The translations under genes were made by a program, and so were the position numbers. From a virus: a stretch of 64,000 nt of DNA. Shown one piece after another: positions 1-64,000 of this stretch (its first letter is position 1; each line of letters opens with the position of its first letter). The notes under the pieces were generated by a model that ran no database searches, was not told the DNA's origin, and was given only the letters and a program-made list of their open reading frames with translations. Location of the stretch: the IMG/VR virus record IMGVR_UViG_3300021591_000018, positions 1 through 64,000 of that record; one strand, 5' to 3'.

Positions 1-326
1 GTATAAAAGATGTATCTCGGTGGATTTCGAATCTCGGAAAGACGCTACGTGAGAGACTGTGCTTCACTCATGCTGCCGGGTACATTTCGGAATTTAATCG
101 CGAACTCTCACATGCAATCGAACTCTCCGATCGATTCCAACGTCAAGCACAATCACTTGGTGGTGCAGCTGTCGGTATTGCAGGTGGTGCGACTGTTGCG
201 ACTCAGCATGTGACAATCATCTCAAATGTACATATCGGTTCAGTTTCCTCGTCAGTTGACCTCGAGGACCTCGAGTCGACGATCAACCGTGCAATTGCAG
301 AAGCAGTTCGGAGGAGATTAGGATGA
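1..326 (+). CDS. C-terminus of probable tail tape measure protein (5' partial)
   Basis: An open frame entering from outside the window (codons from base 3) ends in a TGA that overlaps the next ATG as ATGA. The visible ~107 residues hold a Gly/Ala-rich segment and a tail of the form VTIISNVHIG...DLEDLESTINRAI ending in RRRLG. That beta segment plus amphipathic helix is common at the C-terminus of phage tape measure proteins. Position directly before distal tail genes agrees. Only the tail is visible, so the identity is inference; the coding frame itself is clear. Confidence 0.6.
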   Translation, partial: IKDVSRWISNLGKTLRERLCFTHAAGYISEFNRELSHAIELSDRFQRQAQSLGGAAVGIAGGATVATQHVTIISNVHIGSVSSSVDLEDLESTINRAIAEAVRRRLG

Positions 327-1156
327 CCGACTACTGGAGAATCGGAACAGTATACCTCCCACCTACATGTTGGCCACGGACTGTACGGTACCATATAGAA
401 AAGGACATTAAGGAGATTTCGACATATCTTTACCTTCCTCTCGCTTTGAGCCTTGGACCAATGATCCCACGTCTCGACTTGGAGGGTTTCTTCTGGGAGC
501 CAGGACTTAGCCAAGACGAGCTCGAAGAGAAGTACATCAAGCCGTTCATAAACATGGTCTGGTACGGTTCGACGACTAGACGGGTGCTTTTCGACGATAA
601 CGGTAGTGCTTTCTGGACAATGGTCGAGGGTTCGGGGTCAGACGATACCTCAACTTACGTCAGAGGACGCAAGAGCTTCAAGATCTCGGTCTCAAATGAG
701 TTCGTTCACCTCTACCATGACTGGGGCGAACCTCAGAACTTCCTCTATCAGGACTTTGTTTCACTCTGGTTCCGTGGTCGAGGCACGAACGACTACATTT
801 ACCTTTACTTCTGGAACGAGAACTACGATAGCCGAACGAACGGCTACTTTTTCCGATTCCGAGATACGAAGTCCAGTTGGCGACGAATCGTCATACCGAA
901 ACTTTGCTTCTCAAACAAGGGTTCACCAGAATGGAACAGCATCAAGTGTATCGAAATTCTGTCATCCGTGAAGCATACTGGTACGTTCCATCTTGATCGT
1001 CTTGCTCTCGGAATTGGTGCACATATCTGGTGTCCGTTCATGCGTTACGTCGGTATCTGGGTGCTTCAACAGTTCGAATACGAGGATTCCTATCGGTTCG
1101 GTAATCAGGCGTTCTATTACCGCATGACGTTCCTAAATCAGGACGACCATTACTGA
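323..1156 (+). CDS. Distal tail-like protein with carbohydrate-binding-like domain
   Basis: 277 residues; the start ATG overlaps the upstream stop (ATGA) and follows a GGAGGA-type ribosome site. Residues ~50-75 (GFFWEP, ELEEKYIKPFI) resemble the N-terminal beta domain of distal tail proteins. Residues ~88-235 are a beta-rich module (FDDNGSAFW...SLWFRG...WRRIVIPK...LDRLALG) whose pattern recurs in the protein at 2047-4293, suggesting a shared CBM/CIA30-like jelly roll. Probably a structural tail-tip component able to bind glycans. Family assignment is by pattern only. Confidence 0.55.
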   Translation: MTDYWRIGTVYLPPTCWPRTVRYHIEKDIKEISTYLYLPLALSLGPMIPRLDLEGFFWEPGLSQDELEEKYIKPFINMVWYGSTTRRVLFDDNGSAFWTMVEGSGSDDTSTYVRGRKSFKISVSNEFVHLYHDWGEPQNFLYQDFVSLWFRGRGTNDYIYLYFWNENYDSRTNGYFFRFRDTKSSWRRIVIPKLCFSNKGSPEWNSIKCIEILSSVKHTGTFHLDRLALGIGAHIWCPFMRYVGIWVLQQFEYEDSYRFGNQAFYYRMTFLNQDDHY

Positions 1157-1276
1157 GGTGGACGACAGTGTACGGAGCTCGTACGACAGCCTACGACTTG
1201 TATATATATTCCATGAAGAGCTCCATAAGTTCCATAACTTTTGAATATAAGTTTGCCTTCTGTAAAGGTGAAGGTT
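1157..1276 (+). promoter_or_regulatory. Intergenic region with possible archaeal promoter
   Basis: A 120-base gap, unusually long for this cluster. TGTATATATATT at 1199-1210 is a plausible TATA box and would place a transcript start near 1235, about 40 bases before the next ATG. AGCTCCATAAG and TTCCATAACT nearby form a near-repeat. No gene is seen. Confidence 0.3.
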
Positions 1277-2047
1277 ATGTTAGTTGTGAAAGCTCCTGAT
1301 CCAAGAGAGCAGTACAAGAAGACTCCAGCTAAGAGAAGAGTAAGAGAGACAATCGAGGTCGAAGAGATTGAACCCATAGGTATAGGAGATGGACGAGAGA
1401 GAGTCTTCTACCTTCCATCAGGGAAACCAATTCGGGTGTTTGTTAATGGACGAGAAGTCAAGGACGTTGAGATAAGTGAAGGAAAGTTGACCTTCAGAGA
1501 TCCTCCAAGAGGATCCATAGCGGTTCTGTTGAGACGAGAGAGAACTATCCTTCGGTGGATAAGGTACATAAGAAGTAAGGAGACAGAGGAGGGTATCGAA
1601 TCCACCATCATTCGATGGGGAGACTTCTTGGATGAACTCAAGAAGAAACTACGCTATCGACCACTGAGTGAATGCGTCCAATTAGCAGAGGAACTTATCG
1701 GTAAGAAGCTCTACGTCTTGACTAAGGAGAGAGTCATCTACCACATCAGGAGGACGCTCTTTGGAGAGACAATAGCTGCAAGTGGAGTCATGGACACTGT
1801 TGAGAGCCTGGAGGAGGACTTTATCAAACTAGGTCGATGGGGACTAGGATGCCCAAACAATTGTGGAAGATTCTGGTGGTTCGTTCCATACGGAGATGGA
1901 TGGAAGCCAGCTGATCCAGCAGCTTACCTCCCATACACTGATCCTGAGACAGGTGAAGTTCGGAACGGCTACCTCAACTGGCAGGACGATATGAGTTTTA
2001 CCTGTGATCGATGTGGAGCCAAGATCAAGCTCGAGGTGAGTGAGTGA
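1277..2047 (+). CDS. Tail-associated protein with C-terminal zinc ribbon
   Basis: 256 residues from the ATG at 1277, chosen because AAAGGTGAAG precedes it at good spacing; a TTG 36 bases upstream is the only longer start. Residues ~33-90 are a small beta domain (VFYLPSGKPIRVFVNGREV), a fold often fused to phage tail proteins. A helical middle follows, then four cysteines (CPNNC and CDRC) forming a likely zinc ribbon. Lies between tail genes and overlaps the next start, so it is probably virion or tail assembly. Exact role unknown. Confidence 0.5.
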   Translation: MLVVKAPDPREQYKKTPAKRRVRETIEVEEIEPIGIGDGRERVFYLPSGKPIRVFVNGREVKDVEISEGKLTFRDPPRGSIAVLLRRERTILRWIRYIRSKETEEGIESTIIRWGDFLDELKKKLRYRPLSECVQLAEELIGKKLYVLTKERVIYHIRRTLFGETIAASGVMDTVESLEEDFIKLGRWGLGCPNNCGRFWWFVPYGDGWKPADPAAYLPYTDPETGEVRNGYLNWQDDMSFTCDRCGAKIKLEVSE

Positions 2048-4293
2048 TGGCAACCGTTACTGCGTATCGGTTGAGGGAGCCCGTTACGAGACTTGTGATT
2101 AGGCCGAGTGGAAAGACAAGGCTATGCCTACCGGCGGACTATGCGAATAATAAACTCTTCAGATGGAACCAAGAAGTTACTGCTTCAGGTTGGAGTGTTC
2201 AGGGTAATCCTTACGCTGATTTCGTCAGATATGGCGTTGGATCAGTTATAATAAATTCCGGCTCTCAAGTGAAATTACATCGCGTTGGTTACACCGTTGT
2301 TTGGGACACCGTTTCTTGGAACGATCTTGTAGGTTTCTCAATCGACACGGTAAATCACATGTTTTCTATTCAATTTATACTCGACAACGATAAGGAGGAG
2401 ACTCTCGACTTCAGCAGCTATACGGAGGGAGCCGACGGGTCGCCGCTGATATACGACGATGATGAGAGTTTCTGGACAGCGATAGGAATAGGGTCGGGAA
2501 CTGTTCAAGTTCCGACACTTAGTGAAGAACTCACAGAAGTTAAAAAAGGAACTAGCTCACTTAAAGTAACTGTAAATACAACAGGAGGTAGTTATGCTGG
2601 CTGGGCTATTTATCATGACTATGCAACATCTCAAGATTGGAGCTCCTATGATTTTCTATGCCTCTATTGGTATGGAGCAAATTCAGGCACAACAATAAGA
2701 ATATATATTCCCGCACCCGATGGAGCAAATCAATTCTATTATGATCTTATCGATAATTGGACAGGGTGGAAGCGACTAGTTATTCCGCTTAGAGCTTTCT
2801 CCACTTATGGTTCTCCAAGCTGGAGTAATGTCACAGCGATAGATATAAGAAGCCAAGCTGACCCCGCCGATGCAACATACTATCTCGATCGCACGCTGGT
2901 CGATGTGGGGCAGTGGGCTGTTGTTGAGATATTCGTTCCAGATGTTTTGAAGAATGATTCATACGGTTTCTCTCTGTATAGCTGGAATGGATCAGAATAT
3001 GCGATCTTCTTGGCGTATAACCCCTATAACACTGACGACATCGGAACAACGGGCTGGCACAATCTCGTGTTCCTCGATGGAACTACTTCTTTAGATATTT
3101 ATCCAGGAGAAGGCTACATGATTCATGGACGAGGAGAAGTCGGTTCGAGAGGCGAAACAATCTCAGGAGTTCGAATGCAGAATGCAAGCTACAGCTCCTA
3201 CTACGGCTGTCGCCGCCGTCTCGGATTCGCTTTAAAATTACCACCCGACGACGGCCAAGACGCCAGCGACTATGGCATCTCACAGTGCAAGTTGAAATTG
3301 GAAGTCTATTACAGTGAAGACGAGAGTCGACGGATCGTCTATGACAGTAGCGGATACGGAAATAACGGTACTATCTACGGTGGCCCGACCTCTGTTGACG
3401 GTCGATTTGGACGTGCACTTTACTTCGATGGCGACGATTGGGTTGATGTTGCCCCAGGTAGTAACATACTGAACCTCCGAGAGAAAGTCACTGTATGCAC
3501 ATGGATAAAGATAAGCTCAACGCCGCCTGGCTATGTGTTCGCTTATGGCTCCGGCTTTTGGCCGCATCTTCAACTTGGCCTTGGGCTCAGTGGTTTGCAA
3601 AACTACACTGAGATCGAAACTGAAACCTCGTTTACGAATCTCTACGGTTCGACCGTTCCGCTGAATCAGTGGACATTCATAGCAGTGACGTATGATGCGT
3701 CCACAGGTGATTTGAAACTTTACAAGGATGGTCAATTTGATGCATCAACTACGCATAGCGGCAAGTTGTGGGAGGCGAATTCCTTCAAAGTTGGTAGTAA
3801 GTACGATGCCACCTTTAACTTCATAGGTTGTGTTGACGAAGTACGAGTCTACAATCGCGTCCTTAGTGAGAATGAGATCAGGCAACTATACGAGGGTGTT
3901 AACATCACCGACGGACTCGTCCTCCACCTGAAGCTAGACGAGGAAATCTACTACGGGTCCGCAACCTATGAATTCGAAGACAGCACTAACCAATACTATG
4001 GACTCCAGAACATTAATGAGCAGTGGCTTGCACTATTCAACCCTGATGACGATGAACTCGAGTTCTACTGCTTCGAGAAGCGTCCGACTTACATCTCCGT
4101 ACGAGCAGATGAGAACGAGATCATACGGGAAGTGATAGTTGACTTCCCGAAGCCTACCATCATCTACAAGGGCAAGGTTACAGGGGTTGACTTTAGCGAA
4201 GACAAAGACGGCAACGGTGTCCCAGACGTGTTCGAGACTTACTTCCCGTACCTCGAGGAGTTCGTCTCTGAGAAAGAGGTGACGGTTGCATGA
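2047..4293 (+). CDS. Tail protein with CBM-like and LamG/concanavalin-like domains
   Basis: 748 residues; the ATG at 2047 overlaps the upstream TGA, with a GTG one codon earlier. Residues ~130-290 repeat the CBM-like beta module seen at 323-1156 (SFWTAIG, WKRLVIPLRAF, YYLDR). Residues ~430-615 match a LamG/concanavalin A-like jelly roll: YDSSGYGNNGTIYG, GRALYFDG, TVCTWIK, WTFIAVTYD, YKDGQ, DEVRVYNRVLSENEI. Both are sugar-binding folds, so this is probably a tail-tip adhesin. Followed with ATGA overlap by the hub/fibre gene. Confidence 0.7.
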   Translation: MATVTAYRLREPVTRLVIRPSGKTRLCLPADYANNKLFRWNQEVTASGWSVQGNPYADFVRYGVGSVIINSGSQVKLHRVGYTVVWDTVSWNDLVGFSIDTVNHMFSIQFILDNDKEETLDFSSYTEGADGSPLIYDDDESFWTAIGIGSGTVQVPTLSEELTEVKKGTSSLKVTVNTTGGSYAGWAIYHDYATSQDWSSYDFLCLYWYGANSGTTIRIYIPAPDGANQFYYDLIDNWTGWKRLVIPLRAFSTYGSPSWSNVTAIDIRSQADPADATYYLDRTLVDVGQWAVVEIFVPDVLKNDSYGFSLYSWNGSEYAIFLAYNPYNTDDIGTTGWHNLVFLDGTTSLDIYPGEGYMIHGRGEVGSRGETISGVRMQNASYSSYYGCRRRLGFALKLPPDDGQDASDYGISQCKLKLEVYYSEDESRRIVYDSSGYGNNGTIYGGPTSVDGRFGRALYFDGDDWVDVAPGSNILNLREKVTVCTWIKISSTPPGYVFAYGSGFWPHLQLGLGLSGLQNYTEIETETSFTNLYGSTVPLNQWTFIAVTYDASTGDLKLYKDGQFDASTTHSGKLWEANSFKVGSKYDATFNFIGCVDEVRVYNRVLSENEIRQLYEGVNITDGLVLHLKLDEEIYYGSATYEFEDSTNQYYGLQNINEQWLALFNPDDDELEFYCFEKRPTYISVRADENEIIREVIVDFPKPTIIYKGKVTGVDFSEDKDGNGVPDVFETYFPYLEEFVSEKEVTVA

Positions 4294-7200
4294 CGTGGGA
4301 GATCTACATCGACGGTGAGATCCATTCTGGTTCCATAGTGAAGATAGTCGAGGAGCTCAACAACCACTCAGAAGCGATCATTCGACTCCCACGGTCACCT
4401 GAGAACATTGAACTCGTCCAGAGCGACAGAGACGTAGACATCTACTTCGACGACAAGAAGATCCTCTCTGGTAAACTGATGGCTGCAAAGTTCAAGTATG
4501 ACTACATCGAATGTACGATCTATCCAGAGGCTGAGGACAAGCTTAAGAACAGCATCATAACGGGAACGTACGAAGACGCATCTCCAGAGACAGTCGCACA
4601 AGCGATATGTGATGCTGCAGGACTTACACTCGGATCCGCTCCTTCAACTCCAACTGTGAGTGTACGATTCGACCATGCTGTCTGTTGGGATGCTCTACGC
4701 CACCTCTGTGACGTCATCGATAAGGACTTCTGGTTCGACGGATCGACAGTCTACATAGGAGACAGAGGAACATCAGTCGGAGAAATCGTCCCACAAGGTC
4801 TTTCACGTCGAGCAGTCGATCGAAGTAAGGTTAAGAACAAGGTCATCATCCGAGGAGTGGACAAAGATGGCAATACAATCTACGGTGTAGCTCAGACAGG
4901 TGCTGGAGACAGAGTCATCGTCTTCACAGAGAAGAGAACTATGACTCAAGAAAACTTGAATCAGCTAGCACAGACGAAGCTCAAGGAACTGTCAAAGGAG
5001 GCAACTGGAGTAGCTTTCGATGTTTCACCTGATGTCGGAGTCAGTCTCAATGTCGGTGACACTGTCTACATCAACGCTGAAGAACTCAACCTCGTAGGCA
5101 ACTTCCGTATCTACCGGTTGACGAGAAAGGCAGAGAAGACCATCGTCGAAATTGACCGACCTGAACTTGTACTCGAATCCGTCTTCGAGGACATGCAGAG
5201 ACTCGAAGACCTTGGCATCTACCCGGTAAGTGCTGAGCAGCTTGACAATCCACCTGGACCACCTGCAGCACCAACTGGATTAACTGCTACACCACAGATC
5301 GGAGCCATTCTCCTTAAATGGAATGCTAACACCGAGGCTGACCTCGACCACTATGAAATCTATCGAGACACTTCAAGTCCTGCCTCTACTAAGATCGCTG
5401 AAGTCCACGCTACCTCATACCTTGATGAAGACGTCGAATACGGTGTGACGTACTACTACCGGATCAAGGCAGTCGACAGAGTTGGCAACAAGTCGGACTT
5501 CTCAGCTGAAGTCTCAGCGTCTCCACGTCAAGTCGAGACACCTGACCTTGAGGATCAATCAATTACAACAGATAAAATCGTCCCCGAAGCTGTTACAACC
5601 CCAATTCTTGCTCCCGACGCTGTAACAACCGAAAAGATCCAAGACCAGGCTGTCACTGAGCTTAAGCTTGCGGATCTGGCTGTTTCGACTCTGAAAATCC
5701 AAGACCTAGCTATAACCGAAACGAAAATTGCAGACGACTCGATCTCAACTCCCAAGCTTCAAGCAAATGCAGTGACTGCAGCAAAGATTGCTGCAGGAGC
5801 CGTTACTACTGAGAAACTCGATGCACACGCTGTTACTACGCGAAAACTCTACGTCTATCAGGTTCTCCTCGACAGTCCCGGATTTTCGGCTTCAGGTGGT
5901 GTACTCTCTTGGAATAGTTTTACACTTACCTATCAAGGCGTCGACTATGAGATCTCCTCTGGTAGCACTTCTGACATGTATATCTACTGGAAGGAAGGTG
6001 ATACATTCCTCTCAAGTAGCAATACGAAGCCAGATATCGCATCTGATCCATCCATCCATATGATTGCGGTATTCGACGCTTCAACCAACACTTTCTGGGA
6101 AGTTTGGAAGCCAACGGTAGTTCACGGCGGCATGATCATTACAGAGACAATTAGTACCGAGGAACTGGCTGCAGATGCAGTCACAACAGAGAAGATCCGC
6201 GCCGAAGCAGTCACAACAGCGAAACTGGCAGCTGGAGCCGTAACGTCTGAAAAAATTACTGCCGACTGGATCACAGGTAAGAAATTCCGCACAAGTGGAA
6301 GGGCGACCCCAGCAGCTGGAGTGGAATTTGATGACAACGGTATCCGAGGGTACGGAGATGCGACGACGAAGACATTCGAGATCGAGGCTGCAACTGGTGA
6401 CGTTAAAGTCTACGGTTCACAACACTTCATAGTGGCGGATGAGACTGGAACATCTATCGGTTACCTCGAGCATACAAGATACACGTTTGACTCGACTGAC
6501 TATGACACCGCGAGACTCGTAGCACCTTCACACTCTGCTGCAATTGAGGCATCAGGCTACTACTTACTACTACGACAAGATGGCAATTGGATTATAGGTG
6601 GTGACCCAACCATCCTTCCAGTAAGCGATCTACAAGTGAGGATCGGTGACAATTCGCATCGGCTGAAGGAGATTCATGTTGAAAGCCTTTACGCTGAGAA
6701 CCTCTCTGGGACGATCAATATCCTCAACTCCGATCTCGATGCTAACAGTCACAAGATCTACAACTTGAGTGGGTTAGAGCCAGATGGAACTGGGACACGA
6801 GACATCGGAACTTCTACTCTTCAATGGAAGGACGGTTACTTCGCTGGAACAGTCTACGGTGGATCAGGAGACTTTGGGAGTCTGTTGATTGGTGGGACTG
6901 AGGTGATTACAGGCTCGAGAGTTTTGCAGAATATCGCCTCGATTAACGTAAACCTACTTCCAAGTGATAACGATTTCTTCGATCTCGGCTCGGAGTCTTA
7001 CAAGTGGCACAGGCTGTTCCTTGGCTCTACAGATGTCGGCCTGAATGCGGGTGGAAGCATAGTGATCGGCGATGACACGAGCAATCTGAGGATAGATGAC
7101 AACGAAATACAACAATACGGGAATTCCCTTTATATTAATATCGATTCCCATGTAGACACGATTTTTGGATGTAACGTAAGACCTCATTCTGATAACGCCT

Positions 7201-9257
7201 ACGACCTCGGCTCCTCCTCATATCAGTGGCGTAACCTATACTTGGGCAATCAGCTAATCATAGGCGGAGATGTAGTCCTCTATCGTGGAGGAACCAATAT
7301 CCTTGAAACCGACGATCAGTTCCGGATCAGGTATGCTGGGTCTTGGGATCAACTAGTCTTCGATACGACCTCTGCAGACTCACGAATCGCAAAGGTTAAG
7401 GTAGGAAGTAGCAATAACTGGCTTTGGTTGGACGCCTACGCTGATACAGGCTACCTCGCAGTAGTCGGTTTCTTCCGCGGTGTTGTCGATGGTAAGCCAA
7501 GAATCCGATTCTTAAAGGGTGATGGTCAGCCCGATGGTGGAATTGAAGTTTTTCCACGGGAAGGCAAAATAGAGTTCGATGGTGACACTAATCTCTACCG
7601 CTCAGCCGCAGACGTGTTGAAGACGGATGACAACTTCGACTGTTTGGCCTTGAGGATAGGTGGAACCGAGGTCATAACTTCGGGGAGGGTGTTGCAGAAC
7701 ATAGCTTCCGTAGCTCAGAGTTTGCTTCCCGATACGGATAATACGAGGGATTTGGGGAGTTCGAGTTACAGGTGGAAGAGAGGATATTTTTATGAATACC
7801 TCTGGGTCTATGAGGTCCTCCGTCCTGGCATAGTGGAGAGGTTTGGTTCTTGGGGTAACGAACCAACGATACCAAGGCTCAACAACGTGTTGGCTCTAGC
7901 AGATCAAAGATTTACCGTAACGGTTTCTGCGACGCCAACTAGTGGAGGCGTCGCAAATATGTTCGACCACTCTTTCGAATCTAGCACTAGGTGGGATACC
8001 ACCGTAACATACCCCGTAACGATAGAAATCGACTTGGGGGGCACATACCACTATTTCACAGCTGTAGGTGTCTACTTCGTTTTCGGTCGATATCCGGGGT
8101 ATGTTAAGATAGAGATCTACAACACCAACACCTCGGCTTGGGAAACGTTAAAGGAGGTTTCTGGAAATACGAGTAGCCACGTCTACTGGGTCGGAGGCCA
8201 AAGCTATGTTGGGAAGATAAGGATAACACTAGACGAGCCAACAGCTAACCCCCATAACGAAATCGCGGTCGCACTTATTTACGCTGAGTCATCGGCTCTA
8301 ATGAAGGTAAAGGGTGGGGGTCATCCTCACTTTCCTGACCTTATGATAAACGGGTATGAAGTAATCACGAGCGGAAGGATTCTCCAGAATATCGCTTCAG
8401 TAGCACAAAGTTTGCTCCCGAATTCGGATAATGCCTATGATCTCGGCTCGTCGAGCTATAGGTGGAGAAATGTCTACCTCCGTAGCAGACTTTACATTTC
8501 TGGTACGGGAAACTTGGAGTGGTCTCTACATTCGAATGGAGAACACCTAGAAATCCGAGAGCCAGAAGACGGCGACAAAATCTGGTTTAAAATGGAGGAC
8601 GGAGTGGGAATACATCTGAACCCGGATGGGACTCAGGTTCTATCGATATTAACTGGTCAAATAACCCCGTATAAGAGCATAGTTCCGTCTTCCGATAATG
8701 CTTTAGACCTCGGCTCTTCAAGCTACAGGTGGCGCAACGGCTACTTCTCCGGTAACGTCAACCTCTCCGACACCTCACTCCTGAAGTTCGGAACGGATGT
8801 CAACCTTTACCGTGAGTCGGCTGATGTACTTAAGACGGAGGATAACTTCAACTGCCTCTCTCTTAGAATTCGTGGCACGGAGGTTATCAACCAAAACAGG
8901 CGACTTCGTAACATCGCATCTGTCGAAGGACCTTTGCTCCCAAGCTCGTCAGGCGCATATAACCTTGGTTCAAGCGTTTACAAGTGGGACGAGGTACACG
9001 CCAATGATGTTTATGGCACCGTCCGCTATGCCGATATGCACTTCCTGGACTTAAGATGTAAGCTATGTGGAAAGTCCTTTAAGGTGGGTGATCGACTTGA
9101 ACTCATCGTAACTGGCTTCGAGGAGGATCCAGTCACGGGAACCGAGATGCTTGCGGTTCCCGTTCACGTTGGATGTGCAGTTAAGAATAGTCTTTCCAAG
9201 AGAGTAAAGTCCTTCCTAGGGTGGTTGATATGCCGTATAGCTGGACGGAAGACATAA
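4290..9257 (+). CDS. Giant baseplate hub/tail fibre protein (1655 aa)
   Basis: Mosaic receptor-binding tail protein. Residues 1-~310 look like a gpD/gp27-type baseplate hub. Residues ~320-413 are a fibronectin III domain (PAAPTGLTATP, LKWNANTEADLDHYEIYRD, YYYRIKAVD). Residues ~420-515 and ~618-655 carry AVTTEKI/AVTTAKL repeats. From ~830 onward the motif DLGSSSYRWRN recurs about seven times, often after IASV..LLP..DN. Residues ~1225-1340 resemble a discoidin (F5/8C-like) module. The C-terminus adds CKLC and HVGC, a possible metal site. It ends 28 bases inside the next gene. Confidence 0.72.
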   Translation: MTWEIYIDGEIHSGSIVKIVEELNNHSEAIIRLPRSPENIELVQSDRDVDIYFDDKKILSGKLMAAKFKYDYIECTIYPEAEDKLKNSIITGTYEDASPETVAQAICDAAGLTLGSAPSTPTVSVRFDHAVCWDALRHLCDVIDKDFWFDGSTVYIGDRGTSVGEIVPQGLSRRAVDRSKVKNKVIIRGVDKDGNTIYGVAQTGAGDRVIVFTEKRTMTQENLNQLAQTKLKELSKEATGVAFDVSPDVGVSLNVGDTVYINAEELNLVGNFRIYRLTRKAEKTIVEIDRPELVLESVFEDMQRLEDLGIYPVSAEQLDNPPGPPAAPTGLTATPQIGAILLKWNANTEADLDHYEIYRDTSSPASTKIAEVHATSYLDEDVEYGVTYYYRIKAVDRVGNKSDFSAEVSASPRQVETPDLEDQSITTDKIVPEAVTTPILAPDAVTTEKIQDQAVTELKLADLAVSTLKIQDLAITETKIADDSISTPKLQANAVTAAKIAAGAVTTEKLDAHAVTTRKLYVYQVLLDSPGFSASGGVLSWNSFTLTYQGVDYEISSGSTSDMYIYWKEGDTFLSSSNTKPDIASDPSIHMIAVFDASTNTFWEVWKPTVVHGGMIITETISTEELAADAVTTEKIRAEAVTTAKLAAGAVTSEKITADWITGKKFRTSGRATPAAGVEFDDNGIRGYGDATTKTFEIEAATGDVKVYGSQHFIVADETGTSIGYLEHTRYTFDSTDYDTARLVAPSHSAAIEASGYYLLLRQDGNWIIGGDPTILPVSDLQVRIGDNSHRLKEIHVESLYAENLSGTINILNSDLDANSHKIYNLSGLEPDGTGTRDIGTSTLQWKDGYFAGTVYGGSGDFGSLLIGGTEVITGSRVLQNIASINVNLLPSDNDFFDLGSESYKWHRLFLGSTDVGLNAGGSIVIGDDTSNLRIDDNEIQQYGNSLYINIDSHVDTIFGCNVRPHSDNAYDLGSSSYQWRNLYLGNQLIIGGDVVLYRGGTNILETDDQFRIRYAGSWDQLVFDTTSADSRIAKVKVGSSNNWLWLDAYADTGYLAVVGFFRGVVDGKPRIRFLKGDGQPDGGIEVFPREGKIEFDGDTNLYRSAADVLKTDDNFDCLALRIGGTEVITSGRVLQNIASVAQSLLPDTDNTRDLGSSSYRWKRGYFYEYLWVYEVLRPGIVERFGSWGNEPTIPRLNNVLALADQRFTVTVSATPTSGGVANMFDHSFESSTRWDTTVTYPVTIEIDLGGTYHYFTAVGVYFVFGRYPGYVKIEIYNTNTSAWETLKEVSGNTSSHVYWVGGQSYVGKIRITLDEPTANPHNEIAVALIYAESSALMKVKGGGHPHFPDLMINGYEVITSGRILQNIASVAQSLLPNSDNAYDLGSSSYRWRNVYLRSRLYISGTGNLEWSLHSNGEHLEIREPEDGDKIWFKMEDGVGIHLNPDGTQVLSILTGQITPYKSIVPSSDNALDLGSSSYRWRNGYFSGNVNLSDTSLLKFGTDVNLYRESADVLKTEDNFNCLSLRIRGTEVINQNRRLRNIASVEGPLLPSSSGAYNLGSSVYKWDEVHANDVYGTVRYADMHFLDLRCKLCGKSFKVGDRLELIVTGFEEDPVTGTEMLAVPVHVGCAVKNSLSKRVKSFLGWLICRIAGRKT
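5546..6270 (+). repeat. In-gene AVTTEKI-type peptide repeats
   Basis: The hub/fibre gene encodes two blocks of roughly 10-residue units such as AVTTEKIQDQ, AVTELKLADL, AVTAAKIAAG and AVTTEKLDAH, interrupted by an ~85-residue beta domain near 5850-6120. Units of this type form the trimeric stalk of phage fibres. Confidence 0.6.
6780..9000 (+). repeat. In-gene DLGSSSYRW fibre repeats
   Basis: Seven imperfect copies of D(L/I)G(S/T)S(S/T)Y(R/Q/K)W occur at about 6790, 6975, 7200, 7745, 8440, 8705 and 8960, most preceded by (I)LQNIASV...LLP(x)SDN. DNA copies are diverged (CTCGGCTC versus TTGGGGAG), so they are not recent identical duplications. Confidence 0.75.
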
Positions 9258-9904
9258 GTCCAGGTGCATCGATTGACGCTGCAGACATCAACGAGATGAA
9301 GCAGGCGTTAGACGATATCTACAGTGATCACTCACTTACGTACCCTGGATGCGCCTCGGGTGCCGGGTGGGTAGCCTTGCCTGTTAATCCGGGTGATCCG
9401 ATCAGTTCAACGCAGTTCTATGAACTCCGAGATCGTACCGACTACGCTTGGGAGGAAGTTTGCTGCACCGGCCACTGTGAGGTTGCGTTTTCACCCGAGG
9501 ATACTGCTGAATACACGATGGATGATCCCGGTTTCTACGTCACTGTAAACGACTCGCAAAATGCACTTGAGGACTCAGCTGCCCGCTCAGCAGAAGACTA
9601 CGGTGAACGCGTAAGTGAGGACGTTGGATATGATGTTTCGGTTGACTCCGGTGATGACAACGGAGCATACTCTGGTCATCGGTATAGCCAGAACATTGGT
9701 GCGGATTCAGGTGTCGATAACAATGACCATGGTACATATGACTCCAATGAGCATACTACCTTCAGGAGCACTTACCATGCTGATTACGATGTCGGAGAGA
9801 ATACAGGCTACCGTAGCACTGATCACGACTCAGTCAACTCACCTCACAACTCGAGCGTCTGTAGCTCCTACAAGGCGTATCACGACGTCCCGTTAGGTGT
9901 TTAG
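9230..9904 (+). CDS. Octapeptide-repeat acidic protein A
   Basis: 224 residues from the ATG at 9230 (AGGGTGG upstream). The first ~20 residues (MPYSWTEDISPGASID) are nearly identical to the next gene product, like a shared leader or docking segment. From about residue 88 the chain divides into consecutive 8-residue units, for example VGYDVSVD, SGDDNGAY, IGADSGVD, VGENTGYR, with Asp/Asn favoured at position 8 and Gly/Ser at 2. Very rich in D, S, G, Y, N. Two radical SAM genes follow. Possible repetitive fibre protein and possible modification substrate; function unknown. Confidence 0.65.
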   Translation: MPYSWTEDISPGASIDAADINEMKQALDDIYSDHSLTYPGCASGAGWVALPVNPGDPISSTQFYELRDRTDYAWEEVCCTGHCEVAFSPEDTAEYTMDDPGFYVTVNDSQNALEDSAARSAEDYGERVSEDVGYDVSVDSGDDNGAYSGHRYSQNIGADSGVDNNDHGTYDSNEHTTFRSTYHADYDVGENTGYRSTDHDSVNSPHNSSVCSSYKAYHDVPLGV

Positions 9905-9905
9905 A

Positions 9906-10427
9906 ATGCCGCTTTCGTGGACACAGGACATCAGTTCCGGTGCATCTATTGACTCAGCTGACGTACAGGAAATCCGGGACAACATCGACGCTGTGATCGA
10001 CTGCAGTCCAGAGTGTAGTGCAGATTACATCTCAGTGGAGTCCGGATTCGATATTGGCGTCTACACTACCGAGGACTACAATGCATATACCACAGCATAC
10101 ACGAATGTAAAGTCCGGAGAGGACATCTCGGTGTTGACGGGATATGATGCCGATGTATATGTGGGCGAAAATACCTCCGAAGACAGTGGGAAAAACTCTT
10201 CAGTCGATACAGGTGACTTCGTGTCTGTTAAAACCAATTACGACTCCGGAGAAAATGTTGGTGATGATATCGGCTACGACTCCACCTACAAAGCGGGAGT
10301 GGACGGGGAGGATTACGGTGACTACAACTCATCCTACGATGGAGCCGTCGACTCCAGCGATTATGGGGATCACAACTCACCGTACAATATCACGGTCAAG
10401 TCTTCCCACAATTCAGGGGTGACATGA
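9906..10427 (+). CDS. Octapeptide-repeat acidic protein B
   Basis: 173 residues from the ATG at 9906 (AGGTGT upstream). Paralogue of the preceding gene: same N-terminal MPLSWTQDISSGASID block, then, after CSPEC, exactly seventeen 8-residue units to the C-terminus, such as SGFDIGVY, TTEDYNAY, SGEDISVL, TGYDADVY, STYKAGVD, SSYDGAVD, SPYNITVK. Position 1 is mostly Ser/Thr, 2 Gly/Ser/Thr, 4 Asp/Tyr/Asn, 7 often Val. The strict period suggests a solenoid or fibre. Its stop overlaps the start of the radical SAM gene, so the two are translationally coupled. Confidence 0.68.
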   Translation: MPLSWTQDISSGASIDSADVQEIRDNIDAVIDCSPECSADYISVESGFDIGVYTTEDYNAYTTAYTNVKSGEDISVLTGYDADVYVGENTSEDSGKNSSVDTGDFVSVKTNYDSGENVGDDIGYDSTYKAGVDGEDYGDYNSSYDGAVDSSDYGDHNSPYNITVKSSHNSGVT

Positions 10428-11701
10428 TGGAAGCGGCAGAGCTACTTACAACGGGCTGGTGTCCATTGAACTGTACGTATTGCTACATTCCGAAGAGCCG
10501 GATGATGATCCATCTTCACTCACGCATTCGAGGGTATCTTCAGTCCGGTGAATTCATCGAGGATCTTAAGCGTTTCTACGGTGGCAAGCTCCACTTCCTC
10601 GGGTTCTGGGGTACTGAGCCGCTCTTGACTCTCTCGGACATCAAGCCACATCTACCCGAGATAGTAGAGGCGTTTCCAAACCTCGAAGCAATCAGCTTCA
10701 GCACGTCGTTGCTGTACCGTCCACTGGAGATAGTCGACTTCGCTGCAGCTATGCCGAGGAAAATTCAGCTTCGAGTCCAGATAAGCGTTGACGGTCCAGC
10801 TTGGATTACAGACCGCAACCGACGTGTAGGAGCTGCTGAAGAGATTCCACGGAACTTCGAAACAGTATTGAGGGAACTCAATGCGACGTCGACGTGCCCA
10901 GTCGAGTTCCGGTGGAAGGTGACGCATTCGATCGAGAACATCCGAGGCTTCACGCCGGAAAGGGTGAGAGGGTTCATCGGTTACTTCAAAAGGCTAAACG
11001 CAACTTTCGACAGAGTTAACCGGAGACGAGATGTCACTCTGCGACGTGGGAGCTTCTGTCCAACCATAGTGGTTCCAGGGAAGTACACCGCAAATGATGG
11101 CAGGGCATTTGCCAGATATCTACGTCTCTTTCACGCTGAAAACTTCGACACTAGTTATACTTATCGACTCCGGAGGATCATAGACTTGTTTCCTGACATT
11201 GCGAAGACTCGGATGTTCACATGCAGTGGCGGCGACAGCAATGCCGGGGTCGGATTCGGGAAGTTGCACATCTGCCACAGAACGTTTTACTACGATTGCC
11301 CGGAGTACGTAGAGAGCATTGTGACTCAAGAGCGATACAAGAACTGGGATGTCAGTCACTTTGAGGAAGGAACTGTAGACTGGGTCGCAAGGTGGTTTAT
11401 CACTGATGATGTCCCTCGTTTCCGCTATGTTATGAGAGGTTACCACGACTTCTGGAGATTCAAGATCAGTTATACTGAGACTATGGTTCAGTTGCTTGCG
11501 AAAGTCGGCGAAGCGAATCCGAGGTATCTTTCTGACCCTGGATTTAGGCAACTCTTCGCCATCTTCGAAAACGTTGCGCTGAGTTGCCCGATGGAGAATC
11601 TTCTCAACACTGGGTCTATACACCTCCAGACTTTGAGCCTTATCCGCATGTTTGCGAATGGAGCTTTCGAGGAGTTGGTGGAGCGATGCAAGAGAAGATG
11701 A
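10424..11701 (+). CDS. Radical SAM enzyme (peptide-modifying type suspected)
   Basis: 425 residues; start ATG overlaps the upstream stop and follows GGGGTGA. The N-terminus carries the radical SAM cluster motif CPLNCTYC and then FWGTEPLL, equivalent to the GGEP SAM-binding motif. A C-terminal cysteine group (FTCSGG, HICHR, YYDCP) could bind an auxiliary cluster. Such enzymes with auxiliary cysteines usually modify ribosomally made peptides. The gene sits directly after two repeat proteins, which makes these the natural candidate substrates; that link is inference. Not a NrdG activase by length and layout. Confidence 0.8.
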   Translation: MMEAAELLTTGWCPLNCTYCYIPKSRMMIHLHSRIRGYLQSGEFIEDLKRFYGGKLHFLGFWGTEPLLTLSDIKPHLPEIVEAFPNLEAISFSTSLLYRPLEIVDFAAAMPRKIQLRVQISVDGPAWITDRNRRVGAAEEIPRNFETVLRELNATSTCPVEFRWKVTHSIENIRGFTPERVRGFIGYFKRLNATFDRVNRRRDVTLRRGSFCPTIVVPGKYTANDGRAFARYLRLFHAENFDTSYTYRLRRIIDLFPDIAKTRMFTCSGGDSNAGVGFGKLHICHRTFYYDCPEYVESIVTQERYKNWDVSHFEEGTVDWVARWFITDDVPRFRYVMRGYHDFWRFKISYTETMVQLLAKVGEANPRYLSDPGFRQLFAIFENVALSCPMENLLNTGSIHLQTLSLIRMFANGAFEELVERCKRR

Positions 11702-12912
11702 TCGAGTACATCCTCGAGAGGACATTCTACAAGACCTGGAGAAACGGCGAAGGGTTATTCAGTAAGCTCGAGCTCTTCGTGAATCCGTATTGTAACCTCC
11801 GATGTAAGTACTGTTATCTGCAACGTTACAGTGAAGGGCTGTACCCACCAGAAGCGAGGAAACCACCGAGAGAGATACTGTCCAATGGACTGAGAGTCCT
11901 TCGATGGTTGAAAGCGAATGACTTCCGCCCTGAGATCGAGATTTTCAGTGGAGAGCCCTTGATTCAGCCAGCCTGCATCGAACTGATGGTTCGAGCTTCT
12001 GAAGTTGCGAAACAGGTAGTTGTGCCAACGAACTACACCTTCCTGCTCTCCGAGAGGCTTACGCGTTTGGTGGAGTCTACACTTCGCCCGAACATCGTGC
12101 TCTCCGCAAGCTTCGACGGTAAGTACTGCGAGCACGCAAGGCCATTCAAACACGGACCCGAACTCCGGGACGATGTCTACTACGACAAATGTTTCCAGTT
12201 CAACGCAAAACATCGCTTTGGTTTTCACCCGATGGTCGCTCCGCAGAACATCGAAAACTGGACTGAGAACTTCCTCTGGTTCCAGGAGAACTTTAAGAAA
12301 TTCGGAATCCCATGGACGAATTTGTACTTGCTCGAAGTCCGAAACCCTGAATGGACAAAGTCTCAGCTTCGCCACCTCGATGAGTTCCTCCGGTTTCTTG
12401 TACGTTGGAGTTGGAAGAAGTGTCAGTCCAGTAACAGGCTGTTCCGTGAGTTCCTTTTCAAAGGACGCGGCTTCAATATTCTCAGTAGTCCCTTCGTTAC
12501 CATTGGACGTGGGATTGGGTGCTCAATTCAATCCACGCTGACAATTCGCCTAGGTGATCTTGCAATAGTCCCATGTCATCGAACTGCATATAAGCCTTTC
12601 ATCCTTGGGTACTTCAGAGATGGGATCGAAATCACAAATCCGGAGCTCTTCGTCGCAGTGTACAGTTTCGATCGCAGATCGCTACCTTATTGCGAGCAAT
12701 GTGATATTCGTGAACTCTGTAGTGGAGGATGTCTAGGAGCACAGCTGGAAAGCCTCGGAGATATGTTCACTCCACATCCGAATGTCTGTTTACTTGAGCA
12801 TATCAAGATTAATGCAATTCTTTCAGAACTTAATGAGATAGGAGTTCTCTCGTACCTAACTAAGTTTATTCGAACCGAGAAGCAAAAAGCGATCGAGGGG
12901 TGGATAAAGTGA
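11686..12912 (+). CDS. Radical SAM/SPASM-type enzyme
   Basis: 408 residues from the ATG at 11686, chosen for the GGTGG site upstream; it overlaps the previous gene by 16 bases. Cluster motif CNLRCKYC near residue 30, then IFSGEPL. The C-terminus has CEQCDIRELCSGGCLG and a later Cys, the SPASM auxiliary-cluster signature of anaerobic sulfatase/peptide maturases. Weakly similar in plan to the preceding radical SAM gene. Together they may act on the octapeptide-repeat proteins, perhaps as core plus partner enzyme. Substrate unproven. Confidence 0.82.
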   Translation: MQEKMIEYILERTFYKTWRNGEGLFSKLELFVNPYCNLRCKYCYLQRYSEGLYPPEARKPPREILSNGLRVLRWLKANDFRPEIEIFSGEPLIQPACIELMVRASEVAKQVVVPTNYTFLLSERLTRLVESTLRPNIVLSASFDGKYCEHARPFKHGPELRDDVYYDKCFQFNAKHRFGFHPMVAPQNIENWTENFLWFQENFKKFGIPWTNLYLLEVRNPEWTKSQLRHLDEFLRFLVRWSWKKCQSSNRLFREFLFKGRGFNILSSPFVTIGRGIGCSIQSTLTIRLGDLAIVPCHRTAYKPFILGYFRDGIEITNPELFVAVYSFDRRSLPYCEQCDIRELCSGGCLGAQLESLGDMFTPHPNVCLLEHIKINAILSELNEIGVLSYLTKFIRTEKQKAIEGWIK

Positions 12913-13403
12913 GTTTTGAAGAGACGAAAGCAGTTCTCGAACGCGAACTTCGTTCTGAGCGATTGAAAGTCTATTTTGGCAAGAGAGTGCTGGACGACAT
13001 CCATCGACTTGTCTCTCTGATGCTGCGCGACGTTACAAACCTGATGGCTGACAAGCAGGTCTCAGTAGATGATAAAACGATCGAAGACCTTAACAGAGTT
13101 TTGGACGCGATGATCGACGTCGTTTCAATCATACCTCTGGATGAGAGGGTCACAGACTTTTGTCAGAATTTCGCTCGTCTAGCATATAACTGGAACCAAA
13201 ATCTACGACGAGATCGCTCAATCGAGAGAAAAACAAGGGTTCTCGATAGACTGCTACGTCAGCACTTGACGATCGTCGAAGCAACGAATGTCTTAAGGAG
13301 GCTTACTCGGCGGCTTGAGAGGTTCCTCGACTACTCTCCACCTGCCTTTCGTCTTGCACGACACTTTCTTGAGAGCGTCTTTGAAGAGCAGCAACCTCCC
13401 TGA
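12909..13403 (+). CDS. Helical protein of unknown function
   Basis: 164 residues; the GTG at 12909 overlaps the previous stop as GTGA, with GAGGGG upstream. Almost entirely predicted helix with charged heptad-like stretches (ERELRSERL, LRRLTRRLERFL). Last gene of the rightward tail cluster. Its 3' end overlaps the convergent leftward gene by 101 bases. No family recognised; a structural or scaffold role in tail assembly is possible but not shown. Confidence 0.5.
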   Translation: MSFEETKAVLERELRSERLKVYFGKRVLDDIHRLVSLMLRDVTNLMADKQVSVDDKTIEDLNRVLDAMIDVVSIIPLDERVTDFCQNFARLAYNWNQNLRRDRSIERKTRVLDRLLRQHLTIVEATNVLRRLTRRLERFLDYSPPAFRLARHFLESVFEEQQPP

Positions 13404-13509
13404 TCAATTCGTCTAGTGCCTCACCGACATCTACTGCCATCGCCATGAGCATCTGCCATCGACGCTGAAGTCGAGCTGCCTTCTGAATCAGACTCTGAAG
13501 CTCACTCAT
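13303..13509 (-). CDS. Small coiled-coil protein
   Basis: 68 residues, start ATG preceded by AAGGAGGAAGAGCA, a strong ribosome site. Mostly helical (LIQKAARLQRRWQML, VGEALDELIREVAALQRR). The 3' third lies antisense to the end of the rightward gene. It follows the small membrane protein gene with overlap, so the two may be a lysis or membrane pair. Function unknown. Confidence 0.55.
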   Translation of the reverse strand: MSELQSLIQKAARLQRRWQMLMAMAVDVGEALDELIREVAALQRRSQESVVQDERQVESSRGTSQAAE

Positions 13510-13669
13510 TGCTCTTCCTCCTTAGAAGGTACCCTACAGCTGCTCCGAGAGAGAAATTTATCAAATTTGTATTCCTAGTGTAAAAAGCGTACGCTACACT
13601 TGCTAAGATAACGACAGCAGCAACGACATTCGCTATCGTTGTCTTCGAGATAAGTTCACGGAAGCTCAT
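13502..13669 (-). CDS. Small membrane protein, holin-like candidate
   Basis: 55 residues, start ATG with AAGGTGAGACC upstream, stop overlapping the next gene's ATG. Two hydrophobic segments are visible: VVAAVVILASVAYAFY and FSLGAAVGYLL, followed by a basic RRK tail. Size and layout fit phage holins, and the position at the tail/early junction is suitable, but holins share no sequence signature. May equally be another small membrane protein. Confidence 0.5.
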   Translation of the reverse strand: MSFRELISKTTIANVVAAVVILASVAYAFYTRNTNLINFSLGAAVGYLLRRKSNE

Positions 13670-13962
13670 GGTCTCACCTTCCGTTTGCGTAACAGTTCGT
13701 CGAGTGTCTTCAGCTTCTGCTTCCTAGCTTCACGCTCTTGTTTGCGTTGCTGATCGGCCGCTAGCAACTTTATTCTCTCCTTGACTCTTGCCTTCGCCCA
13801 ATCGTCAAATGTTCCGTCGTCCAGCATGGACCTGAGGTCGTCTTCTTTTACGCTGACAGCAAAGCCGTCCCGTCCACCTTTCTCTTCGAAGAGTAGTGTC
13901 ACAGTGCCCTCTCCGACTTCATGTATTCGAATCTTGTACTCGTAGTCGTTGAACTCACTCAT
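13666..13962 (-). CDS. Hypothetical protein, beta N-terminus with basic helix
   Basis: 98 residues, ATGA overlap with the membrane gene downstream. N-terminal beta part (YKIRIHEVGEGTVTLLF) followed by a highly charged helix (QQRKQEREARKQKLKTL) likely to bind nucleic acid or form a coiled coil. No family recognised. Confidence 0.5.
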   Translation of the reverse strand: MSEFNDYEYKIRIHEVGEGTVTLLFEEKGGRDGFAVSVKEDDLRSMLDDGTFDDWAKARVKERIKLLAADQQRKQEREARKQKLKTLDELLRKRKVRP

Positions 13963-14488
13963 CTATTCTCACCTCCAACACCTCTAACCGAGAAGAAAGA
14001 AGGTCAGCAAAGTGGATGATAGCCGAGAGTAAGTCATTCGGATAGACGGATGACCTTGACCATCCTCCCATGTGACTTAAGATTGCTCGTGCAATGTAAG
14101 TTGGCAGAACGTAGCCGGTTTCCTCTTGGAACATCTGAAGTCCACTTACCTCGTGACTCGCCCAACGGAATGGGTTGTCCTCGAACTTACCGTCAACTTC
14201 GACGTAGTCCTGAAGTTTACCAACGTCATGGAGTAGAGCTGCCACAATGACGTTCTCCAAATCTATGTAACCTACGATATGTGCGATCTTGACTGCCAGT
14301 TCAACGACGTTCAACGTATGGTCAAGTAATCCTCCACGATAGTTACAGTGGTGATACAGACTCGCTGGATAGTTCTCGAATTCCCTACGATGTCGATCGA
14401 AGAACTTTTCTAGGGCTTCTCGGAGACGTCTGTTCCGTACCTTTTGAATCCATCGCCGCAACTCGTTCCAACGGTTCAACTGTCGCAC
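13955..14488 (-). CDS. HD-domain phosphohydrolase
   Basis: 177 residues from a GTG with AGGGGTG just upstream. HD superfamily residues are present in order: LDHTLNV, LLHDVGK, SHEVSG and ILSHMGG, the set seen in YhaM-type 3'-5' exonucleases and related metal phosphohydrolases. It would cleave nucleotides or RNA with divalent metal. Phage HD proteins often act in nucleotide metabolism or counter cyclic-nucleotide defence; no choice can be made here. Overlaps its neighbours on both sides. Confidence 0.75.
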   Translation of the reverse strand: MRQLNRWNELRRWIQKVRNRRLREALEKFFDRHRREFENYPASLYHHCNYRGGLLDHTLNVVELAVKIAHIVGYIDLENVIVAALLHDVGKLQDYVEVDGKFEDNPFRWASHEVSGLQMFQEETGYVLPTYIARAILSHMGGWSRSSVYPNDLLSAIIHFADLLSSRLEVLEVRIDE

Positions 14489-14778
14489 CCCTGTCGTACG
14501 TCTGTCGTACGATTGTCATATGATTTTCTTAAGATAATCTCCAAATGAGCACGTAATGTTCGAAAATCTGACAACGTAAGTAACACATATCCAACGTAAC
14601 AGATGATAAATCCATAGTAGCCATGATGAAGAAATGGAGTACCTAAAGTTCCACTCCAGATAGGACTACTGATGATACTGTGACTTGCAAGCTTCCATGC
14701 AAACTCGAAGTACTGCCAGAAAGCTGCCCAGAAACCAACGTTGAAGAGGACGTGCTTCCAGAGCCTCATAGTGATCAC
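14476..14778 (-). CDS. Small membrane protein
   Basis: About 100 residues; GTG at 14778 or ATG at 14769 are both possible. At least two hydrophobic segments (VLFNVGFWAAFWQYFEF and FIICYVGYVLLTL). Near its 3' end the + strand holds three near-copies of GTCGTACG/GTCATATG. Function unknown; could join the nearby holin-like gene in envelope functions. Confidence 0.5.
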   Translation of the reverse strand: MITMRLWKHVLFNVGFWAAFWQYFEFAWKLASHSIISSPIWSGTLGTPFLHHGYYGFIICYVGYVLLTLSDFRTLRAHLEIILRKSYDNRTTDVRQGCDS

Positions 14779-15066
14779 TCACAGAACTGGACTGTACTTC
14801 TCGACTTTTGCCAAGTAGACCTTGTACTCTTCAGGTAACAACTTGACCAACTTGTTATAGTAGTCCTCTGCTTCCTCTCTACTTGTGAAGACTCTGAACC
14901 AGTTGATCGTCGAGACCTCGTCCTTGATCTCAACTGCCACGATCCAGAGTCCAGGTACATCAACGTTTATAGTTATCTCGTATGGTGCTGTCGCATCATT
15001 GTTCACGACGATGTCAGTGTCGACTGCTGTCGAGTCACTTTGCTTCAGGTACGGTATGTTAGCCAA
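14779..15066 (-). CDS. Hypothetical protein
   Basis: 95 residues from a TTG that sits five bases after GAGGTGA; a GTG nine bases upstream is the alternative. Beta-rich first half (YEITINVDVPGLWIVAVEI) and a helical second half (SREEAEDYYNKLVKLLPEEYK). Soluble, acidic. No family recognised. Confidence 0.5.
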   Translation of the reverse strand: MANIPYLKQSDSTAVDTDIVVNNDATAPYEITINVDVPGLWIVAVEIKDEVSTINWFRVFTSREEAEDYYNKLVKLLPEEYKVYLAKVEKYSPVL

Positions 15067-15220
15067 CTCTCTCACCTCGCTTCCTTCGTATCAGCTCCTC
15101 GAGATCACGTCGACACTCGTTACAGCACTGTAGCAATAAACTAACAGCGAAATCGTTTGATACGTAGTCTCGCCATGACCAAATTACTCGTCCACAGATT
15201 GGGCAGACTCTCCACGGCAT
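15059..15220 (-). CDS. Small zinc-binding protein
   Basis: 53 residues, start ATG after a near-perfect GGAGGTGA. Cysteines CPICG near the start and CCNEC later suggest a treble-clef or zinc-ribbon site, ending in a basic tail (LIRRKRGERVG). One of many small Cys4 proteins in this genome; probably binds nucleic acid or protein. Confidence 0.6.
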   Translation of the reverse strand: MPWRVCPICGRVIWSWRDYVSNDFAVSLLLQCCNECRRDLEELIRRKRGERVG

Positions 15221-15274
15221 ACTTTCACCTCCCACCACTTCGGTTTCGCAACGAACAAGACGAACGACGGTCTC

Positions 15275-15931
15275 TCAACACATCGTAACATCAACAGATT
15301 CCCGATTTCTGTTACGACTTGAAACTTCCGATCGGGAAGGTCCCTTAGCTTTACAATAACTAATTTCGAGTTTGATCCATCCGATGTCCGTCTTGACGAG
15401 GAAGGCTGGCACTCCATCTTGAGCACGCTCAAGCATACGCTTTAATCGTTTACGACTAACTCTGAAGACTTTTGCTCCTTTAACATCGATGAAGAAACGT
15501 TGTCCGTCTTTTACTGCAACCAAATCGAACACATCAGACGGATTCGGTACAAGCGATACTTCAAACCCCAACCTGTGAAGAAATGCAAGTGCCTCAAGTT
15601 CGGTTTTCGTCCACGGTGTCTGTAGATTCCTCATATGCTTAAGTTTGTATCGACGTCTAAGAGAGGTAATCGACTCAACCGTAACACCGAAGAGATCCGC
15701 TATCTTTGCATAAGGGACACCATGTTTCATTAGGTGTTCAACTAGTTGAATCTCCGTCCTTGTCCATCGCTTACGGAACCGTATTCCGAGTGCACGGTAA
15801 TACTTTCGAACTGCAGACGGAGTGATTCTCAGTTCGTTTGCAATCTTACAGACGGTTGCACCTTCACGTAGACGTTGAACAACGTACTCAGCTCGTTTCC
15901 TACCGTACTCAGTCGTTGCTGTGATGGGCAA
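15275..15931 (-). CDS. HTH protein with PD-(D/E)XK nuclease-like domain
   Basis: 218 residues from a TTG with GGAGGA seven bases upstream. The N-terminal half has two helix-turn-helix units (VCKIANELRITPSAVRKYY and YAKIADLFGVTVESI). The C-terminal half matches an Hjc/restriction-like core: FLHRLGFEV, DVFDLVAVKDG, FFIDVKGAK, then GVPAFLVKTDIGWIKLEI. Catalytic candidates are D in DVFD and D-x-K. Likely a DNA endonuclease such as a Holliday-junction or homing-type enzyme. The 3' end overlaps another open frame that also looks protein-like (see findings). Confidence 0.6.
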   Translation of the reverse strand: MPITATTEYGRKRAEYVVQRLREGATVCKIANELRITPSAVRKYYRALGIRFRKRWTRTEIQLVEHLMKHGVPYAKIADLFGVTVESITSLRRRYKLKHMRNLQTPWTKTELEALAFLHRLGFEVSLVPNPSDVFDLVAVKDGQRFFIDVKGAKVFRVSRKRLKRMLERAQDGVPAFLVKTDIGWIKLEISYCKAKGPSRSEVSSRNRNRESVDVTMC

Positions 15932-15933
15932 AG

Positions 15934-16911
15934 CTAGTCCTCCGTTAGGACAACTACCTTACCTACACTTTCTATATTACTTGTCTTGCAGAAGATCGTG
16001 TGTGTTTCAGACCCAGCGAAGAGCAGTCCAAGGAAGATTGGCTTCGACGTGTCAGTAACAATCGCACTGCTGCTGTCACCTCCAGCTGAGAAGCCCCTCT
16101 TCTCGATAATAGCACAGTCCTCGAAGTGAACTACTCCTCGGCTGTATTGAATATCTCCAGACCACGTCGTCCCTATGACTGATCCTTCTCTCGTGTGGTT
16201 AGTAGTTCGTCCAAATTTTTGACAGACGTCCCCAATCATTGGGTCGCGCTTACCGTAAACCTTACCGATCTTATAGATTTCAGTCTTTACCTCAACGGTT
16301 GGCTGGATGATCGCTAAGTCGACTACGTTGTGTGGGTAACCAATCCACTCCCGAATCTTGTTCCTTAGACCGAAGAAGCTCCTGAATGGGCAGTTGTAGG
16401 CTCCGAAGTTGATCGGGACGTAACGCTTCAGATAGCCTATCGCATCACGAGGGTTCTTTCCTCCATCGTACGGGCTAGGTTGAAGGTACGGATCTCCTAT
16501 CTTCGCTTTGTTCTCCTGTGCTCCACAGTGGTTGTTGCAGAGGATCACGAGCCTCTCATCCTCCTTGTCGATTGCAAACCATCCAAGCGTACACGCAGTA
16601 CCCTTGTAGTGTATAGCTGAGATTCCAGCTACGACTGGTCTGACTCTGCTTCGCCATCCCTCGGCTTGAAAGGAAAGAGGTCGGATCGGGCCTGTCTCGA
16701 CGACGTCGACAGGAATTCCCTCGAACTCCTCTGGGATGAGGTCGCGTTTACTGAGTGCCTCGACTGGCTCCTTCTTCGTTACGTAGACTCTCAGGACCTG
16801 CTCCTTTGGGTAGTACTTACCTCCTCTCTTTCTTGGGACGAGGCTCTTTTCGATGCTGTGGACGTTTTTCTTCTTCCTTACACATTTCCACAGACGGTCG
16901 TACACGCTCAT
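15934..16911 (-). CDS. Trypsin-like (S1-fold) serine protease
   Basis: 325 residues, ATG after GGAGTGATGAGAG. The catalytic triad can be read as H in ILCNNHC, D in NVVDLAIIQP and S in FSAGGDSSSAI, with KFGRTT between; this is the chymotrypsin-fold order. A ~90-residue basic N-terminal extension precedes it. No signal peptide. It could process virion or host proteins, but it lies in the replication arm rather than next to capsid genes, so a head maturation role is not supported by position. Confidence 0.75.
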   Translation of the reverse strand: MSVYDRLWKCVRKKKNVHSIEKSLVPRKRGGKYYPKEQVLRVYVTKKEPVEALSKRDLIPEEFEGIPVDVVETGPIRPLSFQAEGWRSRVRPVVAGISAIHYKGTACTLGWFAIDKEDERLVILCNNHCGAQENKAKIGDPYLQPSPYDGGKNPRDAIGYLKRYVPINFGAYNCPFRSFFGLRNKIREWIGYPHNVVDLAIIQPTVEVKTEIYKIGKVYGKRDPMIGDVCQKFGRTTNHTREGSVIGTTWSGDIQYSRGVVHFEDCAIIEKRGFSAGGDSSSAIVTDTSKPIFLGLLFAGSETHTIFCKTSNIESVGKVVVLTED

Positions 16912-17440
16912 CTCTCATCACTCCGAGTGCTTCAAGTAAACACTCATACCGGTTAATGCCCTTTCGAATGTACGACAATGCAAGTTCGTAGTCAGCTGGG
17001 AAGACAAGTGCGTCTGTCAACTTATTCAAAGCTGTATTGTAGAGATAGATCGCACAGTTCTCAACTTCGGCTAGATAGGCGTAGATCTGTGTCTGGATCG
17101 TTGCGTAGTCGATACAGTAAGTTCGTTCCTCCTCTGTACGGTACGTCTTGAGGTCACCAACAACGTCCTCCTTCAGTAAGTCAGGAATGCCGATGATCTT
17201 CCAGTTGTCAACTATCTTCGAAACCGACACACGATTCGTAAAACCGAGTTCCTCGTGGATACGCTTTCCAAGTCCTGATCCACGCATCTGACGTGGGAAC
17301 AGCACCTTGAGCGGGTCAAGTAACAGCACGACGATTTTCGTTACGCCAAGTGTACCTTTAATCGAGGTACTCCGTTGGATCGATGACTCCAGCTTCTCGG
17401 AAGGCTCGTTTCCGTTCTCGACATGAACTACAGACACCAC
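16817..17440 (-). CDS. Cas4/RecB-like PD-(D/E)XK nuclease
   Basis: Core motifs: GLGKRIHEELG (His), IIGIPDLL (Asp), VVGDLKTYRT (D-x-K) and IQTQIYAYLAE (Gln), the RecB/Cas4 nuclease pattern. No four-cysteine cluster is evident. The start is uncertain: a GTG at 17440 follows a perfect GGAGGTGA but overlaps queC by 83 bases; the next in-frame start is the GTG at 17329. The basic, Arg/Lys-rich C-terminus overlaps the protease start. Likely a DNA end-processing nuclease in replication or recombination. Confidence 0.65.
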   Translation of the reverse strand: MVSVVHVENGNEPSEKLESSIQRSTSIKGTLGVTKIVVLLLDPLKVLFPRQMRGSGLGKRIHEELGFTNRVSVSKIVDNWKIIGIPDLLKEDVVGDLKTYRTEEERTYCIDYATIQTQIYAYLAEVENCAIYLYNTALNKLTDALVFPADYELALSYIRKGINRYECLLEALGVMRDERVRPSVEMCKEEEKRPQHRKEPRPKKERR

Positions 17441-18026
17441 AGTGCTTCTCACCTCCTTTGTAACAGCTCCATGTCAACTCGTATGGGACATCTAAATATG
17501 CACCTAGTCGCACAATGTCAGACTTGTACTTCGAGACGAATGGTACCAATACCTTGAAGTCCGGATCGTCGAGTGCCAACTTTAACGTCTGTTCTAATGC
17601 GTTTACGAATTCTGCACGACAGTCAGGATAAACGCCTCTGTCGCTGTAGTGTGCAGCATACGCTACTGCTTTGGCACCAATCGACTGTGCGATACCAGCA
17701 GCGATCGATAGTAAGATCATGTTGCGATTCGGTACGACTGTCACTGCCAACGTATCGTAGTGCTCAGCAGTCTCAGGAACTTCAGGTACGTTGATACTCG
17801 GTGTTGTTAGTGCAGAACGCAACCACTTTCCAAGCTCAGGTAACTCAACGTACAGCCAGTCGACACCTAACGAATGTGCGATCTTCCTTGCTGCATGAAC
17901 TTCCTTACTGTGTCTCTGGCCGTAGTTGATGGTCAGTGCGGTTACGTCGAAGTCCAATTCCTTCTTGAGGTAGTATAGCAACGTGCTGCTGTCAATCCCG
18001 CCAGACAGCAGCGAAATGACTTTCAA
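17358..18026 (-). CDS. queC: 7-cyano-7-deazaguanine (preQ0) synthase QueC
   Basis: 222 residues from a TTG just after the folE stop, with GGAGGCG upstream; the product then begins MKVISLLSGGIDSS, as usual for the family. PP-loop SGGIDS, INYGQRHSKE, VPNRNM, and the C-terminal zinc site CYKGGEKHCGVCSSC are all present. It converts 7-carboxy-7-deazaguanine to preQ0 using ATP and ammonia. Last step of a four-gene block with folE, queE and queD on the same strand, all overlapping or nearly so. Confidence 0.93.
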   Translation of the reverse strand: MKVISLLSGGIDSSTLLYYLKKELDFDVTALTINYGQRHSKEVHAARKIAHSLGVDWLYVELPELGKWLRSALTTPSINVPEVPETAEHYDTLAVTVVPNRNMILLSIAAGIAQSIGAKAVAYAAHYSDRGVYPDCRAEFVNALEQTLKLALDDPDFKVLVPFVSKYKSDIVRLGAYLDVPYELTWSCYKGGEKHCGVCSSCRERKRAFREAGVIDPTEYLD

Positions 18027-18027
18027 C

Positions 18028-18612
18028 TTATTCGCCTCCATAGTGCTTCTTCCGTAAGTTGAAGAACTCCTCACGTGCAGCTGGATTCCAGAGGAACACA
18101 CCCCGACAAGCTGAACAAACGTACGGTCTTGGTTGGAAGCCTTCGACCATCTTGCAGGTGTGGACTGCTGACGAGACGACTATCACACCGTACGGCTTTG
18201 CGGCTTCCCAGAGTTCATCTGCAATCTGTGCAGTCATTCGCTCCTGTATCTGGAAGCGTAGTGCGTACTTCTCGACCAGTTGGTCGAGCTTCGACAAACC
18301 GACGACTCTCTCCTTTGGTATGTAGCCGATGTCAACGGTACCGTAGAAAGGCATGAAGTGATGTTCGCACAACGTTGTAAATGGGATCCCAAATTCAGCT
18401 ACAAGGTCAGCCTTACCCTCGTATTGTCTCCAGAGTTTCACCTCACGATTGTAGCCCTCCGTGAAACGCAGCCACGTTGTCGCAATTCGTATCGGTGTTC
18501 TACGTAAGTCCTCAGACTCTGGATCCAGTCCTAGTATCTCGATTATCTCCTTGATGTGTTCTGCGATCTTCTTGGCTCTCTCATCCTCTTCATACGGTTC
18601 CAACAGACTCAT
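18028..18612 (-). CDS. folE: GTP cyclohydrolase I FolE
   Basis: 194 residues, ATG start overlapping the queE stop. Signature residues are complete: RRTPIRIA, zinc Cys and His in TLCEHHFMPF, GYIPKERVVGLSKL, RFQIQERMT, and VHTCKM with the second zinc Cys. Makes dihydroneopterin triphosphate from GTP, the first step towards preQ0. Many archaea use other enzymes for this step, so carrying a bacterial-type FolE makes the viral pathway self-contained. Confidence 0.93.
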   Translation of the reverse strand: MSLLEPYEEDERAKKIAEHIKEIIEILGLDPESEDLRRTPIRIATTWLRFTEGYNREVKLWRQYEGKADLVAEFGIPFTTLCEHHFMPFYGTVDIGYIPKERVVGLSKLDQLVEKYALRFQIQERMTAQIADELWEAAKPYGVIVVSSAVHTCKMVEGFQPRPYVCSACRGVFLWNPAAREEFFNLRKKHYGGE

Positions 18613-19301
18613 TTTCCAGGTTCACCTCCCCAGATTAGATAGTGCAATTGAGGCAATATTCGCACATCATACTCAGGAAGATAGGAAGTTGACCATTCGA
18701 ACAACTTCTCGAGGAACTTCATATAGCCGAATTCTGAGGCAGTCTTCGATTCAGGTTGTAATACAACCGTTACAGCACTTTCAAGTTCATATAGGATGTC
18801 TCTAACTTCCCAAAGATCTGCTGGACGAGTTATGACGAACTTCAAGTAGGACTCATTTCCATAGAGTTCAGATTGCTCAACAATATAGTTCAATACGTCC
18901 ATCTTAACTGCATCGGGAATGCCTGAGTTTTTGAGTTTTGGCGACACACTCCAAACGTCAACCACCTCTAACAACCCATCGGATGGCTTAATCGTACCAT
19001 TCGTCTCTACCATCAATGGAAAGAAGTCTGTCTTGTTTAGGAACTCTGTGAGTTCCTCGTGATCCTGGAGGAGTGGTTCACCTCCAGTCAGAACGAGTGC
19101 ATCCTCCTCGAGCCCTTGTACTGATACCACCCGGTAAAGTTTATCGACCGTGATGTCATGTCCTCCAGCCCATGCGTACTTCGAGTCGCACCACTTACAG
19201 CGCAAATTACATCCAGCAAACCGTACGAAGACTGACGGTTTGCCAATGTACAAGCCCTCGCCCTGGATGCTACGGAAGATCTCAACTACCTTCAAAGCCA
19301 T
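18609..19301 (-). CDS. queE: 7-carboxy-7-deazaguanine synthase QueE
   Basis: 230 residues. Starts MALKVVEIFRSIQGEG, then radical SAM motif CNLRCKWC, LTGGEPLLQ for SAM binding, ETNGT and SVSPKLKNSG, all diagnostic of QueE. Catalyses the SAM-dependent ring contraction of 6-carboxytetrahydropterin. Overlaps queD upstream and folE downstream, consistent with one translated block. Confidence 0.93.
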   Translation of the reverse strand: MALKVVEIFRSIQGEGLYIGKPSVFVRFAGCNLRCKWCDSKYAWAGGHDITVDKLYRVVSVQGLEEDALVLTGGEPLLQDHEELTEFLNKTDFFPLMVETNGTIKPSDGLLEVVDVWSVSPKLKNSGIPDAVKMDVLNYIVEQSELYGNESYLKFVITRPADLWEVRDILYELESAVTVVLQPESKTASEFGYMKFLEKLFEWSTSYLPEYDVRILPQLHYLIWGGEPGK

Positions 19302-19720
19302 CGCACAGTCACCCCTTGAGTTGGACCTTCTGATATCGAGATCGCGGACACGACTTCATATCCAACTGCTCCATCGATTGCAAGTTTGATCTCCTGTGCA
19401 AGCCCCTCGACGGTTGTGTAACGGACCGGTTTGAGATTGTCGACAAGCGGTTTCGCTTGCGTACGACTTTCATATATTAATCTCTGAAAGAGCTCCATAT
19501 AGTCTTCAGGTATCAGTAACTTATGATCGAAGTTCTCCTTTATTGCTTTCTTCACGATTCCAAAGTCAACTGACATACCGATTTCGTCCAACCTATCGAC
19601 AACCAACTCAACAGTAACGAAGTACGTATGTCCATGTATACCTCCACATTTCGGATGCCCTGGAATAAAGTGAGCTGCTTCGAATGTCGTCTCAACAGTC
19701 AATCTCATACGAGGTTCCAT
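19292..19720 (-). CDS. queD: 6-carboxytetrahydropterin synthase QueD
   Basis: 142 residues. Zinc histidines in FEAAHFIPGH and GIHGHTY, catalytic Cys in HPKCGG, then DFGIVK, FDHKLL and the C-terminal ISEGPTQG. This is the PTPS-fold QueD layout. An internal ATG at 19708 is an alternative start. Converts dihydroneopterin triphosphate to 6-carboxytetrahydropterin in the preQ0 route. Confidence 0.92.
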   Translation of the reverse strand: MEPRMRLTVETTFEAAHFIPGHPKCGGIHGHTYFVTVELVVDRLDEIGMSVDFGIVKKAIKENFDHKLLIPEDYMELFQRLIYESRTQAKPLVDNLKPVRYTTVEGLAQEIKLAIDGAVGYEVVSAISISEGPTQGVTVRWL

Positions 19721-20046
19721 TCCTCAACTACCTCTCGGAAGATCTTACTCAACACCCACTGTTGTAATCCTTTCTTTCGACACAGTACCAGTAAGTTTTT
19801 GTCACCTAACGTATGTAGCTGTATCCTCAATGGCTGTACACCTCGATTCGTAAGTTCACTCATGATAAACGGATTTATTGGTAACCCAAGTCGATCGAGA
19901 GCAATACAATACCGTAGGACTTCAATCGTCCGTTTCTTCAAATGACGAAAGCCCTTCTTTCGTAATGCAAGGAATAGAAGCTGAGGATCAATTCGCTCAG
20001 CTAAGTCACGCACCATTTGAAGTACTTCCTCGACGTTCATACTCAT
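19705..20046 (-). CDS. Probable winged-helix protein
   Basis: 113 residues, overlapping queD and the MCM-like gene. Helical with a possible winged-helix core (RTIEVLRYCIALDRLGLPI, QLHTLGDKNLLVLCRKKG). Gene order between the helicase-like ATPase and preQ0 genes suggests a DNA-linked role. No specific family recognised. Confidence 0.5.
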   Translation of the reverse strand: MSMNVEEVLQMVRDLAERIDPQLLFLALRKKGFRHLKKRTIEVLRYCIALDRLGLPINPFIMSELTNRGVQPLRIQLHTLGDKNLLVLCRKKGLQQWVLSKIFREVVEEWNLV

Positions 20047-21184
20047 GCTTCACACTCTCCAGGACAGTTGGATGAAGTTTTACAGTTGCACCATCGGTAT
20101 GGATGAGATGTAACCGATGCATATCGTAGATTAGTTGAGTGGCCTGATCCCAATCCATTCCGAAAAGCAATAACCTCTCCTTAAGTTCGACAACACTCAT
20201 TGGTCCATCTACTAGTAGTGCGATTACCTCAGCAAACTCAGCACCTCTACGGATCTGACGTCTGAAATTGTATCCGTCAATAACCAATCGTTCGGATTCC
20301 TTATCGAGGGTAATCTTCAACGTCTTTCCAACTCGACCTTTCATTACGGTGTAGCCGATCAACAATCGCTCGAATAACGGCTCCTCGTAGTGCACCATAC
20401 CGAGATCGTCAAACAACCTGAAGACAACCTCATCGAATGTAATATCGTCAATCTGTTCGAGTTTCTGTATGAGTTGACGTACACCACGACGTATGCGATC
20501 CGTACGAATTGGATTGTATCGTTTACCTTTAGCTTTGCGTCTTGCTATCTTTAATCTCTGAAAGTCCTTCATTGTCGGTATGAATTGTAGGAAGAAGAAT
20601 CGTCGACCTAAACCAGATGTTAAGTCGTATCGTGCTGGCTGAACTCCAGTCTGCAATGTGACATTCGTTTGGTATTTCAACTCACCAGCCGCAAGTCGCT
20701 TATAGCAGTAACCAGAATCTAAAGCACCAAGCAAGGCAACATCGAGTGTCCTTGCGTACTGTTGTTTCATGATCTCCGTCAAACCAGAAAACTCCTCGAT
20801 TCCAAGAATAGCTTTACTGTAGATAAGTGCCGCTCCAGGGACTGTAATCGGTTCATGATCAACAAATCTTACAGTTCCAACGAACCCAGCTTCGGTTAAC
20901 GTCCCCTCGAACCCGATGTCAATACCGCTATTGTAGAAGATTGCCTGTTCTCCTCTGAGAAATTGCTCAAGCCAGTAAGTCTTTGAGAACCCAGGCGGTG
21001 CAACCATGAGCAAGTGAATCCGTGTGTCCACGACTCTTCCAGCCTCCACGTAGACGTATCGGCGTTTGTTCATCAGGTTAAAGATGTGTGCACCAGCAGA
21101 ACAGATGTAAAATGGTGCGAAATCTCGAACATACGCACAACCGCGAGCCTCCAGTTCCTGGATGATCAACTCGTAGAGGTCCAA
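20006..21184 (-). CDS. MCM-like AAA+ ATPase, candidate replicative helicase
   Basis: 392 residues. Walker A MVAPPGFSKT, Walker B LGIEEFSGL, a sensor-like TGVQPARYDL and arginine finger GLGRRFFFL follow the MCM order. The C-terminus is a predicted winged helix (MSVVELKERLLLFGMDWDQATQLIY). Much shorter than cellular MCM and lacking its N-terminal OB/zinc domain. Lies beside XPF nuclease, Cas4-like nuclease and PolB, so a helicase role at the viral fork is the simplest reading. Confidence 0.65.
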   Translation of the reverse strand: MDLYELIIQELEARGCAYVRDFAPFYICSAGAHIFNLMNKRRYVYVEAGRVVDTRIHLLMVAPPGFSKTYWLEQFLRGEQAIFYNSGIDIGFEGTLTEAGFVGTVRFVDHEPITVPGAALIYSKAILGIEEFSGLTEIMKQQYARTLDVALLGALDSGYCYKRLAAGELKYQTNVTLQTGVQPARYDLTSGLGRRFFFLQFIPTMKDFQRLKIARRKAKGKRYNPIRTDRIRRGVRQLIQKLEQIDDITFDEVVFRLFDDLGMVHYEEPLFERLLIGYTVMKGRVGKTLKITLDKESERLVIDGYNFRRQIRRGAEFAEVIALLVDGPMSVVELKERLLLFGMDWDQATQLIYDMHRLHLIHTDGATVKLHPTVLESVKHEYERRGSTSNGA

Positions 21185-21205
21185 GCTGCTTCCGACTCCA
21201 CTGAC

Positions 21206-21880
21206 TCATTGATCCTTACCTAGTAACATCTTTATTCGTGCAAGCGTGATCGGTCCAATTCCATCGACTGACAACAATTCACGATCGTTTGCCGTAAGAA
21301 TGTTGTACAGACCACCAAACTTCTCGAATAGTCGTTCAGCAACCTTCGGACTGACCCTCAAGACATTTGCAATATGTGCAATTCGACGATCCTTATGGAC
21401 ACGTCTAAACGACGGACGGTGAGGGACACCCAACTTTCCCTCGGAGATTTTCTCTTCAATTTTGGTTATTGACCGTAACATCAAGACATTCGATTCAAAC
21501 TGAAGGACGGTTACACCGTATCGTACGACTGATGATGCAATTGCACCACAGATTGCATTGAGATTCACCTCAAATCCGTACGACTCGACTTGACGGATAA
21601 GGTTTGAAAACAACCCAACAATACAGAGGAATGGAATCTTGTCGACTGTTTCAGCATAGTCTGAAAGCTCTCTCAACTGGTCAAATAGACGTCCTCCGAG
21701 ACGGACTGAATCACCACGGATTGACTGAAGAAAATCGTTAACGGTCTTCCTTTCAAAGATGCAGTGATCAGTTTCATAATCCCCAACATCAAGCTTACGG
21801 ACAACGTAATCAATCTTAAGAGTACGTAAAAGTTGTCTTATCTCTCGGGGTTCTCTACTGTCAACAATTAAGGTCATCAT
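21206..21880 (-). CDS. XPF/ERCC4-type structure-specific nuclease
   Basis: 224 residues from an ATG pair at 21880/21877, with AGGTG upstream. Nuclease core VDSREPREI, VGDYETDHCIFERKTVNDF (GDX-ERK-x3-D), then a C-terminal helix-hairpin-helix (VDGIGPITLARI). No helicase domain, as in short crenarchaeal XPF. It would cut 3'-flap or fork DNA, acting with the neighbouring helicase and polymerase. A TTTAAATATTG promoter lies about 27 bases upstream. Confidence 0.88.
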   Translation of the reverse strand: MMTLIVDSREPREIRQLLRTLKIDYVVRKLDVGDYETDHCIFERKTVNDFLQSIRGDSVRLGGRLFDQLRELSDYAETVDKIPFLCIVGLFSNLIRQVESYGFEVNLNAICGAIASSVVRYGVTVLQFESNVLMLRSITKIEEKISEGKLGVPHRPSFRRVHKDRRIAHIANVLRVSPKVAERLFEKFGGLYNILTANDRELLSVDGIGPITLARIKMLLGKDQ

Positions 21881-22601
21881 TTTTAAGACACCTGTTAGCA
21901 ATATTTAAAGTTTTCGTACAATATGACTTTACAGGACAATAGAAACATTGCAGTGACTCCCTTGGCTCAAACTTCCCTTCCCGTATACCGTTCTGGACTT
22001 TCTCAATTAGCCTACGTGTATGGTTGACCGATCGTTCGTTAATCGGTTCGATATAGTACTCGCCAGTTTGTGGGTTGATACAGCCTATCTGTTTAATGTT
22101 GAATCGACTATTGACCACTAGCACATAGAAGTTAAGTTCACGACGAAGACGAACACGATTAAGACTCCCTTGTGAAACTTTATACTCGATCAGGACGTTA
22201 CCGTCAACTCCTCTGTCAATCCTATCAATGATTCCACAAATACCAAGCTCAGGATTCTCCAAACGGATCTCAGTTGCCACTGGATAGTAGTAGTACCATG
22301 GATACTGTAGGTTGTCACGGCACTTGAGGTAACGTTTTCTCTCCAGATGGAGGAAGTTGTAGACAGCTTTCCTCACAAGCTTCGGTTGCTTCAACGCAAC
22401 TTCTCTTGCCCAGTCGTCGAAGTCTTCCCTTTCGAAGAGACTCGGTCGTACATTTTCGAAGAAACGCTGTGCAAATTTGTGAAAGAGTCCACCAACTCTC
22501 ATTCGAACTGAGACCTCCCACTCAATACAGTCGATAAACATGAGTTTGTAACGGTAAGGACACTGTAAGTATGTCATAAATCCAGTCTTCGAGATCAACA
22601 T
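21861..22601 (-). CDS. Cas4-like Fe-S PD-(D/E)XK exonuclease
   Basis: 246 residues. N-terminal Cys in YLQCPYRYKL, His in GGLFHKFAQ, Asp in CGIIDRID, E-x-K in IEYKVSQ, and a C-terminal CFYCPVKSYC triplet completing a four-cysteine Fe-S cluster. This is the Cas4/AddB-like arrangement. No cas1, cas2 or CRISPR array is present, so it is a viral replication or recombination nuclease rather than a spacer-acquisition factor. Confidence 0.83.
   Translation of the reverse strand: MLISKTGFMTYLQCPYRYKLMFIDCIEWEVSVRMRVGGLFHKFAQRFFENVRPSLFEREDFDDWAREVALKQPKLVRKAVYNFLHLERKRYLKCRDNLQYPWYYYYPVATEIRLENPELGICGIIDRIDRGVDGNVLIEYKVSQGSLNRVRLRRELNFYVLVVNSRFNIKQIGCINPQTGEYYIEPINERSVNHTRRLIEKVQNGIREGKFEPRESLQCFYCPVKSYCTKTLNIANRCLKNDDLNC
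21898..21914 (-). promoter_or_regulatory. Archaeal TATA promoter for the XPF gene
   Basis: On the - strand AAACTTTAAATATTGC, the same box as at three other sites. Its centre is ~27 bases before the XPF ATG, so the transcript could be leaderless, although a ribosome site also exists for read-through mRNA. It overlaps the 3' end of the Cas4-like gene. Confidence 0.6.
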
Positions 22602-22687
22602 AACACAGCCCCTACAACCGCGATAGCGTAAAGTATCGACAATGCTAGAAACACCAGGAATTTCCGAAGTTCATCACTCAACCTCAA
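22595..22687 (-). CDS. Very small single-span membrane protein (candidate)
   Basis: 30 residues from a TTG that follows GGTGG by five bases, within the last codons of the polymerase gene. Product MRLSDELRKF then a continuous hydrophobic span (LVFLALSILYAIAVVGAV). Ends overlapping the Cas4-like start. It fills the only gap in this stretch and has a proper ribosome site, but at this length it may be chance. Confidence 0.4.
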   Translation of the reverse strand: MRLSDELRKFLVFLALSILYAIAVVGAVLC

Positions 22688-25020
22688 GTTAGCCACCGAT
22701 CCATCGATGACTGTCGCATTCCCTTCGTTACAACCGACCAGTCCAACCCAATGGCAGCGAGAATTCCAGTAAATGGCTTCTTAAGTACTACCTCTCTCAT
22801 CCGGTTCCAGTCGACGATAACCTCAGGAGGTAACTCCTCAACATCTTCCGTTATACAGATGGCATGTGTCGGTGGCTTTCCACGTACGCCTCTAACGTAG
22901 ACTAGACGTGGCTTTTTGTCTTCTCGAAATGTTATCCCAAGGTACTTCGTTGAGTACTCGACTCCCGTGACCCATGGATTCTTGACTTTATATTCAACTT
23001 GACGGATTCCACGTGGTATTGCAACTGACTGAATTGGCAGTTCCGGTAGTCGTTTCCATGTCTCTTGCAGTAGACGAATCGCTCCGTTTACATCGTCGTC
23101 GACAAGGACCTTCTTAAAGAACTCCTTCATGACAGTGCGTGTGACCTCAGCAGTCGAACTTCGTCTTGGTTCGAAACCCATGATGTAGAGGTCGCCCTCC
23201 GTTGTGACTCCTGCGTAACGTTTCTTAACCGAACCCTTCTCACTCGCCTTGAAGAGAATACGTCTGAAGAGACGCTCGAACTTGATCTCAGGTGGGTAAC
23301 GTCCACCAATACGTTCAGTGAATCGCTTTAGTACGTCATTGAGATATGACTCAATCCTTTCGACTTCACTAATCGATGTCGAACGTAGCTTGACAAATAG
23401 TGAGTCAGTATCACAATAGAGTGCCTTGTAACCAATCGCTTGTAGTGCGCGTTCACATTCTCGAATACATGACCGACCAAGGAACGTGATCGCATTCGCG
23501 ACATCTGGATCGAAGAGTCTAAATCGTCGGTACCCACAGACACCGTACATTGATGCTGCAAGGAACTTGTAGAGAACTTCACGTTGACGTATACGTTTCT
23601 TCTCTTCCTCGTCCTCAACTTGACGTCGCAATTGTCGTAGACGTTCACGCTCTTCAACGAACTTACGAGTTACCTTCGGAAGCAGTCCTTCAGGTTCACG
23701 TCTGAATCGCCACTGACCGACGACGATCTCACCATTCGGATCCTTAGTCTCGGGTGAGAGGTTAAATCCGATGATAGTTTTCGGGTAGATGGATTTTAGA
23801 TCAAAACATGCTACGTTCTCGAAAACACCAGGTGGAGGTGAGAAAACTAACGCACCCTTCACCTCCGCATCTTCGGGTGCTGGTTCAGTTGTTGGTAGCG
23901 GTCGATCTGTCTCACGTAACAACTCCGTGTCGATGAGCTTCTTATGTGAGAGTGCCCAACTTAACGGTACACCTATTAGTCGTCGAAGTCGATCGAAGTG
24001 TGCTATGATGTCTGCTTTCTGATCGAGTAACTTCAATGCATATGCGTCGTTGTAACAGTAGTCAAGGAACGTTTCCGGTTCGTTATGACGGATTTCGATG
24101 ATTCGATCACCGTAGTCTTCGTAAGTGAAGCTTGTTTCACGAGCTACGACTCTTTTGAAGTCAAACGTGACCCCGAATGGTTGATCAGATTGTACTCCTT
24201 GACGTCCAGTGCTCCACTTCTGATAAGCACGGAACATATCGAGGAACTCACGACCTTTAATCATGACTTCAGTTTTCGCTTGGAACTTCTGAACCGTTAC
24301 AAGTCGGAATGGTGACATCATTTCGATAGTTGATTTGAGATACCGTGCACGTCTCAACAAATACGGCACATCGAAGAGTTCACCATTGTAAGCAGTCAGG
24401 ACATCTGGGTCAACTCCCCGGACCCAGTTAGCAAACGAGAGTAACATCTTACGCTCATCGTTAAAGATGTGAAATCTGACAGCTGGACGGTACATCTGTT
24501 TAAGTTGCCGTTCAAGTGACGAACCTGATTCGACTAACAGAAAGATATCAATCCAATCGTCGTAGTTGTTTGCACATTGTATCGAGACAATCGGATAGAT
24601 TGGATTCGATGGACGTGGAAGGATCCCAATCGGTGATTCAACCTCAATGTCGAAGTAGAGGATTTTCGGTGGAACTTCAGGATCAATGGACGGAACTACT
24701 TTCCCGTCCTCAATCGTAAAGCCACATCGAATATTTGCATCAATTAAGTATCGTAATACGAATGGGATATCTGCCTCATCAGTCCAAGGATAAAATTCAC
24801 GTTCCGTTCGGACATCTGTCGGCTTTCTTGTGTAGACCTTCCTTACTCTCCGTCCGAAGATATCGACGATAGGTCCGTTCTCGTCTGGTACGTAGAAGTA
24901 CGGTCGGAATGTCGTTATTCGAAAGACCTGACGTTTACGATTCTCGTCTCTGGCAAAGAGATAAATCACTGGCCGCCCTTGTTCGACCTGATACGTTGCG
25001 TTCATTAATGAATACCGCAA
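22684..25020 (-). CDS. polB: Family B DNA polymerase
   Basis: 778 residues from a TTG five bases after GGTGA (GTG three codons earlier and ATG five codons later are alternatives). 3'-5' exonuclease motifs: YFDIEVES, AYNGELFDVPYL, YCYNDAYAL. Polymerase motifs: A as CFDLKSIYPKTI, B as KFLAASMYGVCGY (family Asn replaced by Ala), C as YCDTDSLF. Shows proofreading and synthesis sites intact. No protein-priming (TPR) insertions are evident. Main viral replicase, next to helicase-like, nuclease and RPA-like genes. Confidence 0.93.
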   Translation of the reverse strand: MRYSLMNATYQVEQGRPVIYLFARDENRKRQVFRITTFRPYFYVPDENGPIVDIFGRRVRKVYTRKPTDVRTEREFYPWTDEADIPFVLRYLIDANIRCGFTIEDGKVVPSIDPEVPPKILYFDIEVESPIGILPRPSNPIYPIVSIQCANNYDDWIDIFLLVESGSSLERQLKQMYRPAVRFHIFNDERKMLLSFANWVRGVDPDVLTAYNGELFDVPYLLRRARYLKSTIEMMSPFRLVTVQKFQAKTEVMIKGREFLDMFRAYQKWSTGRQGVQSDQPFGVTFDFKRVVARETSFTYEDYGDRIIEIRHNEPETFLDYCYNDAYALKLLDQKADIIAHFDRLRRLIGVPLSWALSHKKLIDTELLRETDRPLPTTEPAPEDAEVKGALVFSPPPGVFENVACFDLKSIYPKTIIGFNLSPETKDPNGEIVVGQWRFRREPEGLLPKVTRKFVEERERLRQLRRQVEDEEEKKRIRQREVLYKFLAASMYGVCGYRRFRLFDPDVANAITFLGRSCIRECERALQAIGYKALYCDTDSLFVKLRSTSISEVERIESYLNDVLKRFTERIGGRYPPEIKFERLFRRILFKASEKGSVKKRYAGVTTEGDLYIMGFEPRRSSTAEVTRTVMKEFFKKVLVDDDVNGAIRLLQETWKRLPELPIQSVAIPRGIRQVEYKVKNPWVTGVEYSTKYLGITFREDKKPRLVYVRGVRGKPPTHAICITEDVEELPPEVIVDWNRMREVVLKKPFTGILAAIGLDWSVVTKGMRQSSMDRWLT

Positions 25021-25021
25021 C

Positions 25022-25738
25022 CTACTCACCGTGACATAGTGAAACTAAACTCTCTATAAGTCTCCTTGCAAGATGGTACTGTAGTGGTGTCAGCTCCTCT
25101 TCGAATCGTATTCTGCTCAACCTCAGTACGTTATAGTCCATCGGATAGAGCTCTTGGTGGAGATTCTTCGCCAACGTTAGGGGTAGTGACGAGTCAACCG
25201 ACGTTACTTTCTCGTACAGTACAACCTCGTACGGATTGTCAAGTCCCAGTAGGTGGAGTTTCTTGTCACTTAAGTCGAAGTGCTTCAGACAGTACTTCAC
25301 GACTTCTGGACGACAATGGAACCGTTTGTTCAACCAGATCGGAAAGCCGATGTAGCTGTAGCCTTCAAGTGGGAGCAACTGTCTTAGACAGAGTATGAAC
25401 TCAGCAGGATTCGCACCTTGTGGTACTACCATTATTTCTGCTGGCACATCGTAGTCAAGGAACTCCGTTATGCGTTTGATGGTTTCCGTTCGTCTGTTCA
25501 GTACATCTGGTGCTATCACGACATCGACACCTATCTTCGACGTCAGTTCGATGAGCTCTTCGTTACTGATAGTTTTCGACTCGTACGCTCCGTTGTCGAG
25601 CATCTTGAAGACGTTGAGTGCCGAGATGAACTCGACAGTACGTTCGTCTTTCAGTTGCTCTGGAACGAGGAAGAGTCCATCGACCAACTCCAAGAAGTAT
25701 GGTAACGAGCTAGTAGGTGCTATCAGCAAGTACTTCAC
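25022..25738 (-). CDS. DpdA/TGT-like 7-deazaguanine DNA transglycosylase (candidate)
   Basis: 238 residues. Follows the tRNA-guanine transglycosylase TIM-barrel pattern: MLDNGAYES (~47-54), VVIAPDVL with Asp78, VVPQGANP (~104-111), YIGFPIWL, LHLLGLDNP (~161-169) and VTSVDSSLP with Asp182, the two aspartates that serve as acid/base and nucleophile. Too short for tRNA TGT and lacking a zinc site, as in phage DpdA. With queC, queD, queE and folE in the same arm it would exchange G for preQ0 in viral DNA, giving restriction resistance. Confidence 0.7.
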   Translation of the reverse strand: MKYLLIAPTSSLPYFLELVDGLFLVPEQLKDERTVEFISALNVFKMLDNGAYESKTISNEELIELTSKIGVDVVIAPDVLNRRTETIKRITEFLDYDVPAEIMVVPQGANPAEFILCLRQLLPLEGYSYIGFPIWLNKRFHCRPEVVKYCLKHFDLSDKKLHLLGLDNPYEVVLYEKVTSVDSSLPLTLAKNLHQELYPMDYNVLRLSRIRFEEELTPLQYHLARRLIESLVSLCHGE

Positions 25739-25982
25739 AACCGTTCACCTCCTTCCACTTGAGGTAGAGTGTTGCACAATACCCAACTATGTCGGCAAGC
25801 TCATCGAGGAATTTGCGGCTTTCAATATCGATGTAGCGTAGTCGTATGGCTTTCATCTCAAGGACTCGTTGAAGAGTTTCGACCTCCAGATGTCGCCATA
25901 GGTCACCGTACTGTCGTTCCTTGACGTTTCCAACTTCGAACTCACAAAGGTCTCGAATTGCGTCTATGACTTCTTGTACCAT
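25710..25982 (-). CDS. Helical protein resembling nucleotide-modification-associated (DUF1599-like) proteins
   Basis: 90 residues overlapping both neighbours. The stretch VLEMKAIRLRYIDIESRKFLDELADIVGYC resembles the K-x-x-R...DEL-DI-x-Y core of DUF1599/MazG-like phage proteins tied to modified-nucleotide metabolism (quoted in parts: RKFLDELADIVGYC). Its place next to the transglycosylase-like gene suits that. Similarity is modest. Confidence 0.45.
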   Translation of the reverse strand: MVQEVIDAIRDLCEFEVGNVKERQYGDLWRHLEVETLQRVLEMKAIRLRYIDIESRKFLDELADIVGYCATLYLKWKEVNGCEVLADSTY

Positions 25983-27024
25983 GGCATAATCACCCCAAGG
26001 TCAGTCTGCAAGACTTCGACTAACTTATCGAATGTAAGATCTTCGATCTGTTTGTTGTAACCTCTCTGGAATCGACACTTCGTTATTGTTGCGAAGTACT
26101 TCGTCTCATGAGGTAGGATTTGCTTCTGTAAGTGGAGGACGACATCTACCATGTGCTCAGTTTGACGCTGAACTCTCGGTTCATCCATTGGGAGTCGTCT
26201 ACCTTGTTCGTCGTAAAGTGGTCTCGGTTGGCCTGTCAAAATTACGTGGACGTTTGGCTTTGCCATCAACCGGAGAATTAGTCGTCGGTATCGTAGATTT
26301 GCCTTACCCCATTCGAACTGGTAAGGTCGCCCCGATTGTGTTCGGGCTGTTGCAACTCCCTCAAGCCATGCACCAATCCACTGCCAGATATCGGTTACGC
26401 TATCGATGACTATCGTTCCTTCATTGATTTCCTTTAGAAGTCCGACAGCCTCTTCGACTGCCTCGAGTGACTTCACTGGATCAACTTCAGCTGTATTCAA
26501 GTCAAGCTGTGCTGCTTCGAATACCCGTATGTCCTTACTCTTGAACGGCTCCTTCAGCAACAATGGCGCCACTCCAAACTCCGTATCTATGACATGGATC
26601 GGTTCCGGGGCCGTAAGTGCGAAATGTGTCTTGCCCACATCCGGGGTGATGAGGATACGCCGGGGTGGCAGAGAGGACCTGGGCCGGTCGAAAGAAAACC
26701 GTCCTCATCACCTTAACGTGACGGTGAGGATGCCCGGGTCGCATAGCGAGGTCAGTCCTCGGTTGGGAAGTGGTTTTCCCACCTCACCGTCTTTCCGTGG
26801 TGGTCCGACCACGTGGGTTCTTGGTCCTGAGTTACCCCGTGGCGCAATGGATCCGCCCTGTCCCACTCAGGACCACCCACCCGGGCGTCCACTATTCCTC
26901 ACCACCATTCCGGTGGGCCCCAGACGAGCACTTTCAGCCCCGTTTTCTTTACGATCTTGTCAGGGGTCTTCCAGACGTCGTCGTATGACTTCTCTTCCTC
27001 CGCACCCATCAAATTCCACGACAT
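25964..27024 (-). CDS. RecA/Sak4-like ATPase, gene split by a BHB intron
   Basis: Exon 1 starts at the ATG at 27024 (GAGAGGTG upstream) and reads to LKVLVWGPP; exon 2 resumes with GKTHFALTAP. Joined, they give a 263-residue P-loop ATPase with Walker A GPP(D/E)VGKTH, Walker B TIVIDSVTD and VILTGQPRP, like phage Sak4/RecA-type recombinases or annealing-coupled ATPases. Without removal of the 269-base insert, exon 1 hits a TGA just inside it. Product would act in recombination or replication with PolB, RPA-like protein and nucleases. Splicing is inferred from structure and frame. Confidence 0.8.
26639..26907 (-). other. Bulge-helix-bulge intron in protein-coding gene
   Basis: 269 bases on the - strand interrupt the Walker A codons. 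Junctions fold into an archaeal BHB: exon helix GCCCA/TGGGC, central 4-bp helix CCGG/CCGG, opposite 3-base bulges AAT (26907-26909) and ATG (26638-26640), and an intron helix GGTGGTGAGGA/TCCTCATCACC of 11 pairs with one G-U. Cutting at matching positions in the two bulges restores frame either way. The intron is markedly GC-rich and holds inverted repeats at 26720-26729/26782-26791 and 26823-26832/26865-26874. Exact cut sites are not determined. Confidence 0.85.
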
Positions 27025-27101
27025 ACGAACACCTCTCGAGGATCACCTCGATATATGGTCGAGGAAGAAATCAGGGTAATCGGACAAACTGAGTGGTCGC
27101 A

Positions 27102-28166
27102 TTACTGAACTTCAACTGAGAGGATGGTCTCTTCTTCTGGGGGAACTCTGAACTCAGGCTCTGCATACACACCGAAGACGTTGATGCCAATTCTCTGCTT
27201 CGTCGTATCGACGGTCCTGTTGACGGGATCCCATCCAGGCATCGAAACGGTCCGACCGAGGACGAAGATGTGGCTTCCTGCACCGAAGTTAATGAGGCTG
27301 AAGATCTCAGGGTGAACCCAGCACATGATGCCCTCAGCAGTCAAGTCCATTAGTGTTTCGTCCTCTAGTACGAAGAAGGCATTGCCGGTTCTTGTTGGCT
27401 CACGTCTGATGAAGACGACGTCACCCTCGACGATGACAATTCGATAGTTGTCCTGTGCGTGCTGCTGATGCCACTGTGGTAGAGTTGAGCAAGTTGCTTT
27501 GAGTGAGTCTGGAGCCTTCCTTAGTATATCACAGATCGTCTCATCAGTGACATCTGGGAACTCAGACAGTTCGATCGGAGTGAACTTCGTCGCTGACGTC
27601 ATACTGCAGACGTATTTGTCCGGGAACTCGGATGTCTTTCTGGCTGCAAATCTAACAGGCGTCGTAAGTGGCGGTAGTGTGTCTGCAAGGTCGCCTCTGT
27701 GGACCATTATGCCAAGCTTCCAGTCACCACCAGAAGCTGGGCGGAACAGTCCGACAGACTGACGTAGGTAGACTGGCTGTGAGATATCGATAGTCTGTCC
27801 AGATGGCATCCTGAAGATCGGCTTCCCTGTTGCATCGACAAGTCCCTGCTGGATAGCCAACGTCGGGTTGACTTTGAAGAGCTCCAGTGCTTGCTGTCTC
27901 CTCCTTGCGAATACATCCATCTTTGCATTGTACCCAAGGAAGATGCCGTCCCACTGAACCATCCCTGGGAATCTCAACATCGTCTTCAGTTCACGGTACA
28001 GCATGAATCTGGCACGTCTCTCAACCTGGTCGGGATCCAACTTCGGATGTACCTGTGCAATCTCCTGGTAGTACTGCTGTAGTTTCTGCTGGAGCTCCGT
28101 CACCGGTATCTGCAGTTTCTGCGACCACTCAGCAATCAGTCTATTCGTCTTCTCCCTTTCACTCAT
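27102..28166 (-). CDS. RPA-like OB-fold ssDNA-binding protein (candidate)
   Basis: 354 residues. Helical N-terminus (~1-75) then FPGMVQWDGIFLGYNAKMD, resembling the OB-fold entry of archaeal virus RPA-like proteins, and a second beta-rich region (YRIVIVEGDVVFI, LGRTVSMPGW, GINVFGVYAEPEF). Sits between the recombinase-like ATPase and small winged-helix genes in the replication arm, where a ssDNA-binding protein is otherwise missing. No zinc motif. Assignment is by pattern and context. Confidence 0.5.
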   Translation of the reverse strand: MSEREKTNRLIAEWSQKLQIPVTELQQKLQQYYQEIAQVHPKLDPDQVERRARFMLYRELKTMLRFPGMVQWDGIFLGYNAKMDVFARRRQQALELFKVNPTLAIQQGLVDATGKPIFRMPSGQTIDISQPVYLRQSVGLFRPASGGDWKLGIMVHRGDLADTLPPLTTPVRFAARKTSEFPDKYVCSMTSATKFTPIELSEFPDVTDETICDILRKAPDSLKATCSTLPQWHQQHAQDNYRIVIVEGDVVFIRREPTRTGNAFFVLEDETLMDLTAEGIMCWVHPEIFSLINFGAGSHIFVLGRTVSMPGWDPVNRTVDTTKQRIGINVFGVYAEPEFRVPPEEETILSVEVQ

Positions 28167-28360
28167 GTTCTCTCACCTTCAGGAATTGCGTAATATTTTA
28201 CCTTGCCTCGTTTACGGACTTCTAGGTGCCCGTAAACTTCAGCAAGGCGTAAATATCGACGTAACGTAGGGAGCTTGATGTTAAGTTTCTCTGCAAGCTC
28301 CTTTGCTGTCCAAGCTTGATTTCCCAAAATAGCTTTCCAGTCAAAGTCTGTGTACTTCAT
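28163..28360 (-). CDS. Small winged-helix DNA-binding protein
   Basis: 65 residues from the ATG at 28360; upstream codons in the same frame lack a ribosome site. Core WTAKELAEKLNIKLPTLRRYLRLAEVYGHLEV is a classic winged helix-turn-helix (helix pair plus wing; given here as two motifs, KELAEKLNIKLPTL and YGHLEVRKRG). Probably a viral regulator of early genes. Pairs with a second wHTH gene just upstream. Confidence 0.65.
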   Translation of the reverse strand: MKYTDFDWKAILGNQAWTAKELAEKLNIKLPTLRRYLRLAEVYGHLEVRKRGKVKYYAIPEGERT

Positions 28361-28422
28361 GACGGATCGGAAACATATGACAAGGAAAACAAACGGGGAG
28401 CTGGTGGAAGGTGCTAACCGGC

Positions 28423-28662
28423 TTACTGAATCGCCATCCAGTAAGCCTTGTTGCCCTTCCACCTCACCTCAACGAGGCCCTTCTCAGCGAGCCTCTTGAG
28501 CCTGCCGTAAGCGGTGCCTTGCTTAACACCGAGGAAGGCGGCAACCTCAGCAGTCGTCCTCGCCTCCTCGCTGAGGAACTGCAGGAGTTCCTCGTTACCG
28601 ACACCAGCTCCGGCAGGCTTCTCCTTTGGGAGCTGTAGAAACTCCTCCCGAGGGATTGGCAT
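28423..28662 (-). CDS. Winged-helix regulator with host-like codon use
   Basis: 79 residues, ATG after AGGTGATG. MarR/TrmB-type wHTH: ARTTAEVAAFLGVKQGTAYG and KGLVEVRWKG. The gene is clearly more GC-rich than its neighbours and uses AGG and CTC codons where the rest of the virus favours CGA/CGT and others, suggesting recent gain from the host. A TTTAAATATTG promoter lies ~50 bases upstream, so it may be independently transcribed, possibly autoregulated. Confidence 0.7.
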   Translation of the reverse strand: MPIPREEFLQLPKEKPAGAGVGNEELLQFLSEEARTTAEVAAFLGVKQGTAYGRLKRLAEKGLVEVRWKGNKAYWMAIQ

Positions 28663-28707
28663 CGTTGCATCACCTATTCGCGTTGTTCAAGGATAAAACG
28701 TTGGTTA

Positions 28708-28723
28708 CCAATATTTAAAGTTT
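28708..28723 (-). promoter_or_regulatory. Archaeal TATA promoter
   Basis: - strand AAACTTTAAATATTGG, matching the sites at 21898, 39018 and 54214. Predicted transcript start ~28687, leaving a ~25-base leader containing the ribosome site of the wHTH gene. Confidence 0.65.
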
Positions 28724-28724
28724 G

Positions 28725-28976
28725 TCAGGCATAGATTCCCGATGGTGCCTCAGACTCGTCGTAGCCATAGCCTTGTTGTGTTAGTCGCTTGGCGATCTCG
28801 AGACATCCAATCCGTGATGGCAGACTGAGTGTCTCGAGGAGATTTAGGATTGCAGTTAGTACGGCTACAGAGCGATTCTCCTCTCGCTCAATAGGCCGTA
28901 TGAGTTTGACGAGCTGTTCGACTTGCCTGTTGATGACCTCGGCTATCTGTTCTCCATTAAGTTCTTCTCGATCCAA
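28725..28976 (-). CDS. Hypothetical helical protein
   Basis: 83 residues from a TTG with GGAGGTCG upstream. Helical (EQIAEVINRQVEQLVKLI, AVLTAILNLLETLSL). Overlaps the end of the TBP-like gene, so the two are probably co-translated and might interact. No family recognised. Confidence 0.5.
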   Translation of the reverse strand: MDREELNGEQIAEVINRQVEQLVKLIRPIEREENRSVAVLTAILNLLETLSLPSRIGCLEIAKRLTQQGYGYDESEAPSGIYA

Positions 28977-29464
28977 CGTCCGACCTCCTCAAGTTGCTCG
29001 AGGCTTTTTGCACGATAGCAACATATCTTACCGGTGCTGAAAATGTTCAATGTCACACCGAGCTCTGGCAAACGCAAAGTTGCAGCTGGAAACGTCTCCG
29101 GTTCGTAGACGACGTTGTCGAATTTCTGCCAGAGGTCCTCGAGAATGACTGTTCGGTGAAGGTCGAAGTAAGCTACGACTTGAGCGATACGCACGTCGAC
29201 AACCTCAACGTTGTTGTAATATCTTTTAATGAGCTCCATAAGTTCATCGACGTATTTTTGATAGTTTGCAGACTTAATTCCGTTAAGTGTCACTTTTCCT
29301 GACTCTGCTAAGATAGCACGTACACCTGATGGTAACTTGAAGAAGACAGCAGTGAATCTCCACGGATCATACTTTGCCTTCGGTATGACTTGTGCAACTT
29401 CGTCGAGGTCGAATCTCCTGTTCAACTGCACTACGACTACACAGTTCTTGATGGTGTAGTCCAT
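28943..29464 (-). CDS. TATA-binding protein (TBP) homologue
   Basis: 173 residues built as two TBP half-repeats. Repeat 1: YTIKNCVVVVQL, YDPWRFTAVFFKL, LAESGKVTLNGIKS. Repeat 2: VRIAQVVAYFDL, VVYEPETFPAATLRL, LNIFSTGKICCYRAKS. These match the conserved DNA-contact strands and phenylalanines of archaeal TBP. It would bind TATA boxes and recruit TFB/RNA polymerase. The virus also shows strongly conserved TTTAAATATTG promoters, so the viral TBP may direct the host machinery to these. Divergent from cellular TBP at many positions. Confidence 0.85.
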   Translation of the reverse strand: MDYTIKNCVVVVQLNRRFDLDEVAQVIPKAKYDPWRFTAVFFKLPSGVRAILAESGKVTLNGIKSANYQKYVDELMELIKRYYNNVEVVDVRIAQVVAYFDLHRTVILEDLWQKFDNVVYEPETFPAATLRLPELGVTLNIFSTGKICCYRAKSLEQLEEVGRWIEKNLMENR

Positions 29465-29976
29465 CAGACATCACCAGCTATGAGTGCTTTGAACTCACGC
29501 TTCATCAACTCACGTAACGGTGGTGAAGGATGTGTGTCTGTTGGAACATAGTACTCGCGTACAACGTAAATCACCCAGAGATTAAGGTTGTCGATGCTAG
29601 CTTCGTCAGGAAAGTTCGACTCAAGCACTTTGACGAGCTTTATTGCCTGACATCGCTTCAGCCCAATCCGTAGTGTGAAGTAACCATTTCTTGCAGAGAG
29701 CAACAGAAAGTCAGGGTCGACTCTTGGTGTCCTTGCTACGATCGTGAATACTGTTCGGAAGTCTCGTTTCGTCAAGCTCAATGCTGTTAAGTGGACAGAA
29801 CCTTCAGTTTCTGACGACTTAAAGACGTAGATCGTCGGTAGTCCGTACTCTACTTGTATCTCCTGTAGCTTATTGAGGACGAACTGTACCTCGTCTTTCG
29901 GTATAGCGTCGAAGTCCCAGATTGTTACGTGTTTGTTTCCTTCGACTACGCTGCACACACCGTATGTGATCTCCAT
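29464..29976 (-). CDS. Hypothetical protein, possible primase-like fold
   Basis: 170 residues from the ATG at 29976 with AGAGGTGAACG upstream. Features TIWDFDAIPKDEV, a later VFKSSETEGSVHLTAL and YFTLRIGLKR; this D-x-D...S-x-x-x-G-x-x-H...R order recalls archaeo-eukaryotic primase-like domains. The match is weak and the protein is short. No other primase is visible in the window, which makes the idea worth testing. ATGA overlap with the TBP gene. Confidence 0.4.
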   Translation of the reverse strand: MEITYGVCSVVEGNKHVTIWDFDAIPKDEVQFVLNKLQEIQVEYGLPTIYVFKSSETEGSVHLTALSLTKRDFRTVFTIVARTPRVDPDFLLLSARNGYFTLRIGLKRCQAIKLVKVLESNFPDEASIDNLNLWVIYVVREYYVPTDTHPSPPLRELMKREFKALIAGDV

Positions 29977-29980
29977 ACGT

Positions 29981-30202
29981 TCACCTCTGCTGATTATTCG
30001 GATATGAAATCTCGATTCCAAATATCGGGCTACTCGTTCTTGACTTTTCGACGTACCTTAGTGCAATTTCGCCAAGAAACTTGGTACACGCTGAGATTAT
30101 TCGAGCGTTGAGCATCTTACGTAACTGTTCCTCGGTTAACCCAACTTTACGTGCTTGTTCGACGACTGTGTCTGGGAGTATAACTTTAATATTGATCTCC
30201 AT
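29981..30202 (-). CDS. Small protein, possible ribbon-helix-helix
   Basis: 73 residues. An N-terminal strand (EINIKVILPDTVVEQARK) followed by helices resembles ribbon-helix-helix DNA-binding proteins. Four bases before the next gene. Assignment tentative. Confidence 0.45.
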   Translation of the reverse strand: MEINIKVILPDTVVEQARKVGLTEEQLRKMLNARIISACTKFLGEIALRYVEKSRTSSPIFGIEISYPNNQQR

Positions 30203-30211
30203 TGCGGACCC

Positions 30212-30484
30212 TCAGCAATCGTTATACATGTAACGATAATATGCATGCATACATAGTAAGAAACCAATAACCAGCTGAAGTAACACAAGTAGCACCACGA
30301 TGGTTGTGTTGCGAAAAAGCGGATTGCTTAAGACTATGAGTAACGTCACAAGAGTGCCTGGAATTATCGTCACTACACCGATGAAAGTCTCAAATTCTGG
30401 ATTGTGTAGCAACTTCAAGAGTTTCTGTGGAAGCATCGTCACGAATTCAAGGATCGTCGACAGCAACCACTTCCAGAAACCCAT
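30212..30484 (-). CDS. Membrane protein
   Basis: 90 residues, ATG after GGAGGTGAGGTG. Three hydrophobic stretches: WLLSTILEFVTMLP, FIGVVTIIPGTLVTLLIVL and TIVVLLVLLQLVIGFLLCM. Start overlaps the stop of the zinc-ribbon gene upstream. Function unknown. Confidence 0.6.
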   Translation of the reverse strand: MGFWKWLLSTILEFVTMLPQKLLKLLHNPEFETFIGVVTIIPGTLVTLLIVLSNPLFRNTTIVVLLVLLQLVIGFLLCMHAYYRYMYNDC

Positions 30485-30798
30485 CACCTCACCTCCAGGT
30501 ATGATCGCCTAACTCCATCCGACTCAACATACGATGGATACGGTACCCATACTCGCTTGCACTTGTAGCATCGAATCGGTCTCCTCATGTCTGTGACATT
30601 TCGAGCTCCACAGATACACTGGAATACACCAAGACGGACTTGTGTCGCTCGAACTGCTCGTTTACCTGTCACCGGTAATGCTCCGCATATGTTGACCCAT
30701 TCGGGGTGGTTAGTTAAACAAAACTCGTATCTCTTACAAGTTCCATCTTTACGCTTCATCCAGTTGGGAAGGAAGGGACACCGGTAACTTGATGCCAT
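30484..30798 (-). CDS. Cysteine-rich zinc-binding protein
   Basis: 104 residues. N-terminal Cys group (CPFL, GTCKRYEFC, NICG) and a C-terminal ribbon (CICG and CYKC). Could carry two zinc sites or an Fe-S cluster in the N-terminal group. Basic; overlaps its neighbour by 43 bases. Function unknown. Confidence 0.55.
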   Translation of the reverse strand: MASSYRCPFLPNWMKRKDGTCKRYEFCLTNHPEWVNICGALPVTGKRAVRATQVRLGVFQCICGARNVTDMRRPIRCYKCKRVWVPYPSYVESDGVRRSYLEVR

Positions 30799-31265
30799 GC
30801 TCTCTCACACATCCTTCGGATTTCTGATTCAGGGAGGAAATAACCTCGTCTCTCAGCTTCACGCATTGCTAATTGGACCATCTCCTCAAAGTTGGTTATG
30901 GATCGTGCTAACTCAACGAGGTAGTCTTCGAATGGAAGCTCCTCTTCGACTGTCTCTGGTTTTGTAACTGACTCACCGGATATCTTTCTCTCGATCATCT
31001 GTATTAGGTGCTCACGACACAAATTATGACCAAACATATGAACGATAGCACGGTTGTTGCAGAAGTCACACTCGAGGTACGATGTAGTCGGTAGGACTTT
31101 CATTTCTTCTTCACGTATCTTTGGAACGGTTAGTCGTTGTGATTCGACGTCAGCATCAACCCTCTCTGGCGGTTTGTAGAAGTATCGTTTACATCTCGGA
31201 CAACTTCTCGGATTTGCTACTCGTGGTTTCCAAACGAACCCACAGTATGGACACTTTAGTGGCAT
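30756..31265 (-). CDS. Double zinc-ribbon protein
   Basis: 169 residues from the ATG at 31265 (GAGGG upstream). First ribbon CPYCGF...CPRCKR, second CDFCNN...NLCREH, then an acidic linker and a helical C-terminus (FEEMVQLAMREAERRGYF). Such proteins often bind nucleic acid or RNA polymerase. No family recognised. Confidence 0.55.
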   Translation of the reverse strand: MPLKCPYCGFVWKPRVANPRSCPRCKRYFYKPPERVDADVESQRLTVPKIREEEMKVLPTTSYLECDFCNNRAIVHMFGHNLCREHLIQMIERKISGESVTKPETVEEELPFEDYLVELARSITNFEEMVQLAMREAERRGYFLPESEIRRMCERAWHQVTGVPSFPTG

Positions 31266-31447
31266 GTGGAATCCCTCGTAACCTTGACGACTTTCCATTC
31301 GTTGGACGATTTGATATAGTTACATTCGACATAGATCACGGGACAGTTTGGATTCGAACAGTGAAACTTAGTCGAGTGTGATCCTCTCGCTTTCTTTAAT
31401 GGACGGTTACAGTCAGGGCAACGTATGATGCCATACGGGAACTTCAT
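31256..31447 (-). CDS. Small zinc-ribbon protein
   Basis: 63 residues. CPDCNRPLKK and CSNPNCPVIYVEC form a Cys4 topoisomerase-type zinc finger pattern. Overlaps the next gene start. Likely nucleic-acid binding. Confidence 0.6.
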   Translation of the reverse strand: MKFPYGIIRCPDCNRPLKKARGSHSTKFHCSNPNCPVIYVECNYIKSSNEWKVVKVTRDSTCH

Positions 31448-31449
31448 GT

Positions 31450-31884
31450 CTAGTCCCGTGTAAGATATTTGAACTTCTCGACTGTCTCAGGATCAACAAT
31501 CCCGATCTTTTCACTCGTTGGACGTTTACGGTAGAGCATCCGACGTCCTTGCTTCATGATCTGTACGTAACCAATATCCATCAGATACGTAAGTGCGGAA
31601 TATGCGGTTCTCGTTGATATGCCTGCTTCCTTTGCAATTTCCTCGACTGACTGGAACTGTGTTTCTGTAAGTGCTGACTTCACTTTCTGTATGCTTTTAT
31701 TGCTTACACGTAGGGTACCTTTCTGAAAGCCTCTCCGAGTCTCGATCCAGAGCGACTGTCTATGGCTAACGGTTCCGAAGATTTCGCTCAGTTGACGGTA
31801 GAGTTCCTTCGCTTCTTCCATAGAAAGTACGAGTTCAGTCTCACCTACACAAAGTCGTATACACCTCGTGATCTCGATATTCAT
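31450..31884 (-). CDS. Helix-turn-helix regulator
   Basis: 144 residues. A winged helix at ~75-120: VEEIAKEAGISTRTAYSALT and MDIGYVQIMKQGRR. The N-terminal part is beta-rich (GETELVLSMEEAKELYRQL). Probably a viral transcription regulator. Confidence 0.65.
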   Translation of the reverse strand: MNIEITRCIRLCVGETELVLSMEEAKELYRQLSEIFGTVSHRQSLWIETRRGFQKGTLRVSNKSIQKVKSALTETQFQSVEEIAKEAGISTRTAYSALTYLMDIGYVQIMKQGRRMLYRKRPTSEKIGIVDPETVEKFKYLTRD

Positions 31885-31888
31885 CCTA

Positions 31889-32293
31889 TCACCTCAGTGC
31901 ACACTTCACACAGAGCACTTCTCCGGTTCTGAGATCAACAGCTTTCGGTTCCCATTTACCGATTTCTCTTCCACACTTAGAACAGTATGGTGGTTTCGTC
32001 ACGAACTTGACGCCTTCCTCGATGAGCTTCTCATGTATCTGTCTCGCTAAGTCGCTGTTCTTGTATTGGAAAGCACAATAGTACGTTCCATAATCACCTT
32101 CACCGACAGCCTCGGCTATGAGTCCACCCCAAAACCTCCAAGTCGCTCTGTAAGGCTTGTCAAGTCCAGGAAATAGGATTTCCTCACCGGCTACGACAGT
32201 CCAGAGAGCTTTCCCAACCTCTTTAGTCCGTTCGAAGTGCTTATCGAGGAAAGAACGGAGGAAGTCAATTACATATCGACTTGGTTCACTCAT
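31889..32293 (-). CDS. Protein with C-terminal zinc ribbon
   Basis: 134 residues from the ATG at 32293, eight bases inside the upstream gene. Helical N-terminus, an aromatic centre (RATWRFWGGLIAEAVGEG) and C-terminal YCSKCGREIG...VLCVKC. Function unknown. Confidence 0.5.
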   Translation of the reverse strand: MSEPSRYVIDFLRSFLDKHFERTKEVGKALWTVVAGEEILFPGLDKPYRATWRFWGGLIAEAVGEGDYGTYYCAFQYKNSDLARQIHEKLIEEGVKFVTKPPYCSKCGREIGKWEPKAVDLRTGEVLCVKCALR

Positions 32294-32525
32294 TTCTCCT
32301 CGCCCTCTCAAACAACGCAGCGATGAACGCCTCCGTCGGTCTGTAAAATTGCTTTCTGATCATCTGTCTCGCCTTCTCTAAGTCGCCTTCTAAGATTTCA
32401 TCCAGGATATCAACAAGTCGTCGCTCTTCGAGTGAGATCATGCCATAAGGCCTATAAGGCCAATCGCGAGTAATGGCGTCTCTCAGTTCGCGAACTACTT
32501 CAAGCCGTGCCTTATGATTCGACAC
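32286..32525 (-). CDS. Hypothetical helical protein
   Basis: 79 residues from a GTG five bases after GGTGA. Helical and charged (ERRLVDILDEILEGDLEKAR, quoted to 20). Overlaps neighbours on both sides. No family recognised. Confidence 0.5.
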   Translation of the reverse strand: MSNHKARLEVVRELRDAITRDWPYRPYGMISLEERRLVDILDEILEGDLEKARQMIRKQFYRPTEAFIAALFERARRNE

Positions 32526-32670
32526 TCCGATCACCTACGAGGATCTCTTTTAGAGTTTGAATCGTCTCCTCTAACCGTCTTTCTAGCGATTGAAAATACT
32601 CGAGTTCTCGTTCGGCTTCTTCTCGCTTGGACCGTAGAAACTCCAAGAGGTCGTAGAGCACATCCAACAT
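32512..32670 (-). CDS. Small coiled-coil protein
   Basis: 52 residues, ATG exactly five bases after AAAGGTGA. Continuous heptad pattern (LLEFLRSKREEAERELEYF, LERRLEETIQTLKEIL). Clear ribosome site and overlap with the next start support it. About 67 bases upstream of it hold no supported gene. Confidence 0.6.
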   Translation of the reverse strand: MLDVLYDLLEFLRSKREEAERELEYFQSLERRLEETIQTLKEILVGDRSVES

Positions 32671-32737
32671 CTAGCTCACCTTTGAAGTTCTCACGTTCTA
32701 ACTTGGTAATGCTTCGACTATCGATAACTTCCAACTT

Positions 32738-33142
32738 CTAGATATGACAGTCGACGATTACGACTAGTGCATCGGGATTTACATCCTTAATTACTTCGTG
32801 GAAGTCGAAGCTCTTCGTACCTTCGATTGACTCCCACCATCGTCCGTACCAAACTCCATTCTTAAGTACACAGGGTGGTTCGTCCATAGCGTCCCAGTTA
32901 ACGTACTTCGCATAAGTTGCATTACACCGTGGTTCATAGGCCGGTACATCAAGTTCTCTCAGTGGAATCCAGCCTGAATACCGACCTCCTATCACGTACC
33001 AGTCCCAGTGCCCTTGTGGGTTGTGAGGATAACTATCCACAACTTCAAGCTCTTCCCAGAACGGCATCATGGCTTCGTGTACGTCCTCAACAAGTGACTC
33101 AAGTTTACCGTGATCTATGATAACGAGTAACGGGTAATGCAT
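32738..33142 (-). CDS. Conserved-looking phage hypothetical protein
   Basis: 134 residues. Contains HWDWYVIGGRYSGWI, a pattern seen in uncharacterised proteins of many phages, and single Cys residues near the end. Beta/alpha mix beginning MHYPLLVIIDHGK. Function unknown. Follows the eS30 gene by four bases. Confidence 0.6.
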   Translation of the reverse strand: MHYPLLVIIDHGKLESLVEDVHEAMMPFWEELEVVDSYPHNPQGHWDWYVIGGRYSGWIPLRELDVPAYEPRCNATYAKYVNWDAMDEPPCVLKNGVWYGRWWESIEGTKSFDFHEVIKDVNPDALVVIVDCHI

Positions 33143-33146
33143 GACC

Positions 33147-33329
33147 TCACCTCCTCAACAACCTACGTAAGTCGAGTTTAGTCTCCTCCTCTCCATGCAA
33201 GATTCTCCGTATGTAGTTCCTACGATTACGTTTCCTCGGGAAGGGACTCTTGCTAAGATTAGTCTTAGGAATCTTTGGTGTTTCCCGTCTTACCTTACCT
33301 GCTTTAGTTAAGCTTCCATGAGTTGGCAT
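33147..33329 (-). CDS. Ribosomal protein eS30 homologue
   Basis: 60 residues beginning MPTHGSLTKAGKVRRETPKI, then PFPRKRNRRNYIRRIL: this is the archaeal/eukaryotic eS30 signature almost residue for residue. eS30 is a small basic protein of the 30S decoding region, found in TACK archaea and eukaryotes but absent from most Euryarchaeota. The virus copy adds a ~15-residue acidic-basic tail (GEEETKLDLRRLLRR). It may replace the host protein and bias ribosomes towards viral mRNA. The Arg codons follow viral usage, so it is not very recently acquired. Confidence 0.88.
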   Translation of the reverse strand: MPTHGSLTKAGKVRRETPKIPKTNLSKSPFPRKRNRRNYIRRILHGEEETKLDLRRLLRR

Positions 33330-33455
33330 CTATTCACCTTCTTTGAGTTTCTTTGTGAGCCACTCAAGGAATTCAAAGAATCCAACTCCAATTAGTACAC
33401 CGAACATCATAACTAACGGAAATGCTAGTAAGAAGAGATTTCCTAACTTACTCAT
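33330..33455 (-). CDS. Small single-span membrane protein
   Basis: 41 residues, ATG after GGAGGGTGACAG. Hydrophobic span LFLLAFPLVMMFGVLIGVGF followed by a charged helix. The stop (TAG) overlaps the ATG of eS30 by two bases. Function unknown. Confidence 0.55.
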   Translation of the reverse strand: MSKLGNLFLLAFPLVMMFGVLIGVGFFEFLEWLTKKLKEGE

Positions 33456-33600
33456 CTGTCACCCTCCTCGGACAAATCCTCGACAGAAAATACGGGCACT
33501 TAGGAGGACACTCACGCCAGTCCGTCGAGATGTATTTCTCTAGGACTGGGCAGTAGACCGTTCGCATTGACGTGTGGTCTTTCATACACGTGATTTCCAA
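33448..33600 (-). CDS. Small cysteine-rich protein
   Basis: 50 residues from a TTG six bases after GAGGTGA. Cysteines CMKD, VYCPV, WRECPPKCPYF and RICPR could form an Fe-S or zinc site, similar in spacing to CxxxC-x-n-C clusters. Overlaps the next gene. Confidence 0.5.
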   Translation of the reverse strand: MEITCMKDHTSMRTVYCPVLEKYISTDWRECPPKCPYFLSRICPRRVTDE

Positions 33601-33674
33601 CGTTTCTCACCTCTTAGGATGTGTTCGAGGATATTCTTGACATACCATTTCCAAGCTTCGTTTGTAAACGTCAC
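33582..33674 (-). CDS. Very small protein (candidate)
   Basis: 30 residues from a GTG with GGAGGTGTAG upstream: MTFTNEAWKWYVKNILEHIL then a basic tail. Fills the gap between two genes with short overlap. The ribosome site is good but the length leaves doubt. Confidence 0.35.
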   Translation of the reverse strand: MTFTNEAWKWYVKNILEHILRGEKRWKSRV

Positions 33675-33676
33675 AC

Positions 33677-33967
33677 CTACACCTCCAAAGTGTAAGATCG
33701 CGGATCACCTGCCTTACAGAGAGCACCGATCCAGATTAATCCAAGAGTTCCGCGCATATCAGGATTGTAATATTGAGGTTCATCATAATCCGAATAGAAC
33801 TTATACCACTCACGGAGATAACGAAGTTCTGAGAGAAAGATTAGAGTTGCTTTGACGTAAACCTTTAACATTTCCAAGGCTCGTTTTACGAAGGGTTGAC
33901 TCAAGAACCTACGATATCGTTCAGTAGGAACAAAGACAAGTCTCTCAGTCATGTCTGAAGAGCTCAT
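33677..33967 (-). CDS. Hypothetical protein
   Basis: 96 residues, ATG after GAGGTATCGAA. Helical with many Tyr/Arg (ERYRRFLSQPFVKRALEMLK), ending in a Gly/Leu-rich segment. Overlaps the RNase H gene. No family recognised. Confidence 0.5.
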   Translation of the reverse strand: MSSSDMTERLVFVPTERYRRFLSQPFVKRALEMLKVYVKATLIFLSELRYLREWYKFYSDYDEPQYYNPDMRGTLGLIWIGALCKAGDPRSYTLEV

Positions 33968-34541
33968 TTCGATACCTCAAGATTACTCTGGACAGCAAAT
34001 ACTCGGCAATTACACGGAACGCACACTTTCCAATTGCTGGTACGTATAGTCCACACCGTTCGTTACATGGTTCTAAGGTTTCAGTAGCGGCAGATAGGAA
34101 CGGACAGATCATCTCGACTTCCTCTGTCTTCTCTTCTTTCCCGTACTCTCTGTAGCCAGGTGGTACCTTTCCATCTAGGATGAGTCCAGCGACATTCTGC
34201 TCTCTCGGAACCCACTGGAAGCTTGCCATCTGTACCGACTTCAGAAGTTCTTTAGCTACATCATGGTAAAGGTAAAGTGGAGCCTTATGTACACTGTAAT
34301 GTCCAGTCATCTGTTCGATAACGAGCTGTGAGTCCCCGACGAATTCAACATTCCTTTGTTTGTTACGGAAGATTGCGTAGATGAGTGCCAAGTACTCTGC
34401 TTGGTTGTGAGTCCTCGGTATCGGTAGCCCTAGCATATCTGAAACTTCTCTGAAGGACTTTATGATGTATTGCTTTGTTGTCTCATTGGCTATACAAATC
34501 TGTTCGGTCTTCATGCTCGCATCGAAGTAGACCCTTTGCAT
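33945..34541 (-). CDS. RNase HI-family protein with C-terminal cysteine extension
   Basis: 198 residues (ATG at 34541; a GTG one codon earlier). RNase H order: YFDASMKTEQICI (Asp), NQAEYLALIYAI (Glu), VEFVGDSQLVIEQMTG (Asp), WVPREQNVAG where the usual fourth Asp is Asn. Then ~70 residues with CPFL, CNERCGLY and GKCAF, a possible metal cluster. Would remove RNA from RNA-DNA hybrids such as primers or R-loops. The Asp-to-Asn change matches that seen in some RNase HI-like families. Confidence 0.75.
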   Translation of the reverse strand: MQRVYFDASMKTEQICIANETTKQYIIKSFREVSDMLGLPIPRTHNQAEYLALIYAIFRNKQRNVEFVGDSQLVIEQMTGHYSVHKAPLYLYHDVAKELLKSVQMASFQWVPREQNVAGLILDGKVPPGYREYGKEEKTEEVEMICPFLSAATETLEPCNERCGLYVPAIGKCAFRVIAEYLLSRVILRYRNELFRHD

Positions 34542-34845
34542 CACACCACCACCCTACAACCAACCCATCCTCTACGTCGACACATGTAATTGCAAATTTC
34601 GGAAGATAGTCGACATCTGGTGGAATTAACTCGAGTCGAATATGGAGGAGTTCTTTCAAGTTGAACATTCTCGGTAACTGGAAGACAGCCGGTTCTTCTA
34701 CTGTAAAACTGAATGTAAACGGTTGATCACCAATCCACAATCGCATACCGAGAGGTCGTTCGACGTGTCTACGAAACAACTTCTTAAGTCGGACTTTCCA
34801 GTTTCGTGGTGTGAAGCCATCTAACAGTACGAACACTTGGTACAT
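34483..34845 (-). CDS. Hypothetical protein
   Basis: 120 residues, overlapping RNase H by 59 bases. Beta-rich (MRLWIGDQPFTFSFTVEEP, LHIRLELIPPDV) with a basic N-terminal helix. No family recognised. Confidence 0.5.
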   Translation of the reverse strand: MYQVFVLLDGFTPRNWKVRLKKLFRRHVERPLGMRLWIGDQPFTFSFTVEEPAVFQLPRMFNLKELLHIRLELIPPDVDYLPKFAITCVDVEDGLVVGWWCDAKGLLRCEHEDRTDLYSQ

Positions 34846-35205
34846 TTAACTCACGACATCCTTATCGATGTAGAGTTCGAAACTCGTTATGTGGTCACTA
34901 ATCTCCTCTTCGACTCCTATCACGCTATCAAGGACACGTCGTACGATTAGATGTACCTTATAGAACGGAATCTTCACGTCGTTCTGTAGAAGTTCAGTCA
35001 TAATTTTATCGTTTATGTAGAGGTAGTCTCGCGATTTACACCTCATCAGTAAGATTGAGTTCTGCTTTACCGACGGACGAATTTCTGCAAGTGGATAGCC
35101 ACACATGGAACAAACGACGATCTTCCGGTCTTTGAAGTTACCAGGCTCGTACTTAACATCGACGAACTGGTAACACTTCGGACACCAGAACTGAACCTCC
35201 TCCAT
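34846..35205 (-). CDS. Zinc-ribbon protein
   Basis: 119 residues from the ATG at 35205 (AAAGGTGA five bases upstream). CPKCYQF...VCSMCGYPLAE is a zinc ribbon; the rest is mixed. Directly after the linker element at 35216-35251, which could affect its translation or transcription separately from nrdD. Confidence 0.55.
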   Translation of the reverse strand: MEEVQFWCPKCYQFVDVKYEPGNFKDRKIVVCSMCGYPLAEIRPSVKQNSILLMRCKSRDYLYINDKIMTELLQNDVKIPFYKVHLIVRRVLDSVIGVEEEISDHITSFELYIDKDVVS

Positions 35206-35215
35206 CAACTTCACC

Positions 35216-35251
35216 TTTAAATTTCTCTCAATTAAATTTTGAGACGGTTCC
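35216..35251 (-). repeat. Linker element copy 1
   Basis: - strand GGAACCGTCTCAAAATTTAA followed by TTGAGAGAAATTTAAA. Supplies the last codons of nrdD and leads into the ribosome site of the next gene. Same element at 43525, 52542 and 53779, all in one orientation. TCTCAA/TTGAGA can pair as a short stem. Confidence 0.7.
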
Positions 35252-37306
35252 ATCAAACAGATGGCGTTGACGATATTCCTCCTGTTTGCCTTGATTCCAG
35301 TTCTGTACAGGACGGTAGTATCCCGTGATTCGACTGTAAACCTCACAAGTGCTCTTACATGACGGACAGACGTCATGATGTCCTGGCCAATATCCACAGT
35401 TCGGACAGATACTGAACGTAGGTGTGATGGTTACGTACGGTAGACGGAAACTGTAGAAGATTCGTCGTATGAGCTTGCTACATCCTTCCCAGGATGGCAA
35501 AGCTTCTCCTAGCCAGGTGTGGAAGACAGTCCCTCCAGTGTAAAGCTCCTGTAGAAGTTCCTGATGTTCGAGTGCCTCAGCAAGGCTGAACTCTACCCAC
35601 ACCGGCAGTTGTGTTGAGTTCGTATAGTATGGCGTCTCCTTACCTGACGTGTAGATATCATCGAACATCTGTCGATCAATCAACGCCAATCTATAACTGC
35701 AACTCTCAGCAGGAGTTGCCTCCAGATTGTAGAGGTGACCAGTCTCTTCCTGGAAGTCAACTAAACGTTCACGCATGAACATGAGGACGTCAATCATGAA
35801 CTCACGTCCCTCGTCAGTCTCAATTCCCTTACCGAGGTAGTTCATACAGCACTCATGCCCACCAACGATTCCAATCGTTGAGAAGTGATTTGTCCAGTAG
35901 CTACCTGTTGCATCTTTAATCGGTTGAAGGTACTTTTGTGAGTATGGATAGAGTCCAACTTCAGTTAACTTCTCGACTGTTTTACGTTTCAACTCAAGGC
36001 TTTCCTTTGCAAGTTGCATCAATTCGTCCAACATCTCGAAGAATTCATCATCGTCGTTTGCTATGTAACCAATTCGTGGGAGGTTAATCGTCACGACTCC
36101 AATTGAGCCTGTCATTGGGTTTGCTCCGAAATACCCTCCACCTTTCCTGTAGAGTTGACGTGTGTCCAGACGGAGACGACAACACATACTACGCACTTGG
36201 TCTGGACTCATGTCGCTGTTGATAAAGTTCGCAAAGTAAGGCGATCCATACTTCGCAACCAACTTCCAGAGGGACTCGTCGTCCCAAGTGAAGTCAGGTG
36301 TCACGTTATACGTTACTATCGGAAATGTAAAGATCCGTCCATTTGCGTCTCCCTCGTACATGGCTTCACAATAGACTTCGTTGAACAAGTCGACCTCGTC
36401 CTGAAAGTCACCGTAGACGTCGCCTTTCAACTCACCTCCACAGATTACGGCTTCATTCTCCATAAACTTCGGAACGATTCGGTCGAACGTCACATTGGTG
36501 AATGGCGTTTGGAACCCGACTCTCGTCGGAACGTTCATGTTGAAGAGGAACTCCTGTAGCTCTTGTTTCACTTCATCTCGAGTAAGTCCATCGTATCGTA
36601 TGAATGGTGCGAGATACGTATCGACGTTGCTGAATGCTTGTGCACCAGCAGCCTCTCCTTGTAACGTATAGAGGAAGTTCCAAATCTGTCCAAGTGCACT
36701 ACTGAAGTGCTTAGGTGGTTTACTCTTGATCTTTCCGAAGACACCACCAAAACCTTCGATTAACAGTTGTCGTAAGTCCCATCCGACACAGTACGGACCA
36801 AGTACACCAAGGTCATGTATGTGGAAGTCACCGTCCTGGTGAGCTTTACGAATCCCAGGTGGATAAACTCTCATCAACCAATACTCTGAGATGCTACGCT
36901 GTACGAGGTAGCAATTCAAACCTTGCATCGAGTAACCGATGTTCGCATTCTCCCGAACCATCCAGCTGCTACGATTGAGATACTCGTCAATAACGTCACC
37001 TGACTCGATGAGATGTGCCAATCTCCGCATTGTCATACGTTGTTCTCTGTAAAGTATGTATGCTCTTGCAACCTCATAGTATCCATGCTTCATGAGGACT
37101 TTCTCTACGATGTCCTGAATCTCCTCGACAGTCGGGACTCCATCGTCTCCAAATCGTCGTCCTATGTACCAGAGAACAGAGTTGACGAGTTTTTCGACGT
37201 CTCCTCTCGTACCTACTGCTCGGAAAGCTTTCTCTATAGCTGTCCTGATCCTCTCACGGTCAAACTCAACAAGACGACCGTTTCTCTTTCGAACGTACTT
37301 TACCAT
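35228..37306 (-). CDS. nrdD: Anaerobic (class III) ribonucleotide reductase NrdD
   Basis: 692 residues, ATG after GAGGTGATCAG. N-terminal ATP cone (VKYVRKRNGRLVEFDRERI), then NrdD body (NANIGYSMQGLN, HIHDLG, PTRVGFQTPFTNVTFD, GGHECC). C-terminal zinc site CPNCGYWPGHHDVCPSC and glycyl-radical loop SRITGYYRPVQNWNQGK. Makes dNTPs from NTPs without oxygen. No NrdG activase is seen in the window, so a host or off-window activase is needed. Its last codons lie inside the linker element. Confidence 0.93.
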   Translation of the reverse strand: MVKYVRKRNGRLVEFDRERIRTAIEKAFRAVGTRGDVEKLVNSVLWYIGRRFGDDGVPTVEEIQDIVEKVLMKHGYYEVARAYILYREQRMTMRRLAHLIESGDVIDEYLNRSSWMVRENANIGYSMQGLNCYLVQRSISEYWLMRVYPPGIRKAHQDGDFHIHDLGVLGPYCVGWDLRQLLIEGFGGVFGKIKSKPPKHFSSALGQIWNFLYTLQGEAAGAQAFSNVDTYLAPFIRYDGLTRDEVKQELQEFLFNMNVPTRVGFQTPFTNVTFDRIVPKFMENEAVICGGELKGDVYGDFQDEVDLFNEVYCEAMYEGDANGRIFTFPIVTYNVTPDFTWDDESLWKLVAKYGSPYFANFINSDMSPDQVRSMCCRLRLDTRQLYRKGGGYFGANPMTGSIGVVTINLPRIGYIANDDDEFFEMLDELMQLAKESLELKRKTVEKLTEVGLYPYSQKYLQPIKDATGSYWTNHFSTIGIVGGHECCMNYLGKGIETDEGREFMIDVLMFMRERLVDFQEETGHLYNLEATPAESCSYRLALIDRQMFDDIYTSGKETPYYTNSTQLPVWVEFSLAEALEHQELLQELYTGGTVFHTWLGEALPSWEGCSKLIRRIFYSFRLPYVTITPTFSICPNCGYWPGHHDVCPSCKSTCEVYSRITGYYRPVQNWNQGKQEEYRQRHLFDGTVSKFN

Positions 37307-37310
37307 CTGA

Positions 37311-37715
37311 TCACCTCGTGAAGGGGATCTCCTTACCAAAGGGAGTATTCTTTACCTCTGGTAAGTTGGTAACATAGGCAACTAATTCAAAACTACAGTT
37401 GAACTTAAGAAGGATTTCTCTTAAGTCTTCGATAATATCAGTTGGTAATTCAACTTTGAAGGTGACGTTCTCTAAGCTGTAAGTGTAATCTTCACCTGTT
37501 GAGGGCAACTTTTCAAGTTCTTCGAGCAAGATGCCGTTGAATGGCCCATATGTGTAGTTGTAATAGCTAAGTGATGTTAGTCTTCGACCAGTCTTCTGAT
37601 AGTAGATTCTCTCGAGAAGATATGCTGTTTTGAGAAAGGTCATGACATCTACAGTTGAGTAACCTAGATTCTTAAGGATCTGACACACTGTTAACGCGTA
37701 CTCATCTGGATTCAT
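37311..37715 (-). CDS. Panacea/SocA-like (DUF4065-type) protein
   Basis: 134 residues. The stretch TAYLLERIYYQKTGRRLTSL and YNYTYGPFNGILLEELEKL resembles the Panacea domain (KLLYLAD...GPV...I). Members act as antitoxins or phage host-takeover factors. No toxin partner is evident beside it, so a protein-binding takeover role is as likely. Four bases upstream of nrdD start. Confidence 0.5.
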   Translation of the reverse strand: MNPDEYALTVCQILKNLGYSTVDVMTFLKTAYLLERIYYQKTGRRLTSLSYYNYTYGPFNGILLEELEKLPSTGEDYTYSLENVTFKVELPTDIIEDLREILLKFNCSFELVAYVTNLPEVKNTPFGKEIPFTR

Positions 37716-37725
37716 AGACGTTACC

Positions 37726-37938
37726 TCACGTGACAGGAGCTGTAAATACGCGTGGTACGTAAACCACTTCTCCAGTCGTCGTATAGTAGTACTTCACATC
37801 GTACTTCTCATCGCACTCACGACAGAGGTATATCGTTGTCTCACCGATTACAGCTGCATGTGTTACTGCACACGCCTTGACTGGCACTCGACGTATGACT
37901 GGATCAGAAGTCTCGGTTCCACAAATTGCGCACCGCAT
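37726..37938 (-). CDS. Small zinc-ribbon protein
   Basis: 70 residues from the ATG at 37938, which overlaps the upstream stop. MRCAICGTET and YLCRECDEKY make a Cys4 site around a beta hairpin. Function unknown. Confidence 0.55.
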   Translation of the reverse strand: MRCAICGTETSDPVIRRVPVKACAVTHAAVIGETTIYLCRECDEKYDVKYYYTTTGEVVYVPRVFTAPVT

Positions 37939-38282
37939 CAACACCACCTACTTCCGTCCTCAGGAACGAGTCGAAGAGGCTTCTCGTAAAGTGGTCCAGC
38001 GTATACGTCAACATGTGTGCATGGATACGAAGCTAACCGTAAAGTTGCACGTGTCTTACCATAGATGATGCCCTCATTGGGAACCTTTAGAATGATTGAT
38101 GAGAAGTCGTTGTGATCGTGGTCTGGTCGACTCACAAGGAGATCGACTCGGACGAGGTTCTCAGAGATAACAACAATAAAGTTCTTCGTTATGATGGCGA
38201 GGTGTGAACCGTTGTCTCTAATCGTACACCAAGGGGTCTCAGCATTAAAGATTTCAACCTCGCGTTCAACTTTACCTCTCAT
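37938..38282 (-). CDS. Hypothetical beta-rich protein
   Basis: 114 residues from the ATG at 38282; a longer start at 38324 would overlap the small membrane gene more deeply. Strands include HLAIITKNFIVVISENLVRV and TRATLRLASY. No family recognised. Confidence 0.45.
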   Translation of the reverse strand: MRGKVEREVEIFNAETPWCTIRDNGSHLAIITKNFIVVISENLVRVDLLVSRPDHDHNDFSSIILKVPNEGIIYGKTRATLRLASYPCTHVDVYAGPLYEKPLRLVPEDGSRWC

Positions 38283-38391
38283 TTCGACCACAACCCTCAG
38301 GACAAACTTTACATCGACGATCACAAGTCAGAAACCACAAGAAGTTCGACAACCAAAAGGCACATAGGAAGAAAAGGAGGTACTCAATCAC
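38272..38391 (-). CDS. Small membrane protein with cysteines
   Basis: 39 residues; GTG overlaps the upstream TGA (GTGA) with GGTGG before it. Hydrophobic span YLLFFLCAFWLSNFLWFL and a tail CDRRCKVCPEGC able to bind metal. Fills a 63-base gap otherwise unexplained. Confidence 0.45.
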   Translation of the reverse strand: MIEYLLFFLCAFWLSNFLWFLTCDRRCKVCPEGCGRNER

Positions 38392-38702
38392 TTCTCCACC
38401 ACCGTCTTGAACCAGTGGTTGTAATAGTCAGGTTCGAGTTCAATCTCTACGATGACTTTGTCGTCCTCAGCATACACCGTGACATCAATACCACGTTCTC
38501 GCATATCATAGAACATCGATACTATCCTTTCTGGATCTACTGGGTCACGGAACCGTACGTAGTATTCGTAAGCAACGACTTGGTTTATTTTACTAGGATG
38601 ATAGATTGGCAGTTTCTCGATCTCTATATCGTCAGTACCACAGATATGCTCTAACAGACGTCGTAGTACTCTCACCTCTTCATCTTGAGTTAGTCCTACC
38701 AT
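38388..38702 (-). CDS. Hypothetical acidic protein
   Basis: 104 residues from the ATG at 38702 (GAGGAGG upstream). Helix then strands (VAYEYYVRFRDPVDPERIVS, DVTVYAEDDKVIVEIELEP). No family recognised; overlaps the next gene's end by seven bases. Confidence 0.5.
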   Translation of the reverse strand: MVGLTQDEEVRVLRRLLEHICGTDDIEIEKLPIYHPSKINQVVAYEYYVRFRDPVDPERIVSMFYDMRERGIDVTVYAEDDKVIVEIELEPDYYNHWFKTVVEK

Positions 38703-38989
38703 TCGTCTTCCTCCTCGTCGTCTTCTAATTCGAAAATCCAGACTGGTTGTCGTCTTCTCCACTCTTGAAGTAGATCATCAGGTGATTCCTCGTCAATAAG
38801 GTCACCGTAGTCCCAAGCGATAATGTCAATGTCTGTCTCACCAACCACGTCTCTCGATGGTATTTCGACGAACTCATTGTATTGTTTATCTTTCACTACG
38901 ACTTTATTGTCTTTTTGCTCTACGATGTAACCGTAACTTAGTCGTCCATCAGAACGGTAGAACTCAACGAGTGTACCGACTGAGTACAT
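38696..38989 (-). CDS. SH3/KOW-like small acidic protein
   Basis: 97 residues starting at an ATG without a ribosome site but 34 bases after a TATA box, so probably translated from a near-leaderless mRNA. VGTLVEFYRSDGRLSYGYIV and DNKVVVKDKQ form a likely SH3-like barrel; the tail is strongly acidic (ELEDDEEEDEW), as in nucleic-acid mimics. Confidence 0.55.
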   Translation of the reverse strand: MYSVGTLVEFYRSDGRLSYGYIVEQKDNKVVVKDKQYNEFVEIPSRDVVGETDIDIIAWDYGDLIDEESPDDLLQEWRRRQPVWIFELEDDEEEDEW

Positions 38990-39017
38990 TTGATATGCAC
39001 TTAAATTGTTTGTTGAA

Positions 39018-39034
39018 ACAATATTTAAATGTTG
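39018..39034 (-). promoter_or_regulatory. Archaeal TATA promoter
   Basis: - strand AACATTTAAATATTGTT, fourth-family member of the TTTAAATATTG box. Drives the gene at 38696-38989, predicted start within ~10 bases of the ATG. The 56-base intergenic gap holds nothing else. Confidence 0.65.
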
Positions 39035-39045
39035 TTACACAACTG

Positions 39046-39402
39046 TTAACTTTCTTGTCGGATGTTAGATAACAACTGTATAATCAACAGTAAACCTCTT
39101 GCAATTACTGCATGCTGGAAGTGACCAGAATCAGCGACCTTATTCAGTACCTTTAGGATACCGTTCGGATCGTCACGTTGGTAGATCTCTTCTGGCTCCA
39201 TTAATATGCAGTTCTTCTTGGCTGCAACAACAGTACCGAAAACGATATCACCAGGTTCAATCTGGTCGTGCCATCTTGTAAAGAGAATGTATCGTCCATC
39301 GGAGAACTTGCCGACAATGGTGTCATCCTTACCCCGTCGTGCAATTGTTGCATATTTCTCGCCGACTGTAATTGGAAGTTGAATTCGATCGAGCTCAGAC
39401 AT
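39046..39402 (-). CDS. Possible OB/TRAM-type RNA-binding protein
   Basis: 118 residues from the ATG at 39402, five bases after GGTGA. Beta segments YATIARRGKDDTIVGKF, YILFTRW and PGDIVFGTVVAAKKNCILM resemble an OB or TRAM barrel. C-terminal helix hydrophobic (VIARGLLLIIQLL). Tentative. Confidence 0.45.
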   Translation of the reverse strand: MSELDRIQLPITVGEKYATIARRGKDDTIVGKFSDGRYILFTRWHDQIEPGDIVFGTVVAAKKNCILMEPEEIYQRDDPNGILKVLNKVADSGHFQHAVIARGLLLIIQLLSNIRQES

Positions 39403-39407
39403 GACTC

Positions 39408-39566
39408 TCACCTCGAGACGTCAAAGAATAGTCGCAGGCTATCGACGAGCTCAACGAAGGATTTGTAGACGTAGGTGTGTTTGATTGGCAGCACTTTTTC
39501 CTCTTCTACTGTCACAATAAATCCGTTATCGACTGACTCAATCGTAACCTTTACGCCCTTCCTCAT
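39408..39566 (-). CDS. Small hypothetical protein
   Basis: 52 residues, ATG after GAGGTGAGGTAT. Beta hairpin (VKVTIESVDNGFIVTVEEE) and a helix. Stop overlaps the next ribosome site. Ends the gap between two larger genes. Confidence 0.55.
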   Translation of the reverse strand: MRKGVKVTIESVDNGFIVTVEEEKVLPIKHTYVYKSFVELVDSLRLFFDVSR

Positions 39567-39576
39567 ATACCTCACC

Positions 39577-40002
39577 TCAATCCAGTAGTTCGAGTAATAA
39601 AGTTACCTTACGTGTAATAAACTCTCCATTCCGTAGCTTATTGACAATTTCCTCATGATGGTTAATTGCCTCTTCCCATGTCTTGTAACGCCAGACTTGC
39701 TCGAATCGTAGTTCGAAATTTGGGTACGGATCTGCGAAAATCATTGTCTCGTAGAGCATGCCATTTATTGGTGATTCGAGGTAGATCGTCGAAACACACA
39801 CTGTCGTCTTGAACGGTCCAATCTCAACTATAACCTCGGTTTGTTTCCGTCGTGCATCTTTCAGGAACACGTATCCACAGACTTTACAGACTGCGAATGT
39901 GCCCTCCTCTGGACGTTTTGGATTGACTGGTATCGAGGGTAATTGTATGAACTCGTCGAAGGTGTATTTACGTCCACATCTTTCACAAATCCACACGGAC
40001 AT
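39577..40002 (-). CDS. Zinc-ribbon protein
   Basis: 141 residues, ATG at 40002 after AGGTGACC. CERCGRKY...AVCKVCGYVF is a zinc ribbon at the N-terminus; the C-terminal part is alpha/beta (WEEAINHHEEIVNKLRNG). Function unknown. Confidence 0.55.
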   Translation of the reverse strand: MSVWICERCGRKYTFDEFIQLPSIPVNPKRPEEGTFAVCKVCGYVFLKDARRKQTEVIVEIGPFKTTVCVSTIYLESPINGMLYETMIFADPYPNFELRFEQVWRYKTWEEAINHHEEIVNKLRNGEFITRKVTLLLELLD

Positions 40003-40021
40003 AATGGTCACCTTACCGGTC

Positions 40022-40237
40022 TTACCTCCCGTGCAAACATATCTTCGATCCCTTCATAGGGCACTCCCTTCCCGTCGTCGGGTCTATAGCCTTCGGACAG
40101 ACGAACTTTCCGTTCTCGTCTATCTCGAAGACTATCACCTCATCCAAGAACGGGCAACGGAAATAAGCCCATCTCCATCTCCGGCCTAAGTTCTCGTCCA
40201 GGGTCTCTACGTCTTTATTCCTCGGCACAAGACTCAT
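40022..40237 (-). CDS. Small cysteine-containing protein
   Basis: 71 residues. Cysteines FRCPF, FVCPK, RECPM and KICLH could form a zinc or Fe-S site. Overall basic N-terminus. Function unknown. Confidence 0.5.
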   Translation of the reverse strand: MSLVPRNKDVETLDENLGRRWRWAYFRCPFLDEVIVFEIDENGKFVCPKAIDPTTGRECPMKGSKICLHGR

Positions 40238-40246
40238 CCTATCGCC

Positions 40247-40549
40247 TCATTTCTCTATTCGTAGAGAAAAGAATCGAGGTGTCATCCAGAATTTACGGTA
40301 CTTACCTTGATTAGTAATTCGATGGCATACCAGGACGATGTCAGGTTTGAAGACGATGAAGCCCTCCCTCCAGTGAGTCTTGTGCCCACGTTTGCTACTC
40401 CAGATGCGTTTCAACCAACCCCGATTGATAGCTTCTTCGAGATCGACCTCCTCGTCGGCTCCTGGATATTCCTTAACCGTCCACCAAGTTCGTGCTCGTG
40501 TCTTTTGTGCTTCATGGAACCATAGCGAAATACTAATCCCGGATTTCAT
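40247..40549 (-). CDS. Hypothetical protein
   Basis: 100 residues, basic and aromatic (WWTVKEYPG, GWLKRIWSSKRGHKTHW). Overlaps its upstream neighbour by 17 bases. No family recognised. Confidence 0.5.
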   Translation of the reverse strand: MKSGISISLWFHEAQKTRARTWWTVKEYPGADEEVDLEEAINRGWLKRIWSSKRGHKTHWREGFIVFKPDIVLVCHRITNQGKYRKFWMTPRFFSLRIEK

Positions 40550-40709
40550 CTTCTCTCACCAGCGATTCAGAAAGTTTCTTTACAATGAAATCACACCGTT
40601 CGTCAACCCAGACATCGGCCTTCTCCGTGTAGATAACTGCTACTAGACGATTTGCACAGTAAATCCGAATTTCAGTCGGGCTTTCGATAACATGCACACT
40701 CTCTCTCAT
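40533..40709 (-). CDS. Small hypothetical protein
   Basis: 58 residues from the ATG at 40709, four bases after AAAGGTGA. Beta-rich (VHVIESPTEIRIY, LVAVIYTEKADVWV). No family recognised. Confidence 0.5.
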   Translation of the reverse strand: MRESVHVIESPTEIRIYCANRLVAVIYTEKADVWVDERCDFIVKKLSESLVREDEIRD

Positions 40710-40713
40710 ACGA

Positions 40714-41004
40714 TCACCTTTGAACACGAGCTTCAAGGAAAATCGGTAAGGAGAGTAACCCAAAGCAGATGAGTTGTATGTACCAAGCTCCACGAAAGAT
40801 CACGAGTGTTGAGCCAGTTACAACACCAACACTAAGTGCATATTTTGTTACCAGTCGCTTACAGCCCATAATAGTCTCAACACATGCAACGAGAAGCAGG
40901 AAGACAGCGAGACCTAACTGGTTGAATTCAAGTGTCACTGTAACTACAATTCCTGTTAGGACTCCAAATAGCTCGGCGAGTATGACTTCAGCATAGTTAG
41001 GCAT
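40714..41004 (-). CDS. Membrane protein
   Basis: 96 residues, ATG after AAGGAGCTGGCTGTA. Three to four hydrophobic spans (ILAELFGVLTGIVVTVTL, GLAVFLLLVACVE, ALSVGVVTGSTLVIF, LICFGLLSLPIFL). Overlaps a second membrane gene, suggesting a pair. Confidence 0.6.
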   Translation of the reverse strand: MPNYAEVILAELFGVLTGIVVTVTLEFNQLGLAVFLLLVACVETIMGCKRLVTKYALSVGVVTGSTLVIFRGAWYIQLICFGLLSLPIFLEARVQR

Positions 41005-41218
41005 TACAGCCAGCTCCTTCGAGTTTCTTCTCAACATATTCACGTATCAGTTCCCGGACTTCAATGACAACGTCGTCAAGATTGACTCCATGAAGGGCGA
41101 CTTCCTCAAGGTATTTCCTTGCGAAGTAAATCTTCCATCGACGACTGACTGAAATTGCCATCGTGACGAACATCCCACCGATAGCAAATCCGCCAAGGAA
41201 GTATACGACTTTCCACAT
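40997..41218 (-). CDS. Membrane-anchored small protein
   Basis: 73 residues. One N-terminal span (VVYFLGGFAIGGMFVTMAIS) followed by a charged helix (VVIEVRELIREYVEKKLEG). Topology suggests a cytoplasmic tail. Confidence 0.55.
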   Translation of the reverse strand: MWKVVYFLGGFAIGGMFVTMAISVSRRWKIYFARKYLEEVALHGVNLDDVVIEVRELIREYVEKKLEGAGCNA

Positions 41219-41220
41219 GT

Positions 41221-41367
41221 TTACTCACCTCTCTCGATGATGAGTTCGCCGAACTGATTGTACCGGAAGATCCATGTACAGTCACAGTCGTCGCAGTAAT
41301 AGATGTCAGTATTTTCGTCGACGTTTGCAACGTGGTCAAGTTCCGTCCTACAGATTGGGCAGTACAT
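41221..41367 (-). CDS. Small zinc-ribbon protein
   Basis: 48 residues, ATG after GGAGTGGTG. MYCPICRTELD and YYCDDCDCTW form a Cys4 ribbon. ATG overlaps the preceding stop. Confidence 0.6.
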   Translation of the reverse strand: MYCPICRTELDHVANVDENTDIYYCDDCDCTWIFRYNQFGELIIERGE

Positions 41368-41618
41368 CACCACTCCACCTCGATCGTCTCTTCTCTCACT
41401 TCAATGGGGCATGAATCCAACTGCTCGTCGATGATTGAGTCGAGGTAGTCCCCCTCTAAGCAACTGTAGATATGAAGGAATTTCTGTCGTCGGAACTCCT
41501 CGTCTTCCTTGAGACGACTTATGAACTCATCGAACTCATGTGGATCAAAGTCGTCCTCGTAGTATCCAACCTCGATCTTGACGTTTGCTATGAGCTTAAC
41601 AGCTCTTGTCGTACGCAT
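41367..41618 (-). CDS. Hypothetical acidic protein
   Basis: 83 residues from the ATG at 41618, five bases after GGTGA. VKIEVGYYEDDFDPHEFDEF and DEEFRRQKFLHIY resemble in layout the product at 52311-52529 (VNVNLYV...EEFKRKML...QEFCRKRVIEL), so the two are probably paralogues. Function unknown. Confidence 0.5.
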   Translation of the reverse strand: MRTTRAVKLIANVKIEVGYYEDDFDPHEFDEFISRLKEDEEFRRQKFLHIYSCLEGDYLDSIIDEQLDSCPIEVREETIEVEW

Positions 41619-41623
41619 CCGTC

Positions 41624-41884
41624 TCACCGTGGATCGGTAATCAAGTGCCAAAGATAGTAGAAGGCAACACTATCGATCTTGAAAGTCTCACCGACTTCCT
41701 CTGCGTTGAACTCAAAGTCTACTGGAACTCTCGAAGCAACCGTAGCAGCACCAATGGCCTCGATGAACGTGTTGATGATGTCACAGACAAAGTCTTCGAA
41801 GATCTCCTCTATAGCCTCCTTGTCACGACACTTCAGTATCTCCTCAACATACGTATCGTAAAGGGACTGCTTCTCTTCAGACAT
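41624..41884 (-). CDS. Hypothetical acidic helical protein
   Basis: 86 residues. Helical N-terminal half (AIEEIFEDFVCDIINTFIEA) and a beta C-terminal part. Overlaps the upstream gene by eight bases. No family recognised. Confidence 0.5.
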   Translation of the reverse strand: MSEEKQSLYDTYVEEILKCRDKEAIEEIFEDFVCDIINTFIEAIGAATVASRVPVDFEFNAEEVGETFKIDSVAFYYLWHLITDPR

Positions 41885-42332
41885 TCAACACCACCTTCCT
41901 AAGTTGTGCAAGGATGAAATCCTTCAGGTCCTCACGACGGAGCTGCTCGAGGTTTAAGTCGCAGACTGGAACGAATTCACCGATTCGCTTAACGAGGCAG
42001 ACCCTCGCAACCTTATCGGTATACCAGTAGTGTACGAGAGTCCGTCCGGTCTCCTCGTCGATCTTGCTGAGGGCTGCAGCTAGACGCCGACCTAGCTTCA
42101 CCTTCTCAGATATTGGAACTTTCACACCGTATCTCTTCAGGAACTTCTGTGCGATCTCGACGTTCTCATGCATCCAACGGCACATGAGTGCTGAGAAACC
42201 AGTACGTACGTAAGGCATGTTGTGTTTCTCGAGAGTCTCCTGTACAAGATCAGCTAATCGATCAGATCCTGTATAGACAGCTCTCGGTATTCCATCTTCG
42301 TTATAGAGGAATACCCAAACCCATCTAAACAC
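41877..42332 (-). CDS. Hypothetical protein
   Basis: 151 residues from a GTG after AGGTGAGAGT. Alpha/beta, with VWVFLYNEDGIPRAVYTG at the start and a basic centre (RYGVKVPISEKVKLGRR). No family recognised. Confidence 0.5.
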   Translation of the reverse strand: MFRWVWVFLYNEDGIPRAVYTGSDRLADLVQETLEKHNMPYVRTGFSALMCRWMHENVEIAQKFLKRYGVKVPISEKVKLGRRLAAALSKIDEETGRTLVHYWYTDKVARVCLVKRIGEFVPVCDLNLEQLRREDLKDFILAQLRKVVLNV

Positions 42333-42344
42333 ACTCTCACCTCC

Positions 42345-42445
42345 TACAAGTTGGCACTTTGACGCCGAGAGCGTTGGGCTCGGCCAGGCGTGCTACAAGC
42401 CTCCAGAGGGCCCATCGTTCCCTCTGGCTTCAGAAAGACAGGGGA
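42345..42445. ncRNA. GC-rich structured region, candidate small RNA
   Basis: A 114-base gap between genes, clearly more GC-rich than its surroundings. Two inverted repeats: GCCGAG (42364-42369) with CTCGGC (42379-42384), and CCAGAGGG (42403-42410) with CCCTCTGG (42420-42427), extended by AAG/CTT. No convincing open frame. Could be a small RNA, a transcript-processing site or a terminator. Strand unknown; the genes around it are on the - strand. Confidence 0.35.
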
Positions 42446-42446
42446 C

Positions 42447-42647
42447 TTAGGAACTCTCTTCGTTGTCTTCGTCGTCTTTGTCGGAGCCTACCGAGATACT
42501 TACAATGTCCCGAGAGCCCTCTTCAGATGGGAATGCAACGAAGATCATTAAAGCTAGAGGCCAAAGGCTTCGAGTAGTGTAGACAGCGAAGGCAACTAGA
42601 GCCATAAGGCATATATCATAGATTAGACAGAAGGTTTCGCGATCCAT
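42447..42647 (-). CDS. Small membrane protein with acidic tail
   Basis: 66 residues. Spans ICLMALVAFAVYTT and LWPLALMIFVAFP, then an acidic C-terminus (VGSDKDDEDNEESS). Function unknown. Confidence 0.55.
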   Translation of the reverse strand: MDRETFCLIYDICLMALVAFAVYTTRSLWPLALMIFVAFPSEEGSRDIVSISVGSDKDDEDNEESS

Positions 42648-42650
42648 GCC

Positions 42651-42851
42651 TCATTCCTCCACAATTTCGTAGATGCCAACGAAGTCGCTTATGCCTTCTT
42701 GGCAGCCAGGGAAGGGAATGATGACCACCTTTCCCTTCGCCTTTATCCTGCCATTCACTCTGTGGATGTCAGCAGGACCGTAGTAGACACATCGAATCGT
42801 CTTAGTCGTCGTTCCGAGCAGTCTCCTCAGAAGAGTTAGAAGACTTACCAC
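42651..42851 (-). CDS. Small beta-rich protein (start uncertain)
   Basis: Up to 66 residues; the GTG at 42851 overlaps the upstream gene by 50 bases and has a poorly spaced site, so a later start is likely. IKAKGKVVIIPFPGCQ and VGIYEIVEE suggest a small barrel. No family recognised. Confidence 0.4.
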   Translation of the reverse strand: MVSLLTLLRRLLGTTTKTIRCVYYGPADIHRVNGRIKAKGKVVIIPFPGCQEGISDFVGIYEIVEE

Positions 42852-43188
42852 TCACCTCACCCCTAAGTATAAACTCCGGGAAGTTGATCTCGCTAATCTC
42901 CTTTTCAATTTTCTCGAATGCAAACGTGAACTGGTTTGCATACTCTGCAAGATCCGTGTACCAAGACTGTGGATAGCCATGAGGCGTTAACATAAACTTC
43001 AGGATACGTTTCAGTCCCCTTGCATTTAGTGGATGACTGAACCACCCGCAGTTCGTACAGACGTCAATATCGAAGTAGATCTTGTCATTACCGAGTGGGT
43101 AGAACTCCGGGACCGCAACGAAGGCCTTCTTGAAGGTTTCACATCCACATTGCGGGCACTTCAACCGTGCTATCACGTGTACAACCAT
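42802..43188 (-). CDS. Zinc-ribbon protein
   Basis: 128 residues. LKCPQCGCETF and DVCTNCGWF form the ribbon; a helical part (YANQFTFAFEKIEKEI) and Ser/Glu-rich tail follow. Function unknown. Confidence 0.55.
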   Translation of the reverse strand: MVVHVIARLKCPQCGCETFKKAFVAVPEFYPLGNDKIYFDIDVCTNCGWFSHPLNARGLKRILKFMLTPHGYPQSWYTDLAEYANQFTFAFEKIEKEISEINFPEFILRGEVSGKSSNSSEETARNDD

Positions 43189-43194
43189 GCTCAG

Positions 43195-43521
43195 TCACCT
43201 TTCTTCGACGATTCTCATCACTTCACTCTGGATATGGAAAGCTTCCTCAGTGCCAATGTAGTCTGCTAGTGCGTTGATATATGCCCAGTAGAGTGGACAA
43301 AGATCGGTTCGTGAGACGTCCTCGATGACTTGCATCTCTCGAATCGTCTCGTAGAAACGTTTGCAGACTTCCTCTAACGGACACCGACTACAGATCGGTT
43401 CGAGTGGATCTATAACTTTACCTCCCTTACGCCCCATCCTTATTCCCGAGTCTTCCTCATCACGGTCGTTCGGAGGCCTACGTTCAGTCATCTGAGGCAT
43501 TCGTAATCTCATATGCATCAT
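43195..43521 (-). CDS. Small four-cysteine protein
   Basis: Up to 108 residues; ATGs at 43521, 43518, 43512, 43500 and 43491 are possible. CSRCPLEEVC and DLCPLYW resemble an Fe-S or zinc site in spacing. The linker element copy 2 lies just upstream; if its TTTAAA acts as a TATA box the mRNA would start near 43500, favouring an internal ATG. Confidence 0.5.
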   Translation of the reverse strand: MMHMRLRMPQMTERRPPNDRDEEDSGIRMGRKGGKVIDPLEPICSRCPLEEVCKRFYETIREMQVIEDVSRTDLCPLYWAYINALADYIGTEEAFHIQSEVMRIVEER

Positions 43522-43524
43522 CTC

Positions 43525-43562
43525 TTTTAAATTTCTCTCTCATTTTAATTTAGGACGTTTCC
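43525..43562 (-). repeat. Linker element copy 2
   Basis: - strand GGAAACGTCCTAAATTAAAA then TGAGAGAGAAATTTAAAA. Encodes the end of the upstream gene (DGNVLN stop) and abuts the next start. Compare copies at 35216, 52542 and 53779. Confidence 0.65.
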
Positions 43563-44171
43563 ATCGTGGAGTAGACGGAGTGCCTCAACAGCTGAATAGA
43601 CTTTACGATTACCAACATGATAGACCGACACGTACTGGTTGTTATACAAGCCAACCCTAACTTCGATTCCCCCATAGCTGAGACCTCGTATTTCTGCCTC
43701 TTGTCTGAGTGAGTAACATGCGATTTTGTAGATTGCCTTGATATCACTGAGGACGTCATGTGTAAGCACTAGACTGATCCGGCGTTCGATTCGTTTCAGA
43801 GACTGTCTGTACGACGATGGAGTCAACGTTACTTTCTTTAAGTCTATGAAATGGTAATCGTTCACTACTGGTACACTGATACTGATCATCCAAGTACCAG
43901 GACTAGTTACCTTCGTACTTAGGAAGTAAATCTCATCGTAGTGAAATCGACTTCGAAATTCTTGTGTCAACGCCTTCCGTATGACATAGTGATGAGCACC
44001 TTCCAACACCCGTGGCTCCTGTTTGAAGTATTCGAAAGCCGTAAGTAACGGCGTTCCAGGTTGGTCAACAACTCCCTTCGATCGTGGATGGTGCTTAAGT
44101 ATGATCTCTTCAAATTTCAGTTCTGGTTTGACATAGTAAACTGTCGGATAGGAGGTCATCATGATGTACAT
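43545..44171 (-). CDS. Hypothetical protein
   Basis: 208 residues from the ATG at 44171 (GGAGGGTCGAA upstream). Alpha/beta, with a run of strands (WMISISVPVV, IEVRVGLYNNQYVSVYHVG). Its C-terminal DGNVLN lies in the linker element, like the ends of NrdD and the 52564 gene. No family recognised. Confidence 0.5.
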   Translation of the reverse strand: MYIMMTSYPTVYYVKPELKFEEIILKHHPRSKGVVDQPGTPLLTAFEYFKQEPRVLEGAHHYVIRKALTQEFRSRFHYDEIYFLSTKVTSPGTWMISISVPVVNDYHFIDLKKVTLTPSSYRQSLKRIERRISLVLTHDVLSDIKAIYKIACYSLRQEAEIRGLSYGGIEVRVGLYNNQYVSVYHVGNRKVYSAVEALRLLHDGNVLN

Positions 44172-44518
44172 TTCGACCCTCCGAAGAGCTTTACACCTTT
44201 GCATTCGGCTGTAAAGACCAATTCTCGTAACGCTTTAAGGACATCACGATAGCCAAACGATACGGCTACTGCACCGACGACAGGCACTTTCTCCTCACTA
44301 CCAAGCACGGGTACATCGAATCTGTAGACGTGAGTCACCTCGTAGACTCCGTTTTCCTCCCGAATTGTGTAGGCATTCTTCTTATCGACGACAACCGGTA
44401 AGTCAAACCCTAAAGTCCGTGCGACTTCACGTGCCTTCTTTGAGGTAGCCTTCAGCGCGACTTGGTAGACTTCGGTTTCGCCTAGCTCCTCAAATTTCAG
44501 TCGCTTCCACGTTGTCAT
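44159..44518 (-). CDS. Paralogue family A protein 1
   Basis: 119 residues. Shares with the next three genes the plan KATSKKAREVARTLGFDLPV, then a strand-rich domain and a final ...ALRELVFTAE. Four adjacent related genes (44159-45597) indicate tandem duplication and divergence. Function unknown. Confidence 0.55.
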   Translation of the reverse strand: MTTWKRLKFEELGETEVYQVALKATSKKAREVARTLGFDLPVVVDKKNAYTIREENGVYEVTHVYRFDVPVLGSEEKVPVVGAVAVSFGYRDVLKALRELVFTAECKGVKLFGGSKCTS

Positions 44519-44839
44519 TCAAATCACCGACATGAACCATCCAGTTACCTTAATGTTGAGTTCGTCAGCATCCTCATCGAATAGTACACGTAATGCACCC
44601 TCAGGTTCCGAATAGATGTCAACATTATGGAACCAGAGGTGATACTCAACAATCAAACCGTCGAGGTCATCGTATGCAAGGATCTCGTAGTGGACCTTAT
44701 CCTCTATCCGAACCTCTCTGACTGTCGTCCAGCCGTAGCGGGTGAAGATCGGAAGTTTAAGTCCTCTCAGTTTAGCTTCTCTTTTTGCTACTGGACTTGT
44801 ATTCTCAACTGCAAGGTCATAGGCTGTCTTCATCAACAC
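44519..44839 (-). CDS. Paralogue family A protein 2
   Basis: 106 residues. AVENTSPVAKREAKLRGLKL then PIFTRYGWTTVREVRI and a YHLWFHNV region followed by EGALRVLF, parallel to its neighbours. Diverged, lacking the final helix of the others. Confidence 0.55.
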   Translation of the reverse strand: MLMKTAYDLAVENTSPVAKREAKLRGLKLPIFTRYGWTTVREVRIEDKVHYEILAYDDLDGLIVEYHLWFHNVDIYSEPEGALRVLFDEDADELNIKVTGWFMSVI

Positions 44840-45182
44840 TCACCTTAACAAGTTCCTCGAGAATCTCTGAATGACCTAAAGTTAGTGACTCAATCTTACG
44901 TAAAGCTTCATTGACTGTTATGTTAGCAACCGAACCTTCAACCCAGAGGAGCTGACGATAGATTTTGTTCTCGATTGTGTAGTACCTCGTTATTACGTAC
45001 ACTTTAGTTCCATCTAGATCAACCTCTTCAACTGTAAGTATACCTAACCATGAGTCAACTGGTAACTCTAACTTTAGTAATTTCGCAAGGTTAAGTGCCT
45101 CCTTTGAGGTGTGTTTCAGAGCCAATTCCTTAAGAACAGCCATTTTCCTTCGCATTAAACCTTTAACTTCTTTCGAATCCAT
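44817..45182 (-). CDS. Paralogue family A protein 3
   Basis: 121 residues. ALKHTSKEALNLAKLLKLEL, WLGILTVEEVDLDGTKVYVI and VNEALRKIESL align with genes 1, 2 and 4 of this array. Overlaps neighbours on both sides. Confidence 0.55.
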   Translation of the reverse strand: MDSKEVKGLMRRKMAVLKELALKHTSKEALNLAKLLKLELPVDSWLGILTVEEVDLDGTKVYVITRYYTIENKIYRQLLWVEGSVANITVNEALRKIESLTLGHSEILEELVKVSVDEDSL

Positions 45183-45597
45183 GCCAGAAACCTCCTCAGT
45201 CGACTCTTCTTAGGTACGTGTCCTATTGAATCAATCTCAATGTAACCGTATGTTTGCGGTCGATGGTATCGTGCATCGACAATAGCACGTAACGCATCTC
45301 TAGCTGAACTAAAGCTCATTGAAGTCCACGTCGAGTTGTAAGCAAACTCAAGTACTGCACGTACAACTCGACCGTTGAACTCACTGTAATGAACAACGAA
45401 GTAACGCTTCCCATGTGGGGTTATTGTAGATTCGACTGTCAGCAATCCGAGCTTCGTATACATCGGTAACTCGTAGCCTAGAACCTTTGCAAGTTCAAGT
45501 GCTTCCTTATCTGTTCCACGTCGAGCTGCTTCCCAGACTTTCTTCGGGAGTAACTTCATCTTGAGGCGATATGGGCGTCCGTAATCATCACTCAACG
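45155..45597 (-). CDS. Paralogue family A protein 4
   Basis: 146 residues from a TTG at 45597 with GGGGTG upstream (ATG at 45561 possible). RGTDKEALELAKVLGYELPM, KLGLLTVEST and ARDALRAIVDARY match the array; a basic C-terminal extension (RRFLAWIRKKLKV) is unique to it. Confidence 0.55.
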
Positions 45598-45926
45598 GCG
45601 AACACCCCAAGTTCGTCGAGTTTACGGAGAAGCTCCTCGGGAGTTGCAAAGTGGCGACTGCTGCCGTCGACTACGATTCGATACGCTGCAATGATTCGAT
45701 TGGTTTCATGCAGGACCCAAGTTTGAAAGGTAATGGCGTTCAACTTTATGAGTGCCTTAACAATCTGGTGTAAACCACGAAGTAACGAACATCTAATAAG
45801 CTCCTGCTTCATGGCAACTCTTATGACAGCAGCTACTAAGTCATCTGATGTCGATGGATAAACACGGTACGTACTACTTGCAAACTCTGCTAATTCGTAT
45901 TCGTCTAAATTCAAGTCAATCACCAA
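45588..45926 (-). CDS. Paralogue family B protein 1
   Basis: 112 residues. Shares LLRGLHQIVKALIKLNAITF, AAYRIVVDG and the ending PEELLRKLDELGVF with the next two genes. A second tandem family directly after family A. Function unknown. Confidence 0.55.
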   Translation of the reverse strand: MVIDLNLDEYELAEFASSTYRVYPSTSDDLVAAVIRVAMKQELIRCSLLRGLHQIVKALIKLNAITFQTWVLHETNRIIAAYRIVVDGSSRHFATPEELLRKLDELGVFAVE

Positions 45927-46230
45927 ACACTCCTAAGTCGTCAAGCTTACGTAACAATTCTTGAGGCCCTGCAAACATAAGTTTCTCTTCATCAACCATG
46001 ATGCTATACCATGCCGCAGTGGAAACTCCGTAGTTGTTGACTATGAATGTGATTGCACCGAGACGTACAAGTGCCTCGACGACCTTTTCGACCCCGATAA
46101 TCTTTGCCATTCGCATAAGGTCGTTGACGAGTGAGTTGTGTACTGCCTGTTCTTCGTTTCCATCCAACGATCTCCAGTAAACTCGCATAGAGCCTGACTT
46201 AGTCTTTACATATTTATAGTTCTTCGACAT
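45916..46230 (-). CDS. Paralogue family B protein 2
   Basis: 104 residues. IIGVEKVVEALVRLGAITF, YSIMVDEEKLMFAGP and QELLRKLDDLGVFGD match family B. The basic N-terminus (KNYKYVKTKSGSMRVYW) differs from the others. Confidence 0.55.
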   Translation of the reverse strand: MSKNYKYVKTKSGSMRVYWRSLDGNEEQAVHNSLVNDLMRMAKIIGVEKVVEALVRLGAITFIVNNYGVSTAAWYSIMVDEEKLMFAGPQELLRKLDDLGVFGD

Positions 46231-46240
46231 AGCGTCGTCT

Positions 46241-46579
46241 TCACCCTCCTACGTCAAAGAGACCGAGTTCATCAAGTTTACGGAGCAACTCCTTCGGACT
46301 TGCGAAGTAAAGTTGATCGTTGTCAACGATGATCCGGTACGCTGCGATGACAACTTTGGTCTGTTCTAAAACCCATGTCTGGAAGCAGATTACCTTCATC
46401 CTTATGAGTACGTTGATGACGTTATGTAATCCTCGTAACCTCGCATAGCGTTCCAGTTCAAGCTTCAGTGCAATCTTTATGGACTCGATGTCAAGTGTTT
46501 TCGACATCTCGTACACTCGGAATGTACCTCGGTCAGATTCCGAAACTCTGTAACCAGTATACGGATCGAAGACTATCAA
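46241..46579 (-). CDS. Paralogue family B protein 3
   Basis: 112 residues from a TTG after GGTGGTAGCAG. RLRGLHNVINVLIRMKVICF, AAYRIIVDNDQLYFASP and KELLRKLDELGLFDVG; closest to protein 1 of the family. Function unknown. Confidence 0.55.
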   Translation of the reverse strand: MIVFDPYTGYRVSESDRGTFRVYEMSKTLDIESIKIALKLELERYARLRGLHNVINVLIRMKVICFQTWVLEQTKVVIAAYRIIVDNDQLYFASPKELLRKLDELGLFDVGG

Positions 46580-46591
46580 CTGCTACCACCA

Positions 46592-47656
46592 CTATCTCAG
46601 TCGCACGACCTCACCCCATGGTGGTTCTTGATCAACTGTTGCCCAGACAACGGGATACGAAGGTGGCTCGTTTGGATATACACCATTACCATCAGTGAGG
46701 TAGACGAGGAGCTTACAATCAGGCTTGTTCTCCTCGATCCACTTGAAGACTGGACGGAAGTCAGTTCCGCCTCTGTTGAAGACGATACTTTCGAGGTCGA
46801 ATGCCGAGTCAACTTCGTAGACAGAGTGTACTCTTGTATCACAGCACAGTAACGTTATATGTAAGCTTGGGAACTGATGGTAGAGGTTGCGTAACACACC
46901 GAGGAATTCACGACCTTCATCGTCGGTTATACTCCCAGAAGTATCAACAGCTGCAACGATTTCGACATGCTTTCGCTCAACGTCAGGTAGGTAGACAGAA
47001 GTGAATCGTCGATCTCTACACAGCCACGTGTAGTCGACGATGTACCTCTGAGCTATGACATTGAACAGGAGTTCGAAAGGTAGATATTTGTCTGTTAGTG
47101 CTGCATCTAACAGTTGACCGAACTCTCCGGGTTCTGATCCAATCATACGTTTGTGGATTTCGATGGCCTCACGTATGACTCGTGCTAACTTACGTTTGAA
47201 CTCCTTCGGTACGTCACCGTATCGATGTGCGTCAAGAACGTGTACATACTTGACTTTAACTTTCTCGTAAATCTCCTCTGCAGTCATGTCCTGACACTGT
47301 GGATCGATGAGTAATGGTATTGATGGCTCTGGTACGTGCATCTTATAGACCAGTTGTGAGTTGATCGCAAGGTCACATGCAATATTCCAACGCTTCATTT
47401 CACGGTCTCCTTTACGACCGAAGTGATCAAGGATGATATGACCGAGCTCATGTAGATAGACGAAGATGATGTCGTTGACACTATGCTGTGTGACTAACTT
47501 CTCGGTTAAGTGAACTTCTGTTGGTGTTGCCTCACCGTACTCCGAGCCATCGATCTCATCAAGCACCTTGACAGGAATGTGCATCATTATGTAACCGAAG
47601 AACGGATAGTCCGAGAGAATTCGAGTCCTCGCTAACTTAAGCTTCTCGTACTCCAT
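46592..47656 (-). CDS. Metallopeptidase-like protein with VWA domain
   Basis: 354 residues. Zinc-peptidase motif YLHELGHIILDHFG near residue 70, followed by a C-terminal von Willebrand A-type domain with MIDAS motif VAAVDTSGSITDDE and VYLTDGNG. This is the DUF2201/COG3864-type layout normally partnered by a MoxR ATPase, which lies three genes upstream. The pair probably remodels or activates a protein complex, using the ATPase as chaperone. Confidence 0.82.
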   Translation of the reverse strand: MEYEKLKLARTRILSDYPFFGYIMMHIPVKVLDEIDGSEYGEATPTEVHLTEKLVTQHSVNDIIFVYLHELGHIILDHFGRKGDREMKRWNIACDLAINSQLVYKMHVPEPSIPLLIDPQCQDMTAEEIYEKVKVKYVHVLDAHRYGDVPKEFKRKLARVIREAIEIHKRMIGSEPGEFGQLLDAALTDKYLPFELLFNVIAQRYIVDYTWLCRDRRFTSVYLPDVERKHVEIVAAVDTSGSITDDEGREFLGVLRNLYHQFPSLHITLLCCDTRVHSVYEVDSAFDLESIVFNRGGTDFRPVFKWIEENKPDCKLLVYLTDGNGVYPNEPPSYPVVWATVDQEPPWGEVVRLR

Positions 47657-48191
47657 AGACTACCACCTTATAGTGCTCTTCGAATCGCCTTCCGCATCTT
47701 GGGCAGAAGTTGTTGTCGGTGTCTTTAAATGCCCCCTCCTTACCACAAAAGGCGCATCTTGAAAAGCGATATCGTACAACACATCGAACATAATCCTCAA
47801 GGTTGTTGTGAAGTCCATGTAGAGCCTTCTTTAAGTCGAGTTCCTTGAAGATGTGTAACTCGTTACGTACCAAGACGATCAAACGATACTCGACGGTCTT
47901 CGTCGGTACAACAATACATGCAAAACAGTAATCTGAGAGTCGACGATAGGGAGTGAGACCTTTCAATTTGCACTCCTTTATCAACTCATCGTACCTTCGT
48001 TTCGCACCATCCGTCTTGATGAGCTCACTAATGTCTTTATAGACTGTTGAAAACCTCGGTAAGAATCTTGTATCGATGAATTCTGGATTTCGTTCCAATT
48101 GTAAAATCGAATCAACGGTTTGGAAGACGTATTGGAAGATACCATGGAGTTCCTCATCAGTTTCGACACGGTAACCGTAGAAGATGATCAT
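47637..48191 (-). CDS. Zinc-ribbon protein between MoxR and VWA genes, copy 1
   Basis: 184 residues. GYRVETDEELHGIFQYVF, GLTPYRRLSDYCFACIVV, then CAFCGKEGAF...FCPRCGRRFEEHYK. Paralogue of the next gene. Placed inside the MoxR/VWA module, so it is a likely adaptor or substrate. Confidence 0.6.
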   Translation of the reverse strand: MIIFYGYRVETDEELHGIFQYVFQTVDSILQLERNPEFIDTRFLPRFSTVYKDISELIKTDGAKRRYDELIKECKLKGLTPYRRLSDYCFACIVVPTKTVEYRLIVLVRNELHIFKELDLKKALHGLHNNLEDYVRCVVRYRFSRCAFCGKEGAFKDTDNNFCPRCGRRFEEHYKVVVYGVREA

Positions 48192-48715
48192 ACCTTCTCA
48201 CCGTAAACAATTGCTTTAAAATGCTCCTTGAACGTCAAACCACAACGGTAGCAATACTTCGCATCGTTCTTTCTGAATGCATCAGTTGCGTTACATCGAG
48301 CACAGTCTGGAAATGCATACCGAACAAATCGCATGAGAAACGACGAAAGTTCATGATGGAGTGCTTTGACGCCGTCATCAGCTCTTGCAAAGAAGCGTGT
48401 GTCGTACGTATCCCTTAGCAAGATGACAAGTAGGAATCCAGCATTTAATGTGGTGACTAACGCTGCGAAACAGTGAGGTGAGACTCGTCGATACGGTTCT
48501 AATCCAGTAACGTCCAGTAGCCTCTGTAACTCTTCGTATGCCCGTTTTTGCGGTTCCGCTAACTGATCTGGAAAGTCCCTGATTGATGGTATCGACCCAA
48601 CTTCAATAACAGCTGGATTCTCAGGTGGCTCGTTTTCATCAGTAAGAAGTAACTGTAGAGCCTGGTATAGTTCCTCGTCGGTTTCTGCTTTGTAACCACC
48701 GATTATGTAGATCAT
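48188..48715 (-). CDS. Zinc-ribbon protein between MoxR and VWA genes, copy 2
   Basis: 175 residues from the ATG at 48715. GYKAETDEELYQALQLLL, GLEPYRRVSPHCFAALV, CARCNATDAF...YCYRCGLTFKEHFK. Same architecture as copy 1 with ATGA-like overlaps on both sides, indicating an old tandem duplication. Confidence 0.6.
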   Translation of the reverse strand: MIYIIGGYKAETDEELYQALQLLLTDENEPPENPAVIEVGSIPSIRDFPDQLAEPQKRAYEELQRLLDVTGLEPYRRVSPHCFAALVTTLNAGFLLVILLRDTYDTRFFARADDGVKALHHELSSFLMRFVRYAFPDCARCNATDAFRKNDAKYCYRCGLTFKEHFKAIVYGEKV

Positions 48716-49806
48716 AGTAGGAACCGTCCCCACTTTTGGATAGGTTTCCACTCTGGGTGGTCAAGCAGTTTCATACCGTACTGATTGATGAGGAACTTAC
48801 CGACTAAAGCTGAGAACTCTGGCATGATGTTGAAGAGTCGCTTCAGAACGATGAGGACAGCTCGTAGATTCTTCTCGTTCCGTGCTTTCTCCATGAGTGC
48901 ACCTGATAATGCGTAGATCTGGTCGACTTGCTTCGGTAACGGTGTTGTTTCAGGATTCTTGAGTATCTCATCGATGTCAAATGACAGCATCAAGTCGATG
49001 AATGCCATGAATTCGACTGCAGCACCTACTCCAACTGCTGAGCTAACAAGCAACTGGAGTCGTTCCTTCTCTTCAGTTGGAACGTCTCGGATGAGTTTAC
49101 TTGCAAACTCCCATGTCCTCGGCAACGGGAAGGTGTCCTGCTTCGATTTCGGGTCGAACTTGCAGAGCATGTCAGGACGTTTCGCTATGAATGCGATAAT
49201 TCGACCGTCAATGTCGTGCTGTGTCGCCCAGTTGAGCCAGTCGTCACTATCAGTAATCAATTCGACGTTAATCCATCGTGTACGAAGAGGTGTTAGCACC
49301 ATGAATGCACCGGCGCCATGTTCCATTCGATTACCAGCAGCTGCAACCCAGTAGCCATCAGGAAGGATGTAGTTGTCGAGTGACCTCTGTAAGAACAGTC
49401 GGAATGCAGCTTTCTGGCACGCTGGCTCTGCAGTTGGCATGTCATCGAAGAAGATGATACCGTAACCGCAACGTGGAAGCTCCTCAGTGGGCAACCATCG
49501 GGTTGTGTTATTCGCATAGTCAGGCCATGGTGTACCTCTGATGTCAACTGGGTTACGCAAAGTCATCCGAATATCATGTACAATAAAATAGTCGTCCGAT
49601 GGTTGAGTCCATGGGTAGATACCGAACTTCTTACCTAACTCGTTGGCAATCTGTTCTCCTGCAGTATAGAAGCAAGCACTCTTACCTATTCCTGGAATGC
49701 CCCAGACCATTAGTGGAATACGTCGACGATAGCAGTGAATGATTAGGTCGATTAGCTCACTTGGTGTTACAACTGGCGACCCGTGTGACTGAATTCGTTC
49801 ACTCAT
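48712..49806 (-). CDS. MoxR-family AAA+ ATPase
   Basis: 364 residues, ATG after GGTGAAGCTCC. Walker A VWGIPGIGKSA, Walker B GIIFFDDMPTAEP, sensor AAGNRMEHGAGAF and arginine LRTRWINVEL: MoxR/RavA-type. Acts with VWA partners as a metal-dependent chaperone. Forms a module with the VWA-peptidase and two zinc-ribbon proteins downstream. Confidence 0.85.
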   Translation of the reverse strand: MSERIQSHGSPVVTPSELIDLIIHCYRRRIPLMVWGIPGIGKSACFYTAGEQIANELGKKFGIYPWTQPSDDYFIVHDIRMTLRNPVDIRGTPWPDYANNTTRWLPTEELPRCGYGIIFFDDMPTAEPACQKAAFRLFLQRSLDNYILPDGYWVAAAGNRMEHGAGAFMVLTPLRTRWINVELITDSDDWLNWATQHDIDGRIIAFIAKRPDMLCKFDPKSKQDTFPLPRTWEFASKLIRDVPTEEKERLQLLVSSAVGVGAAVEFMAFIDLMLSFDIDEILKNPETTPLPKQVDQIYALSGALMEKARNEKNLRAVLIVLKRLFNIMPEFSALVGKFLINQYGMKLLDHPEWKPIQKWGRFLL

Positions 49807-49955
49807 GGAGCTTCACCCGAAAATCGCTTCCACATACGGATTTCCTCTCGGGTGAAGTTAATCTCGTCCCGTAATCCTCCACAAGGGTGATTCTTGTACA
49901 TCTCGAGGAGCTTCTGGTAGTAGTCCCAGATCTGCTTACGAATCTCGTCGTACAT
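49803..49955 (-). CDS. Small hypothetical protein
   Basis: 50 residues from the ATG at 49955, six bases after AGGTG; another ATG lies two codons earlier. Helical, aromatic (MYDEIRKQIWDYYQKLLEMY). Stop overlaps the MoxR start. Function unknown. Confidence 0.55.
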   Translation of the reverse strand: MYDEIRKQIWDYYQKLLEMYKNHPCGGLRDEINFTREEIRMWKRFSGEAP

Positions 49956-50211
49956 CTTCATCACCTTGTGAAGCAAGAAGTGCTAGTAAAAGCGATATGT
50001 ATCTCGCAACCTCGAGCCATCCTTCCTTCCGAATGGTGTCAGCTATTATCGAAGTTAAGGTCTTCACCATCCCATCGATATTCTTCTCCTGTCGGAATGT
50101 TATGATTAGTAGATAGCCAAGTATACGTCGACGACTTTCGAAGTCGAAGTCCCGAAGCTTTTTGTAGATTTCCTTCGCCGCCTCGAATTCCTTCTGTATG
50201 GTTTCATCCAA
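49936..50211 (-). CDS. Hypothetical helical protein
   Basis: 91 residues. Charged helix (EFEAAKEIYKKLRDFDFESR) then a hydrophobic helix (ARYISLLLALLASQ). Possibly membrane-associated at the end. No family recognised. Confidence 0.5.
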   Translation of the reverse strand: MDETIQKEFEAAKEIYKKLRDFDFESRRRILGYLLIITFRQEKNIDGMVKTLTSIIADTIRKEGWLEVARYISLLLALLASQGDEDVRRDS

Positions 50212-50392
50212 CTTCCCTCACCTCCTGGAGAATCCTTCCAACTAAAGTATCGACAACTCTCTTGGTTGCTTGATCGACTTTCTCGAATGTTGCCTCATCA
50301 ACTCCTAGGATACGCATGGTGAATTCCTTCTCTGTGTTACGGAACCCACCAGCTAATTCAAAGAAGAGGCAGATGCGTACAAGTCGCTCCAT
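50204..50392 (-). CDS. Small helical protein
   Basis: 62 residues. FEKVDQATKRVVDTLVGRIL parallels the C-terminal helix of the next gene upstream, suggesting a related pair. ATG after GAGGTAAG. Confidence 0.5.
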   Translation of the reverse strand: MERLVRICLFFELAGGFRNTEKEFTMRILGVDEATFEKVDQATKRVVDTLVGRILQEVREVG

Positions 50393-50393
50393 C

Positions 50394-50603
50394 TTACCTC
50401 ACCTCATAGAATCGGATTGCGATGTCGATCAGCGTGTCCAGTACACTGTCAACGATCTTCGTCAAATCCTCGGCGATCTCAACTGCCAGGTCAAACTCCT
50501 CATCATCTGCGTTAAACTCTTCCTTCAAATCGTTCTCTAGGTCGTACGGGTCAAGTCCCATAAGCTGAAGGACGACGCACTTCTTTATCAAATCGCTCAT
50601 CAT
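50394..50603 (-). CDS. Small acidic helical protein
   Basis: 69 residues. DLAVEIAEDLTKIVDSVLDT forms an amphipathic helix similar to that of the gene downstream. Acidic. Function unknown. The 55-base gap before it (50604-50658) holds only an imperfect inverted repeat GGGGTG/CACCC. Confidence 0.5.
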   Translation of the reverse strand: MMSDLIKKCVVLQLMGLDPYDLENDLKEEFNADDEEFDLAVEIAEDLTKIVDSVLDTLIDIAIRFYEVR

Positions 50604-50658
50604 CTAACTTTCACCTCCTAACAGTTCTAGGGGTGACGCCTTTACGACGCCACCCTGT

Positions 50659-51441
50659 CTAGACCACGGAGGCTAATTCCAAAAATAACTCACGGAGGTT
50701 TACTTCCTGAGCAACCTTATCTAAATTTAATGCACAGTACGGACAGTAACGGTAGTCTTCGAGAAGTATCTTGTTACACGACGGACAGTAACACATTAAT
50801 GAACGGACGAGACGGGTTCGGAATTCCTTAGCTTCAGAAGCTAAACGAAGGATAGATTCGTTAGTTGGACGCAATCCGAGTCTCGATAGCTTAATGACAT
50901 ACGATAGCAATAGCTCAGTTAGCGTCTTTGGTTTGTCCAAAATAAGGAAGACTTTTTCACTTGTTACGATACACCGTACATCGTCGAAAACTGGTTCGAG
51001 GTTGACACCAATAATTCGTGCTCGTTTAATTAGCGTCTCAGTGTCCTTAAGTTTGTCAACGGCTGTGATATTTAGTCGTTTTAGTTCACGTTCACCAACG
51101 AAGCACCGTGCATTGAAAACCCGTGGAGTTGCTTGAATTCCACGTTTCTCGAGCTCTCCTTGTATGTACCATTCGAGCTGCTTATCCGTCATGTAGTTTT
51201 CACGCATCCAGAGGTAACCCTGTACTGTTAGGTGGATCTCGTTCTGTTGTCGTATTGCGAAACCTCTGTCGATGAGTTTCTGAACGATCCGGTCAACATC
51301 GTATCGGTACGGTTTGATTTTGGCACGAAGGTGCTCGTAGAGAAACCGTAAACAGGTATACGTTTGCTGCGGAGGTCGTATGTAGTGATATTTTGTACTC
51401 CGTCCTTCTGGGAGGGAACGAAGCTTATTCACATCCAACAC
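50659..51441 (-). CDS. Winged-helix-like protein with C-terminal zinc ribbon
   Basis: 260 residues. N-terminal helices (DVDRIVQKLIDRGFAI, EIHLTVQGYLWMREN) look like a winged helix; the C-terminus has CYCPSCNKILL...YCPYCALNL. Resembles the next gene in plan. Likely a DNA-binding regulator. Confidence 0.55.
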   Translation of the reverse strand: MLDVNKLRSLPEGRSTKYHYIRPPQQTYTCLRFLYEHLRAKIKPYRYDVDRIVQKLIDRGFAIRQQNEIHLTVQGYLWMRENYMTDKQLEWYIQGELEKRGIQATPRVFNARCFVGERELKRLNITAVDKLKDTETLIKRARIIGVNLEPVFDDVRCIVTSEKVFLILDKPKTLTELLLSYVIKLSRLGLRPTNESILRLASEAKEFRTRLVRSLMCYCPSCNKILLEDYRYCPYCALNLDKVAQEVNLRELFLELASVV

Positions 51442-52318
51442 TCTGTCTCACCATCTTAAGATGATCGGTAAACGACAACCCACAGAATTCACAGTAGTTA
51501 CCGATGATGTAAGATTGATTACAGTTCCTACACTTCTGGCGACGTGAATAGTAGTAGATAATGCGATCGTCATCCATGTAAACTCGCAAGACTTCATCAA
51601 GGTTTGAGCTATTGTAGATCCAACAGTCCTCAGATTTGATGACGTACGATGAGCCTTCGACAACTAACTTCACCTTCAGTCGACCAAGTTGTTTCTCCTT
51701 CGGAATGCCGAGTAGACGTGACTTCTTGTTAAGGTAGTCGACTTTGTACTGCACAGTTGGGAAGACACCTGATAGAAGTTTGAAGTAGTTTAAGGCTATT
51801 TCTTTCTCGTTCATGTCGACGTAGTACTTCTTCGTCTTTCGATAGATACGGTACTTACCGGTTGGTAGACGTTCGATTTCCCATGGCCACTTTTCGAGAA
51901 ACTGTTTGACCCGACGTTTGATGATGCAGTCTTCCTGTGACTTCACTCGCTCGTATTCACGTACACCATCTGGAAGAATCCGTAGCTCCTTCTTTATGAT
52001 AGGATAATGATATCCACGTACAGACTTGATGTAAACCTGTTGATAGCGTGAGGTTATGAGCCCACCTTTCTCAAGTTGAATTATCTGGAGGTTGTGATTA
52101 CCCCAAGGATCACCTCTACCCTGATTCTTCAACCACTCGAGAACTTCCTTCATTGGAACCCATCGATAGGCATTTTCGTATAGATACTCGAGGACGAGGT
52201 AAGGCATTGAACCATAACGGACCGACTTCTGACAACGGAGCTTACCAGGCTGATTGTAGAAGCGACCTTTTGGAAGTTTTGCTAACTCCTCCATCAGTTG
52301 CTTGTTTTCGCTAAGCAT
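51425..52318 (-). CDS. DNA-binding-like protein with zinc ribbon (family C, long)
   Basis: 297 residues. A helical N-terminal half with possible winged helix (VPMKEVLEWLKNQ, LEKGGLITSRYQQV). The C-terminal ~90 residues (LGRLKVKLVVEG, DEVLRVYMDDDRIIYYY, CRNCNQ, YCEFCGLSFTDHLKM) repeat the whole of the two small proteins at 52564 and 52938. So one domain occurs three times in 2 kb, alone or fused. Confidence 0.6.
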   Translation of the reverse strand: MLSENKQLMEELAKLPKGRFYNQPGKLRCQKSVRYGSMPYLVLEYLYENAYRWVPMKEVLEWLKNQGRGDPWGNHNLQIIQLEKGGLITSRYQQVYIKSVRGYHYPIIKKELRILPDGVREYERVKSQEDCIIKRRVKQFLEKWPWEIERLPTGKYRIYRKTKKYYVDMNEKEIALNYFKLLSGVFPTVQYKVDYLNKKSRLLGIPKEKQLGRLKVKLVVEGSSYVIKSEDCWIYNSSNLDEVLRVYMDDDRIIYYYSRRQKCRNCNQSYIIGNYCEFCGLSFTDHLKMVRQSVGCE

Positions 52319-52529
52319 AGACTTTCACCTGAACGACTCTCAAACCCTTGAGTATCTGAGGGATGATAATTTCCTGGTTGTTCTCAATGAGCTCTATGAC
52401 TCTCTTACGGCAGAACTCCTGGTCAGTTAGCATCTTTCGCTTGAATTCCTCCCAGTTCTCGGTATCACTCTCAGTCCAATGAACGTAGAGGTTTACATTT
52501 ACCTTCGCTTCGAGTACTTCCTCAGGCAT
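52311..52529 (-). CDS. Hypothetical acidic protein
   Basis: 72 residues from the ATG at 52529 (GAGGTG upstream). Strand (AKVNVNLYVHW), acidic helix, then VQVKVYA. Layout resembles the gene at 41367. Lies immediately after linker element copy 3. Confidence 0.5.
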   Translation of the reverse strand: MPEEVLEAKVNVNLYVHWTESDTENWEEFKRKMLTDQEFCRKRVIELIENNQEIIIPQILKGLRVVQVKVYA

Positions 52530-52541
52530 ACGATAACACCT

Positions 52542-52581
52542 CAAATTTAATTTCTCTCTCATTTTATTTTGAGACAGCTCC
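52542..52581 (-). repeat. Linker element copy 3
   Basis: - strand GGAGCTGTCTCAAAATAAAA then TGAGAGAGAAATTAAATT. Encodes the end of the upstream gene (VGAVSK stop) and leads into the ribosome site of the next. TCTCA/TGAGA can pair. Confidence 0.68.
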
Positions 52582-52941
52582 TACGAGTCGCTTGCGGTTG
52601 TATTCGATCATCTCCTGAAGCGTATGATGGCAGTTCGCACACCGAATCTCACCCCAATCGAAGTACTTACGAGTACCACAGAATGGACACCCTGTTATGA
52701 AGGTGTAGAACCGTAAGATGGACTCATCGTCTAAGAAGTCGCGGATTACTTCCTTTGCTGTAGCATCTGGAAGGTAGATGACGGGTTCGAGTGGAGACTC
52801 TCTAGTCTTGTCATCGTCATCAAGTACGATCCAACAGTTGTTGTCGCTGGCTTCTAGTCGAATCTTTAGCTTTCCAATTTGCCGTTCGGGTTTGATGTTT
52901 AGGGTTTCGAGTAACATCCTCAATCGATTCAAGTCGGTCAT
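52564..52941 (-). CDS. Small zinc-ribbon protein (family C)
   Basis: 125 residues from the ATG at 52941 (GAGGAGG upstream). RQIGKLKIRLEAS, KEVIRDFLDDESILRFYTF, CPFCGTRKYF...RCANCHHTLQEMIE. Paralogue of the next gene and of the C-terminal part of 51425-52318. Its final codons lie in linker element copy 3. Confidence 0.6.
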   Translation of the reverse strand: MTDLNRLRMLLETLNIKPERQIGKLKIRLEASDNNCWIVLDDDDKTRESPLEPVIYLPDATAKEVIRDFLDDESILRFYTFITGCPFCGTRKYFDWGEIRCANCHHTLQEMIEYNRKRLVGAVSK

Positions 52942-53288
52942 ATTCCTAACCTCCTCTTCCACTCCTCGACCATCTCTTGGAGTGTATGACCACAAACTCG
53001 ACAACGTTTAGTGTTCCAATCGTAACTCCATTCACAGAATGGACAGCCTTTCTTATAGGCATAGAACCTGAGAATGAAATCATCGTCGAGAAAGACACGG
53101 AGAATCTCCTCAGGATCCGTACGATAAGAGAACGTCAGAATGAAGGTTTGATCTCCATCACATACTGTTAAATATACGAAGATGTCTTTAGGTTGCCACT
53201 CCAGTTTAACTGTTAGCTTACCGAGTCGACGTGTTGGGCTGACGTTTAAGATGTTCGTTAAATGGATGAGCTTCTGAATGTCCGTCAC
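52938..53288 (-). CDS. Small zinc-ribbon protein (family C)
   Basis: 116 residues from a GTG overlapping the Spt5 stop, with GGAGG upstream. RRLGKLTVKLEWQ, EEILRVFLDDDFILRFYAY, CPFCEWSYD...RCRVCGHTLQEMVE. Near-identical plan to the 52564 gene. Adjacent to Spt5-like, so an effect on transcription is conceivable. Confidence 0.6.
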   Translation of the reverse strand: MTDIQKLIHLTNILNVSPTRRLGKLTVKLEWQPKDIFVYLTVCDGDQTFILTFSYRTDPEEILRVFLDDDFILRFYAYKKGCPFCEWSYDWNTKRCRVCGHTLQEMVEEWKRRLGI

Positions 53289-53734
53289 TCGTTTACCTCC
53301 TTTATCTTCCTAACCTGCGACTTATGCATCTTTACGGGTAGTAGGGATTTAGCCTCATCGAACTGGACGATGATGTTGTTTCCTTCAACAGCAATTACTG
53401 TGCCTCTCATACCTCGCATAAGTCCTGTGACGACCTCCACTCTGTCGTTGACGTTGTAAGTCACTTCAGGTGGTCTTACGAGTCGTTCAACTTCTTCGAC
53501 TGTGACCATTCCTGGGAGAATCCCTCGAATCCATCGACACCCATCCTTGTATGTTTCGGAGACTAACTGTCGAACGTACTCGTAGTACTGTGTCTCGATG
53601 TAAATGTAACCAGGCGTTCTGTCAGAGAATATCATCGAGGTTATTGGGATGTTTGTCCGTTCAGCTACATCTGCTAACCAGTGTGCTGTTGCCTCTTCCT
53701 GATCCCTTAACACACGGATTACGAAGAAAGGCAA
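53285..53734 (-). CDS. Spt5/NusG-type transcription elongation factor
   Basis: 149 residues from a TTG five bases after GGAGGTG. N-terminal NGN domain (FFVIRVLRDQEEATAHWLAD, GYIYIETQYYEYVRQLV, GCRWIRGILPGMVTVEEVE) and C-terminal KOW (YNVNDRVEVVTGLMRGMRGT, VQFDEAKSLLPVKMHKSQV). Length equals archaeal Spt5. It would bind RNA polymerase clamp and aid processivity, perhaps favouring viral operons. First gene of the long leftward block, behind linker element copy 4. Confidence 0.87.
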   Translation of the reverse strand: MPFFVIRVLRDQEEATAHWLADVAERTNIPITSMIFSDRTPGYIYIETQYYEYVRQLVSETYKDGCRWIRGILPGMVTVEEVERLVRPPEVTYNVNDRVEVVTGLMRGMRGTVIAVEGNNIIVQFDEAKSLLPVKMHKSQVRKIKEVNE

Positions 53735-53763
53735 TCTAACACCTCCAATTGTGAGTTATACAT
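53719..53763 (-). CDS. Short leader peptide (candidate)
   Basis: ATG at 53763 follows GAGGTGA by seven bases and reads 14 residues (MYNSQLEVLDCLSS), ending 16 bases inside the Spt5 gene. The ribosome site has the same distance from linker element copy 4 as the real genes have from copies 1 and 3. Could couple Spt5 translation to upstream initiation; may be chance. Confidence 0.35.
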   Translation of the reverse strand: MYNSQLEVLDCLSS

Positions 53764-53778
53764 CTTAGTGTCACCTCA

Positions 53779-53822
53779 TATTTAAATTTTTTCTCTCTCA
53801 AAAAATTTTTTGTGACGGTTCC
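53779..53822 (-). promoter_or_regulatory. Linker element copy 4 / promoter of the leftward block
   Basis: - strand GGAACCGTCACAAAAAATTT, TTTGAGAGAGAAAAAATT, TAAATATGAGG. Only copy not inside a gene. TTTAAATAT at 53776-53784 is a good TATA box, giving a start near 53755 ahead of the Spt5 gene. CAAAAAATTTTTTG inside it is a perfect palindrome. Confidence 0.6.
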
Positions 53823-54213
53823 AGGTTTTCGTTAACTGTTAGACCTGTGACTCATTTAACGGTAGACTAATGGATTGATAGACTGAAAGTTTGATGACTG
53901 AAGTTCTGACAAAATGATTAACTTACACTGTGGGTCGCTCGGCGACTGTCGGACGGTTTGCGTTGACTGTGCCTTCAAGCTTCACTGACAGCTGTTGATG
54001 AAGATGATCATCATCGTGAGGGCAGTAAGTGTGAAGGGTGGGCTCCAGTTTCAGCATTTCACTCAACTTTAGTCGTCCAGTCGAGCAGTTTGCTGAGTTG
54101 ACAGTTGAAATTTCATCGGGTTGTTGATTTAACTGTTACTGACGGTTGTTGATGATGATGATGAAGAATATGACAGGATTTTAGTCCACAATTGTTCGAC
54201 GATTAATCGTCGC
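53823..54213. other. Repeat-rich noncoding region, candidate origin or control region
   Basis: About 390 bases without a supported gene between divergent transcripts. CTGACAGCTGTTGATGA (53984) and CTGACGGTTGTTGATGA (54139) are near-identical, each continuing into GATGAT runs; GATGATCATC is palindromic. Many further ACTGTT, GACTGA and TTGATGA words occur. Such clustering fits iteron-like protein-binding sites or a replication origin, but no function is shown. Confidence 0.4.
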
Positions 54214-54230
54214 AAAATTTTAAATATTGG
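54214..54230 (+). promoter_or_regulatory. Archaeal TATA promoter (rightward)
   Basis: AAAATTTTAAATATTGG, the + strand member of the TTTAAATATTG group. Its centre is ~29 bases before the ATG at 54251, so the mRNA is probably leaderless. Confidence 0.65.
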
Positions 54231-54250
54231 TTCACCGATATACTCCTTGG

Positions 54251-54334
54251 ATGACGTTTGAACGGCTGTTAACTGTGCGTCTTGCATCTGGGAGGTCGAT
54301 GACTTGGCGAGAGGCCGACCTGGTGCCCCGTTGA
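54251..54334 (+). CDS. Leaderless micro-ORF upstream of zinc protein
   Basis: 27 residues (MTFERLLTVRLASGRS then MTWREADLVPR) starting where the promoter's transcript should begin. Its TGA overlaps the TTG of the next gene, a coupling arrangement. May be a regulatory leader or the true first gene of a two-gene unit. Confidence 0.35.
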   Translation: MTFERLLTVRLASGRSMTWREADLVPR

Positions 54335-54600
54335 GACGAGCAAGGGTGGGGCGCATCTACCGAGTCGTACTGCGTCTTCCAGGACTGGAGGTTGTGCTGC
54401 GAGCCGCCCTCTGCCTCCACTGCAACCAGGTGACTGTGCCTCGCACCACTGTGCCTCGTTGTTGCCCGATCTGTAAGACATGGTGGGATACAGTTGACGA
54501 AGAGACCATTGTACTTGAGAAAGACGTTGCAACTGACAGATGGCATCTCGTCGAGTCAGACCTCAAGGCTGTTCGCGTTTACACCGGACTGCCGTTCTAG
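54331..54600 (+). CDS. Small zinc-binding protein, GC-rich gene
   Basis: 89 residues from the TTG at 54331 (GGTG five bases upstream); a longer TTG start at 54304 adds nine basic residues. CLHCNQV and CCPICKTWW make a zinc site after a basic, hydrophobic N-terminus (RIYRVVLRLPGLEVVLRA). The only rightward gene between 13.4 and 58 kb and GC-richer than its neighbours, with its own promoter: probably separately controlled and perhaps a late acquisition. Confidence 0.6.
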   Translation: MRRARVGRIYRVVLRLPGLEVVLRAALCLHCNQVTVPRTTVPRCCPICKTWWDTVDEETIVLEKDVATDRWHLVESDLKAVRVYTGLPF

Positions 54601-54828
54601 CCACCTCGAGGACGCCCTAACACATACAGTGACTGCTGCCGGAGGCGACTCGCACTAACTTACACGATGACGTATGAGTGGCCGGGTGGCGGCTCACTAC
54701 ATCCAATCGATGACTGACAGGTGCCGGGTGGTGGGCTCGTTCTCACGTTTACGGTTTACGTTTCGTTCGTTTCGACAACAGAGCGTGCGTTAAGTCACCT
54801 TGATCGAAAAAAGGGGGAAGTAAGTCGC
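54601..54828. other. Convergent intergenic region
   Basis: 228 bases between the ends of two convergent genes. Contains near-repeats GGCCGGGTGGCGGCTCAC and GTGCCGGGTGGTGGGCTC (about 54690 and 54722), and no supported gene. A T-rich tract on the - strand near the right end is listed separately. Confidence 0.45.
54805..54817 (-). terminator. T-rich terminator candidate
   Basis: - strand CCCCCTTTTTTCG, 12 bases past the stop of the leftward gene at 54829. A run of Ts after a gene end is the usual archaeal termination signal. Confidence 0.45.
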
Positions 54829-55173
54829 TCACTCGGTGTTTGCTGGTCTGAAGACGTAGATGCGAGGTCCGAGTCCCTCGATTATGCCAACCTGGACGTC
54901 GGGATCCTTGTCTAGCCGCTCGATTAAGGCGTAGACCTGGGGGTTGTGGATAACGCCTTGCTTCGCGTCGTATTGTGACATGACCTGCTTGATCTGCCGG
55001 AATGTCAGTCCTATGTTTCTCTTGCCAGCCTCGACGAGGGCCTTCTTGATACCCTCGTAGTCAAACCTCCGTCGGGTCAGTCGACTGCGCTCCTTTAGTG
55101 ACTTTAGGGATGTCGGGTCAATCTTCACGCCCAGCTTGCTTAGGTCGATCTTTGCGTCCTTGTGTTCACTCAT
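54829..55173 (-). CDS. Probable winged-helix protein
   Basis: 114 residues from the ATG at 55173, five bases after GGTGA. Helices EGIKKALVEAGKRNIGLTF, RQIKQVMSQYD and a wing-like end (DPDVQVGIIEGLGPRIYVF). Last gene of its leftward block. Probably binds DNA. Confidence 0.5.
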   Translation of the reverse strand: MSEHKDAKIDLSKLGVKIDPTSLKSLKERSRLTRRRFDYEGIKKALVEAGKRNIGLTFRQIKQVMSQYDAKQGVIHNPQVYALIERLDKDPDVQVGIIEGLGPRIYVFRPANTE

Positions 55174-55822
55174 TATTCTCACCATTTTCCTCTCTTACTA
55201 AAACTTCTTTAATCGACTTTATGTGTCCCTCGTAGTAGAGTTTCTTCAGTAGCTTGACAGTTCCGTACGTTGTCAGTACTGTCGTTCCATCTTCGAGGTA
55301 CAGTCGTACTCTATACTTGATGTTTGGCCAGTTCCACCACTCTCCCTCGATGATCGGTTCGATGGCAGTCACTCCGAGTGATCTGAGTATCATTGCGTTG
55401 ATCGGCAATCCTGTCTTCGTTCTGTACCGTATCCAATGTGTGACCTTCTGCTTGAATCGTCTGACGTCCTTTCTGTAGCCTTCTTTGAGTTTCCGTTCCC
55501 TCCATCGTCTGAAGACGCTGTCCTGGTACTCACCCCATCGTTCACGTAGAATCTTACGTCGTTCCTCTGCCTTTCGTAGTGCTTCCTTGTGTCGTTCGAT
55601 ACGTCGCTTCATGATCTCCTCGACAGTCAATAATTCGAGTTTCTGTGCCTCTCTGTAGCTTGTCAGTACATAGCCTTTGATGTTGATTCCCTCGATTGTA
55701 TGACTTAGTGGCTTTGCCTGTTGGATGTCGTGTCCTGTCAACTGTATGCCGAATGTCGAGTGCTGGATACGTCGATAGCGTTTCTCTGTCTTTGGTTCTT
55801 CGAAGTCTATCTCTTCACTCAT
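55166..55822 (-). CDS. Basic hypothetical protein
   Basis: 218 residues. Long highly basic helix (RRIERHKEALRKAEERRKIL, WRERKLKEGYRKDVRRFKQK) and a C-terminal strand-rich part (YRVRLYLEDGTTVLTTYG). Likely nucleic-acid binding. ATG after GGGTGGAAAGTG. Confidence 0.5.
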   Translation of the reverse strand: MSEEIDFEEPKTEKRYRRIQHSTFGIQLTGHDIQQAKPLSHTIEGINIKGYVLTSYREAQKLELLTVEEIMKRRIERHKEALRKAEERRKILRERWGEYQDSVFRRWRERKLKEGYRKDVRRFKQKVTHWIRYRTKTGLPINAMILRSLGVTAIEPIIEGEWWNWPNIKYRVRLYLEDGTTVLTTYGTVKLLKKLYYEGHIKSIKEVLVREENGENNE

Positions 55823-55977
55823 CACTTTCCACCCTTCTTTAACTCTTTGACGATCTTCTCACAGACAGTACGTGCACATCGAATGTCCTCAGCTACCTGT
55901 TGTGCATAGTTCGTAAGAAACGCTAGTAAGAACTCCGTCTCCTCAGACGTTAACTTGATGGTAATTTCATCTTTCAT
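55822..55977 (-). CDS. Small hypothetical protein
   Basis: 51 residues. Strand then helix (EITIKLTSEETEFLLAFLTN). Starts after the conserved leader GGGTGGATAGTGAG that recurs before several genes to 57.8 kb. Function unknown. Confidence 0.5.
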   Translation of the reverse strand: MKDEITIKLTSEETEFLLAFLTNYAQQVAEDIRCARTVCEKIVKELKKGGK

Positions 55978-56003
55978 CTCACTATCCACCCTTAACTAAA
56001 AAT

Positions 56004-56261
56004 TTAAGGTGAGTTTGGCTGTGGTATTGGTCTCAGTCTACCGTTCATCAACGCATACGCGTACCTCGTTATGACTTTGATTCCAGTGACAGGGCACTCC
56101 ATGTACCAGATGTCGACGCCATCCTTCGTCTCAACTTTGACCTTCCATGCTAGATCGTTTGGTTGACATTTCCGACATCGCAGACATCGTATCCTCATGG
56201 CTGCCATGGTCCTATTCGTTACGACTGTCTGATTATTCGGACTTAAGTCGTTCCAATTCAT
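56004..56261 (-). CDS. Small zinc-binding protein (family D, normal composition)
   Basis: 85 residues from the ATG at 56261, five bases after GGTGA (an upstream ATG after GAAGATG also exists). CLRCRKC, WKVKVETKDGVDIWYMEC and NGRLRPI align with the products at 56729 and 57580, which lie in the G-free tract. This copy uses all four bases and contains Pro, Thr, Ala and Gln, making it a natural reference for the altered copies. Confidence 0.6.
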   Translation of the reverse strand: MNWNDLSPNNQTVVTNRTMAAMRIRCLRCRKCQPNDLAWKVKVETKDGVDIWYMECPVTGIKVITRYAYALMNGRLRPIPQPNSP

Positions 56262-56290
56262 CTTAATCACCATCATCTTCACTTAAAAAT

Positions 56291-56686
56291 TTAGGAGGTA
56301 ACGTATCCAAACTGTTCCACTGAGTTACTGTAAACAACGTATACATTAACCCATGTTAGCTTGTGATAATCGAATGCATCTGCAACCTTCTTTACTGCAT
56401 ATATTTCAGCTCTACTCTCTACAGCCATCTTTCGGCAATAGCCTGGTAGGTCGTCAACGCACTCGGTTTCAATTCTTTGAAAGGTAGCTACCGCAAATCC
56501 TGCGTCTTCAAGCACCTTTCGTTGAGCTTCGAAACACTGATAATGTCTGTCGAGCTCTTTTACTCTCGCTTCAAGGTCTTTCTTCGTTATTACAACTCTC
56601 AGATAGTGCGGGTTGATGCATCTCCAGATTAAGGACTTAATTTTGTCCAAAGCACGAATTAGTTCGTAATTGATTTCAAACTTCAT
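56291..56686 (-). CDS. Hypothetical helical protein
   Basis: 131 residues from the ATG at 56686, five bases after GGTGA; an ATG four codons earlier is also possible. Helical (ARVKELDRHYQCFEAQRKVL), C-terminal strands. Only its first few codons lie in the G-free tract, so the boundary falls at its translation start. Confidence 0.5.
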   Translation of the reverse strand: MKFEINYELIRALDKIKSLIWRCINPHYLRVVITKKDLEARVKELDRHYQCFEAQRKVLEDAGFAVATFQRIETECVDDLPGYCRKMAVESRAEIYAVKKVADAFDYHKLTWVNVYVVYSNSVEQFGYVTS

Positions 56687-56728
56687 CTTAATCACCATTA
56701 TCCACCCTTACTCAAAATAAAAAACAAA

Positions 56729-56998
56729 TCAAATCCAACCTCTTCCTCTATTCCTCATCAAACCTCTCAATCTTCCACTAATCAAATTATACACTCTCAC
56801 CTTCCTATCTTCACACTCCATACACCACACATCCACTCCTTCTACCACCTCTACTTTCATTCTCCATTTCAACACATTACTTCCCTTACATCTCCCACAA
56901 CTCAAACATATCCCTCTACATACTCTCAAAACATCTCTTCCTACAACTAAATCAAACCCATCCTCACTCTTCCTAACCTCATTACCAAACCAACTCAT
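56729..56998 (-). CDS. Family D zinc-binding protein, C-free gene
   Basis: 89 residues, ATG four bases after GGTGA. CRGICLSCGRC, KWRMKVEVVEGVDVWCMEC and SGRLRGL align with the normal-composition relative at 56004-56261, keeping the Cys, Trp and Gly framework while Pro, Ala, Thr and Gln positions are replaced. No C anywhere in the coding strand, yet no premature stop, so the frame has been maintained by selection. Confidence 0.72.
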   Translation of the reverse strand: MSWFGNEVRKSEDGFDLVVGRDVLRVCRGICLSCGRCKGSNVLKWRMKVEVVEGVDVWCMECEDRKVRVYNLISGRLRGLMRNRGRGWI

Positions 56999-57035
56999 AT
57001 AATCACCATTATCCTCCCTTCACTAAAAAATTTTT

Positions 57036-57302
57036 TCAAAACATACCTAACTCACACATTCTATAAAACCACTCCCAACTCCTAAACCAACTCCAACACC
57101 CATTTCTCAACCTTACTTTCAAAATCCTACCACTATACAAATCTACAATAACCTTCTCACAATATCCTTTCCAACCTACCACTCTTAATCCATCACATAC
57201 CTTCTTCCCAAACCTATTAAACTCACACTTCCTACAAATCTCCTCTAATCTCTCCAAACCTAATCTACTTTCAACCCTAACCTTCATCATCCAACTCTCC
57301 AT
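57036..57302 (-). CDS. Cysteine-rich protein, C-free gene
   Basis: 88 residues from the ATG at 57302 (GAGGTG upstream). ICRKCEFNRFGKKVC and WKGYCEKVIVDLYSGRIL suggest a diverged family D member with a metal site. Trp-rich C-terminus (CWSWFRSWEWFYRMC). Contains no Pro, Ala, Thr, His or Gln. Confidence 0.62.
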   Translation of the reverse strand: MESWMMKVRVESRLGLERLEEICRKCEFNRFGKKVCDGLRVVGWKGYCEKVIVDLYSGRILKVRLRNGCWSWFRSWEWFYRMCELGMF

Positions 57303-57304
57303 CT

Positions 57305-57535
57305 TTAACACCTCACTCTTAACCCTTTAACCCAATTTATCAACTCACCTACCTCCTCACTATTCAAACCTTCAATCTCAACCATATTTCTACTCCAATC
57401 ATAACTAAACCCACACCTATACTTCCTCTCACCTTCCTCTACCCACAAACCAACCTCCTCTAACATTTCCCTCCTCAAATCCCAAATTCTCACAATATAC
57501 AATCCATTCAACCTCATAACATTAACAACTACCAC
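57305..57535 (-). CDS. Hypothetical protein, C-free gene
   Basis: 76 residues from a GTG placed five to six bases after GGTGATTAAAG; an ATG lies six codons further in. Strands and a helix (LYIVRIWDLRREMLEEVGLW, SEEVGELINWVKGL). No relation to family D seen. Uses the same 15-residue alphabet. Confidence 0.6.
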   Translation of the reverse strand: MVVVNVMRLNGLYIVRIWDLRREMLEEVGLWVEEGERKYRCGFSYDWSRNMVEIEGLNSEEVGELINWVKGLRVRC

Positions 57536-57579
57536 CTTTAATCACCACTATTCACCCTTTCTTAAAAAAACAAACAAAC

Positions 57580-57771
57580 CTAAATAACCCTTACACCCCT
57601 ATACTCACACTCAATACCCCACAACTCACCACCTTTCTTACCTTTCCTAACCACCACCTTCCACATCCCACCTTTACAATCTTCATACCTACTACAATTC
57701 TTACAAATACCCCTTAAACAACCCAAAAAATTCTTTTCAACTCTTATAACCTTAACAAACCTATCATACAT
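57580..57771 (-). CDS. Family D zinc-binding protein, C-free gene (short)
   Basis: 63 residues, ATG five bases after GGTGA. GICKNCSRYEDC, MWKVVVRKGKKGGELWGIEC and YRGVRVI match family D, truncated before the GRL segment. First gene of the leftward C-free unit. Confidence 0.65.
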   Translation of the reverse strand: MYDRFVKVIRVEKNFLGCLRGICKNCSRYEDCKGGMWKVVVRKGKKGGELWGIECEYRGVRVI

Positions 57772-57835
57772 CTATATCACCATTCTCTTCCCTTTACAAA
57801 AATCACCTTTACAATATCTATCAATTCTTTCTTTC

Positions 57836-57985
57836 GGTCTCTTCCCCACGTGTCCCCGTGAAATTGGTTAGACGAACTGAAAACGGAAACTCAAACCGCA
57901 CGTACGACCTAAGAACCCGACAGTTAGCGGACATTGACAGTCGGTCAACACACATAAATATCAGTAAACAGTCAATATCTACAGC
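57836..57985. promoter_or_regulatory. Divergent promoter region
   Basis: 150 bases between the C-free leftward unit and the rightward packaging genes, holding no gene. CATAAATATC near 57952-57961 is a TATA-like box ~30 bases before the TerS TTG, implying a leaderless mRNA. CCCACGTGTCC and GACAGTTAGCGGACATTGACAG (given as GACAGTTAG and ATTGACAGT) are possible protein sites. The leftward promoter is not obvious. Confidence 0.5.
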
Positions 57986-58447
57986 TTGGACTGTAAAGTC
58001 TGTCAGTTGCCGGATGCCCCGGAGATCGTAAGACGTATCAAAGCCAACGAAATCTCAATAGCCGAAGGAGCGAAGCTACTCGGTGTTAGTTACCGAGAAC
58101 TCTGGTTGCACCTTAAGAATTGTGTGGTCGACAAGCCACGCGAAACTTCAGTTGATACACTCCAACTACTCGAGGAATTGCTGCGCATCCTACGACAGAA
58201 GCTGCTTGAGCTCGACAGAATGGAAGTCTCAACAGCCAACATTTCCGCTCTTGCTAAAGTCGCCGACAGTCTACGGAAGACTTGCATGGACATCGAGCGT
58301 CTAACAGGTAAATTAAGAGCGGCACCGCTTATACAGCTGCAGAAGATCACCATCCACTACGAGAACCTTCTACAGATCATCTCAACGGAACTTTGTCCTG
58401 AATGTCGGCGTAAAGTCCTGAAGAAGCTCGAGGCGATGACAGTATGA
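57986..58447 (+). CDS. Terminase small subunit (TerS) candidate
   Basis: 153 residues from a TTG without ribosome site but at leaderless distance from a TATA box. N-terminal CKVCQLP and a helix-turn-helix (NEISIAEGAKLLGVSYRELW), helical middle, C-terminal CPECRRKVLKKL. Position directly before TerL with ATGA overlap, size, HTH and helical oligomerisation region fit TerS, which recognises the packaging site. The G-free tract lies just upstream. Confidence 0.65.
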   Translation: MDCKVCQLPDAPEIVRRIKANEISIAEGAKLLGVSYRELWLHLKNCVVDKPRETSVDTLQLLEELLRILRQKLLELDRMEVSTANISALAKVADSLRKTCMDIERLTGKLRAAPLIQLQKITIHYENLLQIISTELCPECRRKVLKKLEAMTV

Positions 58448-60984
58448 TCGATCCGAGAGAGAAAACCATCAAGATACTAAAAGCATTAGAAGACCCTGTC
58501 TACTTCTGTGAAGACGAGTACTTTCTCGGTGCGAAGCTCTACCCGAAGCAAGCTGAGGTGCTACGGAAGTTCTATAACGGTGGATACAATGAACTTGTAC
58601 TCATCGCCGGGATGAGATGTCTTTCACCAGAAACCATCATCTACACAAACCCGTATCCAAAGCCGCTGAAGGAGTTGAACGAGGACGACCTTGTTCTTAC
58701 GTTCCGTAACGGTAAATTCGAGTGGTGCAGATGCCAACTCATACGTCAACGCGCACGTATGGTCTACCGTCTTGTAACGTACTCAGGACGTGAAATCTAC
58801 GCAACTGAGAATCACCCGATTCTAACGTCGAGAGGCTGGATGACGGTTTCATCAATGCTCGAATCGACCTCGTTACCTTACGTTGCAATGTGCCACAAAG
58901 TTCCTCCACCACTTCACCCAATACACGATCCAGATTATGCGACTGCTGTTGCCCTATTCCTCTCAGAGGGTTGCTGGATAACTTCGACTCCACTCTTCTC
59001 GAATCGTGACCCTGAGCTGATCGACACTTTGCGAACTGTACTAAAACGTCGATTTAATGGAGAGTTACGTGGAGGACCGAAGGACTTTCGCATCATAAGT
59101 AAACAATTCCGTGAGGAGCTACATGAACTAAAAGGCAAGAAGTCCGCTGAGAAGTTCATCCCAAAGAGAGTCTTCGAACTTGACGATGAAAGTCTTAAGA
59201 AATTCATCTACTACTTCTGGAGAGGTGACGGTGGAATCGAAGGTGGTAAAGTTCACTTCTACAGCACAAGCAAGCGCTTACTGCAACAGCTACAATTTCT
59301 CCTCCTCCGATTCGGGATACGTAGCTACTTACGTAGACGTCCACAGTACAAATACTACAAACGTGCGCACCCAGAAATGAAGAGTACGAATGAGAGTTAC
59401 GATCTCGTCGTACATGACGACATTTCAACGATCATTCCTGAGGCACCAAGGTGTCAACATAATGGCACATCACCAATGGATAAAATCGGACTCAAGTTAA
59501 GAGACCTTCGAGAAATTTGTGAAACCTCACTCTGGAAGCTACGTCAGCTTATGTGTACGAACACAAAGAACACCATAAGCTTAAAGAATGCACGTAAGAT
59601 TGCTCATCTCATACCAATGTTCGGATGGGAAGACGTTTACTTCGAACCAATCGTTAGGATCGAGCCTATCGGAGTTCGTGAGACGTACGACTTATCTGTA
59701 CCTCATGAAGGTCATGCATTCGTCGCGAATGGTATCATCGTTCATAACAGTGGCAAGACATTTCTCGCTTCTTGTTTCGCAGCTTACGAGGCGTTCAAGC
59801 TCTTGATTAAGCCTGACCCAGCTGCCTACTACAACCTGGCTCCAGGTAGTCCGATCTTCATTGTCGTAGTTGCGACTTCTGAGAAGCAGGCTTACGATAC
59901 GATATTCAACGAAATTAAACAAAAGTTAATGAGAAGTCCGTTCTTCCGTGAGTATCATCCACGATTCCTCATGAACGAAATCATCTTCCAGTCAAAGAAT
60001 GTACGCATACTCTGTGGTACGTCTTCATCTGCCTCATTAGTAGGTCGAAACGTTAAGTTAGCGATTTTTGACGAGCTGGCTCGATTCGAAGAGTCAACCA
60101 GTAAGAGAGGAGCTTGGGAAGTTTACACGTCATTGAAACGTTCAACTGCAACCTTTGGAAAGGAGGGCTACTGCATTTCGATTTCCTCGATCCGTCATCC
60201 AAATGACATTATGATGACTCTCTATCGTCAAGCTCAGACTAACCCAAGGATGTTCGCACTTAAGTTTGCCACGTGGGAGTTCAACCCAAACTTCAAACTC
60301 GAGGACTTTAAGTTCGAACTTCAACGAGACCCACTTGCATTCTGGAGAGACTTCGGTTCGAAGCCGTTTGCTGGTCAAGCACCCTTCTTCGCTAACATTG
60401 ACGTCGTACCCTTCGATAGCAGTATACCAAACAACCTTGAGCTGCTCGCACGTGGAGAGAAGACCTACTTCAATGAGGAGGCAACCTATGTCTTGGCTGG
60501 TGACCCTGCTATTCGCCATGATGCATTCGGACTCGCTATCGTCCATGAAGTTGAACCTGGTCAGTACGTTTGCGACGGACTTTACCGTTTCAAACCAATG
60601 GGGACCGACCTTTCTCCAGTCGAGATAAAGAACTTCATCCTTCGCGTACTTGACCACTGTAACGTCATAACTGCAGTTTTCGACACCTGGAACTTCCCAG
60701 AACTACAGGAGGAAATTCGCTCACATGGTGTCGAAGTGCTCAACCACATCGTCCGTAAGGAAGATTACGATCGCTTCAAAGAATTCTGTTTCAAACGGTG
60801 CATCCGAATATGTGACTATCCAATTCTTCGTCAGGAACTCGAACAACTTCAAATTGTCAATGTCAAGAGGGTTGATCACCCACCTGGTGGAAGCAAAGAC
60901 GTTGCCGATGCATTAGTCAATGCTCTATGGGCGATTTCCGAATTTCAACCTGAGCTACCGTTGAACGTGGCGGTGATCGTATGA
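58444..60984 (+). CDS. Terminase large subunit (TerL) with intein
   Basis: 846 residues including a 377-residue intein; the mature protein would be 469. Joined exteins give Walker A LIAGMRSGKT; Walker B is LAIFDELARFEES. Nuclease aspartates in LAGDPAIRHDAFGLAI, AVFDTWNF and SKDVADALVNALWA. Drives DNA translocation into the prohead and cuts it. Start and stop overlap TerS and portal as ATGA, a typical packaging cassette. Confidence 0.93.
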   Translation: MIDPREKTIKILKALEDPVYFCEDEYFLGAKLYPKQAEVLRKFYNGGYNELVLIAGMRCLSPETIIYTNPYPKPLKELNEDDLVLTFRNGKFEWCRCQLIRQRARMVYRLVTYSGREIYATENHPILTSRGWMTVSSMLESTSLPYVAMCHKVPPPLHPIHDPDYATAVALFLSEGCWITSTPLFSNRDPELIDTLRTVLKRRFNGELRGGPKDFRIISKQFREELHELKGKKSAEKFIPKRVFELDDESLKKFIYYFWRGDGGIEGGKVHFYSTSKRLLQQLQFLLLRFGIRSYLRRRPQYKYYKRAHPEMKSTNESYDLVVHDDISTIIPEAPRCQHNGTSPMDKIGLKLRDLREICETSLWKLRQLMCTNTKNTISLKNARKIAHLIPMFGWEDVYFEPIVRIEPIGVRETYDLSVPHEGHAFVANGIIVHNSGKTFLASCFAAYEAFKLLIKPDPAAYYNLAPGSPIFIVVVATSEKQAYDTIFNEIKQKLMRSPFFREYHPRFLMNEIIFQSKNVRILCGTSSSASLVGRNVKLAIFDELARFEESTSKRGAWEVYTSLKRSTATFGKEGYCISISSIRHPNDIMMTLYRQAQTNPRMFALKFATWEFNPNFKLEDFKFELQRDPLAFWRDFGSKPFAGQAPFFANIDVVPFDSSIPNNLELLARGEKTYFNEEATYVLAGDPAIRHDAFGLAIVHEVEPGQYVCDGLYRFKPMGTDLSPVEIKNFILRVLDHCNVITAVFDTWNFPELQEEIRSHGVEVLNHIVRKEDYDRFKEFCFKRCIRICDYPILRQELEQLQIVNVKRVDHPPGGSKDVADALVNALWAISEFQPELPLNVAVIV
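58618..59748 (+). mobile_element. Intein with LAGLIDADG-type homing endonuclease in TerL
   Basis: Encodes residues 59-435 of TerL. Starts with Cys (CLSPETIIYTN), block B TENHPILTSRGW, endonuclease motifs VALFLSEGCW and YYFWRGDGGI, and ends block F/G ETYDLSVPHEGHAFVANGI then VHN followed by Ser. Sits exactly in the P-loop, between R and SGKT, so uncut TerL cannot bind ATP normally. Endonuclease motifs are degenerate but acidic residues remain. Confidence 0.93.
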
Positions 60985-62447
60985 GTGCGATAAGACGTTT
61001 CCTGGCCCGTTTGACTGGTTCTAGTTCCAGTATGCCTGTTATAACTCAGTCGATGATACGGTTTCCATCCTTAAGACCGCTAAAGGAGATTCTTGACAAA
61101 CTCAATCGGATCTCAAACAAGTTCGAACTGTACCGGACTCTAAAGGAACTGGACCCTGAGCTTTACGGTGCTATCGACCGAATTGCAAAGATGGTTCGCT
61201 ACTCCTATCAGGGAGTCTTCGTACACGTTGGACGTGAACTCAGCGAGACTGAACAGGAGCTTCAGCGAATTGCTCGTGAGTTTGCTGAGGAGCACGACCT
61301 TAAGTCAAAATTCTACACAGTTGCCGACTACCTCTTAACCTACGGGAACTACGTAGCGGTAACTAAGTTCCAGAAAGGTGCTGGTCTGGTCGCCTATCAG
61401 ACGCTACCGATCGAACATCTTACAATTGTTGAGAAGAAGGAGCAAATCGGTGATCCAACTGCACAAGTATTCGAATCGAACATCTACGTTCTCAATGAGA
61501 CGTCGATGGACAAACAGAAGACATGGCCAGCTGACCAGATTCTCCACATCGCTTTGAATCGAGAAGGTTCCGTATTCCACGACATAACTGGCCGTTACAC
61601 CTTCGGTGTGTGGGGCACCAGTCCAATCGAGCCACTGAAAGTCAAACTCCTCTGGAAGCTCTCTACCATCTACAACGACATACTGATACGTCAGCGACTT
61701 ATCCCACGTGAACACCACAAACTTGACCTACGTGCATTTGACCCACGGTACTTCCCAGGTACAACCATGCAGGAGAAGTACAACAATGCACGAAAAGCAG
61801 CCCTTGACTTCATTAACGAGTACAAGACTAACATCGCGAAGATAACCGAACCTGACAGAAGCTACATCACCTCGAAGGACGTCGAAATCGAATTCGTCGA
61901 GCCGAAGAAAGTCACGTACGTTTCACCGAACGAACTCATCGAGCAGATCGACCTGTCTATCTTCTCAGTCATTGGTCCAGTCGAAACCGCGGTCACTGGA
62001 CGCAGTCGACGGACGTATGCAACAGAACTGATCGTTGCCTCGTATGCAGTGTTAGTTGCCGAAACTCTCGCTGACATTATCAAGGCCGAGTTCTTGAAGC
62101 TTATCAAACGTCACATACGACTCAAGTACGGCTCACGATTCAGTGAGGAAGATTTAAACAAGATCGACATTAAGGTGCGACTGACATTGGACGTACTACG
62201 TGGTGAAATTATCCGTCAGGTAGCCGTGCTAGCACAACTCGGTCTCTGTACGACTGACGAACTACGTGCCATGATTGGTCTCGAGCCACTTACCGAGGAT
62301 CAGATCCCACATGTCGTTACGAAGACTGGTCGTGCTGGACAGTACGTTCAGACACCTGCCGACGTCACGAGAGATGTAACAAAGCGAGTCAAACCGATTC
62401 CTCAGCCTTTAACACCTGAAAGTCGACGTGAGCGACAGGTGACGTAA
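60981..62447 (+). CDS. Portal protein
   Basis: 488 residues, ATG overlapping the TerL stop. Starts with a short polar N-terminus, then a body (ELDPELYGAIDRIAKMVRY, ADYLLTYGNYVAVTKF, LPIEHLTIVEKK, NPYxx-like DQILHIALNREG) typical of phage portals, a long helical stem (YATELIVASYAVLVAETLAD) and a Pro-rich tail. Forms the dodecameric vertex through which TerL packs DNA. Assigned by order and pattern. Confidence 0.85.
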   Translation: MSAIRRFLARLTGSSSSMPVITQSMIRFPSLRPLKEILDKLNRISNKFELYRTLKELDPELYGAIDRIAKMVRYSYQGVFVHVGRELSETEQELQRIAREFAEEHDLKSKFYTVADYLLTYGNYVAVTKFQKGAGLVAYQTLPIEHLTIVEKKEQIGDPTAQVFESNIYVLNETSMDKQKTWPADQILHIALNREGSVFHDITGRYTFGVWGTSPIEPLKVKLLWKLSTIYNDILIRQRLIPREHHKLDLRAFDPRYFPGTTMQEKYNNARKAALDFINEYKTNIAKITEPDRSYITSKDVEIEFVEPKKVTYVSPNELIEQIDLSIFSVIGPVETAVTGRSRRTYATELIVASYAVLVAETLADIIKAEFLKLIKRHIRLKYGSRFSEEDLNKIDIKVRLTLDVLRGEIIRQVAVLAQLGLCTTDELRAMIGLEPLTEDQIPHVVTKTGRAGQYVQTPADVTRDVTKRVKPIPQPLTPESRRERQVT

Positions 62448-62449
62448 GA

Positions 62450-64000
62450 TGAAAATCACCTTCCTTGGTACGAAGGGCTTCATCGAGGAAAGTAGTTCAG
62501 ACCATAAGTATCACTCGTCTATTCTGATTGAGCGTGGCAACACACGTCTGCTCATCGACTACGGTCGACTTCACCCGAAGTCACTTGACGAGATTAAGCC
62601 GACACATATCCTTTTGACTCACGGTCATCCTGACCATTGCTTCGGTTTCCGTGACGAGACAGAAGATGGCATTGATGTCTATATGCTTGACCGTGTCTGG
62701 AATAGTTTACCGGAGAAAGTCCGTGAGAAGCTCGACCACAAGCCCTTCCATATGCACCACTGGGAGAAGATCGGTGACCTCGAAGTCTACGCATTTCCTG
62801 TCAGTCACTCGATCGACTTTCCGACAAACGGGTTCCTCATTCGTAACGACAAGACTGTTTGTTACTGCCCGGACGTTTTGTCGATAACTAATCGAAAGTT
62901 AATTCTCAGGAATGCCGACATTTACATTGGTGACGGCTCTTACATCACTGATAAGCCTGGTCGTGTACGCTACCATAAGGAAACTGGACGACCATACGGT
63001 CATGCACTCATACGTGATCAGGTCAAGTGGTGTGCTCAATCCGACGTACCGATAGTCATCTTTACTCATTTTGGAAAAGAGGCAGTTGAACATCCCGATA
63101 AGCTTAAGGAACATCTCAAAAACCTCTCGAAGGAGTTTGATGTTAAGGTTATGGAGGCGAAAGATGGTATGACAATCGATACGACTAAGCTCGGACAGCC
63201 CGGAATCTACCTCGTCCCACCTCATGCAAGACTTATCACTGAGGGAAAGAAGACAGCCATTGTGAGTACACGTCCATGCCCAAAGCAGTACCTCGACGTT
63301 CCGATACATTTGATCGAGGACAAGAAATCCTACGGGTTGATCCGAATAACAGAATGCCACGGTCCACTTGACGCAGAGTTTGTACGGACACAACTTCGTC
63401 ACCGACACCAAATCACGGATCGTGAATGGAGAGACTGGTGGCCTGATGCTAAGCAAGTCTACGTTTACGACTTCAAAATCGATAGGCTCTGGGACGAGCC
63501 AGTTCCAGTTGAGGTACCGCAAGGTATTCAAAAGTGGATACGCGACGTCAGGGTCAACCTTGCTGAACTTACAGCATACGCACTTGACGAGGAGGGCAAC
63601 CTGACAAAGTTCGGTCAGGCGAAACAGTACAGAGTAAACGGTAAGACTATCGAAATCATAGGTTCAGGAGTCGAACGTGCGAAGAAGCTTGTCGAGATGG
63701 GTGTTAAGAAGGTCATCTGTGCAGCTATTGGTGAGGCCTCACGGACCGTTCTCGAACAGAACGGAGTTAAGGTTGAGGTTCGTGCCTCGCTTATCAAACC
63801 TGAACGTGTGAAGGAAGTTCTGAAGCATCCTGAACTACTCAAGGAGTGGACCGATGAACAACTATTGGACGACCACCGTATCTGCCATCTATGGGCAGGA
63901 AAGAACTGGAAGACGTTGCCTCACGACTTGACCAAAGAAGAGGTCAAACGCTTCCACGATCTGTTAGTCGAGGAAATGAACCGTCGCGGTATGGAGCATA
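62450..64000 (+). CDS. Multidomain protein: MBL fold, ASCH-like and NifX/FeMo-cofactor-like (3' partial)
   Basis: Open from the ATG at 62450 to the window end, over 517 residues. Residues 1-~240: metallo-beta-lactamase fold with zinc motif LLTHGHPDH, SHSIDFP and IVIFTHFG. Residues ~245-305: ASCH/PUA-like (VPPHARLITEGKKTAIVSTR). Residues ~385-450: dinitrogenase FeMo-cofactor-like (EIIGSGVERAKKLVEMGVKK, AAIGEASRTVLEQNGVKVEV). Then DLTKEEVKRFHDLLVEEMNR near the end, resembling a helical domain of phage XkdF-type proteins. Placed after portal where head protease/morphogenesis genes normally lie. Confidence 0.65.

Follow-up and report, generated by a model that had tools for sequence, protein, structure and literature searches.

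A cytosine-free DNA tract beside the terminase genes of a putative archaeal tailed virus, with comparable tracts in unrelated phages

How can more than a kilobase of viral DNA, genes included, be without one of the four bases on one of its strands, and what keeps it in this state? This question is raised by a locus in the window analyzed here, a stretch of 64,000 nucleotides that makes up most of a 76,753-b IMG/VR record (IMGVR_UViG_3300021591_000018, here G000). A first reading of this DNA had claimed a G-free stretch with sharp boundaries on the plus strand, and both claims hold: an exact count gives no G among 1163 b, the minus strand thus being C-free (Table 1), and both of its ends are abrupt when resolved to 50 b. 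It had also proposed a scan of the genome for further one-base-free tracts; the second-longest G-free run of the entire record has 50 b, and in 20 trials with order-5 Markov genomes the longest one-base-free run had 43 b. At the composition of the flanks the chance of 1163 b without G is about 10^-113. The minus strand of the tract is composed of A (.297), G (.369) and T (.334) with no C, a base that makes up 17-20% of the adjoining genes. A tandem repeat or microsatellite was rejected, as the sequence is non-repetitive and contains open reading frames (ORFs). Rfam gave no match across window positions 55500-59000.

Table 1. Features of the window discussed in the text (positions are those of the window).
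Feature	Position	Strand	Remarks
TATA-binding protein (TBP)	28946..29464	-	
RNase HI-like protein	33945..34544	-	
Spt5-like elongation factor	53285..53734	-	NGN + KOW
Gene 4 paralogue outside tract	56004..56282	-	92 aa; normal composition
Ordinary fifth gene	56291..56698	-	first 26 nt inside tract
C-free tract	56673..57835	-	1163 b; minus strand without C, plus strand without G
C-free gene 4	56729..56998	-	89 aa; Cys-rich; homologue is the C-free G001 gene L005:7721-8029
A6T6	57025..57036	-	3' end of gene 3; like elements recur between C-free genes of G001
C-free gene 3	57036..57311	-	91 aa; no Pfam or PHROG family
C-free gene 2	57305..57535	-	76 aa; no Pfam or PHROG family
C-free gene 1	57580..57771	-	63 aa; Cys-containing; weak similarity to gene 4; no Pfam family
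Boundary element CGGGGACACGTGGGGAAGAGACC	57836..57858	-	abuts tract start on minus strand; similar element at same edge in L005 and L004
Small terminase subunit	57986..58447	+	from position and family alignment; weak PHROG match
Large terminase subunit	58444..60984	+	apparently interrupted by an intein-like insert

The four ORFs of the tract are all coded on the C-free strand, in agreement with the coding claim of the first reading, and several of their starts are preceded by GGTGA-type Shine-Dalgarno motifs recognizable in the sequence. Their products use 15 amino acids; Ala, Pro, Thr, Gln and His, together 17.8% of residues in flanking genes, are absent. For the Cys-rich protein the structure prediction was partial (pLDDT 61). 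At flank codon usage 118 C-containing codons would be expected in the window tract and none is seen (log10 P about -82), and for a second tract about 139 synonymous codons with C are expected, again with none seen. A preference for certain amino acids falls far short of such a deficit. Since such synonymous codons are missing and the spacers between the genes also contain no C, the constraint acts on the nucleic acid and not on the protein.

The record encodes tailed-virus genes, PolB, TBP, an RNase HI-like protein, Spt5 and NrdD, and the preQ0 pathway FolE-QueD-QueE-QueC. Because TBP and Spt5 are virus-encoded, in this genome as in its relative G001, the host is probably archaeal. The best cellular match of NrdD (65%) is a Bathyarchaeia genome, and the other matches include the bins B26-1/2, which we take to be of Guaymas origin; the host is thus inferred from TBP/Spt5 and these NrdD matches. 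A collection scan by TerL for cellular or proviral relatives found none, and 257 Bathyarchaeia genomes gave one TerL match, a weak one. The contig ends of G266 were uninformative on genome ends. As an unusual cargo for an archaeal virus, positions 10424-12912 of the window hold two radical-SAM genes, the second of SPASM type and nearest to peptide maturases.

Whether the tract outlasts sequence divergence can be judged from related viruses. The complete genome G001 (76,879 b with a 135-b terminal repeat, TerL 73% identical) has at the same place (locus L005) a tract of 1778 b whose coding strand contains just one C. Its tract genes are largely other than those of G000 and comprise a YAcAr/SLOG-like protein (phrog_289, E 2.5e-13; PF10686, E 1.3e-5, below the cut-off; poor structure prediction, pLDDT 41), the homologue of the Cys-rich gene 4 and small ORFs. 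Both genomes also possess, outside the tract, a gene 4 paralogue of normal composition. In a further relative, L004, the first 907 b are C-free and an extra C-free ORF is carried. A comparison of L004 with L005 gives 29 differences at 730 tract sites, none of them involving C, whereas outside the tract C is involved in 96 of 233 differences. Directly before the tract start of G000, L005 and L004 lies a similar GAGACC-containing element, the pairing with G000 having been made by eye. In the more distant G008 (TerL 41%) the locus holds a 355-b C-free unit, a single GNAT gene flanked by terminator-like sites, in which the missing C is replaced largely by G; its neighbouring genes have about 4-10% C. 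No tract was found in L006, L013 and L015, of which L013 may not span the place, and L007 does not cover the locus. The persistence of the C-free state, for which the sequence-only reading had suggested a metagenome search, was therefore confirmed in L005 and L004 while gene content changed; relatives of normal composition, which that reading would have taken as a refutation, occur among the distant viruses and not among the closest two with sequence at the locus. In the relatives G007 (L015, 10201-11100) and G006 (L014, 601-1500) the terL and portal genes contain blocks, several hundred bases long, between which the sign of the GC skew changes.

The window virus and its relatives are not alone in having such a tract, as it occurs in other phages too. 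In pattern scans of IMG/VR, T6-GGTGA-ATG followed by 150 non-C bases matched G001 and G008 only, and the pattern with AGGAG as ribosome site matched 11 contigs. As only tracts containing these motifs are detected in this way, the true number is probably larger. Tailed phages unrelated to the window virus were thus seen to carry C-free tracts, which are 0.3-2.5 kb long. One phage type (L145/L147) has 2533 C-free bases, essentially non-coding, upstream of terS-terL; L149 has 759 and 266 b directly upstream of TerL; a further type (L146/L154) has about 1.06 kb with two Cs and TerL 3.4 kb downstream; in L155 a C-free segment of 315 b spans two small ORFs, and in L151 one of 271 b covers most of a DUF4326 gene. 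Outside the clade, terL lies within about 3.5 kb in three of the four lineages whose tracts are not repeats and reach at least 315 b, and the clade itself shows the same proximity, which is suggestive across a small, post hoc sample. L150 was dropped as a microsatellite, L148, L152 and L153 (204 b, AT-rich) were left out of the lineage comparison, and the L008/L009 matches of an earlier GGTGA scan come from unrelated phages with short stretches rich in AT. A search of IMG/VR for the opposite case, a gene free of G, had no match, and the TerL-related isolates CRP-7 and MW202510 have no tract in the stretches examined.

Some neighbouring observations deserve mention in their own right. The largely C-free DUF4326 gene of L151 (730-1539) adjoins a SLOG-family gene, and G001 carries a C-free SLOG-like gene. 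In L155, non-coding GCGCAAATGGCACC-like repeats (about 5700-6000) lie next to the two small C-free ORFs. Short intergenic C-free stretches of 233-407 b occur in Bathyarchaeia chromosomes (L159-L162, e.g. L160:1310-1716; four of 257 genomes), one genome (G091) having several; in the two that were measured T reaches.46 and.53, as if C had been converted to T, and they may represent another phenomenon.

What the rule follows is seen best outside the archaeal clade. L149 contains an ORF of 215 aa on the G-free strand, an open frame of a length reached in 1 of 2000 shuffles; G occurs in it only twice, both times in ATGG, and its Shine-Dalgarno sequence and start make up the short gap with C that separates the two C-free runs. 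The orientation of this ORF together with the non-coding tract of L147 indicates that the rule follows the DNA strand and neither reading direction nor protein. L149 also indicates that the exclusion of C gives way to the needs of expression. No such concession is required in G000 and G001, since Shine-Dalgarno motifs, ATG and stop codons contain no C. As regards structure, the tract RNA has a fold energy of -0.05 kcal/mol/nt versus -0.22 and -0.24 in the flanks, and that of the G-free strand is about 0. Both strands, once separated, are nearly unable to fold.

Our tentative preference, held with less than even confidence, is that the tract is a hairpin-free segment kept by selection and opened as R-loop or single strand near the terminase genes or an origin. 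In such a natural three-letter DNA segment C would be excluded continuously from one strand, probably by selection. The segment would be opened when replication or packaging starts, beside the terminase genes, and once open it must not fold on itself. With one base lacking, G-C hairpins are impossible in the C-free strand, in its G-free partner and in the RNA copy. Small genes could be tolerated there because the expression signals named above do without C, and their proteins would have adapted to the 15-amino-acid alphabet. R-loop, origin and packaging-proximal roles gain from location and gene content. As a proxy for a start of replication, the GC-skew minimum of G008 (52761) falls in the divergent terS region, and those of G000 and G001 (62-68 kb) lie near the terS region but are weak; the skew is confounded with gene direction. 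RNase HI, TBP and Spt5 are found in G000 and G001 only and not in G005-G008, a co-occurrence with the long tract that is weak because it concerns just two related genomes. Several observations count against the opening of such a segment. The nearest-neighbour R-loop energy of the tract, as calculated here, ranks 36 and 66 of 608 windows and is not extreme. To avoid hairpins, C would not have to be missing altogether. The edges follow genes or terminators in G008, L154 and L155. The C-free strand is antisense to the terminase in the window virus and sense in L147, L149 and L154, and outside the clade terminase proximity is seen in these three phages, not in L151 or L155.

Ranked close behind, though on its own rather unlikely, is a purge by mutation, in which one strand is single-stranded for long periods (a virion gap or a displaced strand) and C is deaminated far faster than regained, purifying selection retaining it where it is indispensable; selection might also come from stalling of the B-family polymerase of archaea at uracil. 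Near-zero C would be natural if loss were at least 100 times faster than gain, according to our estimate. Cs do survive where genes need them, namely in the Shine-Dalgarno sequence and start of L149 and in the terminator hairpin and a few codons of L154, and the habitat was probably hot, as is to be expected of Guaymas samples. The composition speaks a different language. In our equilibrium model exclusion of C with symmetric transversions leads to T of about 1/3 and C-to-T conversion to about 1/2, figures that codon and protein constraints could bend. T is near 1/3 in G000 (.334), G001 (.322), G008 (.310), L154 (.298) and L155 (.308), and G rises too; L147 (.374) and L149 (.403) show a partial rise of T. 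A higher T and a slight A-to-G tendency in some codon families speak for the purge. In the G001 spacers the base fractions are those of proportional exclusion, and C-to-T conversion is rejected; the large-scale substitution of C by G in G008 points the same way, and the edges in G008 and L155 follow genes. In the archaeal clade the lost C does not reappear as T to the extent expected, so that exclusion of C fits better than conversion, and simple C-to-T hypermutation, already dismissed by the sequence-only reading, is rejected. A diversity-generating retroelement was considered as well and set aside, the variable base being other than A.

We regard as unlikely that the RNA itself is selected to be C-free in order to be made or to survive under CTP scarcity, the chain terminator ddhCTP or cutting at C. 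Tracts do resemble transcription units: in G000 and L005 they start about 65 nt ahead of the first ATG, in G008 the tract is one unit between terminator-like sites, in L155 it starts at a ribosome site, in L154 it stops at a terminator hairpin, and the lone C of G001 sits, by eye, before a TATA-like box. Moreover, ddhCTP is made by viperins of archaea and bacteria (PMC10732462). The role of C-free RNA considered in the first reading is nevertheless weakened by L149 with its gene on the G-free strand and by the essentially non-coding L147 tract: the coding strand is not always the C-free one. In addition, the tracts of G000 and G001 end within genes, C is abundant in other viral genes, and viperin exceeds the curated cut-off in only two of 257 genomes (G109, G240) of the likely host class, the Bathyarchaeia. 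FttA-type termination was dropped, as the consulted passages of the structure paper mention no requirement for C.

A similarly small share of our belief goes to causes that none has thought of. Clearly improbable is an avoidance of modification or defence, whereby the G-free strand would be free of deazaguanine, or the C-free strand unattackable, in the DNA that enters first. The preQ0 genes of G000, QueC, QueD and FolE2 in G008 and the logical loss of all palindromes containing G+C from such a tract agree with it; no DNA-inserting transglycosylase was confirmed, however (window positions 25022-25738 had no family match above the cut-off), dodging sites would not require the loss of every C, and the remaining genome is ordinary. 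An assembly or base-calling artefact, a suspicion that so extreme a composition naturally raises, can practically be dismissed, because separate samples have yielded IMG/VR contigs with homologous, diverged tracts that contain ORFs and show mutual substitutions.

Kept by relatives and paralleled in unrelated phages, the tract appears to be a genome element of a kind not described before. In the searchable, mostly open-access literature, coding tracts that naturally lack C or G were not found (subscription papers were mostly outside this scope), in line with the first reading, which knew of no such viral region. With somewhat less than an even chance in our judgement, one-base-free DNA could be a recurrent element of tailed viruses, up to kilobases in length and often next to the terminase, from one strand of which C is excluded whatever is encoded, genes being exchanged into it and recoded to 15 amino acids, and which serves a shared step of replication or packaging. 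If so, genomes would maintain three-letter stretches under a rule that overrides the choice of codons and amino acids, and nature would have provided proteins, among them members of SLOG-like and GNAT families, that are recoded to do without Ala, Pro, Thr, Gln and His. A yet unrecognized process with almost no tolerance would then read, attack or require single bases on one of the strands, and the tracts, marking its site and strand, would offer a handle for finding it.

Among known systems, pac/cos regions resemble the tract in adjoining the small terminase gene, adjacency alone being seen for the tract, and we know of no pac/cos site with base exclusion over kilobases. Strand asymmetry of mitochondrial DNA and GC skew at origins are partial and spread genome-wide. 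They share with the tract one C-poor and G-rich strand and a sign change near the presumed origin, but the tract has no C at all, its edges are sharp and T takes only a part of the lost C. R-loop regions, such as class-switch regions and the origins of phage T4 and ColE1, have a G-rich RNA-like strand, with RNase H and transcription factors at hand; all of them retain C, whereas the tract has none, its hybrid stability is not extreme and its R-loop is putative. C-less and G-less transcription cassettes have transcripts that lack one base. These are short, synthetic, non-coding laboratory templates, in contrast with the tract, which is natural, coding and heritable.
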